IMG/VR virus record: IMGVR_UViG_3300044638_007036
Span: 18,096 to 82,095 of that record
Length of the DNA stretch: 64,000 bases
Direction: 5' to 3' (one strand)
Origin: a virus
Made by a program: the position numbers and the translations under genes. Positions 1-64,000 of the stretch are shown here, piece by piece; position 1 is the first letter of the stretch, and the number at the start of each line of letters is the position of its first letter. The notes below the pieces were generated by a model. It had not been told where the DNA came from, searched no databases, and saw nothing but the letters and a program-made list of their open reading frames with translations.

Positions 1-2
1 CT

Positions 3-1322
3 ACAACATTTTTGAATATTGGTTCCAACTATTACAATAATCCTTCGCAGTATAGTTTTTTTAAAAATGGAGACAAGTTTTACTACAGACGCTATGATCA
101 TGTACTTGTAAAAAGAGATATATCAACTGGAGCTGAAGAAACTTTGGATATTCCTATAGCTTTTGATGGAAATACTCAATTTACACTTTCTTTTGTTAAC
201 AATAAAGTAGTAGTTGAGGTTCATAATCATCAATACCATAGTTTTACATTTAAAGATGAAACCTATCTACCGATTCCATCAACTCAAAATACTATAGCGG
301 TTGGAGTATATAATGCTTCAACGGGAGCTTTAGTTAAAGCAACAGCCCACGCAGCTACTGACAGTTTTAACAGCTACAACACTAGATTATTAAAATCAAG
401 TACAATCCAGAATAAGTGTTGGTTTGTTGGATATTATGGATCAATCCATGAAATCGATCTAGCTACGGGAATTGTTACTAAACTAACAGATATTTCACTT
501 CAAGCAGTGCCTAGTCATACTCTTAGTGCAACTTTTGTAGATGGAAACTACTTATATGCAATAGCTGGAAGTACTGAAATTAGTGCAACTGATTCAACAG
601 GTACTTATACAAAAAATTACATGACTAGAATAAACTTATCTACTAAATTAGTGGATCAATCTTTCAGTGTTTCTAATCCTTCGTGGGGCGAAGCCACTAA
701 CAGAAAAGTTCACGTAACTGATAACTTTATTTATGTAACAAGTATAGGTGTTCCTTATGGCGGTTATGGAAAATCAATGGTAAGATTTAGAAAATCTAAC
801 TTTACTGTAGAAACAATCGATTACACAGCCACGTTCCCAGTTTCAAATATACAATACTACCAAGAATTTATAGGAATTGCAAAACTAGATTCTACAAGAA
901 TTGTTGTATATGGAGATAAACAGTTCGGAGCAAATTCAGGATGGGCAAAGCCATATTTGATTTTTGATGAAGAATCAATGACTCCTGTTGCTTCTCAGCC
1001 TAGCTTTACTGGACAGCCTTCTGTATCTTGTTATTCTGCAGAATTTGGTAAACTAGTGACTATAGGCAGTGCTGCAAATTACTGGGAGACTGAAATAGCA
1101 GTTTATGATGTAGCTACAGAAACAAAAACGGTTTATATTAATGCATCTCAATATCAACCATCGGGATCATCACCAATGTTTAATGGTGGATATAGTACCA
1201 ACTTAATGTTCTTTAATAACCATATATTTATAGAACTGGCATATAGTTCCAATTCGTATAAAAACAAACAATATACTGGTATTATTAAAGTCAACTCAAG
1301 TGGGGAAGTTGTTAACAGTTAA
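3..1322 (+). CDS. Tail fibre/receptor-type beta-propeller-like protein, 5' partial
   Basis: The frame is open to the left edge (a TTG at 12 is not needed as a start), so the N-terminus lies outside the window; about 440 residues are visible. The protein is rich in Tyr, Asn, Ser and Thr, has no membrane segment, and shows repeated blade-like units of the kind FVDGNYLYAIAG, VTDNFIYVTS and FGKLVTIGS, as in Kelch or beta-propeller folds. The position directly upstream of the adaptor and nozzle genes and an intrinsic terminator right after the stop fit a tail-associated receptor-binding or fibre protein. This role is inferred from composition and place, not from a recognised domain. Confidence 0.6.
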   Translation, partial: TTFLNIGSNYYNNPSQYSFFKNGDKFYYRRYDHVLVKRDISTGAEETLDIPIAFDGNTQFTLSFVNNKVVVEVHNHQYHSFTFKDETYLPIPSTQNTIAVGVYNASTGALVKATAHAATDSFNSYNTRLLKSSTIQNKCWFVGYYGSIHEIDLATGIVTKLTDISLQAVPSHTLSATFVDGNYLYAIAGSTEISATDSTGTYTKNYMTRINLSTKLVDQSFSVSNPSWGEATNRKVHVTDNFIYVTSIGVPYGGYGKSMVRFRKSNFTVETIDYTATFPVSNIQYYQEFIGIAKLDSTRIVVYGDKQFGANSGWAKPYLIFDEESMTPVASQPSFTGQPSVSCYSAEFGKLVTIGSAANYWETEIAVYDVATETKTVYINASQYQPSGSSPMFNGGYSTNLMFFNNHIFIELAYSSNSYKNKQYTGIIKVNSSGEVVNS

Positions 1323-1336
1323 CTAACTCAAGGAAG

Positions 1337-1365
1337 GGAAGGAAGCAATTCCTTCCTTTTTTTTT
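1337..1365 (+). terminator. Intrinsic terminator after the first gene
   Basis: A perfect 8 bp stem GGAAGGAA / TTCCTTCC closes a GCAA loop and is followed at once by nine T residues. It lies 15 bases after the stop codon of the upstream gene and just before a new promoter-like site, so the upstream transcript probably ends here. Confidence 0.85.
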
Positions 1366-1372
1366 ATAAAAA

Positions 1373-1387
1373 AACAAATGTACATAG
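1373..1387 (+). promoter_or_regulatory. Late-type promoter motif, exact copy
   Basis: AACAAATGTACATAG, identical to copies at 50370 and 61428. It lies between a terminator and the next + strand gene, 25 bases before that start codon. TATAAT follows at 1390-1395, so a host-type -10 is also possible here. Confidence 0.6.
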
Positions 1388-1412
1388 GATATAATCGTAA
1401 AAAGGGGAACTT

Positions 1413-1775
1413 ATGATGCAAGAATTCATGAAAATGTTAGCTAAAAAACAACAGGAACAGGGCGGTCCTAGAAAAGGACACGACATGGAAGCTAAAGCTT
1501 CTATGGCAAAAGAACTATCTGATATGCTTGGCGAAGACCTTACAGAAGGTATTAAAGACGCTAAGAGAGTTACAGTAGCTTCTGATTCTGAAGAAGGGCT
1601 TAAAAAAGGTCTGGAAAAAGCAGAAGATATCCTAGAAAGTAAAATGGAAGACGATTCAGAAGAATCTGAAGATATGAAAGATTCTGAAGACATGGAAGAT
1701 TCTGAAGAAGACCCAGAAGAAAAAATTAAAGAATTAGAAAGGCAAATCGAAGAACTTAAAGCTAAGAGAAAATAA
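1413..1775 (+). CDS. Acidic coiled-coil protein, unknown role
   Basis: 120 residues, not recognised. The first 50 residues are basic to neutral and helical; the second half is very acidic with repeated Ser-Glu-Asp runs (SEDMKDSEDMEDSEE) and ends in a heptad-like basic helix (ERQIEELKAKRK). The start has AAGGGG seven bases upstream. Its stop overlaps the next start (TAATG), so it is translationally coupled to the adaptor gene. A small assembly or scaffold-like virion protein is possible, but this is inference from place only. Confidence 0.75.
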   Translation: MMQEFMKMLAKKQQEQGGPRKGHDMEAKASMAKELSDMLGEDLTEGIKDAKRVTVASDSEEGLKKGLEKAEDILESKMEDDSEESEDMKDSEDMEDSEEDPEEKIKELERQIEELKAKRK

Positions 1776-2776
1776 TGGCATCTTCAATCAAAGCAGGTCT
1801 AACTACAAGTGGACTGCTTAAGTCAATTAAGCGTAGAGCCATGGTTCCTGATAATCAAAACACATTTAGTGATCAGGACTTTATTGACTTTTTGAATGAA
1901 GAAATGATGATCGGAATGGTTCCTTCCATTCTACAAATGAAAGAAGAATACTTTATTTTTAGACAAATAGTACCTCTTGTTGCCGAAAAATCAAATTACC
2001 CTGTCCCAGAAAGAGCACTTGCTAGTAAACTTAGAGAGTTGTGCTTCAAAGATACCCCTGCTAAAACAACTGGAAATGAGTATGAGATGACTCAAATAGC
2101 TGTCGATGACAGGTATACAGGTCTTTCAAACGGTACAGGTTCTAGTGATTTCACTGGTTTTCGTAGATTTTATATGATGGGCAGTGATGTTATCCTGCAT
2201 CCTAGCGTAGGTCCTTCTCCATATGGAGCATTGGCTTTTTATTATTACCTTAGACCAAATACGATTGTAAAAGATAACTTAGTAGCTACTGTAAAATCAA
2301 TAAACAGAGTTACCGGAGACATTACATTAGACAGTATCCCCACTGGTTATAGTGTGTATGTAGCTGGAACTAATAATACAGTACCCTCTACTTTTGACTT
2401 CGTAAAAACAAAATCACCACACAATATATTAGATATTGATATCACAATAAATTCAATAAACACATCTACGAAAGTTGTAAATGTAGCTTTAGATTCTATT
2501 CCAAAAGATTTAGAAATTGGAGACTATATGCCTTTAGCTGGACAAAGTTGTGTTCCAAATATTCCAACAGAATTACACATGGTTTTAGCTCAAAGAGTAG
2601 CTCAGAGAGTATTAGAAGCTCTTGGAGATACTGAAGGCTTAAACAATGCCACAGCTAAAATTGCTGAAATGGAAGGTAAACTTACTACAATGTTGGATAA
2701 CCGAGTAGAAGGTGCTCCTAGAAAAGTAGTAAATCGTGCTTTAATGACTGGAGTAGCTAGAAATAGACGGAGGTAG
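1775..2776 (+). CDS. Putative head-tail adaptor (connector) protein
   Basis: 333 residues. The N-terminal 120 residues are helical (a FSDQDFIDFLNEEM segment, then a conserved-looking YPVPERALASKLREL segment), and the middle is beta-rich. The gene sits directly before the large nozzle protein, the usual podovirus order of adaptor (T7 gp11 / P22 gp4 role) then nozzle, where it would form the ring joining portal and tail tube. Assignment rests on size, order and general character; no diagnostic motif is visible. The start overlaps the upstream stop. Confidence 0.55.
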   Translation: MASSIKAGLTTSGLLKSIKRRAMVPDNQNTFSDQDFIDFLNEEMMIGMVPSILQMKEEYFIFRQIVPLVAEKSNYPVPERALASKLRELCFKDTPAKTTGNEYEMTQIAVDDRYTGLSNGTGSSDFTGFRRFYMMGSDVILHPSVGPSPYGALAFYYYLRPNTIVKDNLVATVKSINRVTGDITLDSIPTGYSVYVAGTNNTVPSTFDFVKTKSPHNILDIDITINSINTSTKVVNVALDSIPKDLEIGDYMPLAGQSCVPNIPTELHMVLAQRVAQRVLEALGDTEGLNNATAKIAEMEGKLTTMLDNRVEGAPRKVVNRALMTGVARNRRR

Positions 2777-2778
2777 TC

Positions 2779-5700
2779 GTGGCTTCTCAAGTAATAAATC
2801 TCAAGGCTGCAGGTCTTCAAACTAATTATCAGTCCTTAATGGAGATTTCTCCGGGTGCTCTATTAAAAGCAACAAACACTGTCATAAATAGAGAAGGTAT
2901 TATAGAACCTAGAAGAGGGATAAAGACTTATTCTCCTTCTGAAGTAATAGCAAGCACATCTCGTCCAGTAAAACAATTACTTGAGTATAAAGGAAGAATA
3001 CTACGGCACGTTGAAAACAGATTGCAATTTGACAATGGAATAGGAACTTTTACTAGTTTTGATTATTCTGCAATTGAAGAACCTCGTTCCGGATATAGAA
3101 TTAAATCGATAGATTCTAAAAATAACCTATATTTTACCACAAGCGCAGGAGTTAGGAAGATTTCCGAAGCTTCCGCAAGTGATATAAATGTAAACTCTGT
3201 GAGAGAAGTTGGAGTTCCAAGAGCTTCTATTCGCAGTGTTAAAACTCTATACCAAGGAAATGGCAATCCTCTTTTTGGATTTTTTCCAGAATACACTCCT
3301 ACTTCTACAGTATATGTAGCTTATAGAGTTACATGGTCTTATACAGATAAAACTACAAACCTACTTATAGGAGCACCTTCTCCACGAGTAGTCGCTTCTA
3401 ACATAGCGAAAGAATCCTATGCTCACACTTATTTAGAAATAGATATTCCGAGTGAGATAGTAAACTCAATAAATCCTACAGAATACAGATACTCTATATA
3501 TAGATCTGAGATAAACATAGAAGAGCCAACAGATGAACTAAGATTAATTTATGAAGCAAATTTAACTACGGGATATATTGCTGCAAACGTAGTTACTTTT
3601 GAAGATAAAGTACTAGAAGCGAATAGAGTAGGAGGTATTCCTCTTTATAGTAATCCAGAAACTGGAGAAGGTCCAACTAAAACAAATGAGCAACCGCCAT
3701 TAGCGTATGATCTTGCTTTTTTTGAAGGACATTTATTCTATGCTAATACTAGAGAACGACATGCTACTCAATTAAAACTAGAGACTTTGGGATACTACGA
3801 CGATGGTCAAAAACAATATCCTACTTTCCAAAATAAAAGCTTTTCCATTACAAATGGAGACATTACAAATACTTATACTTTTCAAGGAGCTAGAACTAGA
3901 TATAATATAACTTGTCCTGCAGGTAGTGCAATTGTAAATTACTCATATATAAAATTGTACTCTAGCGATAATGAGAGAGTGTATCGTATAATTTTCAACA
4001 GAACTGATGTAACTCCCGATCCTCTTCTAACTAATGCTGGAGAAATTGATATTATAGTTAATGTAAGTAGTACAACTACAGCAGCACAAGTAGCCACTGC
4101 TATACAAACGGCATTAAGTATTGTCGGTAGTGCCGCCACTTATGATTTCACAGTTACTATTTCTTCTAATATCTTAACAATAGAAAATAAAAATAATGGA
4201 ACTTCTCAATATTTTATACCGTCTCCCTTTATTTATACTCCTTTAGTTACAGGTTTAGGAGAGGATATTGTAAATAAAATTGTATTATTATCTGGAAACT
4301 CTAATAAAGAAGAAGCATTTAGAGAGACTATGACTTCTTTAGTAAGAGTTATAAATGCTAATCCAAATGAAATAGTAAGAGCTACCTACGCTTCAAACTT
4401 ATACGAACTACAAGGAAAAATTGTACTAGAATCAAAATCCTTAGAGGACTTAGCTTTCTATCTAACTTCTCTAGATTCTGTAGAGATGATAACAAGCTTC
4501 ACTCCTAATTTATCTAGTAACTATAGTAATAGTGCGATTGTTTATGATAACGTAAGTAAAACCACAACAGTTACTATCCCTGCTTTAATAGAACCAGATA
4601 TAAAGGCTGGAGATAAAGTAGCAATTATACAATCAAGCTCTGCGGTAAATGGACAATATGTAATTGCTTCTACGCAATATACGGGAAGCACTTTTACGTA
4701 TGTAGTTAATGGTGCAATATTAGCTTTAACTGGATTTTTTGGTAAAACTGTATCTGCTAAGTCAATAAGTAAATCTCCTCAAATTAAAAATAGAATATAC
4801 TATTCAAAATTTTATCAACCAGAAGCAGTTCCTTTTTTAAACTTCATGGATGTGGGGAGTTCAGAATTTGAAATTTCTAGAATAATTACTCTAAGAGAAT
4901 CTTTATTTGTTTTAAAAAAAGATGGTGTTTTTAGAATTGCTGGAGAAGGAGGAGCATCTCCCACTTTTAAGTCCTCTATTTTTGATAATACTTCTCTTAT
5001 AGTAGCTCCAGATACTGCTGTAAATTTATCCAATCAGTGTTATTTTTTCAGCAATCAAGGAATAATGCGTCTTAATGAATCATCAATTGAAACTATATCT
5101 CGCCCAATACAAGATAAACTACTCCCCCTTATAACTACAAATTCCAATATATCAACCTTATCTTTTTCTGTCCCTTATGAGACGGATAGATCTTTTTTAA
5201 TCTGGACAGTCGCAAACAAAACAGACACAAAAGCTAGTATATGTTATCGCTATAATATAGATACTTCAACGTGGACCGAATGGAAAATTACGAAGTATTG
5301 TGGTATTTTAAATGAACATCAAGATAAGCTTTATTTAGGCGGAGAGTATATTGAAGAAAATGGAAATGTCACATATTCTGTAGACATAGAAAGAAAAGAC
5401 TTTACTAGATTTGATTATGCTGATCGAGACTTTACTTTTAATTTAACTGAAATTGATCTACAGGGAGTAGAGCTAGCCCCCTCTTCTATTTATAACTTCT
5501 CAGTAGGGGACGTTGTCTTACAAGAACAGTATGTTACTATGTACCAATTTAATAGTCTTCTTAAGAAGCTAGACATGGACATGGGTTTAGATGTGCATGA
5601 TTTCTATAATTCAAATATAAAACTTGAGAATGGAAAGAGTTTATCTACTAGTATGAGTTTGTTAGTAGCTAGACTTAATTTAGCCGATTCTACGGAAACT

Positions 5701-6312
5701 TACACTTTTAGCGGAACTACTGATTTTGCAACAATTCAAACTGAATTTAATACAATTACAACTAAATTAAATAACTCTATAAAAACTTATTTTAATAACT
5801 ATCTCCTCTCGTCTGGAACATTAAATTATGAAACAATTGTAATTTCTAAAAATATGAGTTATAATACAGTTGAGTTAAAAACAGAACAACCGTTTATAGC
5901 TGGTCCTATGAAAATATACAAAGCCATCTCGACTGAAATTCAATATGCTCCTCAACATGCGGGAGATCCTTCTAGTTTTAAACAGTTTTCAGCCGGAGAA
6001 TTCATGTTTGAAAGACGATCTTTTAGTTCAGCTATAGCGTCTTACAATAGCGATATAAGTGATAATTATGAAGAGATAACATTAGTTGCTAAATCAGCTA
6101 GTAACTATGGTAATTCTGAGTGGGGCAATGAATCTATTTGGGGAGGTCAGGGAGATCAGTCTCAAATTCGTACATATATTCCCCTTAAAAAACAACGATG
6201 CAGATTCTTGGGATGTAAGTTTAATCATGCTATAGCTTTTGAAAATTTTCAGCTATATGGAATCTCTTTATCTGTAAGAACATACGCTATTCCAGATAGA
6301 GATTACCGATGA
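2779..6312 (+). CDS. Tail nozzle / stabilisation protein, beta-propeller type
   Basis: 1177 residues, starting at GTG behind a strong ACGGAGG site. The N-terminus (AAGLQTNYQSLMEISPGALLKATNTV, split here around residues 8-33) followed by EPRRGIKTYS resembles the opening of T7 gp12 / P22 gp10-like nozzle proteins, which begin by recalling that defaults and parameters are set. The 680-840 region carries typical propeller sentences such as LRESLFVLKKDGVFRI and QGIMRLNESSIETIS. It would form the tail nozzle below the adaptor. The length is larger than T7 gp12 (about 800). It overlaps the next gene by four bases (ATGA). Confidence 0.7.
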   Translation: MASQVINLKAAGLQTNYQSLMEISPGALLKATNTVINREGIIEPRRGIKTYSPSEVIASTSRPVKQLLEYKGRILRHVENRLQFDNGIGTFTSFDYSAIEEPRSGYRIKSIDSKNNLYFTTSAGVRKISEASASDINVNSVREVGVPRASIRSVKTLYQGNGNPLFGFFPEYTPTSTVYVAYRVTWSYTDKTTNLLIGAPSPRVVASNIAKESYAHTYLEIDIPSEIVNSINPTEYRYSIYRSEINIEEPTDELRLIYEANLTTGYIAANVVTFEDKVLEANRVGGIPLYSNPETGEGPTKTNEQPPLAYDLAFFEGHLFYANTRERHATQLKLETLGYYDDGQKQYPTFQNKSFSITNGDITNTYTFQGARTRYNITCPAGSAIVNYSYIKLYSSDNERVYRIIFNRTDVTPDPLLTNAGEIDIIVNVSSTTTAAQVATAIQTALSIVGSAATYDFTVTISSNILTIENKNNGTSQYFIPSPFIYTPLVTGLGEDIVNKIVLLSGNSNKEEAFRETMTSLVRVINANPNEIVRATYASNLYELQGKIVLESKSLEDLAFYLTSLDSVEMITSFTPNLSSNYSNSAIVYDNVSKTTTVTIPALIEPDIKAGDKVAIIQSSSAVNGQYVIASTQYTGSTFTYVVNGAILALTGFFGKTVSAKSISKSPQIKNRIYYSKFYQPEAVPFLNFMDVGSSEFEISRIITLRESLFVLKKDGVFRIAGEGGASPTFKSSIFDNTSLIVAPDTAVNLSNQCYFFSNQGIMRLNESSIETISRPIQDKLLPLITTNSNISTLSFSVPYETDRSFLIWTVANKTDTKASICYRYNIDTSTWTEWKITKYCGILNEHQDKLYLGGEYIEENGNVTYSVDIERKDFTRFDYADRDFTFNLTEIDLQGVELAPSSIYNFSVGDVVLQEQYVTMYQFNSLLKKLDMDMGLDVHDFYNSNIKLENGKSLSTSMSLLVARLNLADSTETYTFSGTTDFATIQTEFNTITTKLNNSIKTYFNNYLLSSGTLNYETIVISKNMSYNTVELKTEQPFIAGPMKIYKAISTEIQYAPQHAGDPSSFKQFSAGEFMFERRSFSSAIASYNSDISDNYEEITLVAKSASNYGNSEWGNESIWGGQGDQSQIRTYIPLKKQRCRFLGCKFNHAIAFENFQLYGISLSVRTYAIPDRDYR

Positions 6313-6713
6313 AGTTAGAACCTGTTAGAATTAAAACTAATGATTTTCCAGAAGAAGATAAGCCATTCATCGATAGTTTGGGTGGTATTCTAAATCCATT
6401 CATCGATAAGTTAATTATTGCATTTAATAAAAATCTATCAGTAGATGATAACCTTCCTTTTGAATTCAAGACCTTAGACATAAAAGTAGATACAAATGGA
6501 GTACCTTTAATTAATCAAACAGTAAAAACTGCACTGACTAACTTTAAAGGGTACATCTGTATAAATGTCACAGATGTTAATAATACTGGTAATTTACCTT
6601 CTGCAAGTCCGTTTTTAATGACTAAAACTTCAGCAGATCAAGTAAAAATAGTTAAAATTACAGGATTAACTGCTAACACATCCTACAGATTGATACTATT
6701 AGGTATTAGTTAA
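6309..6713 (+). CDS. Small virion-type protein, possibly tail hub or fibre adaptor
   Basis: 134 residues, soluble, not recognised to family level. It contains a helical first third (PFIDSLGGILNPFIDKLI) and a beta-rich remainder ending in a Thr-Asn-Thr-rich strand pattern (LTANTSYRLILLGIS). Its start overlaps the nozzle stop by ATGA, so the two are co-translated. Small proteins of this pattern between nozzle and internal core genes are commonly tail-associated; that role is an inference from place. Confidence 0.7.
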   Translation: MKLEPVRIKTNDFPEEDKPFIDSLGGILNPFIDKLIIAFNKNLSVDDNLPFEFKTLDIKVDTNGVPLINQTVKTALTNFKGYICINVTDVNNTGNLPSASPFLMTKTSADQVKIVKITGLTANTSYRLILLGIS

Positions 6714-6717
6714 TAAT

Positions 6718-6732
6718 AACAAATATTTAATA
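6718..6732 (+). promoter_or_regulatory. Late-type promoter motif, loose copy
   Basis: AACAAATATTTAATA lies in a 33-base gap before the 860-residue protein. It matches the first seven bases and general A/T pattern of AACAAATGTACATAG. Weak alone; supported by the same placement at other + strand gaps. Confidence 0.35.
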
Positions 6733-6746
6733 AGGTAAGGAAGTCT

Positions 6747-9329
6747 ATGAAGATAAAAATAAAAAAACCTAAATTAAAAATAAAACTAAAAGCTCCCACA
6801 ATTAAAGTAGGTAAAGACCTCGGCATGAAGAATATTGGCAAAGCTGCCTCTTCTGCCGTATCTTCTGTTGGTAAAACTACAGGAGATGCCCTTAAAATAG
6901 CCGAAAGTGGTCTGAAAGCCCAAGGTAAGCTCTTAACTGGAGATTTTAAAGGTGCAGGAAAAGAAGCACTTCAAGGTTTTACTTCTGCAGGAAATATTGC
7001 CGGAGAGATTGGTGGAAATGTAGGAGGACTTGTAGGGGATAGGAAAACTGGAGATATTGCTGGAAGAATAACAGCAGATGTAGGTGCTAATGCGATTACT
7101 GGTGGAGGATACGGACTAGCTAAAACTGCAGCACAGGGACTATCTTCCGGAGGAGTAGGAGGTCTTCTAAGTAGTAAAGGGCTTCAAGAAGCTGCTCTAG
7201 GAGCTGCAGGTTCATATGCTGGAATCGATCCCAATTTAATAAAAGCAGGATTATCTGCAACACAGGGTGACATTAAAGGCGCAGCTTTATCAGGACTTAG
7301 TTCTCTAGGGGGCTTCGATCCAAAACAATTACAAATGGCATCTACTGGAGTATCTGCTCTTACGGGAGATAAAAAAGGATTAGCTTCAGGTTTAGCTTCT
7401 CAATTTGGAGCTAGTGACAGTGCAGCTAATATGCTAGGTTCCGTTGCTGGAGGAGACATTAAAGGTGCTCTTTTAGGTAAGTTAGCAGGAGCTACTGGAT
7501 TAGATCAAAAGATGCTAGAGAATGTTTCTAAGGGTAAGTTTGATCCAATGCAATTAGCTGCCGCAGGTGGATTAGATTCTTCTAGTTTACTAGGTGGAGC
7601 TGCAGATAAACTAGGAATTAGTTCATTTACAAAATCTCCGGAAGCACAAGAAATGATAAATATGGGAAAAAGTGCAGGGAGAAGTTTAGCTTCTGTCGAA
7701 AAAAATATTCAAGAAGCTAAGTCAACAGCAGAAGATACTTATAAGATTGCTAAAGGTGACAGCTTTAATGCCATTGCTAAGAAAATGGGAGTAACTCCTG
7801 AGCAATTGAAAGCTGCAAATCCTCAAATAAAAGATATTAATAAAATTGCTTCTGGAGCAAACTTAAATATTCCCAAAGCTGCTAGTCAGGCAGTAGAGGG
7901 AGCTAGACAAAATGTTACAGATAAGTATTTAAAAGATGCTCAAGGAAGGACAATATATGGAGCTAATAATGCTCCTATTGCTAATCCTAATTTTAGTGCT
8001 GAAGAATATGATAAAGCACAAGCTCAAAGAGCAGATCTTGCAGAAGACGCTGCCGCCTATGTTCCCGGTCAGCAATTAGGCGAAGAAAAATGGACTATGG
8101 ATAGAGTCCTTGGAAACATAAAAAGAGAAGGTGGAAAAGCTCTTGATACAATTAAAACTGGAGCAGGTGCTGTTGGCGGAGCTATTGGAGGTGCTTTAAG
8201 TTCTGCAAAAGATTTCGCAGCAGAAAATAAAGGTGCATTAGGTTTAGCTGCAGATGCTGCGGCTGCTTATGGTGGATATAGAGCTGGACAGGAAGCTTCT
8301 GAAAAAGTAGAGGACTTATCCAAACAACAACTAAGAGATCTTCAAGCACAAGGTAAGACTTTCGAAGGCATTACTTATGATCCAGAAAGATATAAACAAC
8401 AAAGACAATTTTTACAAGAAAGTATAGCTGGTGGAGGAAGGTCTGCCCTTACTAGACAATTAGCCGCTGAATCAGATAGAGAAGCAGGAGCAGCAGAAGC
8501 CGCAGCCAGAGGAGCTGCTTTGCAAAAGGCAGCAGAGATAGGTGGCGGAGCTGGATTAGGATTAGGTTCCATGCTTCAAAGCTCATTTTCAGGAGCAGCT
8601 ACAGGTGCTGGAATTAGAGGAAAAGCTGGCTTAGAAAGAGCTACTACTGCAGAGAGACAGTACAGAGAAGATTTAGAAAAAATGGGCAAGCTTTCAACTC
8701 AGCAAACTTCAGAAGAAGCAGAACTAGCTAGACAGCAGGGAACTTTTGGACTTGATAAAACAAGAGCTGTTGGCGGAGTAAGAGGGGAACTTGGCAATAT
8801 AGAAATGGGAAGAGGAGCTGCTCTTCAAAATTTATATAGTAGTGGAGCTGATATGGCAAAGCAAGCACTATCGCTAACTCAGTCCCAACAAGAAAAAGCA
8901 AACGCTGATGCGAATGCAAAATACCAAGCCGACATGAGGGAAGCTCAGTTAGCTAAAGCTCGAAATGAAGCTGGAATGAATCAACCCACTACTCAAACAC
9001 CTCCACCGCCAGCTCCAGAAAAAACAGCGGCTGCACAGAAGCTAAGTCAAGGAACTCAAACAGTTCAAACAACTACTCCAGCAACACAACCAAAAACTGC
9101 TACTCAAAAAATGAATGAAACTTATACTGGTCCTATGGCAAGACCTCAACCAAATGCCCAACCTCAAAATCCAATGCAACAAATGACTTCTCAAATTGGT
9201 AAGTTTGCACAAGGAGCAGTGGCTAATCCGCAGCAAGCAGCTCAAACTGTACAGAAGAAAGTTGAAGAAGTAAAGAAAGATCCTTTAAAAGCAGCAACAG
9301 GTTTATTTAATCAATGGATGGGAAAATAA
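6747..9329 (+). CDS. Internal virion (ejection) protein with LysM domain
   Basis: 860 residues, start behind AAGGAAG. The first 25 residues are almost all Lys, Ile and Pro; residues about 60-300 are Gly/Ala/Ser-rich with hydrophobic low-complexity repeats (several DIKGAALSG-like units); a LysM peptidoglycan-binding domain follows at about residues 332-375 (YKIAKGDSFNAIAKKMGV, then EQLKAANPQ and ANLNIPK). A second Gly/Ala-rich block, a charged helix and a Pro/Gln-rich tail complete it. In podoviruses such proteins fill the head core and are ejected through the envelope; LysM would suit contact with peptidoglycan. The core-protein role is inferred from order and composition. Confidence 0.7.
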   Translation: MKIKIKKPKLKIKLKAPTIKVGKDLGMKNIGKAASSAVSSVGKTTGDALKIAESGLKAQGKLLTGDFKGAGKEALQGFTSAGNIAGEIGGNVGGLVGDRKTGDIAGRITADVGANAITGGGYGLAKTAAQGLSSGGVGGLLSSKGLQEAALGAAGSYAGIDPNLIKAGLSATQGDIKGAALSGLSSLGGFDPKQLQMASTGVSALTGDKKGLASGLASQFGASDSAANMLGSVAGGDIKGALLGKLAGATGLDQKMLENVSKGKFDPMQLAAAGGLDSSSLLGGAADKLGISSFTKSPEAQEMINMGKSAGRSLASVEKNIQEAKSTAEDTYKIAKGDSFNAIAKKMGVTPEQLKAANPQIKDINKIASGANLNIPKAASQAVEGARQNVTDKYLKDAQGRTIYGANNAPIANPNFSAEEYDKAQAQRADLAEDAAAYVPGQQLGEEKWTMDRVLGNIKREGGKALDTIKTGAGAVGGAIGGALSSAKDFAAENKGALGLAADAAAAYGGYRAGQEASEKVEDLSKQQLRDLQAQGKTFEGITYDPERYKQQRQFLQESIAGGGRSALTRQLAAESDREAGAAEAAARGAALQKAAEIGGGAGLGLGSMLQSSFSGAATGAGIRGKAGLERATTAERQYREDLEKMGKLSTQQTSEEAELARQQGTFGLDKTRAVGGVRGELGNIEMGRGAALQNLYSSGADMAKQALSLTQSQQEKANADANAKYQADMREAQLAKARNEAGMNQPTTQTPPPPAPEKTAAAQKLSQGTQTVQTTTPATQPKTATQKMNETYTGPMARPQPNAQPQNPMQQMTSQIGKFAQGAVANPQQAAQTVQKKVEEVKKDPLKAATGLFNQWMGK

Positions 9330-9331
9330 TT

Positions 9332-9841
9332 ATGAAACAAATGCCAAAGTCAACAATGAATCAAGTAAATAGAAAAATGGTTAAACCTGCAGTAAAACCT
9401 GCAATTAGACCTAGTTTTAATAATCTTAGATCAATGTTTCGTTCTCAACAAAGACCAATGGCGCAACCTGTACAACCTCAAATGTCACAAGCACCAACTA
9501 CTTCTCCGAATGATCAAGTAAAATTATCTCCCAGCATACAAGCACAGCCGCAACCAACACAGATTAAACAAGAATCTGCTCAACAACCTCTTCAGCAACT
9601 TGCTCCTTCTCCAATTCCAGAAGCTGTTCCGCAAACAGCTCCTATTCAGCAGCCTCAAACAATAGGTCCTGCTCAACAAGCAGCTCAAGATCAAAGTAAA
9701 TTTGGTATGGCAATGCCTAAACCAGCTTTACCAATACAAAATCCAATTAACCCACAGCAATCTAATCAACCTCTTGAAAATCCAGAGGATGAAATTAATA
9801 AAAAACTAAGAAATAAAACTTTTGGAGCTAGTGGTTTTTAA
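9332..9841 (+). CDS. Gln/Pro-rich low-complexity protein
   Basis: 169 residues from the ATG at 9332 (an upstream in-frame ATG at 9314 would overlap the previous gene by 16 bases). Residues 15-45 are basic with PAVKPAIRPS-type repeats, the middle is dominated by Gln, Pro and Ala, and the C-terminus is charged. There is no domain or membrane segment. It lies between two internal-virion-type genes and shares the Gln/Pro-rich style of the 860-residue protein's tail, so it may be a partner of that protein. Function not known. Confidence 0.7.
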   Translation: MKQMPKSTMNQVNRKMVKPAVKPAIRPSFNNLRSMFRSQQRPMAQPVQPQMSQAPTTSPNDQVKLSPSIQAQPQPTQIKQESAQQPLQQLAPSPIPEAVPQTAPIQQPQTIGPAQQAAQDQSKFGMAMPKPALPIQNPINPQQSNQPLENPEDEINKKLRNKTFGASGF

Positions 9842-9845
9842 TTAA

Positions 9846-9862
9846 AACAAATAGTATAATAG
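9846..9862 (+). promoter_or_regulatory. Late-type promoter motif, loose copy
   Basis: AACAAATAGTATAATAG in the 30-base gap before the next gene; it keeps AACAAAT and ATAG of the exact motif, and also contains TATAAT. Confidence 0.4.
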
Positions 9863-9871
9863 AGAGTATAT

Positions 9872-11293
9872 ATGGCTTTTCAAAAAACACCAGAAGAGAT
9901 AGAAGCAGAGAGAAAACTCCTAGAGGAGAGATATCCAGAATTAGTGGATACTGGAATTGATCCTACTCAAAAAGCTAGAGATGCTATAAAAAGAGTAATT
10001 GGGTCAGGATTCAAACCCGATTCTCCATTAGGACCCGCTACAGAAAGTTTAAGAATGGCTGGAACTCCTAAAGAAGAATTTGAAATGTCTCCAGAAATCA
10101 AAAAATACGGATATGACTTATTCGGTATTAAAGATTTGGCTGGAGATGTAGAACAAGAAATTCCATTTGCCCCTAAAGAAAAAGAAGAAGCTTCAGCGCA
10201 GGAATCTCTTCTTATGGAAGAAGAGGAAAATATAGCTCCCGAAGTTCCAGTTAAAAAGGAATCAAAATCTGCAGAATCCCCTGTACAAATTAAACAACCA
10301 ATTAGAGCTGAGAAAGTTTCGCAAATTGCGGAACCTAGACAAACTCAAGCTGATATAGAAAATTTAATAAAACAAACTGAAGAAGAAGAAGATAGAGCTG
10401 CATTATGGAAGCAATCAGCTAAACTTAGAGATGCTGTAATGGGAGCTGGTCTTGGTAGAATTAAGCAAACAGACGTTAGCATGTATGAAGACCTACAAAA
10501 AAAAGCTCAACGTCCTCTCAGAAATTTACTTTTAAAAGAAGAGTTAGAAGATAAACAACAAAAAAGAGATCCTAATAGTAATATTTCAAAGCTAATGCGT
10601 AAATCATTAGAAGATTTAGGCGTTCGTATGCAAGGTCTTGAAAATATTTCGGCTGCTCAATTAGAAAAACTTTATCCTAATCTAGTAAGTGGTATTACGG
10701 CTAAAATTAATGCTGAAACTAGAAGAGATATTGCGTCGATGTCTAGAGAAGATAGAGCTATTCTTAGGAGAGAAAAAGAAGATTTAAAAAAGGCAGCAGC
10801 GGCTAAACTTTCAGATAGACAATTAACTCCATTAGTAGATGTTGATTCTATTATTGGTAATCTTGATAATGTTATATCTATGGCTAATGAAAAATTTGTA
10901 GGTCCTCTTGATGCAAGAATTCCAGACGTTATGACATCTGGAGAAAATGCAGCTTTTCGCTCTTCTGTTGGAAGAATGGTAGACTCTTATAGAAAAGCAA
11001 TTACGGGAGCTGGAGCAAGTGCGATGGAACTTCAAAAATTAGAAGGAAGACTCCCTCAACCTACAGATACTCTCGAACAATTTAAAGCAAAAGCTTTATC
11101 TTTTAGAAAAGAATTAGTTAGAAATAGAAACACTTATTTACGAACTTTAAAAAAACAAGGTAAGGATGTTAGTGAATGGGAGACTTCGGTAGAGTCTGAA
11201 CAATCCATTACCCCAGAAGAAAGATTGAAAATGCTAGAAGAGCAACTGTCTAAAAATAGTAAGAGACTAGAAGAACTAAAAAGTAAAAGGTAA
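9872..11293 (+). CDS. Putative internal virion protein, helical
   Basis: 473 residues, highly charged and alpha-helical, no membrane segment. It opens with a helical KTPEEIEAERKLLEERYPEL segment, has an acidic low-complexity region at about 85-130, long helices with coiled-coil character to about 330, and a basic coiled-coil end (LEEQLSKNSKRLEELKSKR). No family recognised. Together with the flanking 860- and 717-residue genes it occupies the place of the three inner core proteins of podoviruses. Confidence 0.65.
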   Translation: MAFQKTPEEIEAERKLLEERYPELVDTGIDPTQKARDAIKRVIGSGFKPDSPLGPATESLRMAGTPKEEFEMSPEIKKYGYDLFGIKDLAGDVEQEIPFAPKEKEEASAQESLLMEEEENIAPEVPVKKESKSAESPVQIKQPIRAEKVSQIAEPRQTQADIENLIKQTEEEEDRAALWKQSAKLRDAVMGAGLGRIKQTDVSMYEDLQKKAQRPLRNLLLKEELEDKQQKRDPNSNISKLMRKSLEDLGVRMQGLENISAAQLEKLYPNLVSGITAKINAETRRDIASMSREDRAILRREKEDLKKAAAAKLSDRQLTPLVDVDSIIGNLDNVISMANEKFVGPLDARIPDVMTSGENAAFRSSVGRMVDSYRKAITGAGASAMELQKLEGRLPQPTDTLEQFKAKALSFRKELVRNRNTYLRTLKKQGKDVSEWETSVESEQSITPEERLKMLEEQLSKNSKRLEELKSKR

Positions 11294-11296
11294 TAT

Positions 11297-13450
11297 ATGC
11301 CTCTGAGTCCGCAAGAAGAGCAAGAGTTATTAGATTTAGAAAATCAACAAACTGAGTTATTAACTCAATATGAATCTTTAAAAAAAGAATTTGAAACTCC
11401 AGTTCCAATGGAATCTCAATCAGAAATTGGAATGCCAGAAGCTTTTGCTCGCTCCGCTGCTCAAGCTCTTACTTTTGAAACAGCAGATGAGGCTACTGCA
11501 AGAGCAGAATCCGTACTAACTGGAAAACCTTATGAACAAGCCTTGGAAGAAACGAGAGCAAAATATAAAGCTGCAGAAGAACAGTCCCCTGCTATTTCTT
11601 TGCTAGGAGGAATTGCCGGAGGAGTAGCTCAAGGTCTTGGAGTAGCCGCTCTAACTGGAGGAGCTTCCGCTCCTGTAACAGGTGCTCAAACTTTAAGTAA
11701 AATAGCAAAGCTTGGACAGATAGCAAAAACTGCCCTATTACCTTCAACTCAAAAAGGAGTTTTGAAAAATATAGGATCTTCTGCTTTAGCTGGAGCTACT
11801 TATGGAGGTCTAACTGAAATTGGAGCTTCTGAAAAAGAAGGATTAGAAAGACTGGAAGAAGTTCCTAGATCAATTTTAACTGGCGGTATAGTAGGGGGAG
11901 CTTTTGGAGGAGCAGTAGAAGCAGGTAAAAAAACTATTGGAGCTATTGGTAAGAGTGTAAATAAAGCAATCGACGAAGGAGTACTTCCTTCATCTTTTAG
12001 AAAAATTAGAGATGTAACTAAAGCTGGACTTGAAGGTAAAGGGTACATTTCAGAAAAAGAAATTAAAAGAATAGACGATTCTTTAGAAGATGCGGCAGAA
12101 AAGTCACTTGCTATTATTAATGAAAATAAAAACAACGCTAGAGTACTTAAAAAAACAATAATATCTCAAGTAGATAAGCCAATCGAAATGGACACAACTT
12201 TTGTTCGATTTGCAGATGAACTAGCAGAAGAGGCGAATCAAGGAGTATCAGATGCCACTCCTGCCTTAAATAGATTACAAAAACTAGTAGAAAGTAAATT
12301 ACAACCTGATTCAACTTCTTTAAGTGCGACTGCACTTGATGATATTATAAATAAGTTAGATGACTATGCAGTAGATAATCCAGAAACTTCTGGAAGTGTT
12401 CAGAAAGTTCTTCGTAAGGGTATAAATGAATTAAAATTAAAACTTAGGTTAGCAGTAACTTCTGATGATGTTAATAATGTTTTAAATCAGAATCCAGAAT
12501 TAAAAGAGAATTATTTAAAGTACGTAAAGAACATGTCGGTAGATTCTTTAGAAAATTCTCCCGTACTTTCAGAGTATGAAAAAAAGTTTTTTTCGGGATT
12601 AAAGAAATCTAAAACTGCGCAAGATAAGAAACTAGTCAAAGAAGGAATTTCTCCTGAAGATCAAACTTCTCAAGAATTAGAAGCTGCAATTAAAGAAGTT
12701 TCTAAAAAGAAGAGAGGTCGTCAAGGAATGACACAAGAGCAAAAACAAGAAAGAATTTTAGAGAAATACGGAGAAGAAGGGATCGCAGATATCCTACAAG
12801 AAATTAAAGATATCTCAAAACAAAATCCACTAGGTCAATTAGATAATGTACTTCACCATATATTAAATGCATCTGAAACATTAGGAATAAAAGTAAAAGC
12901 AAGAGATCCTTTGGCTCAAAAATTTAAAATTTTTGATGTATTAAGGGGAAATACTGCAGAAACTGGCACTGGTCAAAAAGCTGTTATGAGGTATCAAGCT
13001 GCTATAGACGAACTAGAGAAAGCTAATCCCGATATTGCAAAACAATTTAGAGAAGTAACGGAACCTGCAATTAAGGAACTTGAAAATAGAAAATTTCTAG
13101 AAGGAACTAGATTGGGAGAAGGTCCTAGAGATCAAGGGGCTTTAAAGACTCTCGTTACTGCCCCAGCAGTAGCTACGGCATTAACTGGTAACTTATTAGC
13201 TCAAGCTACTAAATCAAGTTCAGCTAAGAGCTTAATGCGTCCAAGTGTTCAATTTCTTGAAAGCTTGAAAAATAAAATTGATGATAAAATTGTAGTAGAA
13301 CCTACAAACCCCGTTTTAAAATTTATATCTAAATCTTTAGAAAATGCTTTATCTGAAAAAAATGAAGCTAGAAGAGCCGCAACTTTAAATACTTTAATGC
13401 AATACGAAACCATTAGAAAACTTTTTGAAGAAGAAAAATATGAGCGATGA
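11297..13450 (+). CDS. Large internal virion protein
   Basis: 717 residues, start behind AAAAGG. Helical N-terminus, then FARSAAQALTFETADEATAR, a pattern seen in podovirus internal core proteins, then a Gly/Ala-rich hydrophobic stretch (about residues 95-125 and 150-220, e.g. LLGGIAGGVAQGLGVAALTGG), then long charged helices to the end. The hydrophobic Gly/Ala segment could insert into the host membrane during ejection. The stop overlaps the following gene, which suggests coupled translation. Confidence 0.65.
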   Translation: MPLSPQEEQELLDLENQQTELLTQYESLKKEFETPVPMESQSEIGMPEAFARSAAQALTFETADEATARAESVLTGKPYEQALEETRAKYKAAEEQSPAISLLGGIAGGVAQGLGVAALTGGASAPVTGAQTLSKIAKLGQIAKTALLPSTQKGVLKNIGSSALAGATYGGLTEIGASEKEGLERLEEVPRSILTGGIVGGAFGGAVEAGKKTIGAIGKSVNKAIDEGVLPSSFRKIRDVTKAGLEGKGYISEKEIKRIDDSLEDAAEKSLAIINENKNNARVLKKTIISQVDKPIEMDTTFVRFADELAEEANQGVSDATPALNRLQKLVESKLQPDSTSLSATALDDIINKLDDYAVDNPETSGSVQKVLRKGINELKLKLRLAVTSDDVNNVLNQNPELKENYLKYVKNMSVDSLENSPVLSEYEKKFFSGLKKSKTAQDKKLVKEGISPEDQTSQELEAAIKEVSKKKRGRQGMTQEQKQERILEKYGEEGIADILQEIKDISKQNPLGQLDNVLHHILNASETLGIKVKARDPLAQKFKIFDVLRGNTAETGTGQKAVMRYQAAIDELEKANPDIAKQFREVTEPAIKELENRKFLEGTRLGEGPRDQGALKTLVTAPAVATALTGNLLAQATKSSSAKSLMRPSVQFLESLKNKIDDKIVVEPTNPVLKFISKSLENALSEKNEARRAATLNTLMQYETIRKLFEEEKYER

Positions 13451-13769
13451 TAAATTAAACAAGATCGAAGAGAAAATTGATAAGATTAACGAAAAGTTAA
13501 ATGAGATTCATGTTACTTTAGCAGAGAATACTCAATCTCTAATCGTACACGAAAAGAGAACGGATCTTGCAGAACAAAAATTAGAATTGCTTGAATTAGA
13601 ACTTAAAGAAAGAGCTGAGATAAGTTCTGATGCTGTTAAAGAAATCTCTAAAAGAATAGAACCCATCCATGATCATGTGATAGTAGTTAGTGCTGTGGTA
13701 AAATATGTTATACCAGCTATATGTACAGTATTAGCTTTCTTCTATAAGTTTAATATTCTTAAATTTTGA
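13440..13769 (+). CDS. Putative holin-like protein: coiled coil plus C-terminal membrane helix
   Basis: 109 residues from the ATG at 13440, which overlaps the upstream stop; an ATG-less upstream start at 13425 is less likely. Residues 1-75 form a strong coiled coil (KIEEKIDKINEKLNEIH); residues about 85-107 form one membrane helix (VVKYVIPAICTVLAFF). The shape recalls XhlA-type or phage holin-associated proteins, and it ends the structural operon facing the lysis-like genes on the other strand. The last 39 bases overlap the opposite gene. Holin function is inferred. Confidence 0.6.
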   Translation: MSDDKLNKIEEKIDKINEKLNEIHVTLAENTQSLIVHEKRTDLAEQKLELLELELKERAEISSDAVKEISKRIEPIHDHVIVVSAVVKYVIPAICTVLAFFYKFNILKF

Positions 13770-14315
13770 CAGTAGCATTTTACCATAATTAGATTCTGCT
13801 AATTTTTTATCAGCACTAGTCTTTGGATTTTTGCATTTTTTGTAATCTTCGAACATCTCTTCTGATAAGACTTCCTCGACTTCCTGATAGGAACCATTAA
13901 ATTCATCATAAAGCTTATCACTGATAGCATTTGAAAACTCTACCATAGAGTCAATATCGGTTAAACTGTCTATGAAAGAACTAATATCTTCGCACCGAAA
14001 TGTTCTACCTGTAGCATTTGAGATAGTTAATCCACACCTATTTCTAGTATTATTTCTTGAGTAACATTCTCTACGTTCTTCTACGGTACTGTGAAAATTA
14101 TCTCTACTATAGTCACCTTCTTCTGTTTTTTTAAAAGCTCCACTTACATACTCAGCCATGAACTGATTCATGAATTTAAGCTCTGCGTCATCTAGTTTTT
14201 TAAGATAGTCCATGTCTAATACTTCAAATCTGGTCTTTGCATTTAATCTTGGATTCAAAGCAGGGTACTTATCTAAACCTCTTTTCTTTTTGATATTTTC
14301 TTTTTTCTTTGACAT
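13731..14315 (-). CDS. Conserved-looking cytoplasmic protein, unknown function
   Basis: 194 residues, start behind AGGAG. The basic N-terminus (MSKKKENIKKKRGLDKYPAL) is followed by a helix and then a striking Cys/Asn/Arg segment, ECYSRNNTRNRC, followed by LTISNATGR. The rest is acidic and helical. No family recognised. The basic N-terminus and Arg-rich centre would suit nucleic-acid binding, but this is only a guess. It is the last gene of the long leftward operon. Confidence 0.7.
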   Translation of the reverse strand: MSKKKENIKKKRGLDKYPALNPRLNAKTRFEVLDMDYLKKLDDAELKFMNQFMAEYVSGAFKKTEEGDYSRDNFHSTVEERRECYSRNNTRNRCGLTISNATGRTFRCEDISSFIDSLTDIDSMVEFSNAISDKLYDEFNGSYQEVEEVLSEEMFEDYKKCKNPKTSADKKLAESNYGKMLLSKFKNIKLIEES

Positions 14316-14610
14316 AATCTCCTACAACTTTGTTTAAATCAATATTACAATCATTTTTATTAATATAAAACCAATCTTTATCTTTTTTAGTTAACCTTAT
14401 TATATCATAAAATATAGATAAGCTTACTGGATCAATCGACCATTTTTTATAATGGGCATATAGGTGTCTTTTATATATCTTGAAAGAACCATCTGTTATT
14501 CGGTGAGTTTCTTGATAATAGGCAACATCAAATCTCTCTTCGGATTCTTCTGCGCTTTCTTGTAGAGCTAATTCTATTAATTGCTCATCTGTAAGTCTTG
14601 ACGACTCCAT
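14269..14610 (-). CDS. Small acidic/helical protein, unknown function
   Basis: 113 residues from the ATG at 14610 (a TTG two codons upstream is possible). The N-terminal third is acidic (LTDEQLIELALQESAEESEE), the middle is Tyr/His-rich (FKIYKRHLYAHYKKW) and the end is very basic. It overlaps both neighbours, so it is co-translated. Acidic start plus basic end resembles some small DNA-packaging or DNA-binding phage proteins, without firm support. Confidence 0.65.
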   Translation of the reverse strand: MESSRLTDEQLIELALQESAEESEERFDVAYYQETHRITDGSFKIYKRHLYAHYKKWSIDPVSLSIFYDIIRLTKKDKDWFYINKNDCNIDLNKVVGDYVKEKRKYQKEKRFR

Positions 14611-14956
14611 ATCCAATAAGTCCTGTGATTAATGCTCCTGATATAAAATATAAAGAGTTTTTTAAAAAAGTATTATTTTCATTCTTAACTTCTCGATCCG
14701 CAAATTCTCTAGCTTTATTTTGATAAAGCTCTAATCTCTTATTCAGAATGTCTATTTCGCTTTCACTTAGCTCATTTAATTTTTTTAGAGTCACTATCTT
14801 TTTTTCAGAAGCTTCTAAATCATTACGTACTTCTTTTTCCTTTTCTTTTGTAAAAAGAACTCCGTCAAAAGGAACAGTCTCCCCCTTCTTTACAACTTTA
14901 ACTTCCTCTGCTAAAGATAAGTTACAAGCTAGTAGCAAACACAATAGGAGTTTCAT
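14585..14956 (-). CDS. Exported protein with signal sequence, coiled coil and C-terminal membrane helix
   Basis: 123 residues. Residues 1-17 are a signal sequence (MKLLLCLLLACNLSLA); LLAC could even be a lipobox. Then comes a short segment VKKGETVPFDGVLFTKEKE, a coiled coil (about 38-85), and a membrane helix at about 98-117 (LYFISGALITGLIGYGVV). Proteins of this layout are frequent beside phage lysis genes. A lysis or envelope role together with the next gene is inferred. It shares four bases with its upstream neighbour. Confidence 0.7.
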   Translation of the reverse strand: MKLLLCLLLACNLSLAEEVKVVKKGETVPFDGVLFTKEKEKEVRNDLEASEKKIVTLKKLNELSESEIDILNKRLELYQNKAREFADREVKNENNTFLKNSLYFISGALITGLIGYGVVKTYR

Positions 14957-15210
14957 TTTTTACCCTTATTCCAGTAGTCTTCTATATCTTTATCAGAAAG
15001 ATCTTTCATCACTGTTTTATCAACTTCTTTTAGAAACTTATCTAACTCTTTTTTAGATTGCTTAATTGCTTCCTGTTTTGTTTCTAACTTAGCATCTTTA
15101 ACTTCAATGTCATGTATCTTTTTGTCAGATTTCAATTTTTTATTTTCTTTTATAATAAGTAAAATTGCAGCCCCAACACCTGTTGCTAGGGCTATTAATA
15201 TTTCAGTCAT
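14953..15210 (-). CDS. Spanin-like inner-membrane coiled-coil protein
   Basis: 85 residues: one N-terminal membrane helix (ILIALATGVGAAILLII, residues 4-20) followed by a long Lys/Glu coiled coil facing the periplasm. This is the shape of an inner-membrane spanin (Rz) or a lysis accessory protein. It sits beside an exported coiled-coil protein (the possible partner) and beside secreted proteases. No sequence family was recognised, so the spanin role is structural inference. Confidence 0.6.
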   Translation of the reverse strand: MTEILIALATGVGAAILLIIKENKKLKSDKKIHDIEVKDAKLETKQEAIKQSKKELDKFLKEVDKTVMKDLSDKDIEDYWNKGKK

Positions 15211-15960
15211 TTAAGGCTCCAAGTTTCTTCTACCCTCTAAGTATTCCATAATTTTATCAGTATCTTGATTCTGTTCGATAAGAGGTTCTGTTAATAATGG
15301 ACATTTAGAAAGTTTAACTTTAAAAGAAAAAATAAAAGATTGTACGGTTTTTTCTACCAACCCATCTAAACTAGCATCACACTTCAAAGACACTACTTCA
15401 TCTGCAAATCTATCTTCGATAGCATTAGTACCAACAGCATAGTATTCATCTCTAATCAATTCCGCATAACTACTTTTAGTATACTTACCATTAGTACGAG
15501 AAATGACTTGCTCATCCATCTTTTCTACAAGATCGATTACGTGTTTTAATCTAGAACTAACCTGTTGTGGAATATCTCCTTGAAATCCTCCACTAGCTCT
15601 ATGAGACATTAACGTGGCATACTTTGTAACGTATCGTCTAGGACTATTTTGTAAGATGTGGAAACCCATACTCGCAGCATACTTAGCTATAGAAAATACA
15701 GGTCTTCTTAGTTTATTCATAAATTCAATTAAATCTAATCCAGCTAAAACACTTCCTCCCGGAGTATTGAGAATTAAATAGATAGGCTCATTAGTTTCTC
15801 CTTCCTTTGCTAAAGCGTTAAGCTCATGCATAACTTCCCCAACAGATTCTCTAGTTACTGGACCCCTTAGAGTCACTGTATTTTTACTGGTTAGTAGAAT
15901 TTCTTTTTCAGCAGCTAACAAATTAAAAGAAAGTAAAATTAAAAACAAAAACAGTTTCAT
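15211..15960 (-). CDS. Secreted ClpP-like serine protease
   Basis: 249 residues. A signal peptide (MKLFLFLILLSFNLLAAE) precedes a ClpP/crotonase-fold protease domain: NTPGGSVLAG at 65-74, nucleophile Ser97 in AASMGF, His120 in LMSHR, and Asp171 in IRDEYY, which line up as the Ser-His-Asp triad of ClpP. The C-terminal 60 residues are extra and unlike ClpP. The signal peptide places it in the periplasm or envelope, unlike cytoplasmic ClpP. It is directly next to a secreted metalloprotease-like gene and lysis-type genes. A role in degrading envelope proteins at lysis, or in blocking superinfection, is inference. Confidence 0.85.
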   Translation of the reverse strand: MKLFLFLILLSFNLLAAEKEILLTSKNTVTLRGPVTRESVGEVMHELNALAKEGETNEPIYLILNTPGGSVLAGLDLIEFMNKLRRPVFSIAKYAASMGFHILQNSPRRYVTKYATLMSHRASGGFQGDIPQQVSSRLKHVIDLVEKMDEQVISRTNGKYTKSSYAELIRDEYYAVGTNAIEDRFADEVVSLKCDASLDGLVEKTVQSFIFSFKVKLSKCPLLTEPLIEQNQDTDKIMEYLEGRRNLEP

Positions 15961-16463
15961 TATAACCCCTTAGGTATAAGCTGAAATTTATAAGGATTTG
16001 TAAATAATTCCCTATCATAAAATTCCTGCGTAGATTTATTATAACATCTTTGTGATGGTTCTATATAAGGATGCATTATGCTCATCGGACAATAAGTAGG
16101 GAAATCAAATGAATTTTCAACATGCTCTCTTCTTAGAAGACAGTGCCCCCATTCATGATATAACAGGAGTTTACGGCTATTATTATCTAAATATTGCCAA
16201 GACCTTCTAGAGATTACAACAAGATTGAGGTGTGGCATACAGTATCCCAATTGTCCTTGAGCAGTACTGTTGCTAAAAATAGTAACTAATCGATAGTAGT
16301 CTATTTTTACATCGTGCTTTTTTGAATCTTTGTCGAAGGATTTTGCGTAGTCTTGAAATTCTGGATCTATGTAGACAGGCTTATTAAAAACTTTACTATA
16401 GAATAAAGGAACAGCTAAAAAGCAGTTTAAAGTAAAAAAAGTTATAATCATAAGTCGTATCAC
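15960..16463 (-). CDS. Secreted metzincin-like zinc metallopeptidase
   Basis: 167 residues with an N-terminal signal or membrane segment (residues 4-22). The zinc site is LYHEWGHCLL, i.e. His103-Glu104-x-x-His107, with another His at 114, followed by SIMHPY, a Met-turn (Met130) as in metzincins. The third-ligand spacing is one residue longer than the strict HExxHxxGxxH. Four Cys residues suggest an oxidising, extracytoplasmic location. It overlaps the ClpP-like gene by one base (TAATG), so the two are coupled. A periplasmic protease role is inferred from motif and signal. Confidence 0.75.
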   Translation of the reverse strand: MIRLMIITFFTLNCFLAVPLFYSKVFNKPVYIDPEFQDYAKSFDKDSKKHDVKIDYYRLVTIFSNSTAQGQLGYCMPHLNLVVISRRSWQYLDNNSRKLLLYHEWGHCLLRREHVENSFDFPTYCPMSIMHPYIEPSQRCYNKSTQEFYDRELFTNPYKFQLIPKGL

Positions 16464-16852
16464 AAATCTAGTTTCCCATCTTTATCTTTGTAGTATTGTA
16501 ACACAGCTTTCTCTTTTTTCAAAATTTTTCGTTTAGCATTTTCTTCTTTTGTTTTTTTATCGTGACATTCTTTGCAAATTGCCTGAAATCCATCTGCTTC
16601 ACAGAATAATCTTTTTACAACATCATCCCAATCTTTAAACCCCTCGACTGGAATTACTGGATTAATATGATCTATTTTTATATCTTTAGTTTGTGTTATT
16701 TTTTTACACAAATTACAAGTGTACATTCCTCTAGCAATTCGAGCTTTCTTTAAACATTCCCGAGCAGGTTCCCAAAATCTAGAAATCTTTCTCAGTCCAG
16801 ACATAAGCCATGATCTAAATTTTTTATGGTTAGGACTCGTTATCTCTTTCAT
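16460..16852 (-). CDS. HNH endonuclease
   Basis: 130 residues. The zinc knuckle CNLCKK pairs with CKECHDKK, and IDHINPVIP supplies the HNH core His, followed by QAICKECH with the second half. The N-terminus (SWLMSGLRKISRFWEPARECLKKAR, in two parts) is the usual lead of free-standing phage HNH proteins. It cuts DNA, metal dependent; it may be a homing enzyme or a packaging-associated nuclease. It overlaps both neighbours. Confidence 0.85.
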   Translation of the reverse strand: MKEITSPNHKKFRSWLMSGLRKISRFWEPARECLKKARIARGMYTCNLCKKITQTKDIKIDHINPVIPVEGFKDWDDVVKRLFCEADGFQAICKECHDKKTKEENAKRKILKKEKAVLQYYKDKDGKLDL

Positions 16853-17204
16853 TTTTTATAACCTTTCTATATTTACAATCGCCGCACAAAAGTATTCTTC
16901 CCATTATTGGAACACTTATATTTTTTACGTCGGAAGATCCGCATTTTTCACACTTGTTACCTTTCTTTATTTCCTGTAAAGTAGAACCTTTCTTAACTCC
17001 ATCAATAATATTCTCTACTGAAATATTGTCAGTATTACCTTTCAAGTAAGTTGAAGTCTGACTAAATGCTTCGTGTAAAGTCGCCACTTCTGACTTTAAT
17101 CTTTCATTATCTCTTTTTAACCTTCTATTTGCAGCTTTTAATTCTTTAATCGTCTGTTCATTCTCTTCCTGTATTCTTACATCTTTAGCACGTTTTCTGC
17201 CCAT
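16830..17204 (-). CDS. Coiled-coil protein with C-terminal zinc ribbon
   Basis: 124 residues. Residues 10-50 form a basic coiled coil (KAANRRLKRDNERLKSEV); the C-terminus holds CEKCGS and CGDCKY, a four-Cys zinc ribbon. The N-terminus MGRKRAKDVRI is basic. Likely a DNA- or RNA-binding protein; no family recognised. It overlaps the HNH gene start by 23 bases. Confidence 0.7.
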   Translation of the reverse strand: MGRKRAKDVRIQEENEQTIKELKAANRRLKRDNERLKSEVATLHEAFSQTSTYLKGNTDNISVENIIDGVKKGSTLQEIKKGNKCEKCGSSDVKNISVPIMGRILLCGDCKYRKVIKNERDNES

Positions 17205-17212
17205 CTGTACCT

Positions 17213-17575
17213 CTAGTCAGAGTATTTAAAAACAATTCCTTCAGGACTCTGTAGATTACCGTCTATTAGTATATCATGAAAAAACATGATTCTATCAAGC
17301 AAAGTACAGGTTGTTATAGTAGGAGTCAATTCTTCTGTAACAAAAATGTTGTCCCATAATTCCGGTATTTTAAATCCATCCGTTGTTCTTATTTTGGTTC
17401 TAGTAGACATATGAAATGTAATGTTATTAGAAGCTCTATAATACATAGGATAACAGCTAACTATCATAATACTCTTAACCGGAAAATAAACTCCACCCTC
17501 ACACAAAAGTAAGTCTCCTACTTTTACATCGTTTAATTTTTTTATTTTACCGTTTTCTATTACTCGCAATTGCAT
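17213..17575 (-). CDS. Possible Hint/intein-like domain protein without the usual nucleophile
   Basis: 120 residues. The pattern LNDVKVGDLLLCEGGVYFPV followed by ITFHMSTRTKIRTTDGF resembles the Hint fold of inteins and hedgehog proteins (VGD..L, then a T..H-like block and TxDGF). There is no N-terminal catalytic Cys or Ser and no splice junction, so splicing is not expected. Function is not known; the fold call is weak. Confidence 0.5.
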   Translation of the reverse strand: MQLRVIENGKIKKLNDVKVGDLLLCEGGVYFPVKSIMIVSCYPMYYRASNNITFHMSTRTKIRTTDGFKIPELWDNIFVTEELTPTITTCTLLDRIMFFHDILIDGNLQSPEGIVFKYSD

Positions 17576-18215
17576 CTTTCACTACCGTATACCACATGCA
17601 TATCTCTGACTGAAGTGCTGTGATAGTAGAAACATTATTAATAATCACATCATAATCAGATTCTTCCCCGAGTTGATTTTCACTAATATGTCCATCTTTA
17701 GATTCAAATCCCGGACGATTTACTAAAACTAATACGGCTCCTAACCCTCTAAGAAAGTCTCTTTCATTTTGAAATCTAGCATCTGTTATTACAATGTTAC
17801 CATAGTCATTCTCTATGTTCTTTTTGACGTAAGATAGCCAAATGTCGTCCTTAATAAAATTTCTACAAATATCTGTCCCAACCACCTGAAGAGCATCCCT
17901 AATAGTTGAAAGCTTCTTATCTCTAAATTGTGAATTAATTTGTTCAATATGGAATTCAGTAACATTGAAACCATCCTCTGTTAATATTTTAAATAAAGTA
18001 TTCAAGTGAATATCTGTTAGTACGATAGGTAATTCAAAAGGTTTTTCTTTTTTAAAAGGATCGTCCATATCCTGCCTATTTATTTCAAAAATAACAGAGC
18101 AGATTGTTTTAAGTCTATCAGCCAATCCTATTCTTTTAAATCCACAAGTACGCATTAATCCTTCAGCGGCACTATCTTTTCCAGCAAATTTAACTCCCGA
18201 GAAAGCTACAATCAT
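17547..18215 (-). CDS. Deoxynucleoside monophosphate kinase
   Basis: 222 residues. The P-loop GVKFAGKDS is at residues 7-15, RDALQVVGTDICR (about 105-118) and ITDARFQNERDFL (about 142-154) are the diagnostic segments of the T4 gp1-like dNMP kinase family. It phosphorylates dNMPs to dNDPs for phage DNA synthesis, complementing the ribonucleotide reductase encoded at 51 kb. The start lies one base into the neighbouring stop region, so the genes are coupled. Confidence 0.85.
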   Translation of the reverse strand: MIVAFSGVKFAGKDSAAEGLMRTCGFKRIGLADRLKTICSVIFEINRQDMDDPFKKEKPFELPIVLTDIHLNTLFKILTEDGFNVTEFHIEQINSQFRDKKLSTIRDALQVVGTDICRNFIKDDIWLSYVKKNIENDYGNIVITDARFQNERDFLRGLGAVLVLVNRPGFESKDGHISENQLGEESDYDVIINNVSTITALQSEICMWYTVVKDAIASNRKR

Positions 18216-18622
18216 TAATCCTCCCTATAGAATTTACCAATTCGTAATTCATCTTCTTCCGAAGTGTACCCATCTTTTTTTAATTTTACCATAAAAATAG
18301 CTAAAATTTCACACTCTAACATTTTATGTTCTGGAGTATGTTCCCAATAAATTAAGTGCGAAAGTTCATGTGCTAGATATTGTAGCAGATCTAGAGTTGA
18401 GTATTGTTTTATTTTATCTGATGGTAAATCATGATAAGTCAAGTATAAAGTTATACGGTAAGATTTTTTATCAAAGTATGTAATAAGTCCATGACAGTGT
18501 TGCCATCTTTCTCTATTACCTTTTTTAGAAGATATTTTTTTTAAATGTTTTACTTTTGGAACCAAGTGTTCCACTTTATCAATATATTCTCTGACCCATT
18601 CAAGTTCTTTCGTAATTTTCAT
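18215..18622 (-). CDS. Zincin-like metallopeptidase fold protein (HELSH)
   Basis: 135 residues. QYLAHELSHLIYWEHTPEH holds His85-Glu86-x-x-His89 and a downstream Glu in LECEIL that could be the third ligand, as in SprT/WLM-like or minigluzincin domains. The short size suggests a single catalytic domain. It has no signal peptide, so cytoplasmic. It lies between nucleotide metabolism and exonuclease genes. Substrate unknown. Confidence 0.7.
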   Translation of the reverse strand: MKITKELEWVREYIDKVEHLVPKVKHLKKISSKKGNRERWQHCHGLITYFDKKSYRITLYLTYHDLPSDKIKQYSTLDLLQYLAHELSHLIYWEHTPEHKMLECEILAIFMVKLKKDGYTSEEDELRIGKFYRED

Positions 18623-18630
18623 TAGAGCAC

Positions 18631-19440
18631 CTATTTTTTAATAATATCATATGCTCTCAAAGCTGAAGTAACATTTTCATTTTTAATAAAATCCGCTAAC
18701 TGTAAAAATAATTCTTCTAAAGATAGAACATCATATTTATTATAAGTCTCCATGGATTTCCATGCTTTTAAATTTCCTTTAATACATTCATCCCAAAGTT
18801 TAAATCCCTTAAAATCAGAATGATCTTGCTTTTTATATTTTGTATTTAACTTAGCTGTCATGTAAGCAAGCTTATGAGAAGTAAATCCAAATCTTTTAGC
18901 CATCTTATAAGTGTCGATTGACTTGAATTCGCTAGGGCATCCCATCTTATGGTGGATAAATCTTGCATTTAGTTTGGGTAAATCAAATCTATCCGAGTTC
19001 TGACCTACTATAATGTCAGCTTCGTCCATCAACTTCCATAGAGGCTTCAAAAGCTCCTTATCATTAACCAAAGCATTACCCTTTTTTTTACGATTATCTC
19101 TGTAAATGACTTCCGACTCAGGAGAGTTAGCCCATTTTGCAGACCATGATAATACTGACCAATCTTCTATTAGCATTTCTAAGGGAATATTCTGATCGAA
19201 CGTGCCCCATACCCAAGCTTTCAAGGGTTTAGTCTCAATGTCTACATATAAAACTTTAGGAACATCTTTTTCGATATGTCTTGCATGGCGTTCGATCTTT
19301 CGTCGCATAGAATATTCGGTGATGTTAGTAAAAAACTTGCGATTAAATAGTCTAGTAATAGTTCTTCTACTTTTTCCTTTTTTATATTGGTTAACAATAA
19401 AAGTTACTTGAGCATTGCTTAGTTCTTGTTTCACGTTCAC
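18631..19440 (-). CDS. DEDD-type 3'-5' exonuclease with N-terminal helix-turn-helix
   Basis: 269 residues. The first 50 residues look like a DNA-binding helix-turn-helix (SRRTITRLFNRKF). The exonuclease core follows: LYVDIETKP (Asp, Glu), DIIVGQNSDRFDLPKLNAR (Asp) and YNKYDVLSLEEL (Tyr, Asp), i.e. the DEDDy set of the RNase H-like exonuclease superfamily seen in PolB proofreading domains and YprB. Likely a DNA repair or recombination exonuclease acting with the polymerase and ERF. Confidence 0.8.
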   Translation of the reverse strand: MNVKQELSNAQVTFIVNQYKKGKSRRTITRLFNRKFFTNITEYSMRRKIERHARHIEKDVPKVLYVDIETKPLKAWVWGTFDQNIPLEMLIEDWSVLSWSAKWANSPESEVIYRDNRKKKGNALVNDKELLKPLWKLMDEADIIVGQNSDRFDLPKLNARFIHHKMGCPSEFKSIDTYKMAKRFGFTSHKLAYMTAKLNTKYKKQDHSDFKGFKLWDECIKGNLKAWKSMETYNKYDVLSLEELFLQLADFIKNENVTSALRAYDIIKK

Positions 19441-19650
19441 CTACTGAGTTAGTTTCGTTGTATTATTATAAGATTCACGACAGTACATAAGATAGAAAGC
19501 TATGGACATCATCACTACTCTCTCTAATGATTCTCTTTGTTCCAAGTCTAAATGAGGAATCTGGAGTTCTTCTTGTAAAATCTCTACAGTTTTTGTAACA
19601 GATTCATCATCTAAAGAGATCGTACCTAAAGATCTTCCATTATTATTCAT
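19441..19650 (-). CDS. Small protein, unknown function
   Basis: 69 residues, helical, with ESLERVVMMSIAFYLMYCR as an amphipathic or buried helix. Not recognised. It lies flush against the exonuclease gene and overlaps its upstream neighbour by eight bases. Confidence 0.6.
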   Translation of the reverse strand: MNNNGRSLGTISLDDESVTKTVEILQEELQIPHLDLEQRESLERVVMMSIAFYLMYCRESYNNTTKLTQ

Positions 19651-20197
19651 TATTATCCTTTAAATACAAAGCTCGTTTATTTTCCGAAAACTTGGACAAT
19701 TTAGTTTCTCCAAATACAAGAGTTCTAAATTGTTTTGCTAGTAAAATTTCTACTCTAGCAGTTTTATTTATCTCATCAGTAAAAACTCTACACCCTATTA
19801 CTATATCATACTCATTAGAAAATTCAAACAACGGATCTTTAGCTTGAAATATCCAACTGTCTCCATATCTATTAGAAGACTCAAAAGATTGAGATTTTAT
19901 ATGTAGATTATATAATCCCCAATACAAATCAGGATCAAATGATTTATATTGTGCTGAATAGACTGACATATCTGGAATATTTATATTAGTCCTACCTTCT
20001 GAGAGATATATAAAATAAACTCCCCATTCTGCAAGCTTTCCAAGTAGTATGTCATTTTTGATTTTAGATAAATTAAATTGTTTTCTTTTAGAGTACTCAT
20101 CTTTATTAGTAATGAGTACTCTTTCTGCGAAGTGCTCGCATATTTTATAAATATCTGACTGTAGTTGATAAGATCTATCGAAAAGATCCGGCTTCAT
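19643..20197 (-). CDS. Putative PD-(D/E)XK-type nuclease
   Basis: 184 residues. GKLAEWGVYFIY supplies a possible first Glu, DPDLYW an Asp, and LHIKSQSF a beta-strand ending in Lys-x-Gln, the E...D...hxK order of restriction-endonuclease-like folds. No cysteine cluster. It may cut or process DNA. The family call is from motif order only, since the spacing is ordinary for the fold but not diagnostic. Confidence 0.55.
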   Translation of the reverse strand: MKPDLFDRSYQLQSDIYKICEHFAERVLITNKDEYSKRKQFNLSKIKNDILLGKLAEWGVYFIYLSEGRTNINIPDMSVYSAQYKSFDPDLYWGLYNLHIKSQSFESSNRYGDSWIFQAKDPLFEFSNEYDIVIGCRVFTDEINKTARVEILLAKQFRTLVFGETKLSKFSENKRALYLKDNNE

Positions 20198-20324
20198 ATA
20201 CCTTATTCTTTTGTTCTTCCTCTTCTACTTTTTTCTTATCTACTCCAAAACTTGTTTCGTAATGTAAAGCACAAGACTGTAGAAACATTAATAGAAATAA
20301 AATAATAGCAGTTTTAAAATTCAT
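20175..20324 (-). CDS. Small lipoprotein (49 aa)
   Basis: 49 residues. MNFKTAIILFLLMFLQSC is a lipoprotein signal with LQSC as lipobox, so the mature protein is about 31 residues and charged (GVDKKKVEEEEQKNK). The start has AAGGAG upstream, and its 3' end overlaps the next gene. Small outer-membrane lipoproteins of this size can act as o-spanins; it is away from the other lysis genes, so this is only a possibility. Confidence 0.7.
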   Translation of the reverse strand: MNFKTAIILFLLMFLQSCALHYETSFGVDKKKVEEEEQKNKVYEAGSFR

Positions 20325-20333
20325 TACAACTCC

Positions 20334-20594
20334 TTACGTTTCTTCTGGTACAAATTCTCTTTTCATTTCATAATCTAAATTTTTAACATAGTTCCTAACT
20401 TCTTCTTTTCTAGAATGGTGAACTTGTTTTACAAGAACATGTTCATCAATCTCCTTTTCAGTAAGTGGTCTAAGCTTAGGTTCCATAAACATCTCAATCA
20501 TCTTTAGAATCTCCTCTGCTTTAGCAGACTTAGGAGAATCTCCGTTCAACATAGATTCGACATTCTTCAGCATTTGACTTCGTTTAGCAAACAT
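20334..20594 (-). CDS. Small charged protein, related to its neighbour at 20819
   Basis: 86 residues, helical and charged. It opens MFAKRSQMLKNVESML; the gene at 20819 opens MKRSAVLKLIATTL and both continue with a helix containing an ILK/VLK..E block and a Pro-rich end, so they may be distant paralogues. Function not known. Confidence 0.65.
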   Translation of the reverse strand: MFAKRSQMLKNVESMLNGDSPKSAKAEEILKMIEMFMEPKLRPLTEKEIDEHVLVKQVHHSRKEEVRNYVKNLDYEMKREFVPEET

Positions 20595-20596
20595 AA

Positions 20597-20665
20597 TTAC
20601 CTCTGAACATATTGTATCAGTATTAATACTACAAACAAAAGAATAAATTTACCAGTTAATCCCAT
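20597..20665 (-). CDS. 22-residue single-span membrane microprotein
   Basis: MGLTGKFILLFVVLILIQYV then QR: almost entirely one membrane helix. The ATG overlaps the stop of the upstream 56-residue gene, and its stop lies three bases before the next start, so it fits the close packing of the operon. Real translation is probable but not proven. Confidence 0.5.
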   Translation of the reverse strand: MGLTGKFILLFVVLILIQYVQR

Positions 20666-20826
20666 AAAGCTTTAACCTCTGTATTGATTCTATTTAAAAT
20701 TTCCTGAGGCAGTACTTGCATAGCAATCATAACATCATATGGAATTGGTTCTGTATTTTTATTTGACCAATATACTTTACTTAATAACCATTCCTTTAAG
20801 ATAAACTCAGCTTGTTCTTCAGACAT
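20656..20826 (-). CDS. Small protein (56 aa), unknown function
   Basis: 56 residues, MSEEQAEFILKEWLLSK then a central IPYDVMIAMQVLPQEIL. Start overlaps the upstream stop by eight bases and its stop overlaps the next ATG, supporting it as a true gene. No family recognised. Confidence 0.65.
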   Translation of the reverse strand: MSEEQAEFILKEWLLSKVYWSNKNTEPIPYDVMIAMQVLPQEILNRINTEVKALWD

Positions 20827-21046
20827 TTTCATCCTCCCATCCTTCTACTACCACAGTTTCTTCATAAGGCATTAGTTCAATATCTTTCTTACGAATTCTC
20901 TTTTTATGAGTTGGTTTAATAATATCAAGATCTTCTAAACCTTTTAGTACCAAGTCAGCATGTTCTTTTTCATTGTATGAATAATGTCCAGTATTTCTCA
21001 TAGTTAAAGTCGTAGCAATTAATTTAAGTACAGCACTGCGTTTCAT
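20819..21046 (-). CDS. Small charged protein, unknown function
   Basis: 75 residues, with a basic middle (THKKRIRKKDIEL) and acidic end. Opens like the 86-residue neighbour at 20334 (KRS..LK), suggesting a duplicated small early gene. Overlaps neighbours on both sides. Confidence 0.65.
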   Translation of the reverse strand: MKRSAVLKLIATTLTMRNTGHYSYNEKEHADLVLKGLEDLDIIKPTHKKRIRKKDIELMPYEETVVVEGWEDENV

Positions 21047-21252
21047 TGTAACATCCTTGTATTTTTTTTAACTAGTTCATATTCCTCAGAAGGTAAATTA
21101 TGCATATCATTATTTATATTTGACATGAACTTTTCATATTCAACATTAAGCAATCTATTTTCTAATTCAAGATTACTTTTTATTAAAAAGATACAGAAGC
21201 AACCTAGCACAAGTAACACAATTCCAAGAGTCCAAGTTAAGATAGTCATCAA
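21043..21252 (-). CDS. Single-span membrane protein next to DNA polymerase
   Basis: 69 residues: membrane helix at about 3-25 (ILTWTLGIVLLVLGCFCIFLI) followed by an acidic cytoplasmic or periplasmic tail. It overlaps the polymerase stop by four bases. Function unknown. Confidence 0.65.
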   Translation of the reverse strand: MMTILTWTLGIVLLVLGCFCIFLIKSNLELENRLLNVEYEKFMSNINNDMHNLPSEEYELVKKNTRMLQ

Positions 21253-23534
21253 TGCCCCTCCCTTAAGTTTCCAGCAATTTCAGGTTTAGCTATTAAAGGC
21301 ATTGCTAGTTTGTTAGTGCCTTCCATTGCAGATTGTACCACTTGCTTTCCTATTTCACAAATTTCTTCTTTACATGTAGCTACTAGCTGATCATGTATTT
21401 GTAAACTTACCCATGCATCTAGTTTATTTTCCATGAATTTCTTTGTCATGGCAATAGCGGCTCTATTCACAATAGAAGTAGCGGCTGATTGAATAGGAAA
21501 GTTTAAAGCATTGTTTAGTAGATTGTTATATTCTTTTCGGATTAATCTAAGTTCGTCCATAGGTACTCCAGTTTTCGTTGATATCTTTTTGAGATTTCTG
21601 AAATCTAAAATACCATCTCCAAATCTTTGATAGATTTCCTTAGCTCTAGGAAGGTGACGGACTCTGCCAAATTTACTAGTAACCTTTCCAGTAGTCTTTA
21701 CTTCTGTGAGATATTTATCCATCTTAGCTTTCAATCCGGGAAATGCTTTAAAGTAGTTACTGATAATCTCTGCCGCCTTCTCTTCGGAAATATCTAAACT
21801 CTTAGCAAGCTTGAACTCTTTCATTCCATATCGAATACCGAGAGCATAAGCCTTTGCGTTCTGCCTGACATTAGGATATTTCTTCTTTAGAAAGTTCGGA
21901 GCTTTCTTATCAGCCGAAGCATCTTTGATATCTTCTGCCATGATAGCTACTACTGAATACATATCTAGATTGTCAGTAAAGATTCTGATTAGAGCTTCAT
22001 CGCCCGCATCGTCAGCGAAGCAACGAGGTTCAAGAGATTCATAGTCATCGTCTATGAACTTATAACCTTTAGGAGCAATTACTAATTCCCGAATAGAATC
22101 ATTGTATTTCTTTACTAGCTCATGCTCTACGCTGTCTTCATCCTTTGGACGAGGTAGCTGTTGGAAGTCACTGGAGTATCTTCCTGACGTTGTACCATGT
22201 TGCTTGAATGAAGGATAGTAAATTCCATTCTCATGATTCTCAAGGAATCTTTCGTAGTAGCTACTCTTGATTTTATTGAGCTTATTATATACTCTTAGCT
22301 TCTCAGCCCAAGGATGATCCTTAGAAATACTTTCAACGAAGTCCTCATTGAATTGCGGAGATCCTTTAGCTGTCTTTGTAAGAGGCTCGATTCCCATGTA
22401 GTTAAATACTAAATCTCCAATTTGAGTTTTGGATTGAATGTTAATCAGGTAATCTGTTTCATTATCTTTCTTTAGTAGGTTACATCGAATATCCCAAATA
22501 GAACTGGAACCTAAGTAGTGTGCATCATTAGTTAAAAGAAATTTCTTCCAGCAACTATCAGGTAACGATTCAATAGTTTTCTTATTAAGTATAAACTTTC
22601 CATTCGCTCCAGTAGGAAGTTCTAATCCTGCATAGTTACAAACCTCTTGAGCAAAAGAACCTTTACATGATACGGGATATTCCTCTAATTTAGTTTGGAT
22701 ATAATTACTCCAAGCTGAAGTATTGTATAAAGCCTCGACAACTTCTTTTTCGTACTCTAGGATATCGGAAGTAATTCCTGCGTAAAGTTGTTGCAATCGA
22801 GGCAGGTCGATATGAACTCCACGATGCTCCATGCGGATAGTAACTAATCTATATAGAGGCATCACTTCTTCTTGAAAAAAGAAAGTAAACAAATTCTGCT
22901 GCTCTAGTTGCTTTAAATGGTAATTGTATAATCGAATAGTCATATCCACATCGGCACAAGCATACTTATGTAACAACCACAAATCTGCTTTATACATTTC
23001 TTTATTAGACGCAATCCACTTACCACCATTATCTATTACAGATTGTTTTAAATCGAGTTGCTCTTGATTGGCAGCATCTTGAGAATCCAATCCTAATTCT
23101 ACTGCTCTACGAATACAAATGTCCTTAAGTCCAAATGGACCATCTTCGTTAATAGTATGCTCCATTAACATAGTATCAGCATGTAGAGCTGAGAGTAAAT
23201 TCGTTTTAAGATCGTTAGCAGTAATACGAATATCATAAGAGGCATTGTGCATTACGAGCTTTTTAGTTTTCAACACAGATAAAATTTTATTAAGTGTATT
23301 ATCAGAATAGAAAGGGTGAGTAGTAAGTGCTTTAATATGATCTTGCCAATACATTATAGGATAGTAAAATCCCATAGCTTCTTTGCCAGTAAATGCAATA
23401 CCAATAACTCTATCCTTACGTACGTTAAGTCCTGTAGACTCCACATCGTACGCTATAACAGAATAGTTTTCTAAATGATCTAAAGCTTTTTGTAATGGTT
23501 TTTCTCCATCTATTAGAATATATTCTTTAATCAT
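21249..23534 (-). CDS. polA: Family A DNA polymerase with proofreading domain
   Basis: 761 residues. The 3'-5' exonuclease has Asp30/Glu32 (YDVEST), Asp101 (HNASYD) and Tyr191/Asp195 (YACADVD), a complete DEDDy site; no 5' nuclease domain is present, as in T7-like phages. The polymerase has motif A DDDYESLEPR, motif B RQNAKAYALGIRYG and motif C QIHDQLVA. The residue equal to E. coli Phe762 is Leu565. Motif C has HDQ instead of the usual HDE. It replicates the phage genome with the primase-helicase encoded just upstream in the operon. Confidence 0.95.
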   Translation of the reverse strand: MIKEYILIDGEKPLQKALDHLENYSVIAYDVESTGLNVRKDRVIGIAFTGKEAMGFYYPIMYWQDHIKALTTHPFYSDNTLNKILSVLKTKKLVMHNASYDIRITANDLKTNLLSALHADTMLMEHTINEDGPFGLKDICIRRAVELGLDSQDAANQEQLDLKQSVIDNGGKWIASNKEMYKADLWLLHKYACADVDMTIRLYNYHLKQLEQQNLFTFFFQEEVMPLYRLVTIRMEHRGVHIDLPRLQQLYAGITSDILEYEKEVVEALYNTSAWSNYIQTKLEEYPVSCKGSFAQEVCNYAGLELPTGANGKFILNKKTIESLPDSCWKKFLLTNDAHYLGSSSIWDIRCNLLKKDNETDYLINIQSKTQIGDLVFNYMGIEPLTKTAKGSPQFNEDFVESISKDHPWAEKLRVYNKLNKIKSSYYERFLENHENGIYYPSFKQHGTTSGRYSSDFQQLPRPKDEDSVEHELVKKYNDSIRELVIAPKGYKFIDDDYESLEPRCFADDAGDEALIRIFTDNLDMYSVVAIMAEDIKDASADKKAPNFLKKKYPNVRQNAKAYALGIRYGMKEFKLAKSLDISEEKAAEIISNYFKAFPGLKAKMDKYLTEVKTTGKVTSKFGRVRHLPRAKEIYQRFGDGILDFRNLKKISTKTGVPMDELRLIRKEYNNLLNNALNFPIQSAATSIVNRAAIAMTKKFMENKLDAWVSLQIHDQLVATCKEEICEIGKQVVQSAMEGTNKLAMPLIAKPEIAGNLREGH

Positions 23535-23537
23535 TTT

Positions 23538-24005
23538 TTAACTCCATACTGGTTCACGAACATCAGTTTCCCAACGTGAAGAAAGGTAAAGCTGGTACGC
23601 TATGGTTACATCTTTCTCATGAGTGAAGTCTACTCCCTTCGTAAGATTGCGAGCATTGTTAGAGAATGGCATACGTTCTCCTGCAGGGATGAGATGTTCA
23701 TTAGCTTCAAACACTGGTACTAGTTTAGAACTTGCATGTGTCTTACCTGTGCGTCTAGTATACTCTTCGCATAAAGCTTTGAAGTGAGCGAGAAGCCATC
23801 TATAGTTACCCTGTGTGGTGCGAGTCCATACTGAACTCGGATGATTAAGATGAGCGATTCTATAAACGTCAGATCCTTTATAACCATGGACTCGTAGAGC
23901 TGTTGATAGTAACTGTGCGGACTCGAGACACATTTTGATACATCGTTTATCGTCAAGAAATTTAGCGGACTGCACTGGACAATCTGAGGTTGCAAAGATA
24001 TTCAT
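23538..24005 (-). CDS. Conserved phage protein, possible pyrimidine-dimer glycosylase-like
   Basis: 155 residues. The block LDDKRCIKMCLESAQLLSTAL (residues 17-37, here quoted in part as KRCIKMCLESAQLLSTAL) and the later HPSSVWTR are typical of a widespread phage protein that is often annotated as a putative pyrimidine dimer DNA glycosylase. Its chemistry is not certain. It sits directly before the polymerase in the replication module, which suits a repair role. Confidence 0.6.
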   Translation of the reverse strand: MNIFATSDCPVQSAKFLDDKRCIKMCLESAQLLSTALRVHGYKGSDVYRIAHLNHPSSVWTRTTQGNYRWLLAHFKALCEEYTRRTGKTHASSKLVPVFEANEHLIPAGERMPFSNNARNLTKGVDFTHEKDVTIAYQLYLSSRWETDVREPVWS

Positions 24006-24043
24006 GGTTGCCTCCTTAATATCTAAGTTTAATATATCATAAA

Positions 24044-24298
24044 TTATCCCGCATTAAAAGAAGCAATTACTACTCCTTTCTCAATTCCCTCTTTTGCTAC
24101 TCCAATTAATTCTACTTTTACGTCTTCTAATTTAAAACACCAAGAACTGTATTCACGTGCTCCTACCCACCATTCTTCTACAGCGTACTGGCAGGGGTTA
24201 ATTTTTTTAGCTTCTTCTTCATTTTCTGCCGCAACAATTGCAGAATCATAAGTGTCCCAATCGTTATTTACTATTTGTGATATCTTATATAAATTCAT
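24044..24298 (-). CDS. Conserved small phage protein
   Basis: 84 residues. The pattern DTYDSAIVAAENEEEAKKINP then VGVA-like region and a C-terminal VIASFNAG is a layout I recognise from many small phage proteins of unknown function. No catalytic residues are evident. Upstream spacing of 12 bases to the next gene. Confidence 0.7.
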   Translation of the reverse strand: MNLYKISQIVNNDWDTYDSAIVAAENEEEAKKINPCQYAVEEWWVGAREYSSWCFKLEDVKVELIGVAKEGIEKGVVIASFNAG

Positions 24299-24310
24299 TG
24301 TTTTATTCCT

Positions 24311-24625
24311 TTAAAATTTATTTATATTATCACTCTTACAGAATGGACATCCCACTCTTAATTTAACTTTATTTACATCCCACTTAATATACTGATTGTT
24401 GCCCGAAAAATTTCCAGTATTACGATTCGAAAATGTTCTATCACAATCTCCACAGTTTAAATAATCACTTGGCTTTTTATTTGCTAATCTTAAAAGTCTC
24501 TGGTTTCTTTCGTACTCCGTGGCACATGCTTTACATATACCACGTTTCTTTGAATGAAGATACTTTTCTTTTTTCATTTCCTCTGCTGTGAATTGTGTTC
24601 TCAAACATGATCGACAATTGTACAT
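24311..24625 (-). CDS. Zinc-finger protein with three Cys pairs
   Basis: 104 residues with CRSC, CKAC, CGDC and CPFC knuckles, enough for two zinc sites. The N-terminal CRSC...CKAC half resembles small phage zinc fingers with an HNH-like environment but without the His catalytic block. Likely nucleic-acid binding. It lies just downstream of the primase-helicase. Confidence 0.7.
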   Translation of the reverse strand: MYNCRSCLRTQFTAEEMKKEKYLHSKKRGICKACATEYERNQRLLRLANKKPSDYLNCGDCDRTFSNRNTGNFSGNNQYIKWDVNKVKLRVGCPFCKSDNINKF

Positions 24626-24639
24626 ACCATCCTTTTGTA

Positions 24640-26598
24640 TTAAAACAAATCAATATCTCCACCACCATCCTTAGCTGCTTTCTTAGCGTCTCGGACTTCC
24701 TTGAGTTCCATTCTTTCGATGTCCTCAAGTTCTCTTATATTACCAGTAAGACCATCCCAATGCAAATCGGCAGAAAATAACCTACCCGATCTGTTCTTGA
24801 CACAATCGATTGAGAAGAACTTATCTGTCTCTGGAGTACGTGAGCTATATCCGGGACGATGAATTGTCAGGATAGCAGTACAAGCCTGAGCAATAGCAGA
24901 TGAACCCTTAGCCGCATTGTAGGATAGTAGCGGCTCATCAATAGTACTAGACATCTTGTTCGGTTGTAAGAATACAAGTACAGCTTTATTCATATTAATC
25001 GCAATCTCTCGCAGTCCTTGAATAACTTCTGCACTACTCTGAGTTGGGTCCGAGTATTTAGATTGTACTAGCTCAAGATAGTCCACTACAATAAGACGAA
25101 AGTTAACTCCTAATTTCTTTTCAGTATTAATGATTGTTTGTTTCATCTCTTCAATACTCTGTCCAGTTTTAAATACAAAGCGAACATTCTTATACTCATC
25201 TGCTACTAACTTAGCTATGCGCTGTTGCTCTGTCTTGTTATTAGTGCGGTAGATATCATATAACTTATCCCTATCCAACTTAGTGTGTCGTTGAATTAAT
25301 TTTTGGAACACATCAAACTTCGACATATCGAAACTAAAGAACATAGAAGGTATGCCAAGCTGAGAAGTATTGTTATGAACTGTAACACCTAAAGAAGTTT
25401 TACCTGATCCCGGAGGTCCAATGATTCCATAAAGTCTACCGACTTGTACATGGAGATTATTATCTAAACATGGTATACCAAACTTTAAAGTATTCTTATC
25501 AATATCTTTAGCATAGCTCACAAATAGCTTGGCTGTTTCTTCGATGTCATGTACATCTGCCTCATCTTCTACTTTAGCAGAAGCAGGTACAAGTGTTGAT
25601 AATGTTTGTAGTAAGTCATCATTAGCAATTGAATACACTCCTCCTTTCCAATGGGGAGAATATATTTGTGCGATGATGTTCTTATATATCTCACTCTTTG
25701 GAAACTTATCATCTCCTGTTCTTTCTCCTTGAAGTTCAGCGGCTGACTTTAAGAAGTGATAGGTCTGAGTTTCATTAAATCCTAAGGACTTAAATGTAGA
25801 ACCTAGAATCATAAGAGCATGACTACGTTCCCCAGAATCAAAGAATCCTAGTGAGAGTAAATACTTTTCTGGAGTCAAGAACTTTGGCTTACTACTCCAA
25901 TCAACTTCAGAAATATCATATGCAATTTTTAATTTAGTAACTGTTTCAACTTTCGGGGATTTAATTTTTAACTCCTTAAGTTTGGGAGTAATGGATGCAG
26001 GTTTAAAAATATCTCGTAGTTGACTCGCATCGAATGATTGTCGTGCTTCATTCTTTATTTCCTCAATTGTAGCATCTGCTAGTCCTGTGAAATCCAAAGG
26101 AACTTTAAACAATCCAGTGTCCTGATGTTTACTTAAAGGTAATCGTAGAATTCTATTCGCATTATAGATCTGTCTATCTAGAGTATTTAAACCTTCCCCT
26201 ACATTTAAACAGATGTTCTTAACTTCTTGTGGAGTAAATGTTTCAGATTGAAATGTTACCTCAACTTGAAATCCCTTCTTTCCAGAAAAGAATAAAGCAA
26301 TGTTATCAGATGCTAAATTATAAATCTTAGCTAGTCTAGCACAGAGAACGTGAGCATCGTCCTTAGCTTGATTTAGATTATCAGCACTATCAAAATCCCA
26401 ATAAAGTTTATTAGTTACTGTATCATTAATCCCTGCAACCGTTCCAGTTGTCTTGAATGTATTATATTGATCTTCGTTATAAAAGAAAGCCGAAGTGTAA
26501 TAGTCTTTATTTAAATCTATGTTCTTATATACGTCGCTATTAATCGGAACTAGAATACCTTTGTCTTGAACGCCTTTACAAATTCTAATATAATTCAC
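24640..26598 (-). CDS. Primase-helicase: AEP-type primase fused to RecA-fold helicase
   Basis: 652 residues from the GTG at 26598; an ATG at 26640 would add 14 residues but has no ribosome site. The N-terminal 200 residues carry archaeo-eukaryotic primase signatures: LYWDFDSADN (catalytic Asp-x-Asp), FFSGKKGFQVEV, and RILRLPLSKHQDTGLFKVPL. The C-terminal half is a DnaB/RecA-type helicase with Walker A GPPGSGKTS, Walker B LIVVDYLELVQ and the VFLQPNK segment. It unwinds and primes DNA at the fork. It functionally replaces the TOPRIM-type T7 gp4. A perfect hairpin covers its ribosome site (see regulatory entry). Confidence 0.85.
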   Translation of the reverse strand: MNYIRICKGVQDKGILVPINSDVYKNIDLNKDYYTSAFFYNEDQYNTFKTTGTVAGINDTVTNKLYWDFDSADNLNQAKDDAHVLCARLAKIYNLASDNIALFFSGKKGFQVEVTFQSETFTPQEVKNICLNVGEGLNTLDRQIYNANRILRLPLSKHQDTGLFKVPLDFTGLADATIEEIKNEARQSFDASQLRDIFKPASITPKLKELKIKSPKVETVTKLKIAYDISEVDWSSKPKFLTPEKYLLSLGFFDSGERSHALMILGSTFKSLGFNETQTYHFLKSAAELQGERTGDDKFPKSEIYKNIIAQIYSPHWKGGVYSIANDDLLQTLSTLVPASAKVEDEADVHDIEETAKLFVSYAKDIDKNTLKFGIPCLDNNLHVQVGRLYGIIGPPGSGKTSLGVTVHNNTSQLGIPSMFFSFDMSKFDVFQKLIQRHTKLDRDKLYDIYRTNNKTEQQRIAKLVADEYKNVRFVFKTGQSIEEMKQTIINTEKKLGVNFRLIVVDYLELVQSKYSDPTQSSAEVIQGLREIAINMNKAVLVFLQPNKMSSTIDEPLLSYNAAKGSSAIAQACTAILTIHRPGYSSRTPETDKFFSIDCVKNRSGRLFSADLHWDGLTGNIRELEDIERMELKEVRDAKKAAKDGGGDIDLF

Positions 26599-26601
26599 AC
26601 T

Positions 26602-26638
26602 TCCTCCATAAAATATGGAGGAGGAATAAACCTCCCCC
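26602..26638 (-). promoter_or_regulatory. Candidate RNA switch over the primase-helicase ribosome site
   Basis: In the transcript, GGGGGAGG (26638-26631), CCTCCTCC (26624-26617) and GGAGGA (26607-26602) occur in order. The middle arm can pair with either side. Pairing with the last gives a perfect 9 bp stem TCCTCCATA/TATGGAGGA that buries the Shine-Dalgarno of the GTG start; pairing with the first would free it. Confidence 0.5.
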
Positions 26639-26648
26639 ATAAAGAATA

Positions 26649-26933
26649 CTATTTAATCTTAGCCACAACTCGCTTTACAAAAAACTTAGGAATCTTCTCC
26701 ATACTTTTCTTAGCACTCTCTACTTGATCATCCGATAGTTTACCAGAATTAATCATACGTTTATACTTTTCATCTGGTGCTTCTAGTTCAAGAATTGTAT
26801 TAGGTTTAATCAGTTCTAGAATTTCTTCCTTAGCTGTAATCTTAATATAATACCTTGTCTTCTCTGATGGATCTTTCTTTGGTGCTTCTAAGAATTCTCC
26901 AAAATCTCTACGCAATACTTTTTTATCAGCCAT
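26649..26933 (-). CDS. Small protein in replication/recombination module
   Basis: 94 residues, basic and mixed alpha/beta, with TRYYIKITAKEEILEL and a basic C-terminus (FFVKRVVAKIK). No family recognised. Its place between the ERF recombinase and the primase-helicase would suit a ssDNA-binding or accessory protein, but no OB-fold signature is clear. Confidence 0.65.
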   Translation of the reverse strand: MADKKVLRRDFGEFLEAPKKDPSEKTRYYIKITAKEEILELIKPNTILELEAPDEKYKRMINSGKLSDDQVESAKKSMEKIPKFFVKRVVAKIK

Positions 26934-26948
26934 AGTTTACTCCTTGTG

Positions 26949-27599
26949 TTATAGATCAATTTCACCAGCTACTTCTTTAGTAGCTGTTTCTACTGATACT
27001 GTTGGCTTTGGTTTATTGAACGATACCGTTTTCTTTACAGACGTAGCATCTCTCATAGGAGTTGCTGAAGGGGTAGTAGCAGATGTGGTAGGTTTAGCTA
27101 AGCTCTTTGCTTGCACCTCTTCTACAATATTCTTTTTAGGAGGAGCCTTGAAACTGTTCTCATGATCTCTCGACTCTTCGTTGTCTGTAGATTCTAGTAC
27201 AAAGTTTTTGAGGAATACATACTTCACCGCCATACTCTCAGCTTTACCTACTGCCTTGTCCCCACTATCAAATGCATATGCAAAACTTTTGCATACCTCA
27301 CGTTCCTCTGGTTTATCTGCATTAATAAAAGTTACATCGACCCATACATCAGCTCTATATTCAAGAGAAGTATCCCCATACTTATTAGTTTTTTCTCTGG
27401 AGGATAGTTCTACTTTTTCTACTGATACTTTAGTAACGATACCATTCTCTGCTAGAGGTTTGTGTAATAGCCTCGCAACATCATCATGATTTACAGCAGA
27501 ATAAGACCTACCATTACCCATGCTAATGTTTGCACCTTTGAATACAGTCTCTACTTCTTTCATAATTGAAGTCATTTTTTGATAAAGATTTTTAGACAT
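26949..27599 (-). CDS. erf: ERF-family single-strand annealing recombinase
   Basis: 216 residues. YSAVNHDDVARLLHKPLAENGI (residues 28-49, in part) and FDSGDKAVGKAESMAVKYVF with KNFVLES are the hallmark segments of the ERF superfamily. The C-terminal 70 residues are a Pro/Thr/Lys-rich linker. It anneals complementary single strands, working with the RecB-like exonuclease encoded at 28535. Confidence 0.85.
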   Translation of the reverse strand: MSKNLYQKMTSIMKEVETVFKGANISMGNGRSYSAVNHDDVARLLHKPLAENGIVTKVSVEKVELSSREKTNKYGDTSLEYRADVWVDVTFINADKPEEREVCKSFAYAFDSGDKAVGKAESMAVKYVFLKNFVLESTDNEESRDHENSFKAPPKKNIVEEVQAKSLAKPTTSATTPSATPMRDATSVKKTVSFNKPKPTVSVETATKEVAGEIDL

Positions 27600-28137
27600 A
27601 ACCTTCCTTTTTCAATAATGTACAAATATAACTAGGTGCTATTTTATAAGCAGCTCCTATTTGTTTATAAGTATACCCTAATTTTTTAAATTCATATAGT
27701 TCAAAAATAATTTCTTTAGTGTACTTTGAACAATTAACATTATGTTTTTTAAAAAGTCCCATATCTTTTGCATGTTGTAAATTTTCTGAACGATCTAACC
27801 AATTAATATTCTGTAATGAATTGTCATTTTTATTACCATTAATATGATTAGCTTCATAACTATCTCCACAATAATTGAGAAAAGTCTGAGCCACTAATCT
27901 AGATACATAAAATGTTTTTGTTAAATTATTTTTTCTAATTGATACAACAATATAATTACTTCTATTTTTTCTTTGCTTATAAATATAATCGGTACTAAAA
28001 TTTTTAACCCTTCCTAAATTAGATACTAAAACATCTTCTAATTTAGGATGGAACAACCAAACCTCCTTCCCTCTTTTATTTATAAAATCTAAAGTAATAT
28101 TTCTAAATGATTCTCTATGACGCAAAGAATACTGCAT
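27592..28137 (-). CDS. HNH homing endonuclease (NUMOD4-like)
   Basis: 181 residues. The N-terminus is NUMOD4-like (VSNLGRVKNFS), the HNH core is EANHINGNKNDNSLQNINWL, followed by SENLQHAKDMG and a helix-turn-helix end (YTYKQIGAAYKIAPSYICTLL). It is a typical selfish free-standing homing endonuclease inserted between recombination genes; it overlaps both neighbours by a few bases, so it is neatly fitted. Confidence 0.9.
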   Translation of the reverse strand: MQYSLRHRESFRNITLDFINKRGKEVWLFHPKLEDVLVSNLGRVKNFSTDYIYKQRKNRSNYIVVSIRKNNLTKTFYVSRLVAQTFLNYCGDSYEANHINGNKNDNSLQNINWLDRSENLQHAKDMGLFKKHNVNCSKYTKEIIFELYEFKKLGYTYKQIGAAYKIAPSYICTLLKKEGYV

Positions 28138-28535
28138 TAGTTCACTCCTAATTTAGTTCCTAACTGTCTTCTAAATTCCAATAGACTATCTCCGATACCA
28201 CTTTCAATAGACGATTCCACAATCCTTACCCCAATAGAACCATCCTCATTAAGAGAAGCATCAACAAAGGCAATTAGGTTTGATCCACTTGAAGTTTTAA
28301 CCATAATCACATTTGGGTTCGTAACGGAAACTTCTTCCTTATTCACATTACCATTCTTCTCAATTGTAACAGTACCTCCAATTAAAGAAACAATGGTGTT
28401 TAAATCTTCTTGAGTTAATCTCTTTGCATGAGATCCCGCATCGAATCCTGCCGCCTGTACTTTTTTTACAAACTCCCCAACAGGTTCTCCTCTTCGTTTA
28501 GCTAATTCTCCTAAGGTCATTACATAGATAGACAT
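28137..28535 (-). CDS. Protein with IF2-N-like N-terminal domain
   Basis: 132 residues. The opening MTLGELAKRRGEPVGEFV, then KVQAAGFDAGSHAKRLTQED, resembles the small N-terminal domain of translation initiation factor IF2 (LAKEL...VSEFIKKL..AG), here joined to a beta-rich acidic C-terminal half. No GTPase is present. Overlaps the HNH and exonuclease genes. Function unknown. Confidence 0.6.
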   Translation of the reverse strand: MSIYVMTLGELAKRRGEPVGEFVKKVQAAGFDAGSHAKRLTQEDLNTIVSLIGGTVTIEKNGNVNKEEVSVTNPNVIMVKTSSGSNLIAFVDASLNEDGSIGVRIVESSIESGIGDSLLEFRRQLGTKLGVN

Positions 28536-29392
28536 TACTTCTCCTTTGTTTCTTGGTATATATCCTTACTAAAGTAACCATTATGACAATGTGTGTAAAA
28601 TTCACATCGCCTTCCAAAAGCATAACATGATTTAGTATTCATTTCAAAATCTTTATTTTTAATCTTGTCTAAAGTAGTTACAAACTTATCTAGAACTTGT
28701 TCTTTTTTTTCATTACTAATTTTGTCTAATATTATTTGAGTTTTAAAATTCTTTTTGTTTAGAGTTAAATAACCAAACCATTCTATATCTGAAAATCCAC
28801 ACGCATATAAAGCTAACTGATCTTTAACCTGTACAGAATTTTTAGCATAAGGTTCGCTTGTGGTTTTGTTATCTAGTAAAGCATGAACAACATTGCCATT
28901 GTCATCTTCTATCATAGCAATCAAATCTAGTTTACCGTATATACTATCCTCAGTCTCTTCGCCTTTATCGTCATAACCACTTAAGGTTAACTCCCCTTGT
29001 ACTGAAAGCACTTTATGTATTTTAGGAAAGATATTATCTTTGTATGCATCTAATAATTTATGACCTTTCCTAGAAAGGGAAAGGAAGTTCTGCTCTACTA
29101 ATGGTAATGATTGCTCTTCATCAGATAATAATTTTAAATCTAAATCAGATTTGTAATACTCTATTCTATCCATGATTTCCGAGTACTTACTCCATTCGCA
29201 GTCAAATACTTCATGATAGTTTAGATTACCTTCCAACATAGAATTCAATGCTATATCCAAAGCATTACCAAAACATAAAGCAGAACTTTGTAATGAACTT
29301 CTGTACCTTTCTACATAGTGCAGGTAATATTTATAAGGACACTGTTCATACTTTTCTCTTGCTGAAAAACTTAATCTAGTCATCTCTTGCAA
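28535..29392 (-). CDS. RecB/Cas4-like PD-(D/E)XK exonuclease
   Basis: 285 residues. LSFSAREKYEQCPYKYYLHY with the opening Cys, YGKLDLIAMI (Asp), VHALLDNKTTS (Asp-x-Lys), QLALYACGF (Gln-Tyr motif) and a C-terminal CYAFGRRCEFYTHCH Cys cluster are the features of the Cas4/AddB-type nuclease family with an iron-sulfur-binding site. It resects DNA ends and fits with ERF as a recombination pair. Confidence 0.85.
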   Translation of the reverse strand: MQEMTRLSFSAREKYEQCPYKYYLHYVERYRSSLQSSALCFGNALDIALNSMLEGNLNYHEVFDCEWSKYSEIMDRIEYYKSDLDLKLLSDEEQSLPLVEQNFLSLSRKGHKLLDAYKDNIFPKIHKVLSVQGELTLSGYDDKGEETEDSIYGKLDLIAMIEDDNGNVVHALLDNKTTSEPYAKNSVQVKDQLALYACGFSDIEWFGYLTLNKKNFKTQIILDKISNEKKEQVLDKFVTTLDKIKNKDFEMNTKSCYAFGRRCEFYTHCHNGYFSKDIYQETKEK

Positions 29393-29561
29393 CTTTTATT
29401 GTTAGAAAGAATAATAGGAATATTGGAACTAAAGGTATCATGAAAACTATATAACTAAATTTTGTAAATGCTGGAATATCACCAGATGGCTCAGGTTCTA
29501 TAAAAGTTAGACAGAGAATTGCTATCGAACAAACAAAACATACTCCCATATACTCAAGCAT
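29376..29561 (-). CDS. Small two-helix membrane protein
   Basis: 61 residues with hydrophobic segments at about 5-22 and 38-57, joined by a Pro-rich polar link (EPEPSGDIPAF). Overlaps both neighbours. Function unknown. Confidence 0.6.
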   Translation of the reverse strand: MLEYMGVCFVCSIAILCLTFIEPEPSGDIPAFTKFSYIVFMIPLVPIFLLFFLTIKVARDD

Positions 29562-29943
29562 TTCCTAAATCCTTTTTACAAGTAGGACATACCCAAAACT
29601 TAATACCTCCTGCTTGATTAACATACTTATTCTCATGTCTACAAATTACATTTGGTATATCTTGTTTTATTGTCGTCGTATTTTTTTTAATTGCATTGAA
29701 ATTTTTAAACTTTACTTTACCTCTATATACATTTCCACCTATTGAAAAATCATATACATAATGCGATGCATTTATCTCCTCTCCTCCATCAAGTCTTAAT
29801 TTTAATCTTTCGAATGAATCTAATATACCATGCTCATGTAGTAAATAGTATTCGTATAATTCCATGGCTGTAAGATTTACTACAGTACCATCTTCGTAAC
29901 GAAGTTCGTAGAATCTATCTATATCATCATAAGTCTCAAACAT
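29554..29943 (-). CDS. Protein with C-terminal zinc knuckle
   Basis: 129 residues. Acidic N-terminus (YDDIDRFYELRYEDG), middle beta-rich, and a C-terminal zinc knuckle: ICRHE then FWVCPTCKKD. Nucleic-acid or protein binding is possible. Not recognised. Confidence 0.65.
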   Translation of the reverse strand: MFETYDDIDRFYELRYEDGTVVNLTAMELYEYYLLHEHGILDSFERLKLRLDGGEEINASHYVYDFSIGGNVYRGKVKFKNFNAIKKNTTTIKQDIPNVICRHENKYVNQAGGIKFWVCPTCKKDLGNA

Positions 29944-29946
29944 TTG

Positions 29947-30102
29947 CTACCTCATTAAGAATGCTGTCGCAGTTATAACTAAAGCTCCTCCACATACTAA
30001 CATACTGTATTCCTTTTCTTCTTTAGTCTTTGCTAACCTTTGTAAGTTAGAACCTTTTAAAGCAATTAAGAATCCTATAATAGATAATATCGCCGCAGTC
30101 AT
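29947..30102 (-). CDS. 51-residue two-helix membrane protein
   Basis: MTAAILSIIGFLIALKGS and YSMLVCGGALVITATAFLM form two membrane helices around a basic loop (RLAKTKEEKEY). The ATG overlaps the upstream stop (ATGA), and the stop is just before the next gene, so it fits the operon. The hairpin topology would suit a small holin or antiholin, without further evidence. Confidence 0.6.
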   Translation of the reverse strand: MTAAILSIIGFLIALKGSNLQRLAKTKEEKEYSMLVCGGALVITATAFLMR

Positions 30103-30377
30103 ATCGATGCCCCGATTCTTCTAAGATGATCTAGTACTTGGTTTAACTTAACCTCATGCTCCTTTTCTGACAAGGCTGGAGTTAGTCCTGTAATGATGTC
30201 AATTAAAACATCTTCAGTCAATCTAAACTCTTCAGGTACGCTCAAGGTAATATCCACTTCGACGGTGCCTTCTTCTTTGTTTGCAAAGACCGTATAACTT
30301 TGTTTAGCATTTAAATCTTTGTCTATGAAATCAATGCTATCTCGTGTTAAGTAAACGGTTCTTGTAACTTTTCTCAT
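30099..30377 (-). CDS. Small soluble protein, unknown function
   Basis: 92 residues, beta-rich in the first half (TVEVDITLSVPEEF), helical end (HEVKLNQVLDHLRRIG). No family recognised. ATGA overlap with the 51-residue membrane gene downstream. Confidence 0.6.
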   Translation of the reverse strand: MRKVTRTVYLTRDSIDFIDKDLNAKQSYTVFANKEEGTVEVDITLSVPEEFRLTEDVLIDIITGLTPALSEKEHEVKLNQVLDHLRRIGASI

Positions 30378-30385
30378 AACTACTC

Positions 30386-30490
30386 CTAAGATATATACAA
30401 TAAATACAGAATTAATATATCACCAATTGTCCCAGAAACCAAAGCTACTTTTAAATCTAATTTAAATATGTGGTGTAAGATGAATATCAT
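30386..30490 (-). CDS. 34-residue hydrophobic microprotein (tentative)
   Basis: MIFILHHIFKLDLKVALVSG followed by a hydrophobic end (DILILYLLYIS). The start lies inside the 3' end of the upstream gene and its stop is near the next ribosome site. Weak Shine-Dalgarno (GGA), so the call is tentative. Confidence 0.4.
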   Translation of the reverse strand: MIFILHHIFKLDLKVALVSGTIGDILILYLLYIS

Positions 30491-30674
30491 TTCCAGAATC
30501 CTCGTTTGTAATAAGTGTTAATATTCTATGCGTTGGAAACTTAAGTTCGAGATTAACCCGCTGTGCTTTTATGAGTATTAGAGTGCTTTCTTCAAGTGCT
30601 TTAAAGTACATCATACTCGAATACATTTTAGTCTTAGTTTTAACACACTGAGCTACAAACTTTACGCCAATCAT
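30462..30674 (-). CDS. Small basic protein, unknown function
   Basis: 70 residues, soluble and basic in the middle (ALEESTLILIKAQRVNLEL). No family recognised. One base separates it from the upstream membrane-protein gene. Confidence 0.55.
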   Translation of the reverse strand: MIGVKFVAQCVKTKTKMYSSMMYFKALEESTLILIKAQRVNLELKFPTHRILTLITNEDSGNDIHLTPHI

Positions 30675-30675
30675 A

Positions 30676-30834
30676 CTAACCTACTATTTTAGATATTACT
30701 GCCGCAACTTCAGCTACGATTGAAGATAGGATATTTATTCCACCTTCTAAAACTTTAGCTACTACAATCAATGCTAACACAGAGCCTCCTAAATAAAAAG
30801 AGATTTGAAATAAAAACATTAATACTTCCATCAT
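30676..30834 (-). CDS. Small membrane protein (52 aa)
   Basis: 52 residues from the ATG pair at 30834, chosen because AAGGA lies ten bases before it; a longer frame to 30873 has no ribosome site. One long hydrophobic region (MFLFQISFYLGGSVLALIVV) then a second, ILSSIVAEVAAVISKIVG. Function unknown. Confidence 0.6.
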   Translation of the reverse strand: MMEVLMFLFQISFYLGGSVLALIVVAKVLEGGINILSSIVAEVAAVISKIVG

Positions 30835-30872
30835 AATTACATCCTTGTTGTTAAAGACCAGATTCGTGCCCA

Positions 30873-31214
30873 CTAATATAGTAGACAGTTTAAGTTAACT
30901 ACTTCTGTGACATACCTCATACCATTTTTAGTACACAGTTTTAGATGTTGTGTCATAGGCTCCAGTAATGTCACTCCCTTAGGTAATACTATTGCAATGG
31001 TATTACAAGTAGTCTGTTGTTTTCTTGAAACAGGATCGACTTGCCATGCTCGATTATGTTTCTTTGCTTTCTTTACTTCGATAAGTAATACCTTGCCATT
31101 CTTCATAGCTACAATGTCTACTCCATTAGACCTCTCATCTCGTTGTTCATCCAGAATAAATCCTGATTCTTTTAGTTGGCTTCTAACTTGTTTCTCTGCT
31201 TTATTCAGTTTCAT
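30873..31214 (-). CDS. Putative PD-(D/E)XK-type nuclease (short)
   Basis: 113 residues. EAGFILDEQRDERSNGVDIVAMKNGKVLLIEVKKA region (quoted in part: NGVDIVAMKNGKVLLIEVKK) contains Asp then Glu-x-Lys-Lys, the core of the VRR-Nuc / Holliday-resolvase-like nuclease fold. Basic surfaces at both ends suit DNA binding. A structure-specific nuclease is plausible. It overlaps its upstream neighbour by 14 bases. Confidence 0.65.
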   Translation of the reverse strand: MKLNKAEKQVRSQLKESGFILDEQRDERSNGVDIVAMKNGKVLLIEVKKAKKHNRAWQVDPVSRKQQTTCNTIAIVLPKGVTLLEPMTQHLKLCTKNGMRYVTEVVNLNCLLY

Positions 31215-31446
31215 TAGTACTCCTCTTAATTAATCTTATTAGTATATCCTGAGATACTGAGAACTTACAAAGCATTTCTTTTAGACAATGCTCTGTCACA
31301 TCTTCCCCCGTTTTGTGAGCCACGAATTTTACATTATACCCTGCATCAATAAGCTCTTTACATTCTTTAAGGTTAACATAACGGGAAGCATCTTGTGAAT
31401 ATAATTTTCTATTTTTATAATATGTTACAATAAAATCATTTCTCAT
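31201..31446 (-). CDS. Small protein, unknown function
   Basis: 81 residues, mixed charge, with LKECKELIDAGYNVKFVAHKT as a helix-strand unit. Not recognised. Overlaps both neighbours. Confidence 0.6.
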   Translation of the reverse strand: MRNDFIVTYYKNRKLYSQDASRYVNLKECKELIDAGYNVKFVAHKTGEDVTEHCLKEMLCKFSVSQDILIRLIKRSTNETE

Positions 31447-31727
31447 TTGATAATTTCTCCAATTTTTTTCTTGCCCATTTTAATAATAGTTTCCTTGTCC
31501 GTTCTATAAACCGCATACTCCATATTGTATGGTTGTTTATTAAGCCAGTAAATCATTCCATACATGGTTTCAAATCTAGGGGATGTCTTTCTTCTCCCAT
31601 GTAATACTAATCTTTTAGGTATCTGATATCTTATCATTGCTACGTATGCGGGCTTCTCAAACTTAATATCAGGAAGGGGAATTGTATTTATAATATCTTT
31701 TCCATAATCTCTATATTTCTTTTTCAT
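31443..31727 (-). CDS. Small basic protein, unknown function
   Basis: 94 residues, Lys/Tyr-rich throughout with RYQIPKRLVLHGRRKTSPRF in the middle, likely binding nucleic acid. Not recognised. ATGA overlap upstream. Confidence 0.6.
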   Translation of the reverse strand: MKKKYRDYGKDIINTIPLPDIKFEKPAYVAMIRYQIPKRLVLHGRRKTSPRFETMYGMIYWLNKQPYNMEYAVYRTDKETIIKMGKKKIGEIIK

Positions 31728-31900
31728 TAAAACTTCTCCTTGTATTTTTCTATTTTACCTTTTGCTAACAGTGTAGTTCCTTCTTTTATGAAGAAAGAAG
31801 TTCCGATTTCTTTTGATCTTGCAAATACTAAAGCGTTTGTAAGTGTATCGAAAGAATGTTCAGTAACTATATCCATAAATTGTAAAGTAACTGTAATCAT
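31727..31900 (-). CDS. 57-residue protein between rIIB and 94-residue gene
   Basis: MITVTLQFMDIVTEHSFDTL followed by ALVFARSKEIGTSFFIKEG and a basic end. The ATG overlaps the rIIB stop (ATGA) and its stop overlaps the next start (TAATG), so it is almost certainly translated. Unknown function. Confidence 0.7.
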   Translation of the reverse strand: MITVTLQFMDIVTEHSFDTLTNALVFARSKEIGTSFFIKEGTTLLAKGKIEKYKEKF

Positions 31901-32727
31901 AGTGTTTCTCCACAGTTAAAACAATAATTCATTCCAAGAACTCCGTCTTGTCCACATGAAGGACAGCTACCATCCCATTCATCTTCCTCTTCGAATTCAA
32001 CTTCAGGCAGTTCGTAAGCAGAAGTTACAAGAGGTCTGTTAATAATTCCTTGTGACTCAGCTACTACCTTGAACTTACTTACTCGCATCTTAGTGCCGTT
32101 ATAATCAGTAGGCACAGCAACAACATCAGCAGGGTCAACCTCAACATCAAGTAGCTTATCATCTCCAGATCCAAACGATTGAGCGTAAGACATCGTGGCT
32201 ACGTGCAAGCCATGCGAACACACATTGTTTGGATTGTCGTCAACCTTACTACGATCAATAGACACAATGTTACCTACTGAGTTATCCATCTTGCCAGTAT
32301 GCTTGTCAAGGAAGTCATTACGAACTGCACGATATGCGATGAAGTTACCTTCGGAAGTAATAGGATGACCATTGTGTTCAAGAAATTTATACAACATCTG
32401 TCTACTATTAAAGCTCGGGTTAGTCTTTAACTTAGCCCAGAACTTTAGAAGCGGTTGGAAAGGAAGTCCATTGTTGTAGAAGTCTAACACTCTCTGCGAA
32501 AGAGAATCGGGCAGAGCGTCATCTTCAATGTGAACGACACCGTCCACAACAGTAAAGCCATTGTCAATAAGATTCTTAGTAATAGAAAGTAAAGGAATAA
32601 TCTCGTCAAGTTTTCCCTCCTTGATTTTATCTAGCACCTTGTCGTATCTACCATCTGCTCTATTAATTGTAGTCGTCGTGCCTTCGTGGTTAAGAATAAG
32701 ACTTTGAGGTAAAATGATATAGTTCAT
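31897..32727 (-). CDS. rIIB: rIIB-like protein
   Basis: 276 residues from the ATG at 32727 behind GGGAG (a longer frame to 32757 lacks a ribosome site). The block GNFIAYRAVRNDFLDKHTGK with MDNSVGNIVSIDRSKVDDNP and CSHGLHVATMSYAQSF is diagnostic for the T4 rIIB family. The C-terminus adds a zinc ribbon, CPSCGQ and CFNCGE, not present in all members. It lies downstream of rIIA with one microgene between. In T4 rIIAB affects superinfection exclusion and lysis timing; the role here is by homology. Confidence 0.85.
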   Translation of the reverse strand: MNYIILPQSLILNHEGTTTTINRADGRYDKVLDKIKEGKLDEIIPLLSITKNLIDNGFTVVDGVVHIEDDALPDSLSQRVLDFYNNGLPFQPLLKFWAKLKTNPSFNSRQMLYKFLEHNGHPITSEGNFIAYRAVRNDFLDKHTGKMDNSVGNIVSIDRSKVDDNPNNVCSHGLHVATMSYAQSFGSGDDKLLDVEVDPADVVAVPTDYNGTKMRVSKFKVVAESQGIINRPLVTSAYELPEVEFEEEDEWDGSCPSCGQDGVLGMNYCFNCGETL

Positions 32728-32728
32728 A

Positions 32729-32881
32729 CTAAGCTCCCATATATACGAGTTGATCATATACTTTATTGAGTGTTGTAATCATTTGTTCCACTTCTTGTTG
32801 TTGATCAAAGCAATCACTGTCTTGTTTGTAACGATATAACTCTTCAATGACACTTCCTAGTTCTAAAAGTAAGTCATTCAT
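32729..32881 (-). CDS. 50-residue protein between rIIA and rIIB
   Basis: Acidic and helical (MNDLLLELGSVIEELYRYKQ...), 50 residues. Its start overlaps the rIIA stop (ATGA) and its stop lies one base before the rIIB start. The tight fit supports a true gene and co-expression with the rII pair. Role unknown. Confidence 0.65.
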   Translation of the reverse strand: MNDLLLELGSVIEELYRYKQDSDCFDQQQEVEQMITTLNKVYDQLVYMGA

Positions 32882-34740
32882 ACATCCTCCTTAGATTGTT
32901 TATTAATTTCATCCACAACAATTTGTATTGAATTACTGTGATGATAACTTATACTGTCAAGAGCTTTAATTAAAGGATACTTCTTAAGTAGCTTTTCATA
33001 CTTACTCTCGATATTCTTTACTTCATCTTTAAGATCAGGAAACTCTTTCAATAAATAAACTTGAAGACTTGCTGAAGTTTTTCTCCTATTAAATTTTTTA
33101 AGAACATTTATTTTTTCCCAACTATTAGGGAGGTTACTCAATCCTAACGCATCTTGTTTATTTTTAGATAGTAGGTATTTTTTTCCTTGCTCTAGTGTCA
33201 TGCCTTTCTTAAGTACTAAGTCTTTATTACACTTAGGAATATTAAATACTGGAATAAACTCAGCAAGAGCCTTAGACTCTGGAGTAATATCATCAACAAA
33301 TACTACAGGGTAAACACTGCTGTTTAATTTTTCTATTGTCCATTGACTACGAACACCTGATTCATTTATGTTCCAACACACTGCATCTCTTGTACTCTTT
33401 TGTGTACGTTGAGCAGACTTCTTAGGAGGTAATGGCAAAGCATCTGCATCCATTCTATTAGTGAATAGAATATCTTGGAATGGAATGTTAGCAATATCAT
33501 TTGCATTAACTAATACTTTATCTCTGTTTGATTCAAGATAATGATTAAGTTTACGTGCAAGGTTACTGCTGTTATCAGTACTTGAGAATACAGTAGCGGT
33601 TAAGTCAATTCCAGTAGAACCAGTTACCTCATTATGAGTAGAACCTCTGCGTCCTCTTCTTACGTATCTATACGATACAGGGGTTGGACAAATTACAGTC
33701 TTACCAGACAATCTAAAGTTACTACCTAAGTCTAAATCAATTCGTGAAATTTGACTGAAGCATGAATATGTTTTCTTACTCTCAAGTCTATCCTTAAGAT
33801 TCTTATGAGTGTTGTTTATATCATTGATAATAATAGTTGAAATCGCATCACGACAATTATCTAACATCTTAGTTTGTTTAATTTTATTATCGTCATTGTT
33901 CTCAAGACGTTCTCTTGATGAAGCAATCTTGAAGTGACCATTGGCGACATTCAAAGTCACAGTGTTACCGCCAGCGTGTAGATTATTTTCTTTTCTTTGC
34001 CAGTAAGAGACTCCCTGTTCCTCCATCAAGTCATACTCGATACCATCAATCAAATAAATTGTACGAGCAGGGTAAGACTCTGCATACACCGCCATATTGC
34101 CGAGCGTCAAAGTCGGCTTAAGTTGGAAGATGTCTTTACTTCCATGAAACTTAATAGGCTCTGCCCAGAATTTAACGCATCTTTGAACTGCTTCTCTAAA
34201 CTCTGCAATATCTTTAGGCTTAACACCAATACTAATTTCAACACCATTCGGTTGAGTCGTATTATTCTGAGAGATAAGATTAACTCCACCCTCATCACCA
34301 AGGTGAGCAACATACAAGTAACGTACACCATTATAAAATGATGTCACTGTAAAGCTGTCAGTGTAAGAGAAAGCAGACTTAGCACCAATACCGAAGCCTC
34401 CTGTCTGAGTATTAGTGTTACGTTTAGTTGATGAACCATAGTTGACAAAGATATTTGCCATTCTATCAGGTGAGATACCTACTCCGAAGTCACGCACTTT
34501 GAACACTGGATCAAGTGAGTTAGGTACAGTGATTTCGATAGGCAATTTAGCCCAAGTTCCTGCCTCTCGCATAGCATCCCGACCATTACAGATATACTCT
34601 TGCACAAGTGTTCTAATCGGGTAAGCATATAGCTTACTCAAGATGTCAACCACTAGTCGAACATCGGAGATGCCGAAGTTCAGAGCCTTACTTGGTTCGA
34701 CGTTTGAATCAATCTTGACTGCGTTGTTATTTATAATCAT
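32878..34740 (-). CDS. rIIA: rIIA-like GHKL ATPase
   Basis: 620 residues. GHKL (Hsp90/gyrase B-type) ATP-binding motifs are clear: VQEYICNGRDAMREA (N box), KVRDFGVGISPDRM (G1, Asp-x-Gly-x-Gly) and GGFGIGAKSAFSY (G2 lid). A Tyr/Arg-rich linker and helical end follow. Paired with rIIB it is the T4 rII-type system linked to exclusion and lysis control. Start behind AGGAGG. Confidence 0.85.
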   Translation of the reverse strand: MIINNNAVKIDSNVEPSKALNFGISDVRLVVDILSKLYAYPIRTLVQEYICNGRDAMREAGTWAKLPIEITVPNSLDPVFKVRDFGVGISPDRMANIFVNYGSSTKRNTNTQTGGFGIGAKSAFSYTDSFTVTSFYNGVRYLYVAHLGDEGGVNLISQNNTTQPNGVEISIGVKPKDIAEFREAVQRCVKFWAEPIKFHGSKDIFQLKPTLTLGNMAVYAESYPARTIYLIDGIEYDLMEEQGVSYWQRKENNLHAGGNTVTLNVANGHFKIASSRERLENNDDNKIKQTKMLDNCRDAISTIIINDINNTHKNLKDRLESKKTYSCFSQISRIDLDLGSNFRLSGKTVICPTPVSYRYVRRGRRGSTHNEVTGSTGIDLTATVFSSTDNSSNLARKLNHYLESNRDKVLVNANDIANIPFQDILFTNRMDADALPLPPKKSAQRTQKSTRDAVCWNINESGVRSQWTIEKLNSSVYPVVFVDDITPESKALAEFIPVFNIPKCNKDLVLKKGMTLEQGKKYLLSKNKQDALGLSNLPNSWEKINVLKKFNRRKTSASLQVYLLKEFPDLKDEVKNIESKYEKLLKKYPLIKALDSISYHHSNSIQIVVDEINKQSKEDV

Positions 34741-34748
34741 AAGTCCTC

Positions 34749-34904
34749 CTAAAAATCTGATGGAATATTAATATCAATTCTATCTGCAATATTTAAATCA
34801 ATCATATCATCTGTTAGTTCAGTAATAGTACTGTTGTATAAAAATATCGGTAAAGTTTTGTCTGGTAAATCATTCAGTAAGTTTATTAAATCCTGCACTG
34901 TCAT
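34749..34904 (-). CDS. 51-residue acidic protein
   Basis: MTVQDLINLLNDLPDKTLPI, then a Thr/Ile/Asp-rich end; 51 residues with a perfect AGGAGG ribosome site five bases before the ATG. It lies directly upstream of rIIA in the operon. Unknown function. Confidence 0.65.
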   Translation of the reverse strand: MTVQDLINLLNDLPDKTLPIFLYNSTITELTDDMIDLNIADRIDINIPSDF

Positions 34905-34915
34905 AAGTCCTCCTA

Positions 34916-35107
34916 TTACCATTGATCTTCAAAGACAGCTCCGTCTTCTCTGTAAATTTCATTATTATCATTTAAGATTTCAATTATTTCATAAAAGGAT
35001 AAGTCGTTCTCATCGTGAGTTTCTACCCACCCCAAAGCATAATCATAGACAGCTTTTATCTTTGCTAGTTCACTTAACTCTTTGAATCTTAATTCTTTTT
35101 TTTTCAC
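34916..35107 (-). CDS. Small protein with common phage ELSELAK motif
   Basis: 63 residues. FKELSELAKIKAVYDYALGW recalls a short helical motif (F.ELSe.AK..A...Y) common in small early phage proteins, some of which act against host defences. No further signature. ATGA overlap upstream. Confidence 0.6.
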   Translation of the reverse strand: MKKKELRFKELSELAKIKAVYDYALGWVETHDENDLSFYEIIEILNDNNEIYREDGAVFEDQW

Positions 35108-35316
35108 TGTTGCTTACCCTCTTGATATAGTTTGGATTCAACCAATGCCAAGTCCTTCTCATATTGCAACCACATCCTTACTTCACTCGGTTGCCAATCT
35201 GATTCATTGAATAAGTCAATAACCTTAGCTAAAGTGTGCATCCTTTCTGTTAGTTTCTCAATAGCTTGAGCGTCACTATCGACGCTCAAGCCACCGTTAA
35301 TTAATCTGAATTTCAT
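35104..35316 (-). CDS. Small helical protein, unknown function
   Basis: 70 residues, helical and acidic/basic mixed (AIEKLTERMHTLAKVIDLF; WLQYEKDLALVESKLYQEG). Sits between neighbours with one-base and four-base overlaps. Not recognised. Confidence 0.55.
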   Translation of the reverse strand: MKFRLINGGLSVDSDAQAIEKLTERMHTLAKVIDLFNESDWQPSEVRMWLQYEKDLALVESKLYQEGKQQ

Positions 35317-36062
35317 TATGCCACCTTTTGTTCAGCAAGATCCCAGAGCATTGTATTAATCTCAGTTTGACTGATAAGACTATTTACTTTACGAATTGCC
35401 TTATCTTTACACTTACCCTCTTGTTCAACCAGAACTCTTGCACCGCCCCTGATTAAGTTCTCCTGCACTACATTCATTACAGTAAATAGATCGGTTGCCT
35501 CGTCTTCTCTGCGATGTACAGGCATTGAGAAGGAATGAATGATACTATCATTACCTAGTCGATTTTGTAAAGCTTCACGTTGAAAGGCAATAACTTCCGC
35601 TTGAGTAAGTACAGTTGCTTTCATCTTATCAATTGACTCAGTTAGTTTACTAGCTTGAGCAACGATATGGTTGATAGCTACGATCAAACGTTGATCGAAG
35701 TCATTACCCGAGTGTCGCACTCTTACAGGTTGGATAAGGTTATCACCAACAACCAAACCATTTGAACAAACAAACCTAAAGAAACCAATTTGAAGCGTTA
35801 CTGAACTGCTACCATCATGTGAATTTGTCAATAGTAATTGAGGAACTCCATCGGATGTTGCCTTCATTAATGGACTAGTGAAGATCACTCTATGTTTCTG
35901 GAAGCCTTGTCGTTCTTTCTTTCGAACCTTCATAGCCACAAATTTATCCATGGTAAAGCCTAGTCCTTGGATACGCATCACAATATCTGAAGTCTTAGCA
36001 AGCTTATATTTGTCGCTAAGTGTTGGAAGTTTCTGGTCAAGAGTGTTAATTTCTGTTGTCAT
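35316..36062 (-). CDS. DUF932-like protein
   Basis: 248 residues from the ATG at 36062, chosen because AAGGA precedes it (an upstream ATG at 36089 has none). The segment FFRFVCSNGLVVGDN and the order SPLMKATSDGVPQLLLTNSHDG then helical C-terminus match the DUF932 family, which is common in phages and plasmids and has no settled function. It is a likely early protein by place. Confidence 0.75.
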   Translation of the reverse strand: MTTEINTLDQKLPTLSDKYKLAKTSDIVMRIQGLGFTMDKFVAMKVRKKERQGFQKHRVIFTSPLMKATSDGVPQLLLTNSHDGSSSVTLQIGFFRFVCSNGLVVGDNLIQPVRVRHSGNDFDQRLIVAINHIVAQASKLTESIDKMKATVLTQAEVIAFQREALQNRLGNDSIIHSFSMPVHRREDEATDLFTVMNVVQENLIRGGARVLVEQEGKCKDKAIRKVNSLISQTEINTMLWDLAEQKVA

Positions 36063-36142
36063 GTTGTGTCCTTTTGTTTGAAGCGTCATGCTTCGATTAA
36101 TTAAATTGTAATTCAGTTTTGTGTTAAGATGAAGTGGGTAAA

Positions 36143-36406
36143 TTATTCCACTTCGTACTTAATGCCTTCAAAAGTTATTGACTTCAAAGTGTTGACGTTA
36201 ATAGTCCGGTACTCTTCAGATTGTAGATCGAAAACAGTCAGGTAGTTCAGTGCCTCGGCATCATACCCTAGCTCACCACCTTTGAGATATTTCTTGACTC
36301 CCAAACGGCATGTCATCTTTCGAAGGCTACCATCTTTTTTAGTAAACTCCACCGAAAATATTTTACTTCCGACAAGTTCTCTTAATTGTTTTACTTCAGT
36401 TTTCAT
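36143..36406 (-). CDS. Small beta-rich protein, unknown function
   Basis: 87 residues with alternating strands (FSVEFTKKDGSLRKMTCRLG; YLTVFDLQSEEYRTINV). Similar to small SH3-like phage proteins in pattern, but not recognised. A palindrome copy (36137-36149) covers its stop codon. Confidence 0.6.
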   Translation of the reverse strand: MKTEVKQLRELVGSKIFSVEFTKKDGSLRKMTCRLGVKKYLKGGELGYDAEALNYLTVFDLQSEEYRTINVNTLKSITFEGIKYEVE

Positions 36407-36420
36407 GTTGTCTCCTATTG

Positions 36421-36999
36421 TTAGTGGGCAATTAATCCAATCTTAGGATTGTTGCCTATTGCTATTAAATCATTTTCAGAGGCGTTCGCATAGCCCGAGG
36501 CAATTAATTCCGCCTCGCTCTTAAATATTCTAGCGTGTCGATCAGTATCAGCATTGATAAGGTCGTCACGTTTGCCACCTTCAGATTTAATCAGAGTAAA
36601 GTTGGCAGGTAATTTGATACCATCAAGTAAAGGTAGACTCTTTGAGTAAGCATAGAACTTTACATGAGGCATTGAGTCCATTACCTTAAACCATTTGTGA
36701 AGGTATTCCCGACTGTAGAAGTCACCAGAATCATGGATGCGGATAACATCCGCTTTACGTCGAGTAATCTCATCGATCATTACTTGAGGAAAGTTATCTT
36801 GTTTCGTTGCCTCAAGTCTACGTTCAAATGCGGGCTTGACGTTTGACCAAATGTATGCACCTTTTGAAGCATAGCAATACTTTTTACAATCACCTGCCCA
36901 TATACAAGTATCTTGAGCAGGAATACCGAAGTTAAATACTCGAAGTCCTGTTGCTTTACTTGTTGATTTTAGTTTACTATTCTGCGTCAAAAGTTCCAC
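36421..36999 (-). CDS. Gene product 88-like protein
   Basis: 192 residues from a GTG at 36999 behind AGGAGG (7 bases away); longer in-frame ATG starts overlap the upstream gene and lack ribosome sites. NFGIPAQDTCIWAGDCKKYC followed by YASKGAY with VKPAFERRLEATK and VIRIHDSGDFYS match the phage gp88 family (first seen in mycobacteriophages), with a CxxxxC..YCYA cluster reminiscent of radical-type iron-sulfur sites. The chemistry is unproven. The gene sits in the early region. Confidence 0.7.
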   Translation of the reverse strand: MELLTQNSKLKSTSKATGLRVFNFGIPAQDTCIWAGDCKKYCYASKGAYIWSNVKPAFERRLEATKQDNFPQVMIDEITRRKADVIRIHDSGDFYSREYLHKWFKVMDSMPHVKFYAYSKSLPLLDGIKLPANFTLIKSEGGKRDDLINADTDRHARIFKSEAELIASGYANASENDLIAIGNNPKIGLIAH

Positions 37000-37168
37000 G
37001 TTCCCTCCTATTATTTTCATCGTCCAATCGTACGAGCTCGTCGTATAATTCATTAAAAAATCCGTTCTTAGAAAGCAGATATAATACCTCGTCGCCAAAC
37101 TTATTAGTATCAATATCTAGGTAACTGAAATTACGTTCTATTAATTGTTCGGCAATCTTTTTTACCAT
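36977..37168 (-). CDS. Small acidic protein, unknown function
   Basis: 63 residues, helical and acidic (FGDEVLYLLSKNGFFNELYD). It overlaps the gp88-like start by 23 bases. Not recognised. Confidence 0.6.
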   Translation of the reverse strand: MVKKIAEQLIERNFSYLDIDTNKFGDEVLYLLSKNGFFNELYDELVRLDDENNRRERGTFDAE

Positions 37169-37183
37169 AACATTCTCCTATAA

Positions 37184-37519
37184 TCATTCTATTGCAACGA
37201 TACCAGATGCGTCAATCGTGGCAATCTTTGCCGTTTTAATACTAGACTCGTCATCTTTCCTGACAAAACTAGTAAACTTGTAAGGATTGTATGTCACTTT
37301 AGTTGACTTACCTAGTAAACTTACATCACCAATCCAAATACCTGAACATCCTGCATGGACATTCTTAGACTTCTCTCGTCGGACTTTGGCATTACCTGCC
37401 TTTCCCACTAAGAATCTCACGTTTGCTAAACTGATTGACTCAACATGAGCAATCACTTTTCCCTTGTGTCGAACCGAGTAACCGCCTCGGTGAATGTTTC
37501 TATAAACATATACTCTCAT
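37184..37519 (-). CDS. Conserved phage protein with KNVHAG motif
   Basis: 111 residues. It opens MRVYVYRNIHRGGYSVRHKG, then GKVIAHVESISLANVRFLVG, and has VRREKSKNVHAGCSGIWIG in the middle. This KNVHAG block belongs to a small protein family common in phages with no known function. Basic and beta-rich. Confidence 0.75.
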   Translation of the reverse strand: MRVYVYRNIHRGGYSVRHKGKVIAHVESISLANVRFLVGKAGNAKVRREKSKNVHAGCSGIWIGDVSLLGKSTKVTYNPYKFTSFVRKDDESSIKTAKIATIDASGIVAIE

Positions 37520-37531
37520 AGTTGACTTCCT

Positions 37532-37678
37532 TTATTGGACTTGTGTTAACACTCTCTCTACATTCGAATCTCTTAAGAATTGATGAAAGAAATACCTTAA
37601 CATCATTTCATTTTTTACGAAGTGTTCGTGGGTAAATGTTGCCCCACTTTTATACTTGACATGGAAAGTTAACATCAT
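37532..37678 (-). CDS. 48-residue protein, unknown function
   Basis: 48 residues (MMLTFHVKYKSGATFTHEHF, then a helical end). GGGGAATAG precedes the ATG. It contains a copy of the 13 bp palindrome (37631-37643) inside the coding frame. Not recognised. Confidence 0.5.
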   Translation of the reverse strand: MMLTFHVKYKSGATFTHEHFVKNEMMLRYFFHQFLRDSNVERVLTQVQ

Positions 37679-37679
37679 A

Positions 37680-37907
37680 CTATTCCCCTTTTACAATCGA
37701 GTTGATAAGACTTGTATGACTTGCCAATCTTGCACCCACTTGATGATCCTCTTCTATCTTGTACCCTAGTTCAAGGATACTGCTCAATTGATTATCGCTG
37801 AAAGTCTTAACACCAAGCAAGCGGGCAAACTTTTCCGCTAGGTGACAAGACGGATACACTAGTTCTCTACCATAGACATTCTTAGTTTTCACATAGATAG
37901 TTTTCAT
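37680..37907 (-). CDS. Small protein, unknown function
   Basis: 75 residues, basic N-terminus (MKTIYVKTKNVYGRELVYPS) and helical body. A palindrome copy (37824-37836) lies within it. Start overlaps the upstream gene (ATGA). Not recognised. Confidence 0.55.
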   Translation of the reverse strand: MKTIYVKTKNVYGRELVYPSCHLAEKFARLLGVKTFSDNQLSSILELGYKIEEDHQVGARLASHTSLINSIVKGE

Positions 37908-38059
37908 TTAGTACCTCCATGATACTGCACTAATAAATCATAGTGTTTCTTAATCCACAAAGCCACTTCAGGATCTGTCAGTTCTTTCCCCTCTTGAGCG
38001 AGGATAGAAAGAATGTTAAGACATGAGACTAGTTCCCTAGCAATCTCTTTTTTATCCAT
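37904..38059 (-). CDS. 51-residue protein, first gene of the leftward operon
   Basis: MDKKEIARELVSCLNILSIL, then LTDPEVALWIKKHYDLLVQY; 51 residues behind a strong GGGAGGGATT ribosome site. It is the first protein gene after the 1.24 kb noncoding region, so probably among the earliest expressed. Function unknown. Confidence 0.65.
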   Translation of the reverse strand: MDKKEIARELVSCLNILSILAQEGKELTDPEVALWIKKHYDLLVQYHGGTK

Positions 38060-39038
38060 AATCCCTCCCTATGCATTTCGGGCATTGTACCCAAAACTGT
38101 AACCTGTTAAATTTACTGAATAACTTGAACGCTATTTAGTAACTTTAACAAGTATAATTATAATCGTACCTAATCGAACTTTAATACAGTAAGAAAAAAG
38201 AACACTGTACTGGAAACAATCGTATCTATAGCTTTACCAAAAGTAAAGCGTAGGTAAAAAATACCTACTCAGAACTACATAAAACTATATCACTAAAGTA
38301 TTAGGAAAATACTCAAGTTATACCCGATTCCTCCAGTACAGTACTCAGTCAATCACTCAATAGTATACTGTTATTGTTTATCCTCGCATCTCCTATAGTA
38401 TAGTCTGGACGTTTTACCTTGACGCATCTTGTTATACTTCGTTGCATCAATTCTAAGGGCAGTCATATCCGAGTTAATTCTCGTCTCACCATACCCATAC
38501 AATCCACTATAGTCCTTCGAGTGTCTTAATCTCAGTTCGTACTATTCAGTACTTAGAAGATATACCTATCTTCAGAGACTATACCACACTGCGTCAAAGC
38601 GTTCAGTCTTGCTTAAGACCATTACACTATTCAGTGTGTTGACCTATTTGGTCGAGCATCGTTCGTGGACTATAACCACGACACCTTCTTTTACAATACT
38701 TTGAGACTCGTTGCCTTGTCTCTCTTTAATCTTATCTCGGTTAATCTGAACAATCAAGCTAGGTATTTTTTGCCTATCGTCTCGCTGTTCGTCTTATCCT
38801 TTTGTTGCCCTCGGCATTATTGCCTCGGTACAATCATCTTACCACAATGGTTATAGGTTACAAGCCTAGGCAAACTTTGCCGATACCACCAAACTAAAAT
38901 AGTCAAGTGTTGCATTATATTATAAGGACAGAGAGATCTATACTAAACTAAAATGGTTGTCAAGTATAGGCAAATTATTCCAGTATGGTTTAGTCAAGTA
39001 AACTGGATTGGTCAAGTATTAGGTTTGGGGAATCCTCT

Positions 39039-39067
39039 ATTGTCTCATAGAAAAGAATCGCTGTCAA
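39039..39067 (-). promoter_or_regulatory. Host-type early promoter for the leftward operon
   Basis: On the - strand: TTGACA, 17 bases, GACAAT. A perfect -35 with a four-of-six -10. A second TTGACA at 38963-38958 has only a poor -10 (TATAGA at 15 bases). Consistent with sigma-70-type transcription. Confidence 0.45.
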
Positions 39068-39205
39068 CCCCTAGGCAAATTCTGCCGCTTCGTATATTCT
39101 ATAAAGAAGACTGACTTAGTTGGTTATTGTCAAAGGGGGGGGGTGGTGGGTGTTAGCCGTGACGAGTTTGGGTTACTGTCTGTACACCAGAATGGGTGTT
39201 TATAT

Positions 39206-39217
39206 ATCTATGCACTA
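39206..39217 (+). repeat. 12 bp direct repeat ATCTATGCACTA, copy 1
   Basis: ATCTATGCACTA in the noncoding region before the kinase-like gene. Identical copies at 40366 and 41548 flank the following two genes. Confidence 0.7.
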
Positions 39218-39274
39218 CCTTATGTAAACTTCTGCACTCAGTAGCTCATTGTGGGTGCTATTGTTTACACTATG

Positions 39275-39291
39275 AACAAATGTATTTATTG
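39275..39291 (+). promoter_or_regulatory. Late-type promoter motif before the kinase-like gene
   Basis: AACAAATGTATTTATTG, matching the first ten bases of AACAAATGTACATAG. It lies 10 bases before the ATG of a + strand gene, followed by GAGG as ribosome site. Confidence 0.45.
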
Positions 39292-39301
39292 AGGATTAAA
39301 C

Positions 39302-40366
39302 ATGGGTAAGAAGATAAGCAAAGAAGAACTCTCTAATGAACAAATCGAACAATTAATCGAAGAGTTTGCTAATCTTACTGAAGAAGAAAGGCAAAAGCGT
39401 CTACTAGGTAAAGGTGCATACAAGTCAGCTTATGAAATACCCGGAAAAGACTTTGTAATAAAGAAGCCACACTATACCAGCGAAGCAATCAACGACATGG
39501 CTAGAGAATACGGAGTTAATAAAAGACTACTAGATGAAGTGGATTTAGAACCTCCCATACTTGTTACTCGTAAAAATGAACTTGGAGAAAGAGATCCGTT
39601 CCACATTCAAAGACGAGTAGCTCCTTTAAACGACGAACTACGAGAGACTATTACAAATGATCCTAAACTTAAATCATTTAAGGAAGAAGAAGATTTCCTT
39701 TCTCAGCTAATGAAGAAGTCAGACGCAGCTAGAACTAGGGCTCTTAATGAAAACGATTTAGTAGCTGCAAAAAACTATGCAAAAGACTACCAAGATGCTT
39801 ATAGCAAACTTCAACAAGTAACTAATGCAAAAATAGAAAGAAGAAATAATCTTTCCCAACCAGCAATGGAGCTTATCGATAAAGTTAGTGAGGGTATTGA
39901 AAAGGCTAATCTTAGAGGTGCAGATATCCACGAAGGAAACATCACCAAGAAAGGTAGCGTCTTCGATCTAGGATCGTGGGTTGACTACATTGATGATGAC
40001 GCTAAAAGTAAGGGTCTTTCTAAGATGAGATCAAACATCGTAAAAAAAACCATCTCAGAAGCAAAAAAACCAACCAAGTTTGGCATATATAGAGCCCTCA
40101 TTCCTCTTGTCGCAAAAGGAGCTTTGGCTGGAGCTACGGGATTAGCCTCTTTAGCAGCAGAAGCTTCTGATGCTACAGAAGAAGGAAGTTCTATTGAAGA
40201 AGCAGCTATGGAGAGAGAAAAGCAAGATCGTAAGTTTCGCAATACCGTAGGACAAGATACTTATAATGCATCGCAAAAATTATTAAGAAGTATTGGTCCT
40301 AAAGATCTAATTGATCCAGATGCGCAAAAATCTCAATTTAGAACACTTAGAAATAAGCTTAAGTAA
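39302..40366 (+). CDS. Protein-kinase-like fold protein with hydrophobic C-terminal module
   Basis: 354 residues. A kinase-like active site can be traced: glycine loop GKGAYKSAYEIPG from Gly36, Lys54/Lys55 in FVIKKP (ATP-binding Lys), a Glu in MAREYG, catalytic loop Asp208-Ile-His-Glu-Gly-Asn213 (as DLHPGN in ABC1/RIO/APH-type kinases), and Asp222-Leu-Gly224 in place of DFG. The C-terminal third has a Gly/Ala-rich hydrophobic segment (about 265-285) and ends in FRTLRNKLK. It would phosphorylate a protein or small molecule. It lies on the + strand in a late-type unit, so it may be packaged in or act late in infection. No homologue was identified by name. Confidence 0.7.
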   Translation: MGKKISKEELSNEQIEQLIEEFANLTEEERQKRLLGKGAYKSAYEIPGKDFVIKKPHYTSEAINDMAREYGVNKRLLDEVDLEPPILVTRKNELGERDPFHIQRRVAPLNDELRETITNDPKLKSFKEEEDFLSQLMKKSDAARTRALNENDLVAAKNYAKDYQDAYSKLQQVTNAKIERRNNLSQPAMELIDKVSEGIEKANLRGADIHEGNITKKGSVFDLGSWVDYIDDDAKSKGLSKMRSNIVKKTISEAKKPTKFGIYRALIPLVAKGALAGATGLASLAAEASDATEEGSSIEEAAMEREKQDRKFRNTVGQDTYNASQKLLRSIGPKDLIDPDAQKSQFRTLRNKLK

Positions 40367-40377
40367 TCTATGCACTA
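40366..40377 (+). repeat. 12 bp direct repeat ATCTATGCACTA, copy 2
   Basis: ATCTATGCACTA in the 23-base gap between the kinase-like and zincin genes, touching the upstream stop codon. Confidence 0.7.
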
Positions 40378-40389
40378 TAAAGGAATGGC

Positions 40390-41334
40390 ATGAGAGTATC
40401 TAGAAATAAAGTACCGTTTAAGCCACAAGAATTTGAAAAAAATTATTCTCCATCTGAAAAAGATATTTCTCATATGGAAAGTCTTGCCAAGCAAAATAAG
40501 CTAGACGAATTAAATGATTTTATAAATAATAAAATGGTTGGAGCGGAATTAGACTCCAATGCTCCCGGAATACCAACTAGAGACTTCCTAACTGAAGCAC
40601 TTTCAAAATCAATAAGAAAAAGACAACCAGAGTTGGCTAATCTATCAGCAGAACAAAAACTTAACTATTTTAAAGATCAAGTATATCCGGGAGTTGATGA
40701 ATTTAGAAAAAAAATGGGATTGTCCAGTTTAAAATTAAAAGCAATTCCATGGGTTGGTAGTGAATACAATTATGAAACTGGAGAATTAAACTATGATGAT
40801 AGATATAAAAATGACCCTATGCAAGAGGGAACTATGCTGCACGAACTTGCTCATTCTGCGGATCACGCATTCCAAGATCAAGCACAAAGAGAATCTCTTA
40901 TAGATCATTATAGAAATATAGCTGTTTTTGATGGCGAACGTCCTGAACATCCAAAAAATAATAATCATCAAGAATTTAAAAATTCCCAGTTAGGAAGAGA
41001 AATAATAAATGATTATATTAAAAAATTGCCTAAATTAAAGAAGTTAGATAGTGGTCAAAGCCGTACGACAAATTCAGAAATTGATGGTTGGATGAATAAA
41101 GGGTATTCTAAGATTAAAAGAATGCCAAATTTTGAGGACTATGATTGGAAATCGGGAGATTTTAACTCAGATGTAATTCAAAATCCAGTAGATAAATATA
41201 AGCAGATTGGAACAGATCATCACTCAGGTAGAGCATTTTCTTTAGATAACTTCATTAACTTTGCAAAAGGTGGTCTTAAGGATGTTGTTCAAAATGAGAA
41301 TAGATTTAAAAAATTAAGAAGTAAACTAACATAA
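40390..41334 (+). CDS. Zincin-like metallopeptidase-domain protein (HELAH)
   Basis: 314 residues. MLHELAHSADHAFQDQ gives His151-Glu152-x-x-His155 and a downstream Asp158. About 125 residues later, DHHSGRAFSLDNF appears, matching DLHTRGHFFNRNF in the protein encoded at 59459. The C-terminus FKKLRSKLT resembles LRNKLK of the adjacent kinase-like protein. There is no signal peptide. It is a late-expressed protein of unknown target; proteolysis of a host protein or of virion parts is possible. Confidence 0.75.
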   Translation: MRVSRNKVPFKPQEFEKNYSPSEKDISHMESLAKQNKLDELNDFINNKMVGAELDSNAPGIPTRDFLTEALSKSIRKRQPELANLSAEQKLNYFKDQVYPGVDEFRKKMGLSSLKLKAIPWVGSEYNYETGELNYDDRYKNDPMQEGTMLHELAHSADHAFQDQAQRESLIDHYRNIAVFDGERPEHPKNNNHQEFKNSQLGREIINDYIKKLPKLKKLDSGQSRTTNSEIDGWMNKGYSKIKRMPNFEDYDWKSGDFNSDVIQNPVDKYKQIGTDHHSGRAFSLDNFINFAKGGLKDVVQNENRFKKLRSKLT

Positions 41335-41342
41335 ATACCAAT

Positions 41343-41374
41343 TTGTAAGAATTACTATATAGTCTTTCTTACAA
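41343..41374. terminator. Hairpin between convergent genes, possible bidirectional terminator
   Basis: A 9 bp stem TTGTAAGAA / TTCTTACAA with a 14-base loop lies between a rightward and a leftward gene. It overlaps the end of the leftward gene and lacks a long T run. Confidence 0.4.
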
Positions 41375-41546
41375 GTAGCTCTAGTAGTCGCAATTCAATC
41401 TCTAGCTCTTCCAAATTTATCACCATATACTTTGCTAATACCATTAGCCTATATTCGTCAGGTACAGAGTCCATCTCTCTTTCTAGACGATTCTGGAGCG
41501 TTTGGAGATGTGGGTGTTCTTGTAAAAATAGTTTTAGTTCTTCCAT
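41355..41546 (-). CDS. Small acidic helical protein, unknown function
   Basis: 63 residues, Leu/Glu-rich and helical (MEELKLFLQEHPHLQTLQNR, then EELEIELRLLELL). It has no strong ribosome site. It ends the second leftward operon. Not recognised. Confidence 0.5.
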   Translation of the reverse strand: MEELKLFLQEHPHLQTLQNRLEREMDSVPDEYRLMVLAKYMVINLEELEIELRLLELLVRKTI

Positions 41547-41547
41547 A

Positions 41548-41559
41548 ATCTATGCACTA
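41548..41559 (+). repeat. 12 bp direct repeat ATCTATGCACTA, copy 3
   Basis: ATCTATGCACTA just upstream of the 63-residue leftward gene; the third copy of the set at 39206 and 40366. Confidence 0.7.
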
Positions 41560-41625
41560 GCTTTGATACACTCCAACCACTACACTTAAAATTACTAAAA
41601 ATAATACGGCTTCAGATATACTCAT
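41557..41625 (-). CDS. 22-residue single-span membrane microprotein
   Basis: MSISEAVLFLVILSVVVGVY then QS: one membrane helix. AAGGAG lies nine bases before the ATG, which supports translation. Similar in size and layout to the 22-residue peptide at 20597. Confidence 0.5.
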   Translation of the reverse strand: MSISEAVLFLVILSVVVGVYQS

Positions 41626-41651
41626 GTCTACTCACTCCTTCGAGAATAGTC

Positions 41652-41667
41652 CTCGCCAAGAGGCGAG
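41652..41667. other. GC-rich hairpin in a gap
   Basis: A perfect 6 bp stem CTCGCC / GGCGAG closes a four-base loop in otherwise A/T-rich sequence. There is no T run, so it is not a typical intrinsic terminator. It lies just upstream (- strand) of the 22-residue microprotein. Confidence 0.4.
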
Positions 41668-41698
41668 CCATGAAATTTATTTCACAATATAAATTTCC

Positions 41699-41869
41699 TT
41701 ACAGTACTTCTATAAATGTCCAACTACCTACTACCGTGTAGAGATCTTCTAGAGTTTCGATACAGAAGTACCGCCATTTACTAGACAGATCACAGTAATA
41801 GAATACTAAATTTTCAGAGTATACGATACCTAAGTTATCGTTATGAGTAATGTAATACCCATGTTTCAT
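41699..41869 (-). CDS. 56-residue protein, unknown function
   Basis: MKHGYYITHNDNLGIVYSEN, then aromatic-rich strands (LVFYYCDLSSKWRYFCIE), ending TFIEVL. Its start overlaps the upstream gene by four bases (ATGA). Not recognised. Confidence 0.6.
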   Translation of the reverse strand: MKHGYYITHNDNLGIVYSENLVFYYCDLSSKWRYFCIETLEDLYTVVGSWTFIEVL

Positions 41870-42633
41870 TTAGTATCTCCTTTGTACAAATCAGGATTTC
41901 CCAAACTATCCCATTCCTCTTCTGATTTTTTAAGAATATCTTCTTTACTAAAAGATCTAATTGCTAAACCTTTTAAGTGGTAATTTAATTCTGCTGTTAC
42001 AGTAGGATCATCGTGATATAAATGAAAAGCTCTTGCGTTTTTCATAACTCCATACTTTAAACATTTTCCAATTTTAAAAGAAACTAAATCATCTTCTCCG
42101 CCCCATCCTTCAAAATTTTCTGGATACCCTCCTATCAGTTTATATGTCTCAGTTTTAAAACATATAACTCCCCCAGCTAAAGGTATTATGGTTGCTCTTT
42201 TTTCTTTGAATTCTGGCAAGCTAATTAGAGAATTAAAATCTAAATTCAAAATAAATTCTGTGGATTGATTTTTATTTAGATACGTAACATTTTGATGGAA
42301 GGGAGATATCGCATCATATTCTTTCAAATTTTCTATAGATTTTTCTATAGTAATTTTATTACAAATTAAATCCGAGTCTCCTAAGATTACATTTTGAAAT
42401 CCTTCTTCTATTGCTTTTTTAACAGCCACATTCAACGACCACGATTTATTAAATTTTTTAGGATTGTACAAAAATAGGGAATCTTTAATTATTTGACTTT
42501 CTCCTTGCTCTACTACGCAAAGATCAAGATTTGGAAAATTAAGCTTTATGTGCTTTTTTAAAGTTTCTAAATTTAGTAATCTTCGAACATCGCCGTTGTA
42601 TTTAAACGGTATAATATATCTAGTTTTATTCAC
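41866..42633 (-). CDS. GT-A-fold glycosyltransferase
   Basis: 255 residues. Asp86-Ser-Asp88 (LGDSDLICN) is the metal-binding DxD, and GGYPENFEGWGGEDDLVSF at about 168-186 is the acceptor/catalytic segment typical of beta-1,4-galactosyltransferase-like (GT7/GT27-type) enzymes. His-rich LYHDDPTV may add a metal ligand. It would move a sugar from a nucleotide sugar to an unknown acceptor, for example host surface glycan or a phage structure. A second sugar-type gene lies at 45809. Confidence 0.8.
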   Translation of the reverse strand: MNKTRYIIPFKYNGDVRRLLNLETLKKHIKLNFPNLDLCVVEQGESQIIKDSLFLYNPKKFNKSWSLNVAVKKAIEEGFQNVILGDSDLICNKITIEKSIENLKEYDAISPFHQNVTYLNKNQSTEFILNLDFNSLISLPEFKEKRATIIPLAGGVICFKTETYKLIGGYPENFEGWGGEDDLVSFKIGKCLKYGVMKNARAFHLYHDDPTVTAELNYHLKGLAIRSFSKEDILKKSEEEWDSLGNPDLYKGDTK

Positions 42634-42817
42634 TTAAAATCTCTTTTATTTCAGTAGTTAGTTCTTCTATAGATATAATCTCTCTCTCATCATATTTACT
42701 GAGTTTTCTAATATATCTTTCTATATCTTCTAATTTTTTTGCAGTTTTTGCAGCACTTTGAAAAAGTTCTAATTCGTCTTTATCTTCGTAAGGATCAAAC
42801 TCATATATTATTTTCAT
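42626..42817 (-). CDS. Small charged protein, unknown function
   Basis: 63 residues from the ATG at 42817 (a TTG at 42832 is possible), charged and helical (ELELFQSAAKTAKKLEDIER). The duplicated bipartite element lies directly upstream. Overlaps the glycosyltransferase by eight bases. Confidence 0.55.
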   Translation of the reverse strand: MKIIYEFDPYEDKDELELFQSAAKTAKKLEDIERYIRKLSKYDEREIISIEELTTEIKEILSE

Positions 42818-42834
42818 GTAAGAAGTTAGCAACT

Positions 42835-42870
42835 ACCTCACAACTTAGATTTAGTAGGTATGTGACACCT
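42835..42870 (-). repeat. Bipartite repeated element, copy A
   Basis: On the - strand AGGTGTCACATACC, 10 bases, AAGTTGTGAGGT. Both blocks recur exactly at 45489-45537 with 23 bases between. It lies in a 60-base gap directly before a start codon, so it may be a leader RNA or operator. Confidence 0.6.
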
Positions 42871-42893
42871 AAGGGTAACGCTGCGATAATTTA

Positions 42894-43298
42894 TTATACC
42901 ATATAATATCCATAAAAAAATCCCAACCAGTACTGATTATTTTTATATCCCGATTTAAAAGTATGAGTAGGAAACCATATCTTACTAAGTTGGTTAGCTA
43001 TTTTTTCAGTATATAATTCTGCGTTTAGGGCGTATCTTGCAAAATTTTTTCTCCCCATTTTTTCTATTGCTTTATAGTGATTTGATTTATGATAAATCGG
43101 ATATTTATTTTCTATGTCGTTTTTGTAATGTGCGAGTTCATGGCAAAATACTGATATAGTCTCAACATCAGTCATGTCATTACTTATTATCATCTTGCCT
43201 TTCCAGTACAAGCCACCAGTATTTTTATTAGAGATTTTTATACTACATCCATAAATTTTACAAATTTCTCTTATGTATTTTTTTAAATACTTGCTCAA
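42894..43298 (-). CDS. ImmA/IrrE-like zincin metallopeptidase
   Basis: 134 residues. VFCHELAHYKND gives His53-Glu54-x-x-His57, with a later Glu in ALNAELYTEK as possible third ligand. The layout is close to the ImmA/IrrE family, which cleaves phage or stress regulators. No HTH domain is present. It might cut a regulator or a host protein; substrate unknown. Confidence 0.7.
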   Translation of the reverse strand: MSKYLKKYIREICKIYGCSIKISNKNTGGLYWKGKMIISNDMTDVETISVFCHELAHYKNDIENKYPIYHKSNHYKAIEKMGRKNFARYALNAELYTEKIANQLSKIWFPTHTFKSGYKNNQYWLGFFYGYYMV

Positions 43299-43528
43299 TC
43301 TCTAAATCCTTTTATAGTAAGTAAGTCCCCATCTTGAATTCCCAAATCGGGATCTAAGCAAATTGCTTTACTTTTTATAAAAAAATCAACTGGTCCGGGA
43401 ATATTAATTTCATGATGACCTATTAGTCTTAGCCCATTTAAATACACAGAGCAATCTTTCATTTCGTAATCTAGTAAGTAACTATATTTTTCCTTTTTTA
43501 AATTTATAAATTCTACGCACCAGATCAT
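43295..43528 (-). CDS. Small beta-rich protein, unknown function
   Basis: 77 residues, beta-rich (WCVEFINLKKEKYSYLLDYE, GLRLIGHHEINIPGPVDFFI). Overlaps both neighbours by four bases. Not recognised. Confidence 0.6.
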   Translation of the reverse strand: MIWCVEFINLKKEKYSYLLDYEMKDCSVYLNGLRLIGHHEINIPGPVDFFIKSKAICLDPDLGIQDGDLLTIKGFRD

Positions 43529-43788
43529 TGCATCTCCTTTTTCTTTTTTATTTCAAAAATAGTTAAATGCTTTTCAATTTCTGTTTTAGTCATTCTATAT
43601 GTATCAGGACAAGTACACTTATAGGGCATATTTAGACTTCTAGCTTTTAATTGATTTTCGTAGCATTGATCTGAAAATAGTAATTCTAACTCAGATCTCT
43701 TATGTTCTAGATCAAAGTCCACTATCTGTTCATTTGTAAGATTTACGTTTAATTCTTTTGCTATTTTTTTCTTGTTTTCAGATTTCAT
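43525..43788 (-). CDS. Small protein, unknown function
   Basis: 87 residues, highly charged with YKCTCPDTYRMTKTEIEKHL; two Cys only. Not recognised. ATGA overlaps at both ends. Confidence 0.55.
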   Translation of the reverse strand: MKSENKKKIAKELNVNLTNEQIVDFDLEHKRSELELLFSDQCYENQLKARSLNMPYKCTCPDTYRMTKTEIEKHLTIFEIKKKKEMQ

Positions 43789-44426
43789 ATTTCAATCGTT
43801 ATGGGGTTGATTATAAGATCGGAATAAGGTATTCCACAAATGGAAGCATTTATAGTCACATAGTTCTCATAATTTGTAGATTCAAGAGAGCACCCTCTAC
43901 TTTCATGAATATGTCCGCAAACGTGTAATTTTAATTTATTAAATCTATGCTCAATATGATTAGTTAAAGTCGCACTTCCTACATGTCCTCCCGGACATTT
44001 ATCTAGTCTAAAAAATGCAGGTCCATGAGTAACTAGTATGTCTATATCGTGATCTATAGAACTCCATATACTATCTAATTCTAAATCTGGTAATCCGTAT
44101 GCCCATCTTCCAAATTCCTTAGAGTAAGGACTTCCGAATATTTTCAAACCATTTATTTCTACGTGTTCATTATTCAACAAAATAATATTATTTTCCATAC
44201 AAAGTTTTTGCAAGCTTTGTATATTTTTACTTACTCCTACTTCGTGATTTCCACAAATTAAAATCTTGTAATTAGATTCCTGAACGGCATACCATTCTAT
44301 AAAATTTCTAACCTCATCTTGTTTTCCTCTATTAGTAAAATCTCCTGCATGAATAATCATATCACAAGGAGGAATTATTAGTTGATCATGAAGTTGATGA
44401 GTATCAGAAATACAGGTTATCTTCAT
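43785..44426 (-). CDS. Calcineurin-like metallophosphoesterase
   Basis: 213 residues. ISDTHQLHD, IIHAGDFTNRG, LICGNHEVG, ILVTHGPAFF and HVCGHIHESRG are the five metal-binding blocks of the family, in order. It hydrolyses phosphate esters using two metals; the substrate cannot be told from sequence. It could act on nucleotides, second messengers or RNA ends. Confidence 0.9.
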   Translation of the reverse strand: MKITCISDTHQLHDQLIIPPCDMIIHAGDFTNRGKQDEVRNFIEWYAVQESNYKILICGNHEVGVSKNIQSLQKLCMENNIILLNNEHVEINGLKIFGSPYSKEFGRWAYGLPDLELDSIWSSIDHDIDILVTHGPAFFRLDKCPGGHVGSATLTNHIEHRFNKLKLHVCGHIHESRGCSLESTNYENYVTINASICGIPYSDLIINPITIEI

Positions 44427-44686
44427 TTTGTTCTTTTTGTAAATCTATGATTGTGTTTTTTTCTACAGTAGTCAGAACAATATACGACAGCTATTCCAGA
44501 TTTAGTTTCATATATATAGTACGGCAGATGTATATAGTGCTTTATAATATAGCCCCGTGGAGGAGCTAGCATTGTTGTGGTTAGCGGTGCTGAAAAAATT
44601 TTACTGCATTTTTCACATCGTACTGTATTATCTATTTTAACATTCGCATATTGATTAACAACTTTTCCATCTATATTATAACTCAT
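44423..44686 (-). CDS. Small zinc-finger protein
   Basis: 87 residues. RCEKCSKIFS and YCSDYCRKKHNHR form a four-Cys zinc site with an additional His cluster. Likely nucleic-acid or protein binding. ATGA overlap with the next gene. Confidence 0.65.
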   Translation of the reverse strand: MSYNIDGKVVNQYANVKIDNTVRCEKCSKIFSAPLTTTMLAPPRGYIIKHYIHLPYYIYETKSGIAVVYCSDYCRKKHNHRFTKRTK

Positions 44687-44847
44687 TTACGTATGCACCT
44701 TGCTTTAATTTTGATTCCATTTTTCTCCATATCTATCAATTTAGATATAGCTTGTAAGCAGGTTGATTCAGAATTAAAAGTGGATACATTTGTACTTATA
44801 GAAGTACCTAAACTATTAATCACGATTAAATATAATAAATACTCCAT
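44683..44847 (-). CDS. 54-residue small exported-type protein with two Cys
   Basis: MEYLLYLIVINSLGTSISTN begins with a hydrophobic stretch, then STFNSESTCLQAISKLIDME and a basic Cys-containing end (IKARCIRK). The layout, signal-like start then Cys-helix-Cys, recurs in the 54-residue protein at 50839. ATGA/TAATG overlaps at both ends support it. Confidence 0.6.
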   Translation of the reverse strand: MEYLLYLIVINSLGTSISTNVSTFNSESTCLQAISKLIDMEKNGIKIKARCIRK

Positions 44848-45020
44848 TATCTATCCTCACATAATTTAAAAATTCTTCCATTTACATATATCTTTTTTAA
44901 TCTAAAAACATCTTTGCTAATAAACATTTTATCGATAACTACTGACATGATAGCCATCGTTAATGCTATTCCAACTACTAAACCGTGAATAAAGTTCAAT
45001 GCCAATTTTTGTTTAACCAT
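44847..45020 (-). CDS. Small membrane protein (57 aa)
   Basis: 57 residues from the ATG at 45020: MVKQKLALNFIHGLVVGIAL and TMAIMSVVID form one membrane segment, then a basic tail. A longer frame to 45083 overlaps the neighbouring gene and is unlikely. Function unknown. Confidence 0.5.
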   Translation of the reverse strand: MVKQKLALNFIHGLVVGIALTMAIMSVVIDKMFISKDVFRLKKIYVNGRIFKLCEDR

Positions 45021-45151
45021 ACTGCTATAAATGGAACTCCTAAAGTTATTATAACTTGTACAATCTGAAAAGCCAAACGCCATCTTTCATAAGCTGACAT
45101 TCGATTAAAATCTTCTTTTATAAATTTTATAATTTTTTCTGAGAGATGCAT
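44996..45151 (-). CDS. 51-residue membrane protein
   Basis: MHLSEKIIKFIKEDFNRMSA, then YERWRLAFQIVQVIITLGVP and a short tail. One membrane helix at about 27-46 after an amphipathic helix. The ATG overlaps the end of the upstream gene. This short gene is the true occupant of the gap between two ordinary frames. Confidence 0.6.
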   Translation of the reverse strand: MHLSEKIIKFIKEDFNRMSAYERWRLAFQIVQVIITLGVPFIAVWLNKNWH

Positions 45152-45315
45152 TTTGCTAAATTCTTGTAATCACCAAGAAATCCACCATCTAAGCACTTTG
45201 TATAGTATTGTTGACACTTAAGTTGCCTCTCTTCTGTGAATTGTATCAGGGTTGATGAATTTGCTCCTGCTCCATTTAATTGACAAAGTAATGCTATAGT
45301 TTGAATGATTTCCAT
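45127..45315 (-). CDS. Small exported-type protein with three Cys
   Basis: 62 residues: MEIIQTIALLCQLNGAGANS looks like a short signal or membrane start, then Cys-containing helices (ERQLKCQQYYTKCLDGG, NLAKCISQ). GGGAG precedes the ATG. Similar style to the 54-residue exported-type genes. Unknown function. Confidence 0.6.
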   Translation of the reverse strand: MEIIQTIALLCQLNGAGANSSTLIQFTEERQLKCQQYYTKCLDGGFLGDYKNLAKCISQKKL

Positions 45316-45316
45316 A

Positions 45317-45469
45317 TTACTCCCTAATTCTTAAGGCTCTAATAAAAAAAACACATGCTGTTATACCAAACCCAATTCCAACAATTGGAAATCCCCTGAC
45401 TGTCATAAAGACATTTAGAAGAGTGAATAAATAACCTATAACTGTTAATTCTAATTTTTTTTGTATCAT
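45317..45469 (-). CDS. 50-residue two-helix membrane protein
   Basis: MIQKKLELTVIGYLFTLLNV then VGIGFGITACVFFIRALRIR. Two hydrophobic segments, no clear ribosome site, but the coding frame fits exactly the gap before the next start. Unknown function. Confidence 0.5.
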   Translation of the reverse strand: MIQKKLELTVIGYLFTLLNVFMTVRGFPIVGIGFGITACVFFIRALRIRE

Positions 45470-45488
45470 ATGTTAAAAGCGAGCCGCC

Positions 45489-45537
45489 ACCTCACAACTT
45501 CCCAGAAATCTATAACATCTAGGGGTATGTGACACCT
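45489..45537 (-). repeat. Bipartite repeated element, copy B
   Basis: - strand AGGTGTCACATACC and AAGTTGTGAGGT with 23 bases between; the same blocks as in copy A at 42835. It lies in a 95-base gap between a helix-turn-helix-like gene and a membrane-protein gene. Confidence 0.6.
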
Positions 45538-45564
45538 CGGAGGAGGGAGTACTAAAACGTGGTA

Positions 45565-45756
45565 TCAAAGTACTCTTAAACTAACTCCAAAGCGGGAGGC
45601 TACGCTTCGGACAGTTTTTAAAGGTCGATGAATAATAGCTGCGATATTTTTTGCTGACATTTTTCCTGCATTATTTACAATGAATTCAACAGTTCCAAAA
45701 GTTAATGGCTTATTTAGTTTAGTCCATTTTCCATTTACCTTAGACAATTTCTTCAT
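45565..45756 (-). CDS. Small protein with helix-turn-helix-like end
   Basis: 63 residues, basic: FGTVEFIVNNAGKMSAKNIA and IIHRPLKTVRSVASRFGVSL resemble a winged or HTH unit (helix-turn-helix pattern at 35-55). Possible transcription regulator, the only DNA-binding candidate in this operon. The start has no strong ribosome site on view. Confidence 0.6.
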   Translation of the reverse strand: MKKLSKVNGKWTKLNKPLTFGTVEFIVNNAGKMSAKNIAAIIHRPLKTVRSVASRFGVSLRVL

Positions 45757-45808
45757 AAAACTCCTTTATTTATTAATTTATTATAGCACGAGATTTATTT
45801 AAATAAAA

Positions 45809-46948
45809 TTATTTTTTATTAAATAATTGGTCTATAAGTTTTTCATATCCTTTTATATTTTCAGGATTGTCTATTAAATAACGACTTGCAAACTTCCTAC
45901 TTCTTTCTAAGTACTTATTATTAGGATACTCTAAATTATCAAAATTTCGTATCACGTACTCAAGATGTTCAACCGCAATTGTTGCGTTATTTTCAGGATA
46001 ATACCATCCTAAGTCTTTCATCATAGAACTATTATGAACTACGGGATATCCTAGCCAAGCAGCATCCAAGTATAGATAATTTAAATCCCAATGAACTTGG
46101 TGAGATAAAACAATATCCGTATGGGTTTTTAAACTCCAAACAATTGGATATCTACTTTCAAAAAACATTTTGTTATTTTTATAGCAGTCCATTCGGTTTA
46201 CGAATTGAACAAAATCTCTTTTCTTTTTAATTCTATCTGTTCCAAACATGTTTACTTTGTCAATTGAATCAGGATTTCTATTATAAAGTTTTTCAGATAT
46301 TACAATAGGAATAATACAAGTTTTTCCCATATTTAAATTAGGCTCCATCGTTGATATTCTTTTTTTAGAATTAACCGGAGCGTAGTTTGCTGTTTTATTT
46401 TTTTGCTCATACTTTTGTATGTCTGGTTCCATGAATTTAGGACTCCATACATAGGGAGCCTCGAAAACAGGACATTTATGTATTTGTTCAAAAAAATGCT
46501 TATCTCGTTCATAGAAATGAGGACTTACCCATATAGCATCTAAATTATTGTTTTTATCATATAGTCCAGTTGATTTATCGTCAAATAATACTTTTTCATT
46601 AAAAATACTTAATTCAGATCCCAATACTTGAAATACTATTTTTTTATTTAAATTTTCTAATTCTGTAAATTCTTTTTTAGATAAATTTCCATGACACAAA
46701 ACAATTACGTCACATAAATTTTCAGCTTCTTTTACTGAGATTATATTTTTAGAATAAGGTTCCCAAAAAGTATTTTTGTAATCTTCGGGATTTATATTAG
46801 CAGAATTAATAATGTATGAATTATTTACATTCTTACATTTTTTATATAGTTCTTGTAGCAATATTACATTTTGACGAATTCCATTACTAAATGGAGAGTC
46901 TTTTTTTGGATCTTTTAAAATTATAGTAATTCCTATATTAATCTTCAT
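45809..46948 (-). CDS. Glycosyltransferase-type protein (DUF2827-like)
   Basis: 379 residues. NIGITIILKDPKKDSPFSNG then IRQNVILLQELYKKC opens like DUF2827 proteins, a family of GT-B-like presumed glycosyltransferases; later LSHQVHWDLNYLYLDAAWLG with YPVVHNS and a Tyr-Pro-Glu-Asn segment near the end form the nucleotide-sugar site of such proteins. No signal peptide. Function inferred from family. Confidence 0.65.
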   Translation of the reverse strand: MKINIGITIILKDPKKDSPFSNGIRQNVILLQELYKKCKNVNNSYIINSANINPEDYKNTFWEPYSKNIISVKEAENLCDVIVLCHGNLSKKEFTELENLNKKIVFQVLGSELSIFNEKVLFDDKSTGLYDKNNNLDAIWVSPHFYERDKHFFEQIHKCPVFEAPYVWSPKFMEPDIQKYEQKNKTANYAPVNSKKRISTMEPNLNMGKTCIIPIVISEKLYNRNPDSIDKVNMFGTDRIKKKRDFVQFVNRMDCYKNNKMFFESRYPIVWSLKTHTDIVLSHQVHWDLNYLYLDAAWLGYPVVHNSSMMKDLGWYYPENNATIAVEHLEYVIRNFDNLEYPNNKYLERSRKFASRYLIDNPENIKGYEKLIDQLFNKK

Positions 46949-47153
46949 CTTCCGGCTCCCATGCAGTATCGAGTGTTCCTAATTTTTTTAAATAAGCGAA
47001 TGGAGGAAGCATCCCTTCTTTTTCTAAAGCTGATAAAATTCTTTCGTTTAAAGGGACAAATCCTTCTAAATTATCTAAATCTACTTTTACCCAATCATCC
47101 ACAAATTTTCCATAAGTATCATCAATAATTTTTAAAGCATCTTTTCTTTTCAT
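46938..47153 (-). CDS. Small acidic protein, unknown function
   Basis: 71 residues. VDLDNLEGFVPLNERILSAL then EKEGMLPPFAYLKKLG and an acidic end; small phage proteins of this type are common and of unknown function. Overlaps its neighbour by 11 bases. Confidence 0.6.
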   Translation of the reverse strand: MKRKDALKIIDDTYGKFVDDWVKVDLDNLEGFVPLNERILSALEKEGMLPPFAYLKKLGTLDTAWEPEDED

Positions 47154-47557
47154 TAAAAGTCCATTCTTAAAGCATGGGTTATTATTCCAACAGAAAAAAG
47201 ATTATCTATGGAAATATTTTTTGTTAATCTAATTCTATAGTCTAATCCAATAACTGGAGTTATTCCATTAAAAGAAGGAGGTTCAATTCCAATTTCTCTA
47301 AATTTTTTAAAATTAGTATTATATCCTCCGGCAATAAATTCTAAATTGTTTGCTAATTTAAAAGAACTTATAGGTCCGATTATAGATCCACAAGAAGAAT
47401 CCTTTCCAGAAATAACGCCCACTTTAGTTTTCTCTGTACCCACTAGACCAATAACATATTCATTATGTATAGTACCATAATTATTTAATCTTTTACAGTA
47501 TGGTAAATTACTTCCAATATAATGATGAGTAATACCCCCATATAAAATAGAAATCAT
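47153..47557 (-). CDS. Beta-strand-rich protein, outer-membrane-barrel-like
   Basis: 134 residues with alternating strands: LGGITHHYIGSN-like start, EYVIGLVGTEKTKVGVISG, LEFIAGGYNTN, PVIGLDYRIRLTK and a C-terminal SVGIITHALRMDF ending in Phe, as in small beta-barrels. No signal peptide is visible, so barrel formation is uncertain. Phage genomes often carry such lipid A-deacylase-like or acyltransferase-like small barrels. Role unknown. Confidence 0.5.
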   Translation of the reverse strand: MISILYGGITHHYIGSNLPYCKRLNNYGTIHNEYVIGLVGTEKTKVGVISGKDSSCGSIIGPISSFKLANNLEFIAGGYNTNFKKFREIGIEPPSFNGITPVIGLDYRIRLTKNISIDNLFSVGIITHALRMDF

Positions 47558-48108
47558 TAACTACCTACTATCCATTGAGTCGTGTTGGCTTTATAGTTTG
47601 GCATTTCAGAGTTTCTAGAACAAAGTGCTTTATCTAAAAATAAAATACGGTATTGAGGATATAAAAGAAAATCCCCAGTTAGGGTTTGAACCGCATGTAA
47701 TTGTTTCCAGTGTGTTGGGTGTCTACTATACCCTTCTCCAACAAAATCCACAGTAAAAAGATATTTTCCAGAAGAGGCTATCTGATCTCCAATTACTTCA
47801 CATTCCGCATATCTCAAACTCTCTATGCAGAAAACTTCAATATCATCACTAACGCAATCCCACATTTGAGAATCTTGTAAGTTTAATTGTTTATTAAAAC
47901 AATCTGCTCTGAATGTTATAGCATTTGCTGGTAGACCTGTAAATAAAGCTCCAGTTTCTAGTAGAACACTAAATTGAAGGGCTTGATTTTGCCTAGCTCT
48001 AACTGATACTAAGTGTCCTTGAGTTTTACCTTCCTGATTAGAATCGTTATCAAATAAAAATTTATTCCAAATATGTACTTCAATAGGAGGTAAATTTTGA
48101 TTTTTCAT
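47557..48108 (-). CDS. Conserved-looking phage protein, unknown function
   Basis: 183 residues, mixed alpha/beta, with HLVSVRARQNQALQFSVLLE and HPTHWKQLHAVQTLTGDF blocks. No cysteine cluster or catalytic site was seen. Lies between a ClpX-like gene and a barrel-like gene. Confidence 0.6.
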   Translation of the reverse strand: MKNQNLPPIEVHIWNKFLFDNDSNQEGKTQGHLVSVRARQNQALQFSVLLETGALFTGLPANAITFRADCFNKQLNLQDSQMWDCVSDDIEVFCIESLRYAECEVIGDQIASSGKYLFTVDFVGEGYSRHPTHWKQLHAVQTLTGDFLLYPQYRILFLDKALCSRNSEMPNYKANTTQWIVGS

Positions 48109-49035
48109 TTAAAATATCCAATTAGGTTTTTTATTGATTATAACAGAAGAATCTAGTATAAATTGAATAGGTTTTTGTTTCATGCTTGGTGCTTCAAATT
48201 GAGAGTCAATAAGAACTTCTTCTAACGTCCCCTGTAAACCTCGAGCACCTAATCCTTTAGCTAATGCGTTTATTGCTAAAAGTTCTATTGCGTCTGGCAT
48301 AACAATTAATTCTATTTTCTCAGTTTCAAACCATTCTCTAAAGGATAATAAAATAGAACCTTTTGATTCTATTAGGATTTTTTTAAAATCTTCGATTGTT
48401 AGCTCTGAAAGTTTTGTAATTATGGAAAATCTTCCAACTAATTCTGGAATCATTCCATATTTAATAATCTCGCTGGTTTCTGAATTTTCAAGTCCTACAA
48501 AAGCCCCAGAAGCTATGAATAGGATATTTTTTGTATTTAATTTTCTATCGTATGATGATCCAGATTGCCCGGAACTATAAGCAACGTCGCTACCCTCTAT
48601 TAGTTTTAGAAGAGCTTGCTGAACCCCCATTCCATTAACATCGTTATCTGTGTTTTTCTTTTTTAATTTATCTATTTCATCTAAATATATAATAGATTTT
48701 TCAGCCCGATCCTCATCTCCTTGGCAGACGTTGACCAATTCCGTTATCATATCCTCTACATTTCTACCCTCATATCCCGAAGCAGTCAATTGTGTACAGT
48801 CAATAGTAATAAAAGGAACGTCGAGTATTTCAGCAAGATTAGAAATCATATAGGTTTTACCACATCCTGTAGGACCTATGATCATTACGTTAGTTTTCTT
48901 AATCTTATCTCCTCGCATTCTTTTAAAATGATTATACCCCGCTACTGATAAATATTTTTTAGCCTGATCATGTCCGATAACATATTCATCTAACTTATTT
49001 TTTATACTTTCCGGAGTTTTTACTGTAGTTTTCAA
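48109..49035 (-). CDS. ClpX-like AAA+ unfoldase without zinc domain and ClpP loop
   Basis: 308 residues, versus about 420 for ClpX. It starts at the linker helix (LDEYVIGHDQAKKYLSVAGYNH), so the zinc-binding adaptor domain is missing. Walker A Gly54-Thr61 (GPTGCGKT), pore loop GYEG at 87-90 (ClpX GYVG), Walker B Asp119-Glu120 (IIYLDEIDK) and ARGLQG sensor-type segment are present. Between GAFVGLEN and GMIPELVGR only about seven residues remain where ClpX carries the IGF loop for docking ClpP. It would unfold proteins but not feed ClpP in the normal way. Confidence 0.85.
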   Translation of the reverse strand: MKTTVKTPESIKNKLDEYVIGHDQAKKYLSVAGYNHFKRMRGDKIKKTNVMIIGPTGCGKTYMISNLAEILDVPFITIDCTQLTASGYEGRNVEDMITELVNVCQGDEDRAEKSIIYLDEIDKLKKKNTDNDVNGMGVQQALLKLIEGSDVAYSSGQSGSSYDRKLNTKNILFIASGAFVGLENSETSEIIKYGMIPELVGRFSIITKLSELTIEDFKKILIESKGSILLSFREWFETEKIELIVMPDAIELLAINALAKGLGARGLQGTLEEVLIDSQFEAPSMKQKPIQFILDSSVIINKKPNWIF

Positions 49036-49226
49036 ATGTAATTATCTTCCTCTATGTCATCTATATATTTTTCCGTAATAGTTGGATATACTCCTAAATC
49101 TTCGTTATCAAGATATAGTTCATCCATGGCTTTTTCTACTTTCGAAATTGCCACATCTTCACTAGAATAAACTCCAACTATCACTGTATTCTCTAAATCT
49201 ACCAAAGAAGCAATATATACTTTCAT
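49032..49226 (-). CDS. Small acidic protein, unknown function
   Basis: 64 residues, acidic (SSEDVAISKVEKAMDELYLD). ATGA overlap with the ClpX-like gene, so co-translated with it and possibly an adaptor for it; that is speculation. Confidence 0.6.
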   Translation of the reverse strand: MKVYIASLVDLENTVIVGVYSSEDVAISKVEKAMDELYLDNEDLGVYPTITEKYIDDIEEDNYI

Positions 49227-49227
49227 G

Positions 49228-49587
49228 CTATTTCCATAATAGGTTAAATTTTTTATAATAAGCTTGTTCTAATGGTTTTTTTATTTTATAAGCTCCGGTA
49301 ATTCCTCTATTATAGCATAAAACGTACAAGTTATTTTTTGTGTGCTTACATTTTCCCTTTAGTTTACCCAAAGTATGCAGGGCTATAGCTATATTTGTTT
49401 CTGGAATAAATATCCATTTTGGATTATGAAATCTATAGAAATTTCTATTTAGTTGAAATAGACCTCCATCATTTGTTTTTGAGATAGCCGTAGGATTCAT
49501 GCTACTTTCTATTTTTGCCATTTTAAAAGAGATATAAGGATCTATTCCATTTACCATAGAATAAAAAGTTATAAATAAATTAATCAT
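49228..49587 (-). CDS. Lytic transglycosylase-like endolysin domain
   Basis: 119 residues from the ATG at 49587, chosen for AGGAG five bases before it; a longer frame to 49683 adds a Cys-rich leader (CPFCTSPCNMDHC) of unclear status. KMAKIESSMNPTAISKTNDG with GLFQLN is the soluble lytic transglycosylase core, with Glu in KIESS as catalytic residue. Hydrophobic start (INLFITFYSMV) could aid export. It cleaves peptidoglycan. The longer start remains possible. Confidence 0.75.
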   Translation of the reverse strand: MINLFITFYSMVNGIDPYISFKMAKIESSMNPTAISKTNDGGLFQLNRNFYRFHNPKWIFIPETNIAIALHTLGKLKGKCKHTKNNLYVLCYNRGITGAYKIKKPLEQAYYKKFNLLWK

Positions 49588-49654
49588 AGGACTCCTATTT
49601 TTAGTATATGGGCAATGATCCATATTGCATGGGGATGTACAAAAGGGACAAGTA

Positions 49655-49918
49655 TCAGCAGTCAACATATAAAGTATCCCCATTATATAAAGAATCTACA
49701 AGTTCGTAATTAGATTCCATGAAATATTTTATCTTCTCTTTAAAACTGTCCCCCCAATTAGGAAGTCCTAATTTTCTAACTTGCAAATCATACGGATCTC
49801 TCGCTTTAAAATCATAGTCGTTTTTATATTCTATCCAATATATTACTTCTACTTTTCCAAAATCAATCCAAGTACTTCCGGTTTTTAGTTTAATAATTAA
49901 ATTTTTATTTGCTAACAT
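49655..49918 (-). CDS. Small protein, unknown function
   Basis: 87 residues, Trp/Tyr-rich and basic (GSTWIDFGKVEVIYWIEYKN). Overlaps the possible leader of the transglycosylase. Not recognised. Confidence 0.55.
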   Translation of the reverse strand: MLANKNLIIKLKTGSTWIDFGKVEVIYWIEYKNDYDFKARDPYDLQVRKLGLPNWGDSFKEKIKYFMESNYELVDSLYNGDTLYVDC

Positions 49919-49919
49919 A

Positions 49920-50042
49920 TTAAAATCCTATAAGCCAAGTGTTAAAATTAATTTTTAAATCTATGTAAAATTTAGAATTATGAAATATAATACAAACTCC
50001 AAACCCCCTAGTATTTTTTGATTTACTTTTTAGTATTTGCAT
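49920..50042 (-). CDS. 40-residue protein with strong ribosome site
   Basis: MQILKSKSKNTRGFGVCIIF then HNSKFYIDLKINFNTWLIGF. AAGGAGG lies nine bases before the ATG. Its stop overlaps the next ATG. The good ribosome site makes translation likely. Function unknown. Confidence 0.6.
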   Translation of the reverse strand: MQILKSKSKNTRGFGVCIIFHNSKFYIDLKINFNTWLIGF

Positions 50043-50349
50043 TTAAAATAACCTCCTTATCTATTTCTACAAATCCTTCAGGAATATTACTTGATACTCT
50101 AGGTCCCATATCCATAAGTAAATACGAACTCTCATATTTTATTTTAGAAATAGGAATACCTACGAATATAGTTTTCATATATTTAGTTAGTAATTTCAAT
50201 AATTTAGCATAATCTTTTGGATTTACTGTAAAAGCATTCACATTAATATAATCTATTTGTGAAAATTCGATAGATGATAGAAGTGAGTTTTTATAAAACT
50301 CTTCTACTGGATTCTTATTTTTCCTTATTATTGGGAATTTGATTAGCAT
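50023..50349 (-). CDS. Small protein, unknown function
   Basis: 108 residues from the ATG at 50349, chosen because AGGAG is four bases before it; the frame runs to 50481 but that would overlap a + strand gene. Contains HPI-like mixed alpha/beta and ends in VEIDKEVILNANTKK. Not recognised. It and the + strand gene at 50396 diverge. Confidence 0.6.
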   Translation of the reverse strand: MLIKFPIIRKNKNPVEEFYKNSLLSSIEFSQIDYINVNAFTVNPKDYAKLLKLLTKYMKTIFVGIPISKIKYESSYLLMDMGPRVSSNIPEGFVEIDKEVILNANTKK

Positions 50350-50369
50350 AAATCTCCTAGACATATTAT

Positions 50370-50384
50370 AACAAATGTACATAG
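50370..50384 (+). promoter_or_regulatory. Late-type promoter motif, exact copy, inside the leftward operon
   Basis: AACAAATGTACATAG, identical to 1373 and 61428. It sits 12 bases before the ATG of the only + strand gene in this otherwise leftward block. Confidence 0.65.
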
Positions 50385-50395
50385 AGGATGCAAAT

Positions 50396-50596
50396 ATGAC
50401 TTGTAAATCATGTAAACAGGACGTAACAAAAGAACCTGTAGTGAGAAAAGATGTTACTAGATTTGTTGACCATAATGGCAAGTTATGGAATGGAAAGCAG
50501 TGTCCTGACTGTTATAGATCTTATAACAGAGAAAGAATGCGTCTAAAAAGAAGAGAAACTAAAGATATTAAACTTGAAAATAATTTAAAGATTTGA
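50396..50596 (+). CDS. Isolated + strand zinc-finger gene
   Basis: 66 residues from the ATG at 50396 (the ORF's first ATG at 50375 lies in the promoter motif). Two zinc pairs: MTCKSCKQDV and CPDCYRSYNRERMRLKRRE, with a basic end, so likely DNA/RNA binding. AGAGG is upstream. It runs against all its neighbours and its end overlaps the next leftward gene by 12 bases. Late expression is inferred. Confidence 0.75.
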   Translation: MTCKSCKQDVTKEPVVRKDVTRFVDHNGKLWNGKQCPDCYRSYNRERMRLKRRETKDIKLENNLKI

Positions 50597-50842
50597 TATC
50601 CACGAAATATATAGTCTACATTCGTGTTCTAATGATTTGAATTCTGTAATCCTTGAATAGAATTTTTTTTTATCTAATGCTTTTATAAATTTTTTAACAG
50701 AAGATTTTTCTACAAAAACTTCCATATCGGACATTCCTATTTTTGCATGCAATTCTATTAGTTGAGCAATATCTTCAATAGAAGTGTAAACTGTTTGTTC
50801 CGCTTCTCTAGTAATTTCAATTGCCTTTTTTTTACTCATCAT
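50585..50842 (-). CDS. Small protein, unknown function
   Basis: 85 residues, helical N-terminus (SKKKAIEITREAEQTVYTSI), then a basic helix. Not recognised. Overlaps the + strand zinc-finger gene's 3' end. Confidence 0.6.
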   Translation of the reverse strand: MMSKKKAIEITREAEQTVYTSIEDIAQLIELHAKIGMSDMEVFVEKSSVKKFIKALDKKKFYSRITEFKSLEHECRLYISWISNL

Positions 50843-51003
50843 TTATAGATTTCCAATTTTTTAAAAGAGCATTTGTATTTATTTAAATTCCTCTTATTTA
50901 GATAGCTTTTACCTATTGTATCACAGTTTCTTTTATAATAGAATTTGTAATCATAAGTAAAAGCTTTACCGTTCAAAAATAATGTAAGTATCCAAACTTT
51001 CAT
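50839..51003 (-). CDS. 54-residue exported-type protein with two Cys
   Basis: MKVWILTLFLNGKAFTYDYK followed by FYYKRNCDTIGKSYLNKRNL and a Cys near the end (KYKCSFKKLEI). The ATG at 51003 overlaps the reductase stop (ATGA). The layout matches the 54-residue gene at 44683, so the two may be related small secreted proteins. Confidence 0.6.
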   Translation of the reverse strand: MKVWILTLFLNGKAFTYDYKFYYKRNCDTIGKSYLNKRNLNKYKCSFKKLEIYK

Positions 51004-52853
51004 ATACTTAACTCGCACAGACCTCCGGAACAAGCAATTTGATCTATTCTATTGGTAGTATCTGTTACTTCTAGTATTTTACTTAAATCTATTTCTTTTA
51101 CCATGTTGTCATATTTTTCAAACATTTGCTTTGTACAATCTTCGAAAGGTGCTTGTTGATAAATAGCATCCGAAAAAGGTAGTAAACTTACTGCTGCATA
51201 CTCAAATCGATCATTCCATAACTTATTAAAAAGTAAATCAACTTCTTCGGGTTTATAGTTAATTGTACAACTGATATTATGAGTGTTAACTCCTTCTCGA
51301 TGACCCGGTACTACCCAATTATTATAATAGTGTTTTACTCTGTCAAAAAGAACTAATGCACTTTCTTGATGCCTAGTTATTGCCCCTTCTGGAGATTTTT
51401 GAGGAATTGTAACTACTACTCCATTTGCAGAAAAAATATCAGGTTCTACTAGTTCTGGAATTACTCTTAAAAGATATCTAGCAAGTTCATCGTCTTTGTT
51501 CATTCTTACTCGTCGGAGATAATACTCTGAATGTCTAGCGTGAATTCCTGAACTGGACCCGAGTACGCAACTAGCTGTTCCTTCTGGCTTAATAGCTGTG
51601 GTTCTATTTGCGACATTAATTCCAATTTTTTTTGCGTATTTTTCATTAACTTCAAGGACAAGTTTCGCAGCTCGTTGTAGAGAATCACTGGACAAACTTG
51701 TTGCATCTGCAATTCCAGTAAAAGAGCATCCAATAAGTGCTTCTGATTCAGTGACGGTTTTCCATTTTTCACTGAGGTATGGAAAATCTGTAAATCCTGC
51801 TTGTAAGGTTCCAAGCAATGAGGCGGCATATACTCTATTTTCGAAGTCTTTTTCATTTTTAATTCCAGTTAAATTGGTTGTTGTTAAATTGCAGAATTGA
51901 TTTGATTGAAGACCAATTTCCGCACAGGGATTAGTTCCCCATTCAATATTATTTGTCCAAAAAAATCCGGGTTCTCCAGCATTACTTGCAATACACATGT
52001 CATATACATTTTTAAATTCTTCAAAAGTAGTTTCAGTTCTTGGTAAAACTGCTGAATTATTTGCCCTCGCTCGATGTGGATGTTTTTCCCACCAAGATCC
52101 ATGTTTAGAAGATAGCATTTCCGTATCATTTCTGTCAAATAAACAGATTAAAGCAGCTCTACGAATTCCTCCAGATAGTACGCAATCTGCTATCAGGCAT
52201 AGAATGTCATGGACCTGTAAAGGAGATAATTTTTTTCCTAAATTAAGTTTTAGGATAGATTCTACTTTTATTAACATTTGCCGTAGAGGTTCAGGTCCCG
52301 GGGCTTTCGCTCCAGTTGTTACTAAATAAGATCCTTTGTCTCTAATTTTAGAAAAGTCAAAAATAGGTCTAATTGATCCGAAAAAATAAGCAGACGTAAG
52401 TTGGTTTAATGCTTCTGCCCATCCTTCTATAGAATCATGAACTACGTAAATACCTTCTTCTTTAGGTACTCTTAGACTCGGTAGTTGATTTATGTGATGT
52501 TTTTGTACTGAGTATCCGAATCCTGTTCCAGAGAGCAATAAGAATAAAGCTTCTGCAAAAATTCTCGGGTAAGTAATATTAGCGAAAGAACAATTAAATA
52601 ATCTCACATTATTTTTTAAGATAGCTTCTCCTCCAAATTGGAGAGATCTCATAGAAGGCATAACATTAAAGTCATGTACTTGTTTAAATGCTTTGATAAT
52701 ATCCCTGCTAAGTTTTGGATATTTTTCTAAGTACATTGATAAATTTCTATTTATAGTTTCTTCTAAAGTTTCTCGTCTATTATGCGAATTTAAATGTTTT
52801 GAGTAAGTTCTATAGGCTACGATCTCGCTTAACAAACGATTTGATTTGTTCAT
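51000..52853 (-). CDS. Class II (adenosylcobalamin) ribonucleotide reductase, monomeric type
   Basis: 617 residues. Cys88 (FNCSFANI), Cys310/Glu312 (NPCAEIGLQ) and Cys321 (FCNLTTTN) match the radical and substrate residues, and the C-terminal CSGGLCELSI (Cys608, Cys613) is the redox pair. The pattern belongs to the Lactobacillus leichmannii-type monomeric RTPR. It makes deoxynucleotides from nucleotides and needs host B12. It feeds the dNMP kinase and DNA polymerase. Confidence 0.95.
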   Translation of the reverse strand: MNKSNRLLSEIVAYRTYSKHLNSHNRRETLEETINRNLSMYLEKYPKLSRDIIKAFKQVHDFNVMPSMRSLQFGGEAILKNNVRLFNCSFANITYPRIFAEALFLLLSGTGFGYSVQKHHINQLPSLRVPKEEGIYVVHDSIEGWAEALNQLTSAYFFGSIRPIFDFSKIRDKGSYLVTTGAKAPGPEPLRQMLIKVESILKLNLGKKLSPLQVHDILCLIADCVLSGGIRRAALICLFDRNDTEMLSSKHGSWWEKHPHRARANNSAVLPRTETTFEEFKNVYDMCIASNAGEPGFFWTNNIEWGTNPCAEIGLQSNQFCNLTTTNLTGIKNEKDFENRVYAASLLGTLQAGFTDFPYLSEKWKTVTESEALIGCSFTGIADATSLSSDSLQRAAKLVLEVNEKYAKKIGINVANRTTAIKPEGTASCVLGSSSGIHARHSEYYLRRVRMNKDDELARYLLRVIPELVEPDIFSANGVVVTIPQKSPEGAITRHQESALVLFDRVKHYYNNWVVPGHREGVNTHNISCTINYKPEEVDLLFNKLWNDRFEYAAVSLLPFSDAIYQQAPFEDCTKQMFEKYDNMVKEIDLSKILEVTDTTNRIDQIACSGGLCELSI

Positions 52854-52870
52854 CTACTCTCCTGTTGAAT

Positions 52871-53899
52871 TTAGGCTAACCGGATTTCTTTAGTTTTTCC
52901 AAAATGTTTTTTAAGCATTTTATTTTTATCTTCTATGATTTTAACACATTCTTTGAAAGTTTTTTCAGTTTTTTTATGAGCAAAACAAATTTCTCTAATA
53001 TCTACGATAGGCATATTTTCAGTAAGGGTTAGTTCTTCTTCTGATGCTTCTCTTTTTAAATAAAGATTAATTAGTTTTTTTCTTGCTACTACATTAGGAT
53101 ATTCTACTTTTACAAAAATATCAATTCTACCATTTCTGACAATATTTTCAGGAATAGATTCTGGATAGTTAGTAGATAAGAAATATATCGTATTAGATAA
53201 GGATTTTGAACCGTCTAAAAAATCTAACATCTCACGTATGTCATCGGATGATTCTAAAAGAGATACGGCTTCTTCAAAAACCACAATCTTTAACTTGTCT
53301 TTTGTAGAAGTTTCTAGTTTTTCTAAAAATTTACGAGAAGGAACTCCGTCCATAAAAATTACGATAGCATCTTTTTTACGAATAAACTCTCTCATATAAC
53401 TAGTTTTCCCACTTCCCGGAGGACCAAATAATAGTACTCCAAGTTTATAAGCAGAACAAGAATCTGTATACAATTGTTTGTTTTTTACAAATTGATCAAT
53501 TCCTTCATCCAAGTCTTTTAAGCTATCCATCAATTCTACATATTTATCTTCTCTAATTACCATTGGAGAAATTCTTTCTGGAACAGATGCGCTACCAAAT
53601 TCATGATAATAAATGCCATTTGGTAAAATTTGTGGTTCTGTTTGTGGAGTAGCTTTTTCGTATACTTCTACTAAGTTATTAGTAATTACTTCGTATGATT
53701 TTTCTGGATTTAAACTTTTAGCCATTTCCTGAGGAGTTTCGTAAAAACAAAGTTCATGTTTACTCTTAGTAAATGGACTAAGATAAAATCCAGTAGGTGT
53801 GTTAAATTTATACCAAACAAGTTCTAGTTCAGAAGTAGTGTTTTTTGAGTCTTCGTTTGCATTTTCTTCTTTTAGAATCTTATTTAGATTTAAAATCAT
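52871..53899 (-). CDS. AAA+ ATPase, Cdc48/ftsH-like core
   Basis: 342 residues. The N-terminal 145 residues are unlike known domains. Walker A is Gly159-Thr166 (GPPGSGKT); Walker B reads KIVVFEEA (Glu209/Glu210; the usual Asp is replaced by Glu). IYFLSTNYPESIPENIVRNGRIDIF is the sensor and arginine-finger region. A single AAA+ module, so probably a hexameric remodelling ATPase. Substrate unknown; some phages use such genes for host takeover or transcription control. Confidence 0.8.
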   Translation of the reverse strand: MILNLNKILKEENANEDSKNTTSELELVWYKFNTPTGFYLSPFTKSKHELCFYETPQEMAKSLNPEKSYEVITNNLVEVYEKATPQTEPQILPNGIYYHEFGSASVPERISPMVIREDKYVELMDSLKDLDEGIDQFVKNKQLYTDSCSAYKLGVLLFGPPGSGKTSYMREFIRKKDAIVIFMDGVPSRKFLEKLETSTKDKLKIVVFEEAVSLLESSDDIREMLDFLDGSKSLSNTIYFLSTNYPESIPENIVRNGRIDIFVKVEYPNVVARKKLINLYLKREASEEELTLTENMPIVDIREICFAHKKTEKTFKECVKIIEDKNKMLKKHFGKTKEIRLA

Positions 53900-54273
53900 A
53901 CAGGATTGCTCCTAATTTTCTCTTGAAGTTGCGTTGCTACTTTTTCAATTTCATCTCGTGCTATAGTAGTTTTAGTTTTTAGGTCTTCTACCTCTTCTTT
54001 AGATCTCTCCGTATCTTTTTCTAAAAAAGAAAGTGCATTATCTAAAGATCTCCTGACAATTTCGCAGAATTCAAATACCGTTTCCGCTTCCCCTCTATTT
54101 AAAGCAACATAATTTGCATTGGTTGGTTTTATCTTTTCATAGAGATCGTTAAAAGCTATGGCTAATTCTTGATCTTTTCCATTTACTGCGTTATTTTCAG
54201 AGGCTTTTAAAATTTCTAAAAGATAATTGCGTTGATTGTCATTCAAATATAATTTCATTCGTAGATTCTCCAT
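53896..54273 (-). CDS. Coiled-coil protein, unknown function
   Basis: 125 residues, helical with a coiled coil at about 70-118 (LEKDTERSKEEVEDLKTKTT). ATGA overlap with the AAA gene upstream, so possibly its partner. Not recognised. Confidence 0.6.
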   Translation of the reverse strand: MENLRMKLYLNDNQRNYLLEILKASENNAVNGKDQELAIAFNDLYEKIKPTNANYVALNRGEAETVFEFCEIVRRSLDNALSFLEKDTERSKEEVEDLKTKTTIARDEIEKVATQLQEKIRSNPV

Positions 54274-54517
54274 TTTCTTTTTTGTTTAATCTCTCATATG
54301 CTTCATTTGATAATCTTAGTCTAATCGACAAGCCGTTATCTTGTATTGATAAATAAAAAACGCCCACCCCTGCCCAAAAGAATCGTTGTTCTTTTTTTAA
54401 GATTTCCACCATCTCATACCCAGTTACCTTAAGTATAGCATCTATATCGTAAACTCCCAAACCTGTTTTTTTGGCAATTTTTTTAGCAATTCGATTCATT
54501 TTTGGAAGTTTTTCCAT
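54239..54517 (-). CDS. HU/IHF-like DNA-binding protein
   Basis: 92 residues from the ATG at 54517, coupled to the M15 stop (TAATG). IAKKTGLGVYDIDAILKVTG and a central ILKKEQRFFWAGVGVFYLS follow the HU/IHF pattern (helix pair, then F.G.G.F). The basic arm is shortened and the Pro at its tip is not evident. It probably bends or packs phage DNA. Confidence 0.6.
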   Translation of the reverse strand: MEKLPKMNRIAKKIAKKTGLGVYDIDAILKVTGYEMVEILKKEQRFFWAGVGVFYLSIQDNGLSIRLRLSNEAYERLNKKENGESTNEIIFE

Positions 54518-54927
54518 TAGTATATCCAATGCCTTTTTCCTGTTGACTTTATTGGTCTAGTATCTACGTGCACAAATCCCTTTTTTCTACCGTCTCCAAC
54601 ATTATTAAATTTATTAAAACAAATCTCATACAGTAAATCTAAATCATCTAAAGTTTTTCTTGAAGGAGAAGGATCTGCAGCTAGTCCTTTCATGTGAGAA
54701 CTATTTTCCTTTCCTCCTATTTTTTTATTATGAGCAGGACATCTGTATCCAGAGTTTATTACTATACCACTACCATATTCTACTCTAACTTCTTCTAATT
54801 TGTTTACTAATTCCTCATCAATAAACTGATCCTTATCATTACAAGCCTTACAAGGACACTCAAATTCCGAAGAATTGAAGTGATCTGTCAATTGCTTGTT
54901 TTCTCCTTTTTTGAATGTTATAATCAT
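54517..54927 (-). CDS. M15-type endolysin (zinc peptidase)
   Basis: 136 residues. INSGYRCPAHNKKIGGKENS, then His78 and Asp85 (SHMKGLAAD), and His120 (FVHVD) are the zinc ligands of peptidase M15A (L-alanyl-D-glutamate/D-Ala-D-Ala carboxypeptidases). CPCKACN may be an extra Cys site. It cuts peptidoglycan crosslinks. As first gene of the operon downstream of the divergent promoter region, it may be made early or together with the others. Confidence 0.9.
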   Translation of the reverse strand: MIITFKKGENKQLTDHFNSSEFECPCKACNDKDQFIDEELVNKLEEVRVEYGSGIVINSGYRCPAHNKKIGGKENSSHMKGLAADPSPSRKTLDDLDLLYEICFNKFNNVGDGRKKGFVHVDTRPIKSTGKRHWIY

Positions 54928-54992
54928 AAAACACCTCTTTCGTATATTTGTTTATTTATTATGCAAAAGAAGCATTGCGTCACCAATAATTT

Positions 54993-55020
54993 TAATTATT
55001 TAGTAATATTTTTATGTCAA
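54993..55020 (-). promoter_or_regulatory. Host-type promoter for the second leftward operon
   Basis: On the - strand TTGACA (55020-55015), 16 bases, TAATTA. A perfect -35 with a poor -10. It lies about 70 bases before the M15 start. Confidence 0.4.
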
Positions 55021-55088
55021 ACTCGTATAAATTTAAATTATACTATTATGCGTATCGTATACAATCGAGAGTACTTTTCTATACGTTT

Positions 55089-55113
55089 CGCAGCTCGCTT
55101 CAGGCTCGCTGCG
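55089..55113. other. GC-rich inverted repeat in the divergent region
   Basis: CGCAGC ... GCTGCG (6 bp) with an inner GC/GC pair around a TTCAG loop, in an A/T-rich stretch. Neither arm is followed by T's. It could be a protein site or an insulator hairpin. Confidence 0.5.
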
Positions 55114-55192
55114 TAAAATTGCGTGTACTATATAGTAATATTATACATGCTTTTTTTAAAAAACACCAAATAATATTTTTATGTGCTATAAT

Positions 55193-55207
55193 AACAAATA
55201 TATTATG
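55193..55207 (+). promoter_or_regulatory. Late-type motif, loose copy
   Basis: AACAAATATATTATG in the divergent region; same first seven bases and A/T pattern as the exact motif. Confidence 0.35.
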
Positions 55208-55237
55208 AGACAAAGTAAGTTCGAGTGTTCCACTTGG

Positions 55238-55253
55238 AATAAATGTACACAAG
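55238..55253 (+). promoter_or_regulatory. Late-type motif, near copy
   Basis: AATAAATGTACACAAG, one change within the first ten bases of AACAAATGTACATAG. 38 bases before the first + strand packaging gene. Confidence 0.5.
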
Positions 55254-55291
55254 CGATTAACACAATGTCTCTTTTAACATAGGTAAAAAAA

Positions 55292-55576
55292 ATGAAAAGT
55301 TATGATTTTGTATTCATACTAGTATGTCTTTTTGTCCTAAGAATTGTATTCTTTTCAGCATCTTACGCTGATGCTGCATGTTTATTTTCCGTATTTGCTT
55401 TTTTGACAGCTAATGAAATTCTAAAAGTTAAGAAAATTTCTAACCAAGTTCTAGAAAAAGTCACAAAAAATGAAGACACTACAAATGCTAGAATTGTAGA
55501 ACTTAGTAACGAAATGGTGAAAATCAGAAATGCAGCCGAAGGTATTAAAGCTGCAGTTAACTTTGTTAAAAAATAA
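55292..55576 (+). CDS. Two-helix membrane protein with coiled-coil tail
   Basis: 94 residues: hydrophobic helices at about 6-22 and 28-43, then a coiled coil to the end. The shape recalls small holin/antiholin or membrane-anchoring proteins. It begins the packaging operon, so a holin role is possible, yet no family was recognised. Confidence 0.55.
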   Translation: MKSYDFVFILVCLFVLRIVFFSASYADAACLFSVFAFLTANEILKVKKISNQVLEKVTKNEDTTNARIVELSNEMVKIRNAAEGIKAAVNFVKK

Positions 55577-55578
55577 TT

Positions 55579-55995
55579 ATGAAATTATTATCAGCCGATG
55601 AAGTTAGAGATATTCTAAGTCAGAATGAAGAATTGAAAAAATATTCTGAAAAATTAACTACTCTTAACACTAAACTTCAAAAAGAATTAGAACAAACAAA
55701 AGATAAGTTAGCTCATTTGGAAGAAATAGCTAAGTTTTCTCAAAATCCTATCGCAGTTGGATCTAATGAAGAGGAATTGTGTAAGCTTGAAATAAATAGA
55801 CTGTATCAATCAGCAAAAACCGGACCATTAGAATTTACTGAAGTTAAAGCTTTTGAAATATATGTGAAATCTTTAATGTTAATTAAAGGCAAGTCCGTAA
55901 CTGAAGAAAAAAAGAATAAAAAAGAGCAAAGTTTAAGCCACGATCAGTTATTGCAACTTGCTTTACAGGTCGTAGATGATTCAAACGAACAATAA
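55579..55995 (+). CDS. Putative small terminase subunit
   Basis: 138 residues: coiled-coil first half (KYSEKLTTLNTKLQKELEQT), then EELCKLEINRLYQSAKTGPL with TEVKAFEIYVKSLMLIKGK, a pattern seen in small proteins just before the large terminase in marine-type podoviruses. It would recognise DNA for packaging. Support comes from place and size; a HTH is not obvious. Overlaps the next gene by 20 bases. Confidence 0.5.
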   Translation: MKLLSADEVRDILSQNEELKKYSEKLTTLNTKLQKELEQTKDKLAHLEEIAKFSQNPIAVGSNEEELCKLEINRLYQSAKTGPLEFTEVKAFEIYVKSLMLIKGKSVTEEKKNKKEQSLSHDQLLQLALQVVDDSNEQ

Positions 55996-57409
55996 TACAC
56001 TACAAATAACTCCGCAGCAAGCTAGAGAAATCCTTTGGAGAAAAGGAAAAGTAGCTGATTTTCTATTAGATAGTAATCAAAAAATCCTTAGAGATCAATT
56101 AAAATCTACAAAAAGAAAAACCCACGTAGCCTTGTTTTCTCGACAATCTGGTAAGAGTTATGGAGCTTTAGGGATTGCCACAGAAGAATTGCTTACAAGA
56201 AAAAACATTACAATATGTTATGTAGCTCCTCGTCTTAAGCAAGGCAAGAAAATTGTAAAATCCACTTTTGATGAAATATTTAAATCATGTCCTCAGGATA
56301 TAAAACCCAAATTTGACAGAGATTCGTCTACTTATGTATTTCCGTCAACTAAAAGTAAACTAGAATTATATGGATTTAACGCAGAAGAAATAGAATCAGC
56401 AAGGGGACCTAAAGCTCATATGATTATTGTAGATGAGTGTGGGTTTATGAATGATTTAAAATATGGTCTAAAGTCCGTTCTGTACCCGAAGTTAAACTCA
56501 ACAAAGGGATCAATGTTGTTGATTTCAACTTTGCCAAGATCTCAAGGTCATGAGTTTTGGTCTATAGTAAAAGAAGCGGAGTATAAAGAAACTCTTTTAA
56601 ATAGAAATATATATCAATGCCCTAGATATACACAGGAAGATATTGATGGTTTTGCTGAAGAAGTTGGGGGATATGATTCTGTAGATTTTAAAAGAGAGTA
56701 CTTAAATATAATGATAACTGACGAAGATCATGCAGTTATTCCCGAAGCTAATGATGAAATTCTTGCTAAAATAGTAAAGCAGTATAGTAGACCAGCATAC
56801 TATGATTGTTATGTTTCAATGGATATTGGGGTTAAGGACTTAACTGGTGTATTATATGCTTATTATGATTTTATTACAGGAAAAGTTGTGATAGAAGACG
56901 AAGCTACTTTTAAAGGAAAAAGTTTTACTACAGCGAATTTAGCAGCTTCCATAAAGAAAACGGAAGAATCGTTGTGGAATTTAAAAAAACCTTTTTTAAG
57001 AGTTTCTGATAATAACAACTTGATTTTATTAAATGATTTAAGTATTGACTATGGGATTACTTTTATTCCTACGGCAAAAGATAATAAACATGCTTGGTTA
57101 AACCAGATAAGAATTTTAATAGCAGAAGAGCGTATTGTTATTAATCCTAAGTGTAAGCAGTTGATTTTTCATTTAAAAAATGCAACTTGGAATAAAAATA
57201 AAACAGATTACGAGCGATCTCTAGATGGAGGTCACTATGATTTGATTGATGCGCTGGCATATTTGATACGTAACATAGCGTTTACACGTAATCCATATCC
57301 TAAAGGCTATGGTATGACTTATGGCGATTCGGCATTTAGATTAGGCGAAAGTGGAAAATCTAGATTTGAAGAACATTTACTTAATATGTTTAGTTATAAA
57401 AAGAATTAA
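55976..57409 (+). CDS. terL: Terminase large subunit
   Basis: 477 residues. Walker A at 56-61 (SRQSGKS), Walker B Asp153-Glu154 (MIIVDECGF), and the RNase H-like nuclease Asp283 (SMDIGVKDLTG), Asp345 (RVSDNN) and Asp422/Asp425 (HYDLIDALAY). It is the packaging motor that cuts concatemers and pumps DNA into the prohead through the portal. All key residues are kept. Confidence 0.95.
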   Translation: MIQTNNNTLQITPQQAREILWRKGKVADFLLDSNQKILRDQLKSTKRKTHVALFSRQSGKSYGALGIATEELLTRKNITICYVAPRLKQGKKIVKSTFDEIFKSCPQDIKPKFDRDSSTYVFPSTKSKLELYGFNAEEIESARGPKAHMIIVDECGFMNDLKYGLKSVLYPKLNSTKGSMLLISTLPRSQGHEFWSIVKEAEYKETLLNRNIYQCPRYTQEDIDGFAEEVGGYDSVDFKREYLNIMITDEDHAVIPEANDEILAKIVKQYSRPAYYDCYVSMDIGVKDLTGVLYAYYDFITGKVVIEDEATFKGKSFTTANLAASIKKTEESLWNLKKPFLRVSDNNNLILLNDLSIDYGITFIPTAKDNKHAWLNQIRILIAEERIVINPKCKQLIFHLKNATWNKNKTDYERSLDGGHYDLIDALAYLIRNIAFTRNPYPKGYGMTYGDSAFRLGESGKSRFEEHLLNMFSYKKN

Positions 57410-57423
57410 ACAAATAATAATAG
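57409..57423 (+). promoter_or_regulatory. Late-type motif, loose copy
   Basis: AACAAATAATAATAG in the 22-base gap before the portal gene; AACAAAT and ATAG of the exact motif are kept. Confidence 0.4.
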
Positions 57424-57431
57424 AGGTTTAA

Positions 57432-59456
57432 ATGGCTAAACAAACATACTTTGCAGCTAGAGAAGGAAAAGAAACGGCTTCCGTTCTATTGGAAAAAGCT
57501 TCCGATTGGAAATCTACCCTAACTACAAACGGTTATTTAGAAAAATTAAAAACATGCTGGGCTACCTATCATGGGGCTTATTTTACAGATATGGCTTCTG
57601 GTCATACTATTACATTTGCTGGGGAACAGGGAGAATTAGCTCAACTACCCGTAAATCATATTCGTAATTTAGCGCAACATATGTATGTTATGACAACGTC
57701 TAGTAGACCATCTATGGAAGCTAGAGCTGCCAATACTGATTATAAATCTAGCGCACAAGTTACTTTAGCTAATGGTTTATTAGACTATTACATGCGTGAA
57801 AAAAGATTAGAGCGTTACATTAATAAAGCCGTAGAACTAAGTATTGTTTTAGGTGCTGGATATGTGAAAGTGGAATGGGATGCTACTTCAGGTAAAGTAA
57901 TCGAAGAAGATGAAGAAACTGGAGATAAAGTATTTGAGGGGGATATAAAATTCACAAACGTATCCCCTTTTGACGTAGTTTTTGATGTGAACAGAGAAGA
58001 CAATAATCATGATTGGGTTCTAATAAGAACTTACAAAAATAAATTCGATTTAGCTGCTAAATACCCAGAATTAGAAGATGAGATTTTAGCTCTAGATACT
58101 AAGAGTGCAAAAGATAGGTATTCTCTTCAAATATTTAGAAAATCAGATTCCGATGAAGTAGAAGTATGGACGATGTATCATAAAAAAACAGATGCGATGC
58201 CAGAAGGTAGAGAGCTAGTTTTTCTATCAGATGACATTGTTATACATGATCAAGTATTACCATATAGAAGAATTCCAGTATTTAGAATGAGTCCTAATGA
58301 AATTCTAGGTACGGCTTTTGGTTATTCTAATTTATTTGACCTACTACCTTTGCAAGAAGGTATTAATCATCTTTACTCATCTATTATGTCTAACAATATA
58401 GCTTTCGCTACTCAAAACTTATTTGTGAGATCTGGTTCTAACATCGACATTACAAATTTAGGTGGTGGATTAAATATTATTCAAGGAACAGAAAAACCTG
58501 AACCATTGAATCTACTAGGAACTTCCCAAGAAACATTTAATTTTCTTCAAATGTTGGAAAGTAAAATGGAGCAATTATCGGGAGTTAATTCCGTGACAAG
58601 AGGTACTCCAGATCCTGCAGCTAATTTACGTTCTGGAAATTCTTTAGCTTTAGTGCAATCTATGGCTATTCAGTTTCAATCTGGACTTCAAAATCAATAT
58701 GTTCAACTAGTAGAGGATCTGGGAGTAGCTATTCTTGAAATTTTACAAGATTACGCAACTGCTCCAAGAGTAGCTTCTATTATTGGCATAAACAATAAAC
58801 AATACTTAGTTCAATTTAAAGGAACTGATATTGCGGATATTAATAGAGTTATTGTAGATGTAGGAAATCCTTTAGCTAGAACAACTGCAGGTCGAGTACA
58901 AATGGCAGAACAGCTAATGCAAATGAAACCAGAAGAATTTTCAATTCAACAATATGCTCAAGTTATTAATACAGGAAGAATTGACGGAATGATGGAAAGT
59001 CCAGTAGATCAAACTAACTTAATTCAAATGGAAAATGAAAGACTTATTCAAGGAATTTCAGTTCCTGCATTAGTTATCGATGATCATAAAGAACATATTT
59101 TAAGACACCGAACTATTTTAAACGATATTGATATTCGTATGGATGAAGAAAAAGCTTCCGTTATATACGCTCATATTCAAGAACATATTGAATTTGCTAG
59201 AAGTACCGATCCTGCTGTATTAATTATGACAAATCAACAACAATTGCCTCCTGCTCCAGCACCTGCTCCAACAGAAGCACCTGCTCCAGAAACAGCTAAT
59301 CAACCGCCACAAAATGCAGCAGGACAATCTCCTATAGCGCAAGTAGCAGAAGCATCTGAACAATCAATGCAACAAGAAATGCCGGGAGTACCTAAACCAG
59401 CTACTCCACCAGCACCTTTTGAAAACTTACCTACAACCACTATTCCGAATCAATAA
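57432..59456 (+). CDS. Portal protein
   Basis: 674 residues following terminase. Typical P22/T7-like portal content: PVNHIRNLAQHMYVMTTSSR near the start, RRIPVFRMSPNEILGTAFG in the middle, VTRGTPDPAANLRSGNSLA and a helical crown, ending in a Pro/Ala-rich tail (PPAPAPAPTEAPAPE). It forms the dodecameric vertex through which DNA passes. Start behind AGAGG. Confidence 0.85.
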   Translation: MAKQTYFAAREGKETASVLLEKASDWKSTLTTNGYLEKLKTCWATYHGAYFTDMASGHTITFAGEQGELAQLPVNHIRNLAQHMYVMTTSSRPSMEARAANTDYKSSAQVTLANGLLDYYMREKRLERYINKAVELSIVLGAGYVKVEWDATSGKVIEEDEETGDKVFEGDIKFTNVSPFDVVFDVNREDNNHDWVLIRTYKNKFDLAAKYPELEDEILALDTKSAKDRYSLQIFRKSDSDEVEVWTMYHKKTDAMPEGRELVFLSDDIVIHDQVLPYRRIPVFRMSPNEILGTAFGYSNLFDLLPLQEGINHLYSSIMSNNIAFATQNLFVRSGSNIDITNLGGGLNIIQGTEKPEPLNLLGTSQETFNFLQMLESKMEQLSGVNSVTRGTPDPAANLRSGNSLALVQSMAIQFQSGLQNQYVQLVEDLGVAILEILQDYATAPRVASIIGINNKQYLVQFKGTDIADINRVIVDVGNPLARTTAGRVQMAEQLMQMKPEEFSIQQYAQVINTGRIDGMMESPVDQTNLIQMENERLIQGISVPALVIDDHKEHILRHRTILNDIDIRMDEEKASVIYAHIQEHIEFARSTDPAVLIMTNQQQLPPAPAPAPTEAPAPETANQPPQNAAGQSPIAQVAEASEQSMQQEMPGVPKPATPPAPFENLPTTTIPNQ

Positions 59457-59458
59457 AT

Positions 59459-60628
59459 ATGAAAGAAGGCAGAATAAAAGAAATACTACAGGAGATACGG
59501 AGATTAAAAGATAATCCCGAAGCTATAGATAAGTTTTTAAATACTGAATTAGAAGAAAAATTTAAAAAAACATTACAGAGATCTCAAAGAGCAGATCCTT
59601 TAATGAAGCAGTTGCCCTCTAAATATAAAGCTAGAGCAACAGATGATTTTTTGCATGATATACTAGGACAAATAGCTACGGAAGAACTTGAAGGTATCGA
59701 TAAATTAAAACCTGAAGATCAATATAAAAAAATACTTGAAACTGCTTATCCTGAAATAAAAGATCTACAAAAAAGTATAAATTATAATCCAAACATCTAT
59801 GTAAAAGATCTTCCCCCTAATATAGCTGGAAGTTGGCAACCTTCTAAGGGTATTGTTTTAAGTAAAAAATTTGCGGAAGATCCCTCAAGAAAGCTAACTA
59901 TGAGAGGAACTGTTTTACATGAAGGTGGACATGGTATTGATGATACAGCAGCTAAACTAAAAGAACTTTTAGATGAAGTAGATTCTAGAGCTGAAAGACC
60001 AAAAGTTTTACAGTTTAGAGATTTAAATCAATATGATCCTAATAAGACAATTTTTCAAAATATGAAAAACTCTGAACTATATAGGTATTTTGAAAATGTT
60101 CGAGATAAATTAGATAAGTTTAAAGATAAAAATCCAGAAAAAATAGAAAGTTTAATAGATCAAGAGGCTATTAAAAAATTTGAAAGTTTACCCTACCCAG
60201 ATGATTTTGAACATTCATCCTATGCGAACAAGACCCCATTAGAATTACAAGATTTACATACTAGAGGACATTTTTTTAATAGAAATTTTGCAAAAAAAAA
60301 TGTATTAAAAAGCATTAAAGATGGAATAAAAGGTGTTAAAAGTTTAGGGGTTTCTATGCTTCCAGCAGCAGCCTTGGGAGCTATTGCAGCTTATTCTCCA
60401 GATACAATGGCTGGAACTATTGCTAGAACAGGAACTAAGGTTTTAGATGAGGGAGATCCAACTTCTTTTCTTTTTCCTTCAGAAGCTGGAGAAGGGGAAG
60501 AACAAGAATTAAAGAAAATGATTCAAGAAAAAGAAGTTGAAGAAGCTCAAAAAATAAAAAAAGAAAGCAATCTTACAGATGAACAAATGCGTAGATGGTC
60601 TAAAATAAAGGATCAATTAAAAAGGTAG
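59459..60628 (+). CDS. Zincin-like protein with hydrophobic C-terminal module
   Basis: 389 residues. TVLHEGGHGIDDTA gives His154-Glu155-x-x-His158 and Asp161; DLHTRGHFFNRNF lies about 100 residues later. Both blocks match the 314-residue protein at 40390 in the same order. After them comes a Gly/Ala-rich hydrophobic segment (SMLPAAALGAIAAYSPD), GDPTSFLFPS, and a charged end. It is encoded between portal and scaffold, so likely virion-associated. An enzyme carried in the capsid is possible. Confidence 0.7.
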   Translation: MKEGRIKEILQEIRRLKDNPEAIDKFLNTELEEKFKKTLQRSQRADPLMKQLPSKYKARATDDFLHDILGQIATEELEGIDKLKPEDQYKKILETAYPEIKDLQKSINYNPNIYVKDLPPNIAGSWQPSKGIVLSKKFAEDPSRKLTMRGTVLHEGGHGIDDTAAKLKELLDEVDSRAERPKVLQFRDLNQYDPNKTIFQNMKNSELYRYFENVRDKLDKFKDKNPEKIESLIDQEAIKKFESLPYPDDFEHSSYANKTPLELQDLHTRGHFFNRNFAKKNVLKSIKDGIKGVKSLGVSMLPAAALGAIAAYSPDTMAGTIARTGTKVLDEGDPTSFLFPSEAGEGEEQELKKMIQEKEVEEAQKIKKESNLTDEQMRRWSKIKDQLKR

Positions 60629-60630
60629 TT

Positions 60631-61428
60631 ATGAAAAAAACAAAATCATTTGAAGAAGTGCTAAAAGAACAAGTAGATAAAACTGATATTATTGACATGA
60701 ATAAACAGTTAGAATCTACAATACCAAAAACTTTGTCGGATGAGTCAACAGAAGAATTTTTAAAAAAAAGACAGTTACAGCAAGAAATGAGAAAACAATA
60801 TCTTCCTACTCCAGCAAAAGATCAGGTAGCACTGTATGAACAAATTCAGAAACAAAGTTCAAGTCCTGTAGACGTATCGCAAGAAAAAAACATTACAAAA
60901 ATAGAAGATATTATAAAACAAGCAGATCCAGCAAGTTTAGAAGACAGGGCTACAGTAGAAAAATTAGAAAGATTAAAAAGAAAACAAGGTAATTTGACAA
61001 AAAAAAATTTACCAAAACTGCCAAAAATACTTAAAAAAGGTGGTAGATTTGGGGCACTTGCTTCCGCTTTAGGACTTGGAACTTCCCTACTAGCTCCAAA
61101 AAGTAAAGCTGCAGAAATAGTTAGTAAGATTGGAGAAGCTGCTGAAAAAGTAGATCCAGCTACTTATTTACAACAAGGTATATCAGATTTCGATAAAAAA
61201 TTTCAACAAATGCAAGATGAGGCTAACCGTAAAAAATTAGAAAAACAACTCATGGAAAGAGAAGTTGGAGAAGTTGTAAAGACTACTGGAGGCGAGCCTG
61301 ATATCCGTCCATCTAAGTCTGAGAGTATGCTTGGAGAAAAAGAAAGTAAAGACATTGAAGACATGTCTAATATATTAGATTATGAGGATTATTTAAAACA
61401 AAGAAAAAGAAAATTCGGCTACGAATAA
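60631..61428 (+). CDS. Protein sharing the hydrophobic module, no enzyme domain
   Basis: 265 residues: charged helical N-terminal half, then FGALASALGLGTSLLAPKSK, then VDPATYLQQGI and a coiled coil with EKQLMEREVGEV. This order (hydrophobic segment, DP[AT][TS][YF]L, charged helix with KEV) matches the C-terminal part of the preceding protein. It lies in the head operon before a late-type promoter. Function unknown. Confidence 0.65.
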   Translation: MKKTKSFEEVLKEQVDKTDIIDMNKQLESTIPKTLSDESTEEFLKKRQLQQEMRKQYLPTPAKDQVALYEQIQKQSSSPVDVSQEKNITKIEDIIKQADPASLEDRATVEKLERLKRKQGNLTKKNLPKLPKILKKGGRFGALASALGLGTSLLAPKSKAAEIVSKIGEAAEKVDPATYLQQGISDFDKKFQQMQDEANRKKLEKQLMEREVGEVVKTTGGEPDIRPSKSESMLGEKESKDIEDMSNILDYEDYLKQRKRKFGYE

Positions 61429-61442
61429 ACAAATGTACATAG
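61428..61442 (+). promoter_or_regulatory. Late-type promoter motif, exact copy
   Basis: AACAAATGTACATAG at the start of an 81-base gap before the scaffold gene; third exact copy in the window. Confidence 0.65.
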
Positions 61443-61509
61443 AAAAAGCTACCGCAATAATGTGATGCTTTAACTTATAACTACCCTGTAAGGGCGTGAA
61501 AAGGATTGT

Positions 61510-62451
61510 ATGTCAGAAAATACTTCAGTAGAAAGTACTGGTTCCGAGTCAAGTGAGTCATCTGAAATTTTAGAAGCAGATGGATCTTTGCAAGCAAATG
61601 AGTCAAATGAAAAACCTAATTCAATGACTCAAGATGAATGGGAAGAATTTAATTTAAAAGTAAACGGTAAAGAAATTAAAGAAAGAGTTAATCTAAAAGA
61701 TCGAGAGAGAATAACTCGTGCTTTACAAATGGAAAAAGCTGCTCAACAAGCTTTTCAAGAAAGATCAATTACAGCTCGTCAACTTGAGGAAATTCAAGGA
61801 GATGTTCAAGAATTTCTAGAACAATTTACTTCAAATCCTTTGTCTGTAGTAATGAGTCCAGAATTCAATCTTACAAAAGAACAAAAAAGAGAGCTTGCAG
61901 AAGCTATCCTACGTGAAGATTTAGAAAATAGTCAAAAATCTCCAGAACAACTAGCTCTAGAAGAAACTAAAAGAAGATATGAAGAACTTTTAGCGGAAAA
62001 AGAAGCCCTAGAAGAAGAGAGACGTTCTGCAGAACGGCAGAGACTTGAGCAAGAAGCTGCAATTCAATTGGAAAGCGAAATTGTACAAGCCATTGAAGTT
62101 GGTGAGTTACCGAAATCAACTTATATCTCTAAAAAACTAGCGGACTTAGCTTACATTGCTTATTCAAATGGAATTGATCTTCCAATTGCTGATCTGATTC
62201 CTTTTGTAAAACAACAATATAAAAAAGATATTGCTGAGATGTTAGGTATTTTATCTGATGATGAAGTTGAAATGCTAGTTTCAAAAGATAGAATTAGACA
62301 AATTAGAAATAAACAAATTCAAGCAGTTAAGCCTAAAGAGAATGCTCCTAAGTCCCCTTTAAAAACTCAAGATACTGGAGTTTCTAGTAAAAAAGAAGCA
62401 GAACCTCAAAAGATTAAAGCCAAAGATTTCTTTAATTCTCTAAGGGGTTAA
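61510..62451 (+). CDS. Scaffolding protein
   Basis: 313 residues: acidic Ser-rich start, then long Glu/Lys/Gln helices (EETKRRYEELLAEKEALEEE, ERQRLEQEAAIQLESEIVQ), and a basic Lys/Pro-rich tail typical of coat-binding scaffold proteins. It precedes the major capsid gene as expected. No family motif is visible beyond this. It would direct shell assembly and be removed later. Confidence 0.75.
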   Translation: MSENTSVESTGSESSESSEILEADGSLQANESNEKPNSMTQDEWEEFNLKVNGKEIKERVNLKDRERITRALQMEKAAQQAFQERSITARQLEEIQGDVQEFLEQFTSNPLSVVMSPEFNLTKEQKRELAEAILREDLENSQKSPEQLALEETKRRYEELLAEKEALEEERRSAERQRLEQEAAIQLESEIVQAIEVGELPKSTYISKKLADLAYIAYSNGIDLPIADLIPFVKQQYKKDIAEMLGILSDDEVEMLVSKDRIRQIRNKQIQAVKPKENAPKSPLKTQDTGVSSKKEAEPQKIKAKDFFNSLRG

Positions 62452-62464
62452 CAAATATATTTGG
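62450..62464 (+). promoter_or_regulatory. Late-type motif, loose copy
   Basis: AACAAATATATTTGG in the 131-base gap before the small head gene. Confidence 0.35.
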
Positions 62465-62582
62465 GTAAATACAAGGAGATAGACTTCTAAGCAAGCATAG
62501 TGCCCTTAGAATATCGATGCTTTAATTTGTGTTATTCAAAAAGTAAAACAAAAAAACATTAATAATTAAAAAAGGAAAAACT

Positions 62583-62903
62583 ATGTCGTCTATCTCAAAA
62601 GACTCAAAAGTACAAGATCTGCAAATTGAGCAGAAACAGTTGTGCTTGAGAGCAGATTTAGTAGCTCAAACTTCGGAATCAGCATCTATCGTTTCTATGT
62701 CAGGTGTACTAGCAACTAGAACAGTGTCAATCGATGTTAAAGAGCCTGTAAAATCGTGTCAAAAAGTTCAAGTAGTAAATCGTGCATCTGGTTCAAATGC
62801 CGGTATTTCAGCAGCCCCTTCAGTTTCTGGAAGTGTTATTTCAGTAACTCTTGACGCTACTGGATTATCAGACGTTTGTATTGTTGTAGATTATAGAAAT
62901 TAA
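62583..62903 (+). CDS. Putative head decoration/fibre protein
   Basis: 106 residues, beta-rich with Ser/Val/Ala strands (ASIVSMSGVLATRTVSIDVK, GSVISVTLDATGLSDVCIVV). It sits between scaffold and major capsid genes, a common place for small decoration proteins. Assignment by size, place and composition. Ribosome site AAGGA. Confidence 0.55.
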   Translation: MSSISKDSKVQDLQIEQKQLCLRADLVAQTSESASIVSMSGVLATRTVSIDVKEPVKSCQKVQVVNRASGSNAGISAAPSVSGSVISVTLDATGLSDVCIVVDYRN

Positions 62904-62926
62904 TTAAAAGTAAAAGGAAATAAATT

Positions 62927-64000
62927 ATGAGTGGAACAGCTAACACACTAGACAACCTAAATGGTTTGTACAAAAAAGTTTACGATGGTAAACTAGAAAA
63001 CTTAATCCCAGATGGAGTTAAACTTCTTAACGCTATCAAATTCGTACGTAAAGAAAAGCGTCCGGGTGCTGACTATAATCAATCAGTTATCCTTGGTATG
63101 GAGCATGGCGTAAGCTTTGCTGAACCAGATGAAGGTGCTTTTGCTCTTAATCCACCTATCTCAGGTACAATTAAGCAAGCTTCAATTCGTGGTTATCAAA
63201 TGGTTCTTCGCTCTGCGATGGCATTTGACACTATGTTCGCTGCAGATTCTGCAGGTGAAAGAGCTTTTGAAGAAGCTACAAAGTATATCTTCCAAGCTAT
63301 GATGGATTCTATGTCTAAAAAACTTGAAATTCGTCTTTTCTACGGACAGTCAGGACTAGCTGAAGTTGGTGCTGCTTCTGGTAACACTCTTCCAATTTCT
63401 GCTGGACATTGGGCTCCGGGAATTTGGGGTGGTGCAGAAAATATGAGAATTGAACTTTATGATTCTGCCGATAATCTTCTTGGCGATTGTAAAGTAACTG
63501 CAGTTGATTTTGACAACAAAACAATTACAGTAGATGCTTTACCTGCTGGAACTCCTAAAACTATATTTGAATATGGTTCTAAAGGTAAAGAAATGGCGGG
63601 TCTTCACAAAATCATTACAAATACTGGATCTCTATTTGGTATTTCTGCTTCTCAATACTCTTTATGGAAAGGTAACACTCATTCTGCATCAAGTACGCAA
63701 TTAACTTTCAAGAAACTAGCAGTAGGTCTTGCTAAACCAGTTGCTAAAGGTCTTCAGTCAGACGTTACAGTCTATGTTAACCCATCTTCTTGGGCTGATT
63801 TAATGACTGAACAAGCTGGCTCTCGTCGTTTTGACGTTTCTTATAAGTCTGCATCAGCTCAGAATGGCTCTGAAGCTCTTGAGTTCTTCTCTCAGAATGG
63901 TAAAATGACTATCGTATCTTCTATCTTCGTAAAAGAAGGTAATGCTTACGCTATCAATCATGATCAATTCCTAAGAGAAGAACTCAAGAGCTTCAGAGCC
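62927..64000 (+). CDS. Major capsid protein, 3' partial
   Basis: The frame starts at ATG 62927 and stays open through the right edge: 358 residues visible. It opens MSGTANTLDNLNGLYKKVYD, contains a helical LENLIPDGVKLLNAIKFVRK segment, then a beta-rich body with AMAFDTMFAADSAGERAFEE and QFLREELKSF near the cut. The place after scaffold, high abundance-type codons and soluble beta-rich sequence fit a HK97-fold major capsid protein. The end is outside this window. Confidence 0.85.
   Translation, partial: MSGTANTLDNLNGLYKKVYDGKLENLIPDGVKLLNAIKFVRKEKRPGADYNQSVILGMEHGVSFAEPDEGAFALNPPISGTIKQASIRGYQMVLRSAMAFDTMFAADSAGERAFEEATKYIFQAMMDSMSKKLEIRLFYGQSGLAEVGAASGNTLPISAGHWAPGIWGGAENMRIELYDSADNLLGDCKVTAVDFDNKTITVDALPAGTPKTIFEYGSKGKEMAGLHKIITNTGSLFGISASQYSLWKGNTHSASSTQLTFKKLAVGLAKPVAKGLQSDVTVYVNPSSWADLMTEQAGSRRFDVSYKSASAQNGSEALEFFSQNGKMTIVSSIFVKEGNAYAINHDQFLREELKSFRA

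What the first reader, a model, noticed from the sequence alone, without database searches (positions are those of the whole stretch)
48109..49035. ClpX homologue without zinc domain and without the ClpP-docking loop
Seen: the protein starts at the AAA+ module, keeps Walker A/B and a GYEG pore loop, but only about seven residues lie between GAFVGLEN and GMIPELVGR where ClpX has its long IGF-loop insert. The RKH-type loop also seems changed (DRKLNTK). Inference: a ClpP-independent unfoldase, perhaps for disassembling host or phage complexes, or to compete for ClpX substrates. A 64-residue acidic gene overlaps its 5' side and could be an adaptor.
Basis: partly seen in the sequence, partly recalled or inferred. 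Interest (0 to 1): 0.65.

Follow-up and report, generated by a model that had tools for sequence, protein, structure and literature searches.

The report
Phage ClpX relative lacking ClpP-docking loop
This phage gene makes a protein-unfolding motor of the ClpX kind that has lost the parts bacteria use to hand proteins to a protease, and a whole phage-only family shares exactly the same losses, so it probably takes protein complexes apart rather than destroying them.

Summary
ORF 48109-49035 (-), 308 aa, is a complete ClpX-type AAA+ module with intact Walker A/B, pore-1 Tyr, arginine finger and sensor 2. It lacks the zinc-binding domain, the IGF (ClpP-docking) loop and the RKH loop; pore-2 is also shortened. 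This is not a quirk of one contig. A linker pattern and an independent C-terminal signature find the same phage clade: 28 IMG/VR stretches, 0 in 84,980 prokaryote genomes. Every member with the region has an 11-residue linker where loop-bearing ClpX proteins measured here have 37-48. The clade has 100/100 support once the very distant small phage family is left out. The gene is under strong purifying selection (dN/dS 0.03), and the AlphaFold model matches ClpX (TM 0.87). The window also encodes a ClpP-like protein 33 kb away, but it has a signal peptide, and the two genes occur without each other in many contigs, so it is not the obvious partner. Best explanation: a stand-alone, ClpP-uncoupled unfoldase/remodeller; its target is unknown. 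The adaptor idea for the 64-aa gene is weak. ClpP independence is inferred, not tested. Verdict: new, phage-only variant of a known kind (ClpX).

The parts
48109..49035 (-). Loopless, zinc-domain-less ClpX-family AAA+ protein, 308 aa, TTG start
48853..48876 (-). Walker A, GPTGCGKT (aa 54-61)
   Evidence: alignment; GP[TS]G[CS]GKT in all 17 complete members aligned
48766..48777 (-). Pore-1 loop GYEG (aa 87-90), Tyr invariant in the family
48676..48693 (-). Walker B, IIYLDE (aa 115-120)
48631..48663 (-). Shortened pore-2 loop (aa 125-135), four residues fewer than E. coli ClpX
48532..48573 (-). Region where ClpX has the RKH loop (aa 155-168); RKH absent
48457..48483 (-). Nine-residue linker SETSEIIKY (aa 185-193) in place of the IGF loop; 33 residues fewer than E. 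coli ClpX
48430..48432 (-). Arginine finger R202 (ELVGR)
48235..48249 (-). Sensor-2 GARGL (aa 263-267), start of the C-terminal family signature
49032..49226 (-). 64-aa acidic protein, 4-nt overlap with the ClpX-like start; weak DUF7336/phrog_3002 similarity; conserved next to the gene in only a few relatives
15211..15960 (-). ClpP-like serine protease with signal peptide, considered and rejected as the partner

Best explanation
It is a stand-alone ATP-driven protein unfoldase/remodeller, derived from or sister to ClpX and, as far as the collections show, used only by phages. Shown by sequence: a full ClpX AAA+ module with the ATPase and pore residues conserved across the clade; no ClpP-docking loop, RKH loop or zinc-binding domain in any complete member; strong purifying selection. 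Inferred: it forms a hexamer like ClpX, threads substrates through the GYxG pore, and releases them unfolded or disassembled instead of passing them to a protease. Without the zinc-binding domain and RKH loop it should not read ssrA tags or the usual ClpX adaptors, so it probably recognises its own substrate or substrates, most likely a phage nucleoprotein or assembly complex, as host ClpX does for the Mu transposase complex without ClpP.
For: Best-scoring named families are ClpX models (NF003745 296 bits, TIGR00382 272, HslU 185). Model pLDDT 85.8, pTM 0.82, with ClpX chains as top PDB matches, TMq 0.87 for the first. All members with the region have an 11-residue linker after GAFxxL against 37-48 in the loop-bearing ClpX measured. 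Two independent signatures give 19 and 28 viral stretches but none in 84,980 prokaryote genomes. Loopless clade 100/100 once the distant small family is excluded. dN/dS 0.028 for window against L002. Jumbo-phage ClpX proteins keep an IGF-like loop, so loss is not a general phage trait. Literature: IGF loops make most ClpP contacts and are critical for binding (PMC7112951); a loop-mutant E. coli ClpX still remodels Mu transposase (PMC5603545); larger pore-2 changes also weaken ClpP binding (PMC10638403). No HslV/proteasome peptidase in 16 family contigs.
Against: No biochemistry. A ClpP-like gene with a signal peptide is co-encoded in 16 of 28 family contigs and lies within about 2 kb upstream of the unfoldase in one subgroup. 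A loop-independent docking mode cannot be excluded by sequence. Gene neighbours vary between subgroups (replication/nucleotide genes, structural genes on the other strand, small genes), so they name no substrate.
Confidence: 0.68

Rival explanations
1. It acts with a protease through a different contact: either the phage's own ClpP-like protein or a host peptidase, for example by its hydrophobic C-terminal end in the way HslU docks to HslV.
For: A ClpP-like gene with Ser and His of the triad kept is in the window and in most longer family contigs. Many members end in a hydrophobic KPxW[IV][FY] tail.
Against: The ClpP-like protein of the window and its kin starts with a signal peptide and keeps two Cys (194, 220), as expected of a periplasmic protein. 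IGF-cleft positions (residue list recalled, not looked up) are poorly kept. 24 other exported-ClpP contigs, several over 100 kb, carry no such unfoldase (one weak partial AAA hit only), and 12 of 28 family contigs have no exported ClpP. The C-terminal tail matches the last strand of ordinary ClpX (KPLLIY) and is not terminal in L051, L149, L150, L152 and L154.
Confidence: 0.12
2. It poisons host ClpXP: loopless subunits mix into host ClpX hexamers (or occupy its substrates) and uncouple them from ClpP, protecting phage proteins from degradation.
For: About 40% identity to bacterial ClpX over the full AAA+ module with interface motifs kept; six IGF loops normally dock together on ClpP (PMC10638403), so a mixed ring should bind more weakly.
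Against: Invariant catalytic and pore residues across the clade suggest it works as a motor itself; mixing at 40% identity is unproven; no host is known to compare with.
Confidence: 0.12
3. It is an inactive or decaying ClpX copy.
For: Three accessory elements are missing.
Against: Intact motor motifs in all members, dN/dS 0.03-0.05, wide distribution.
Confidence: 0.02

Closest known systems
Bacterial ClpX (TIGR00382 / NF003745) and jumbo-phage ClpX (phage G gp258, Atu_ph07 gp2, PA5oct, Phosso, Lak)
   Same: Same AAA+ large and small domains, Walker A/B, GYxG pore, arginine finger, GARGL sensor 2; 38-45% identity
   Different: Those keep an IGF-like loop, nearly all keep the zinc domain and most the RKH loop; the window clade has none of the three
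Small ClpX-like AAA+ of Schitoviridae and other phages (phrog_5534; PEV2 gp31, phi50-12, R7M, M4H10_20, MA9V-3), annotated ClpX or even 'ClpP-like protease'
   Same: Also without ZBD, RKH and IGF, 250-285 aa
   Different: Far more divergent (24-31% over part of the protein), N-terminal VIGQ helix missing, pore tyrosine mostly lost; joined by a very long branch
ClpIb of Actinomycetota (PMC10149685) and ClpB
   Same: Clp/Hsp100 unfoldases without a ClpP-docking loop, held to be independent unfoldases
   Different: Two AAA+ modules, ClpC/ClpB type, bacterial; the present one is a single-module ClpX type, found only in phages. That paper calls ClpI the only Clp group known to exist with and without the motif; this clade would be a second case
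Yeast mitochondrial ClpX (Mcx1)
   Same: ClpX-type unfoldase that activates a client (ALAS) by partial unfolding (PMC7077987)
   Different: Mitochondrial; the absence of ClpP and of the docking loop in yeast is recalled, not tested here
HslU
   Same: No IGF loop, short GAF-to-IPE segment
   Different: HslU has a large I-domain and docks to HslV; 185 bits against 296 for ClpX, and no I-domain here

Membership tests
ClpX (equivalog) | AAA+ module with Walker A/B, pore-1 GYxG, arginine finger, sensor-2 GARGL | tested here: met
ClpX (equivalog) | ClpX fold | tested here: met
   AlphaFold model against PDB, ClpX chains first, TMq 0.87
ClpX (equivalog) | Score above curated cut-off of NF003745 (359) or TIGR00382 (370.75) | tested here: not met
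   296 and 272 bits
ClpX (equivalog) | N-terminal C4 zinc-binding domain | tested here: not met
ClpX (equivalog) | IGF-type ClpP-docking loop | tested here: not met
ClpX (equivalog) | RKH loop | tested here: not met
ClpX (equivalog) | Binds ClpP and feeds it substrates | not testable with these tools
   needs purified proteins
HslU | I-domain between Walker A and Walker B | tested here: not met
HslU | Score above TIGR00390 cut-off (362) | tested here: not met
   185 bits
Loopless phage ClpX clade (this report) | 11-residue GAFxxL-to-GxxPE linker and GARGL[HQ]..QFxxP signature | tested here: met
Small phage ClpX-like family phrog_5534 | Groups with these rather than with ClpX | tested here: not met
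   97 bits against 277 for phrog_4339; the seven small ones form their own clade 100/100
ClpXP partner pair | Co-encoded cytosolic ClpP | tested here: not met
   the only ClpP-like gene of the 82-kb contig has a signal peptide; the contig may be incomplete

The most novel reading that the evidence does not exclude
A phage-only class of ClpX-family motors that completely lacks every part known to be needed for work with ClpP, and serves as a dedicated disassembly machine (or uncoupler of host ClpXP) with its own substrates; this would be a second Clp unfoldase group known both with and without the docking motif, and the first of ClpX type.
Probability: 0.45. Interest if true: 0.65.

Novelty: new variant of a known kind. 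Interest (0 to 1): 0.52.

Why it matters
ClpX is the textbook case of a motor that both degrades (with ClpP) and remodels (without it), and the two jobs are hard to separate in cells. A natural clade with the motor kept and the docking part removed is a ready-made remodelling-only ClpX. Finding its substrate would show which step of a phage cycle needs protein unfolding without destruction, and whether phages build or sabotage such machines.

Tried and rejected
Displaced loop: no extra segment in the alignment or model. Sequencing error or single-contig quirk: 28 viral stretches with the same linker. Decay: dN/dS about 0.03. Phage ClpP as partner: exported, and the two genes are found apart. 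HslV-type partner: none in 16 contigs. C-terminal docking tail: it is the last strand of normal ClpX and is not terminal in five members. Upstream small gene as a conserved adaptor: not conserved across the clade. Function from gene context: neighbours differ too much. First linker pattern was off by one base and found nothing. Deep placement of the clade (nested in ClpX or sister to it): unresolved; loop-bearing ClpX as one clade is not rejected (p-AU 0.36), so loss against primitive absence is open. With the very long-branched small family included, monophyly of the loopless clade was unresolved. Host: the terminase has one distant GenBank phage match, linked to Silvanigrella, and the DNA polymerase is nearest to a Flavobacterium phage; not decided. 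No paper on such a phage protein was found.

Full report
The gene. ORF 48109-49035 on the minus strand encodes 308 aa from a TTG start; an in-frame TAA lies three codons upstream, so no zinc domain can be encoded ahead of it in frame. Pfam sees AAA_2 and AAA. Among NCBIfam models it scores best with ClpX (296 and 272 bits) but below both curated cut-offs, and much lower with HslU (185 bits). Solved relatives are ClpX chains, E. coli first, E about 1e-67.

What is missing. Aligned with E. coli ClpX and phage ClpX proteins, the window protein lacks the zinc-binding domain and a 33-residue block holding IGF; nine residues (SETSEIIKY) remain between GLEN and GMIPE. The RKH loop is replaced by a shorter stretch without RKH, and pore-2 is four residues shorter. 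The RK in DRKLNTK is not the RKH motif. Walker A, Walker B, the pore-1 tyrosine, the arginine finger and sensor 2 are all in place. AlphaFold gives pLDDT 85.8 and pTM 0.82, and Foldseek puts ClpX chains first with TMq 0.87. No displaced loop is seen.

A phage-only clade. A DNA pattern for the short linker found 19 IMG/VR stretches and none in 84,980 bacterial and archaeal species genomes. An alignment-based scan found further close members (L046, L050, L051), with identity then falling sharply from 57-74% to about 40%, where ordinary ClpX proteins begin. A second signature taken from the C-terminal region, independent of the linker, matched all 27 family loci held and none of the other 118 loci. 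It found 28 viral stretches and no prokaryote genome. All of them with the region have an 11-residue linker after GAFxxL, as does the window. In 62 loop-bearing ClpX proteins measured the same stretch is 37-48 residues; of the 12 that the expression missed, six print a loop by eye and six could not be read this way. One caveat: both patterns demand exact matches, so diverged cellular members could be missed. With the distant small phage family left out, the clade has support 100/100. With that family included, the deep branches were unresolved. Whether the clade lies inside ClpX or beside it is not settled (p-AU 0.36). dN/dS is 0.028 (window against L002) and 0.046 (L036 against L030).

ClpP question. 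The same contig encodes one ClpP-like protein (window 15211-15960). Ser and His of the triad are kept and the third member is Asp or Glu (the alignment is unsure by one residue there). It starts with a clear signal peptide, as do its relatives, and two cysteines are invariant, so it should act outside the cytoplasm. In one subgroup it sits three to four genes upstream of the unfoldase. Exported ClpP occurs in 16 of the 28 family contigs, window included, while 24 other exported-ClpP contigs carry no such unfoldase (one weak partial AAA hit). The exported protein is nearly absent from GenBank phages. The association looks like shared lineage or host rather than an obligate pair. No proteasome-type peptidase was found in 16 contigs.

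The 64-aa gene. It overlaps by 4 nt and is under purifying selection between window and L002, but is found next to the unfoldase in only three independent contigs; six others have an unrelated 63-aa gene there. It has weak similarity to DUF7336/phrog_3002. Adaptor function is possible but unsupported.

Mechanism. Shown: the parts list, its conservation and selection. From the literature: the IGF loops make most ClpP contacts and are critical for binding (PMC7112951); loop-mutant E. coli ClpX keeps Mu transposase remodelling (PMC5603545); the RKH loop takes part in ssrA binding, and larger pore-2 changes weaken ClpP binding (PMC10638403). Inferred: a hexameric unfoldase that works without a protease and with different substrate rules. 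Neighbouring genes differ between subgroups (ribonucleotide reductase and an AAA protein in the window; DnaB-type helicase and an exonuclease-domain protein in L046; helicase and portal in L051; head and tail genes on the other strand in L035 and L045), so no target can be named.

Known comparisons. Jumbo-phage ClpX proteins keep the loop, and a survey of jumbo phages mentions ClpX only as a possible translocase or assembly factor (PMC7824862). Small ClpX-like ATPases of Schitoviridae and others also lack the loop but are far more divergent. ClpIb in Actinomycetota lacks the docking motif and is thought to be an independent unfoldase; its authors knew no other Clp group with and without the motif (PMC10149685). 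The window clade would be a second such case, of ClpX type. I file it as a new variant of the ClpX kind, not as ClpX proper, because curated cut-offs and three defining features are not met.

Noticed in passing
window 15211-15960 (-): Exported ClpP-like serine protease (signal peptide, two invariant Cys); relatives in about 113 IMG/VR stretches but only one distant match in 50,697 GenBank phage records.
   Followed up: partly
window 15960-16463 (-): Protein with signal-like N-terminus and HEWGH motif, possible exported zinc metallopeptidase, directly beside the ClpP-like gene; no Pfam or PHROG match.
   Followed up: no
L129 (ORF 1459-2958, -): ClpP-like protein of a family contig (that of L031) that seems to be interrupted by an intein-like insert ending in ...VAVHNC.
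   Followed up: no
L007 (Lak-A1 ClpX): ClpX of Prevotella phage Lak-A1 carries an insert of about 300 residues at Walker B ending ...VTGNC, intein-like; absent from Lak-B1.
   Followed up: no
L051 1391-4036 (-): Helicase gene beside a loopless ClpX member holds Hint and LAGLIDADG homing endonuclease domains.
   Followed up: no
L031 8055-8408: One family member has a different N-terminal extension of about 118 aa with no convincing family match, perhaps a substrate-binding domain in place of the zinc domain.
   Followed up: no
L020 (Ochrobactrum phage ZX86) and other small phage AAA+ records: Loopless ClpX-like ATPases are annotated 'ClpP-like protease' or 'Clp protease' in public phage records; likely misannotation.
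   Followed up: partly
window 47153-47557 (-): 134-aa protein near the unfoldase looks like a small outer-membrane beta-barrel (ends in Phe); conserved in ten family loci, no family match for itself or its L048 relative.
   Followed up: no
window 52871-53899 (-): Second AAA+ protein (342 aa, weak FtsH/PAN-like matches), also present next to the L002 and L049/L028 members.
   Followed up: no
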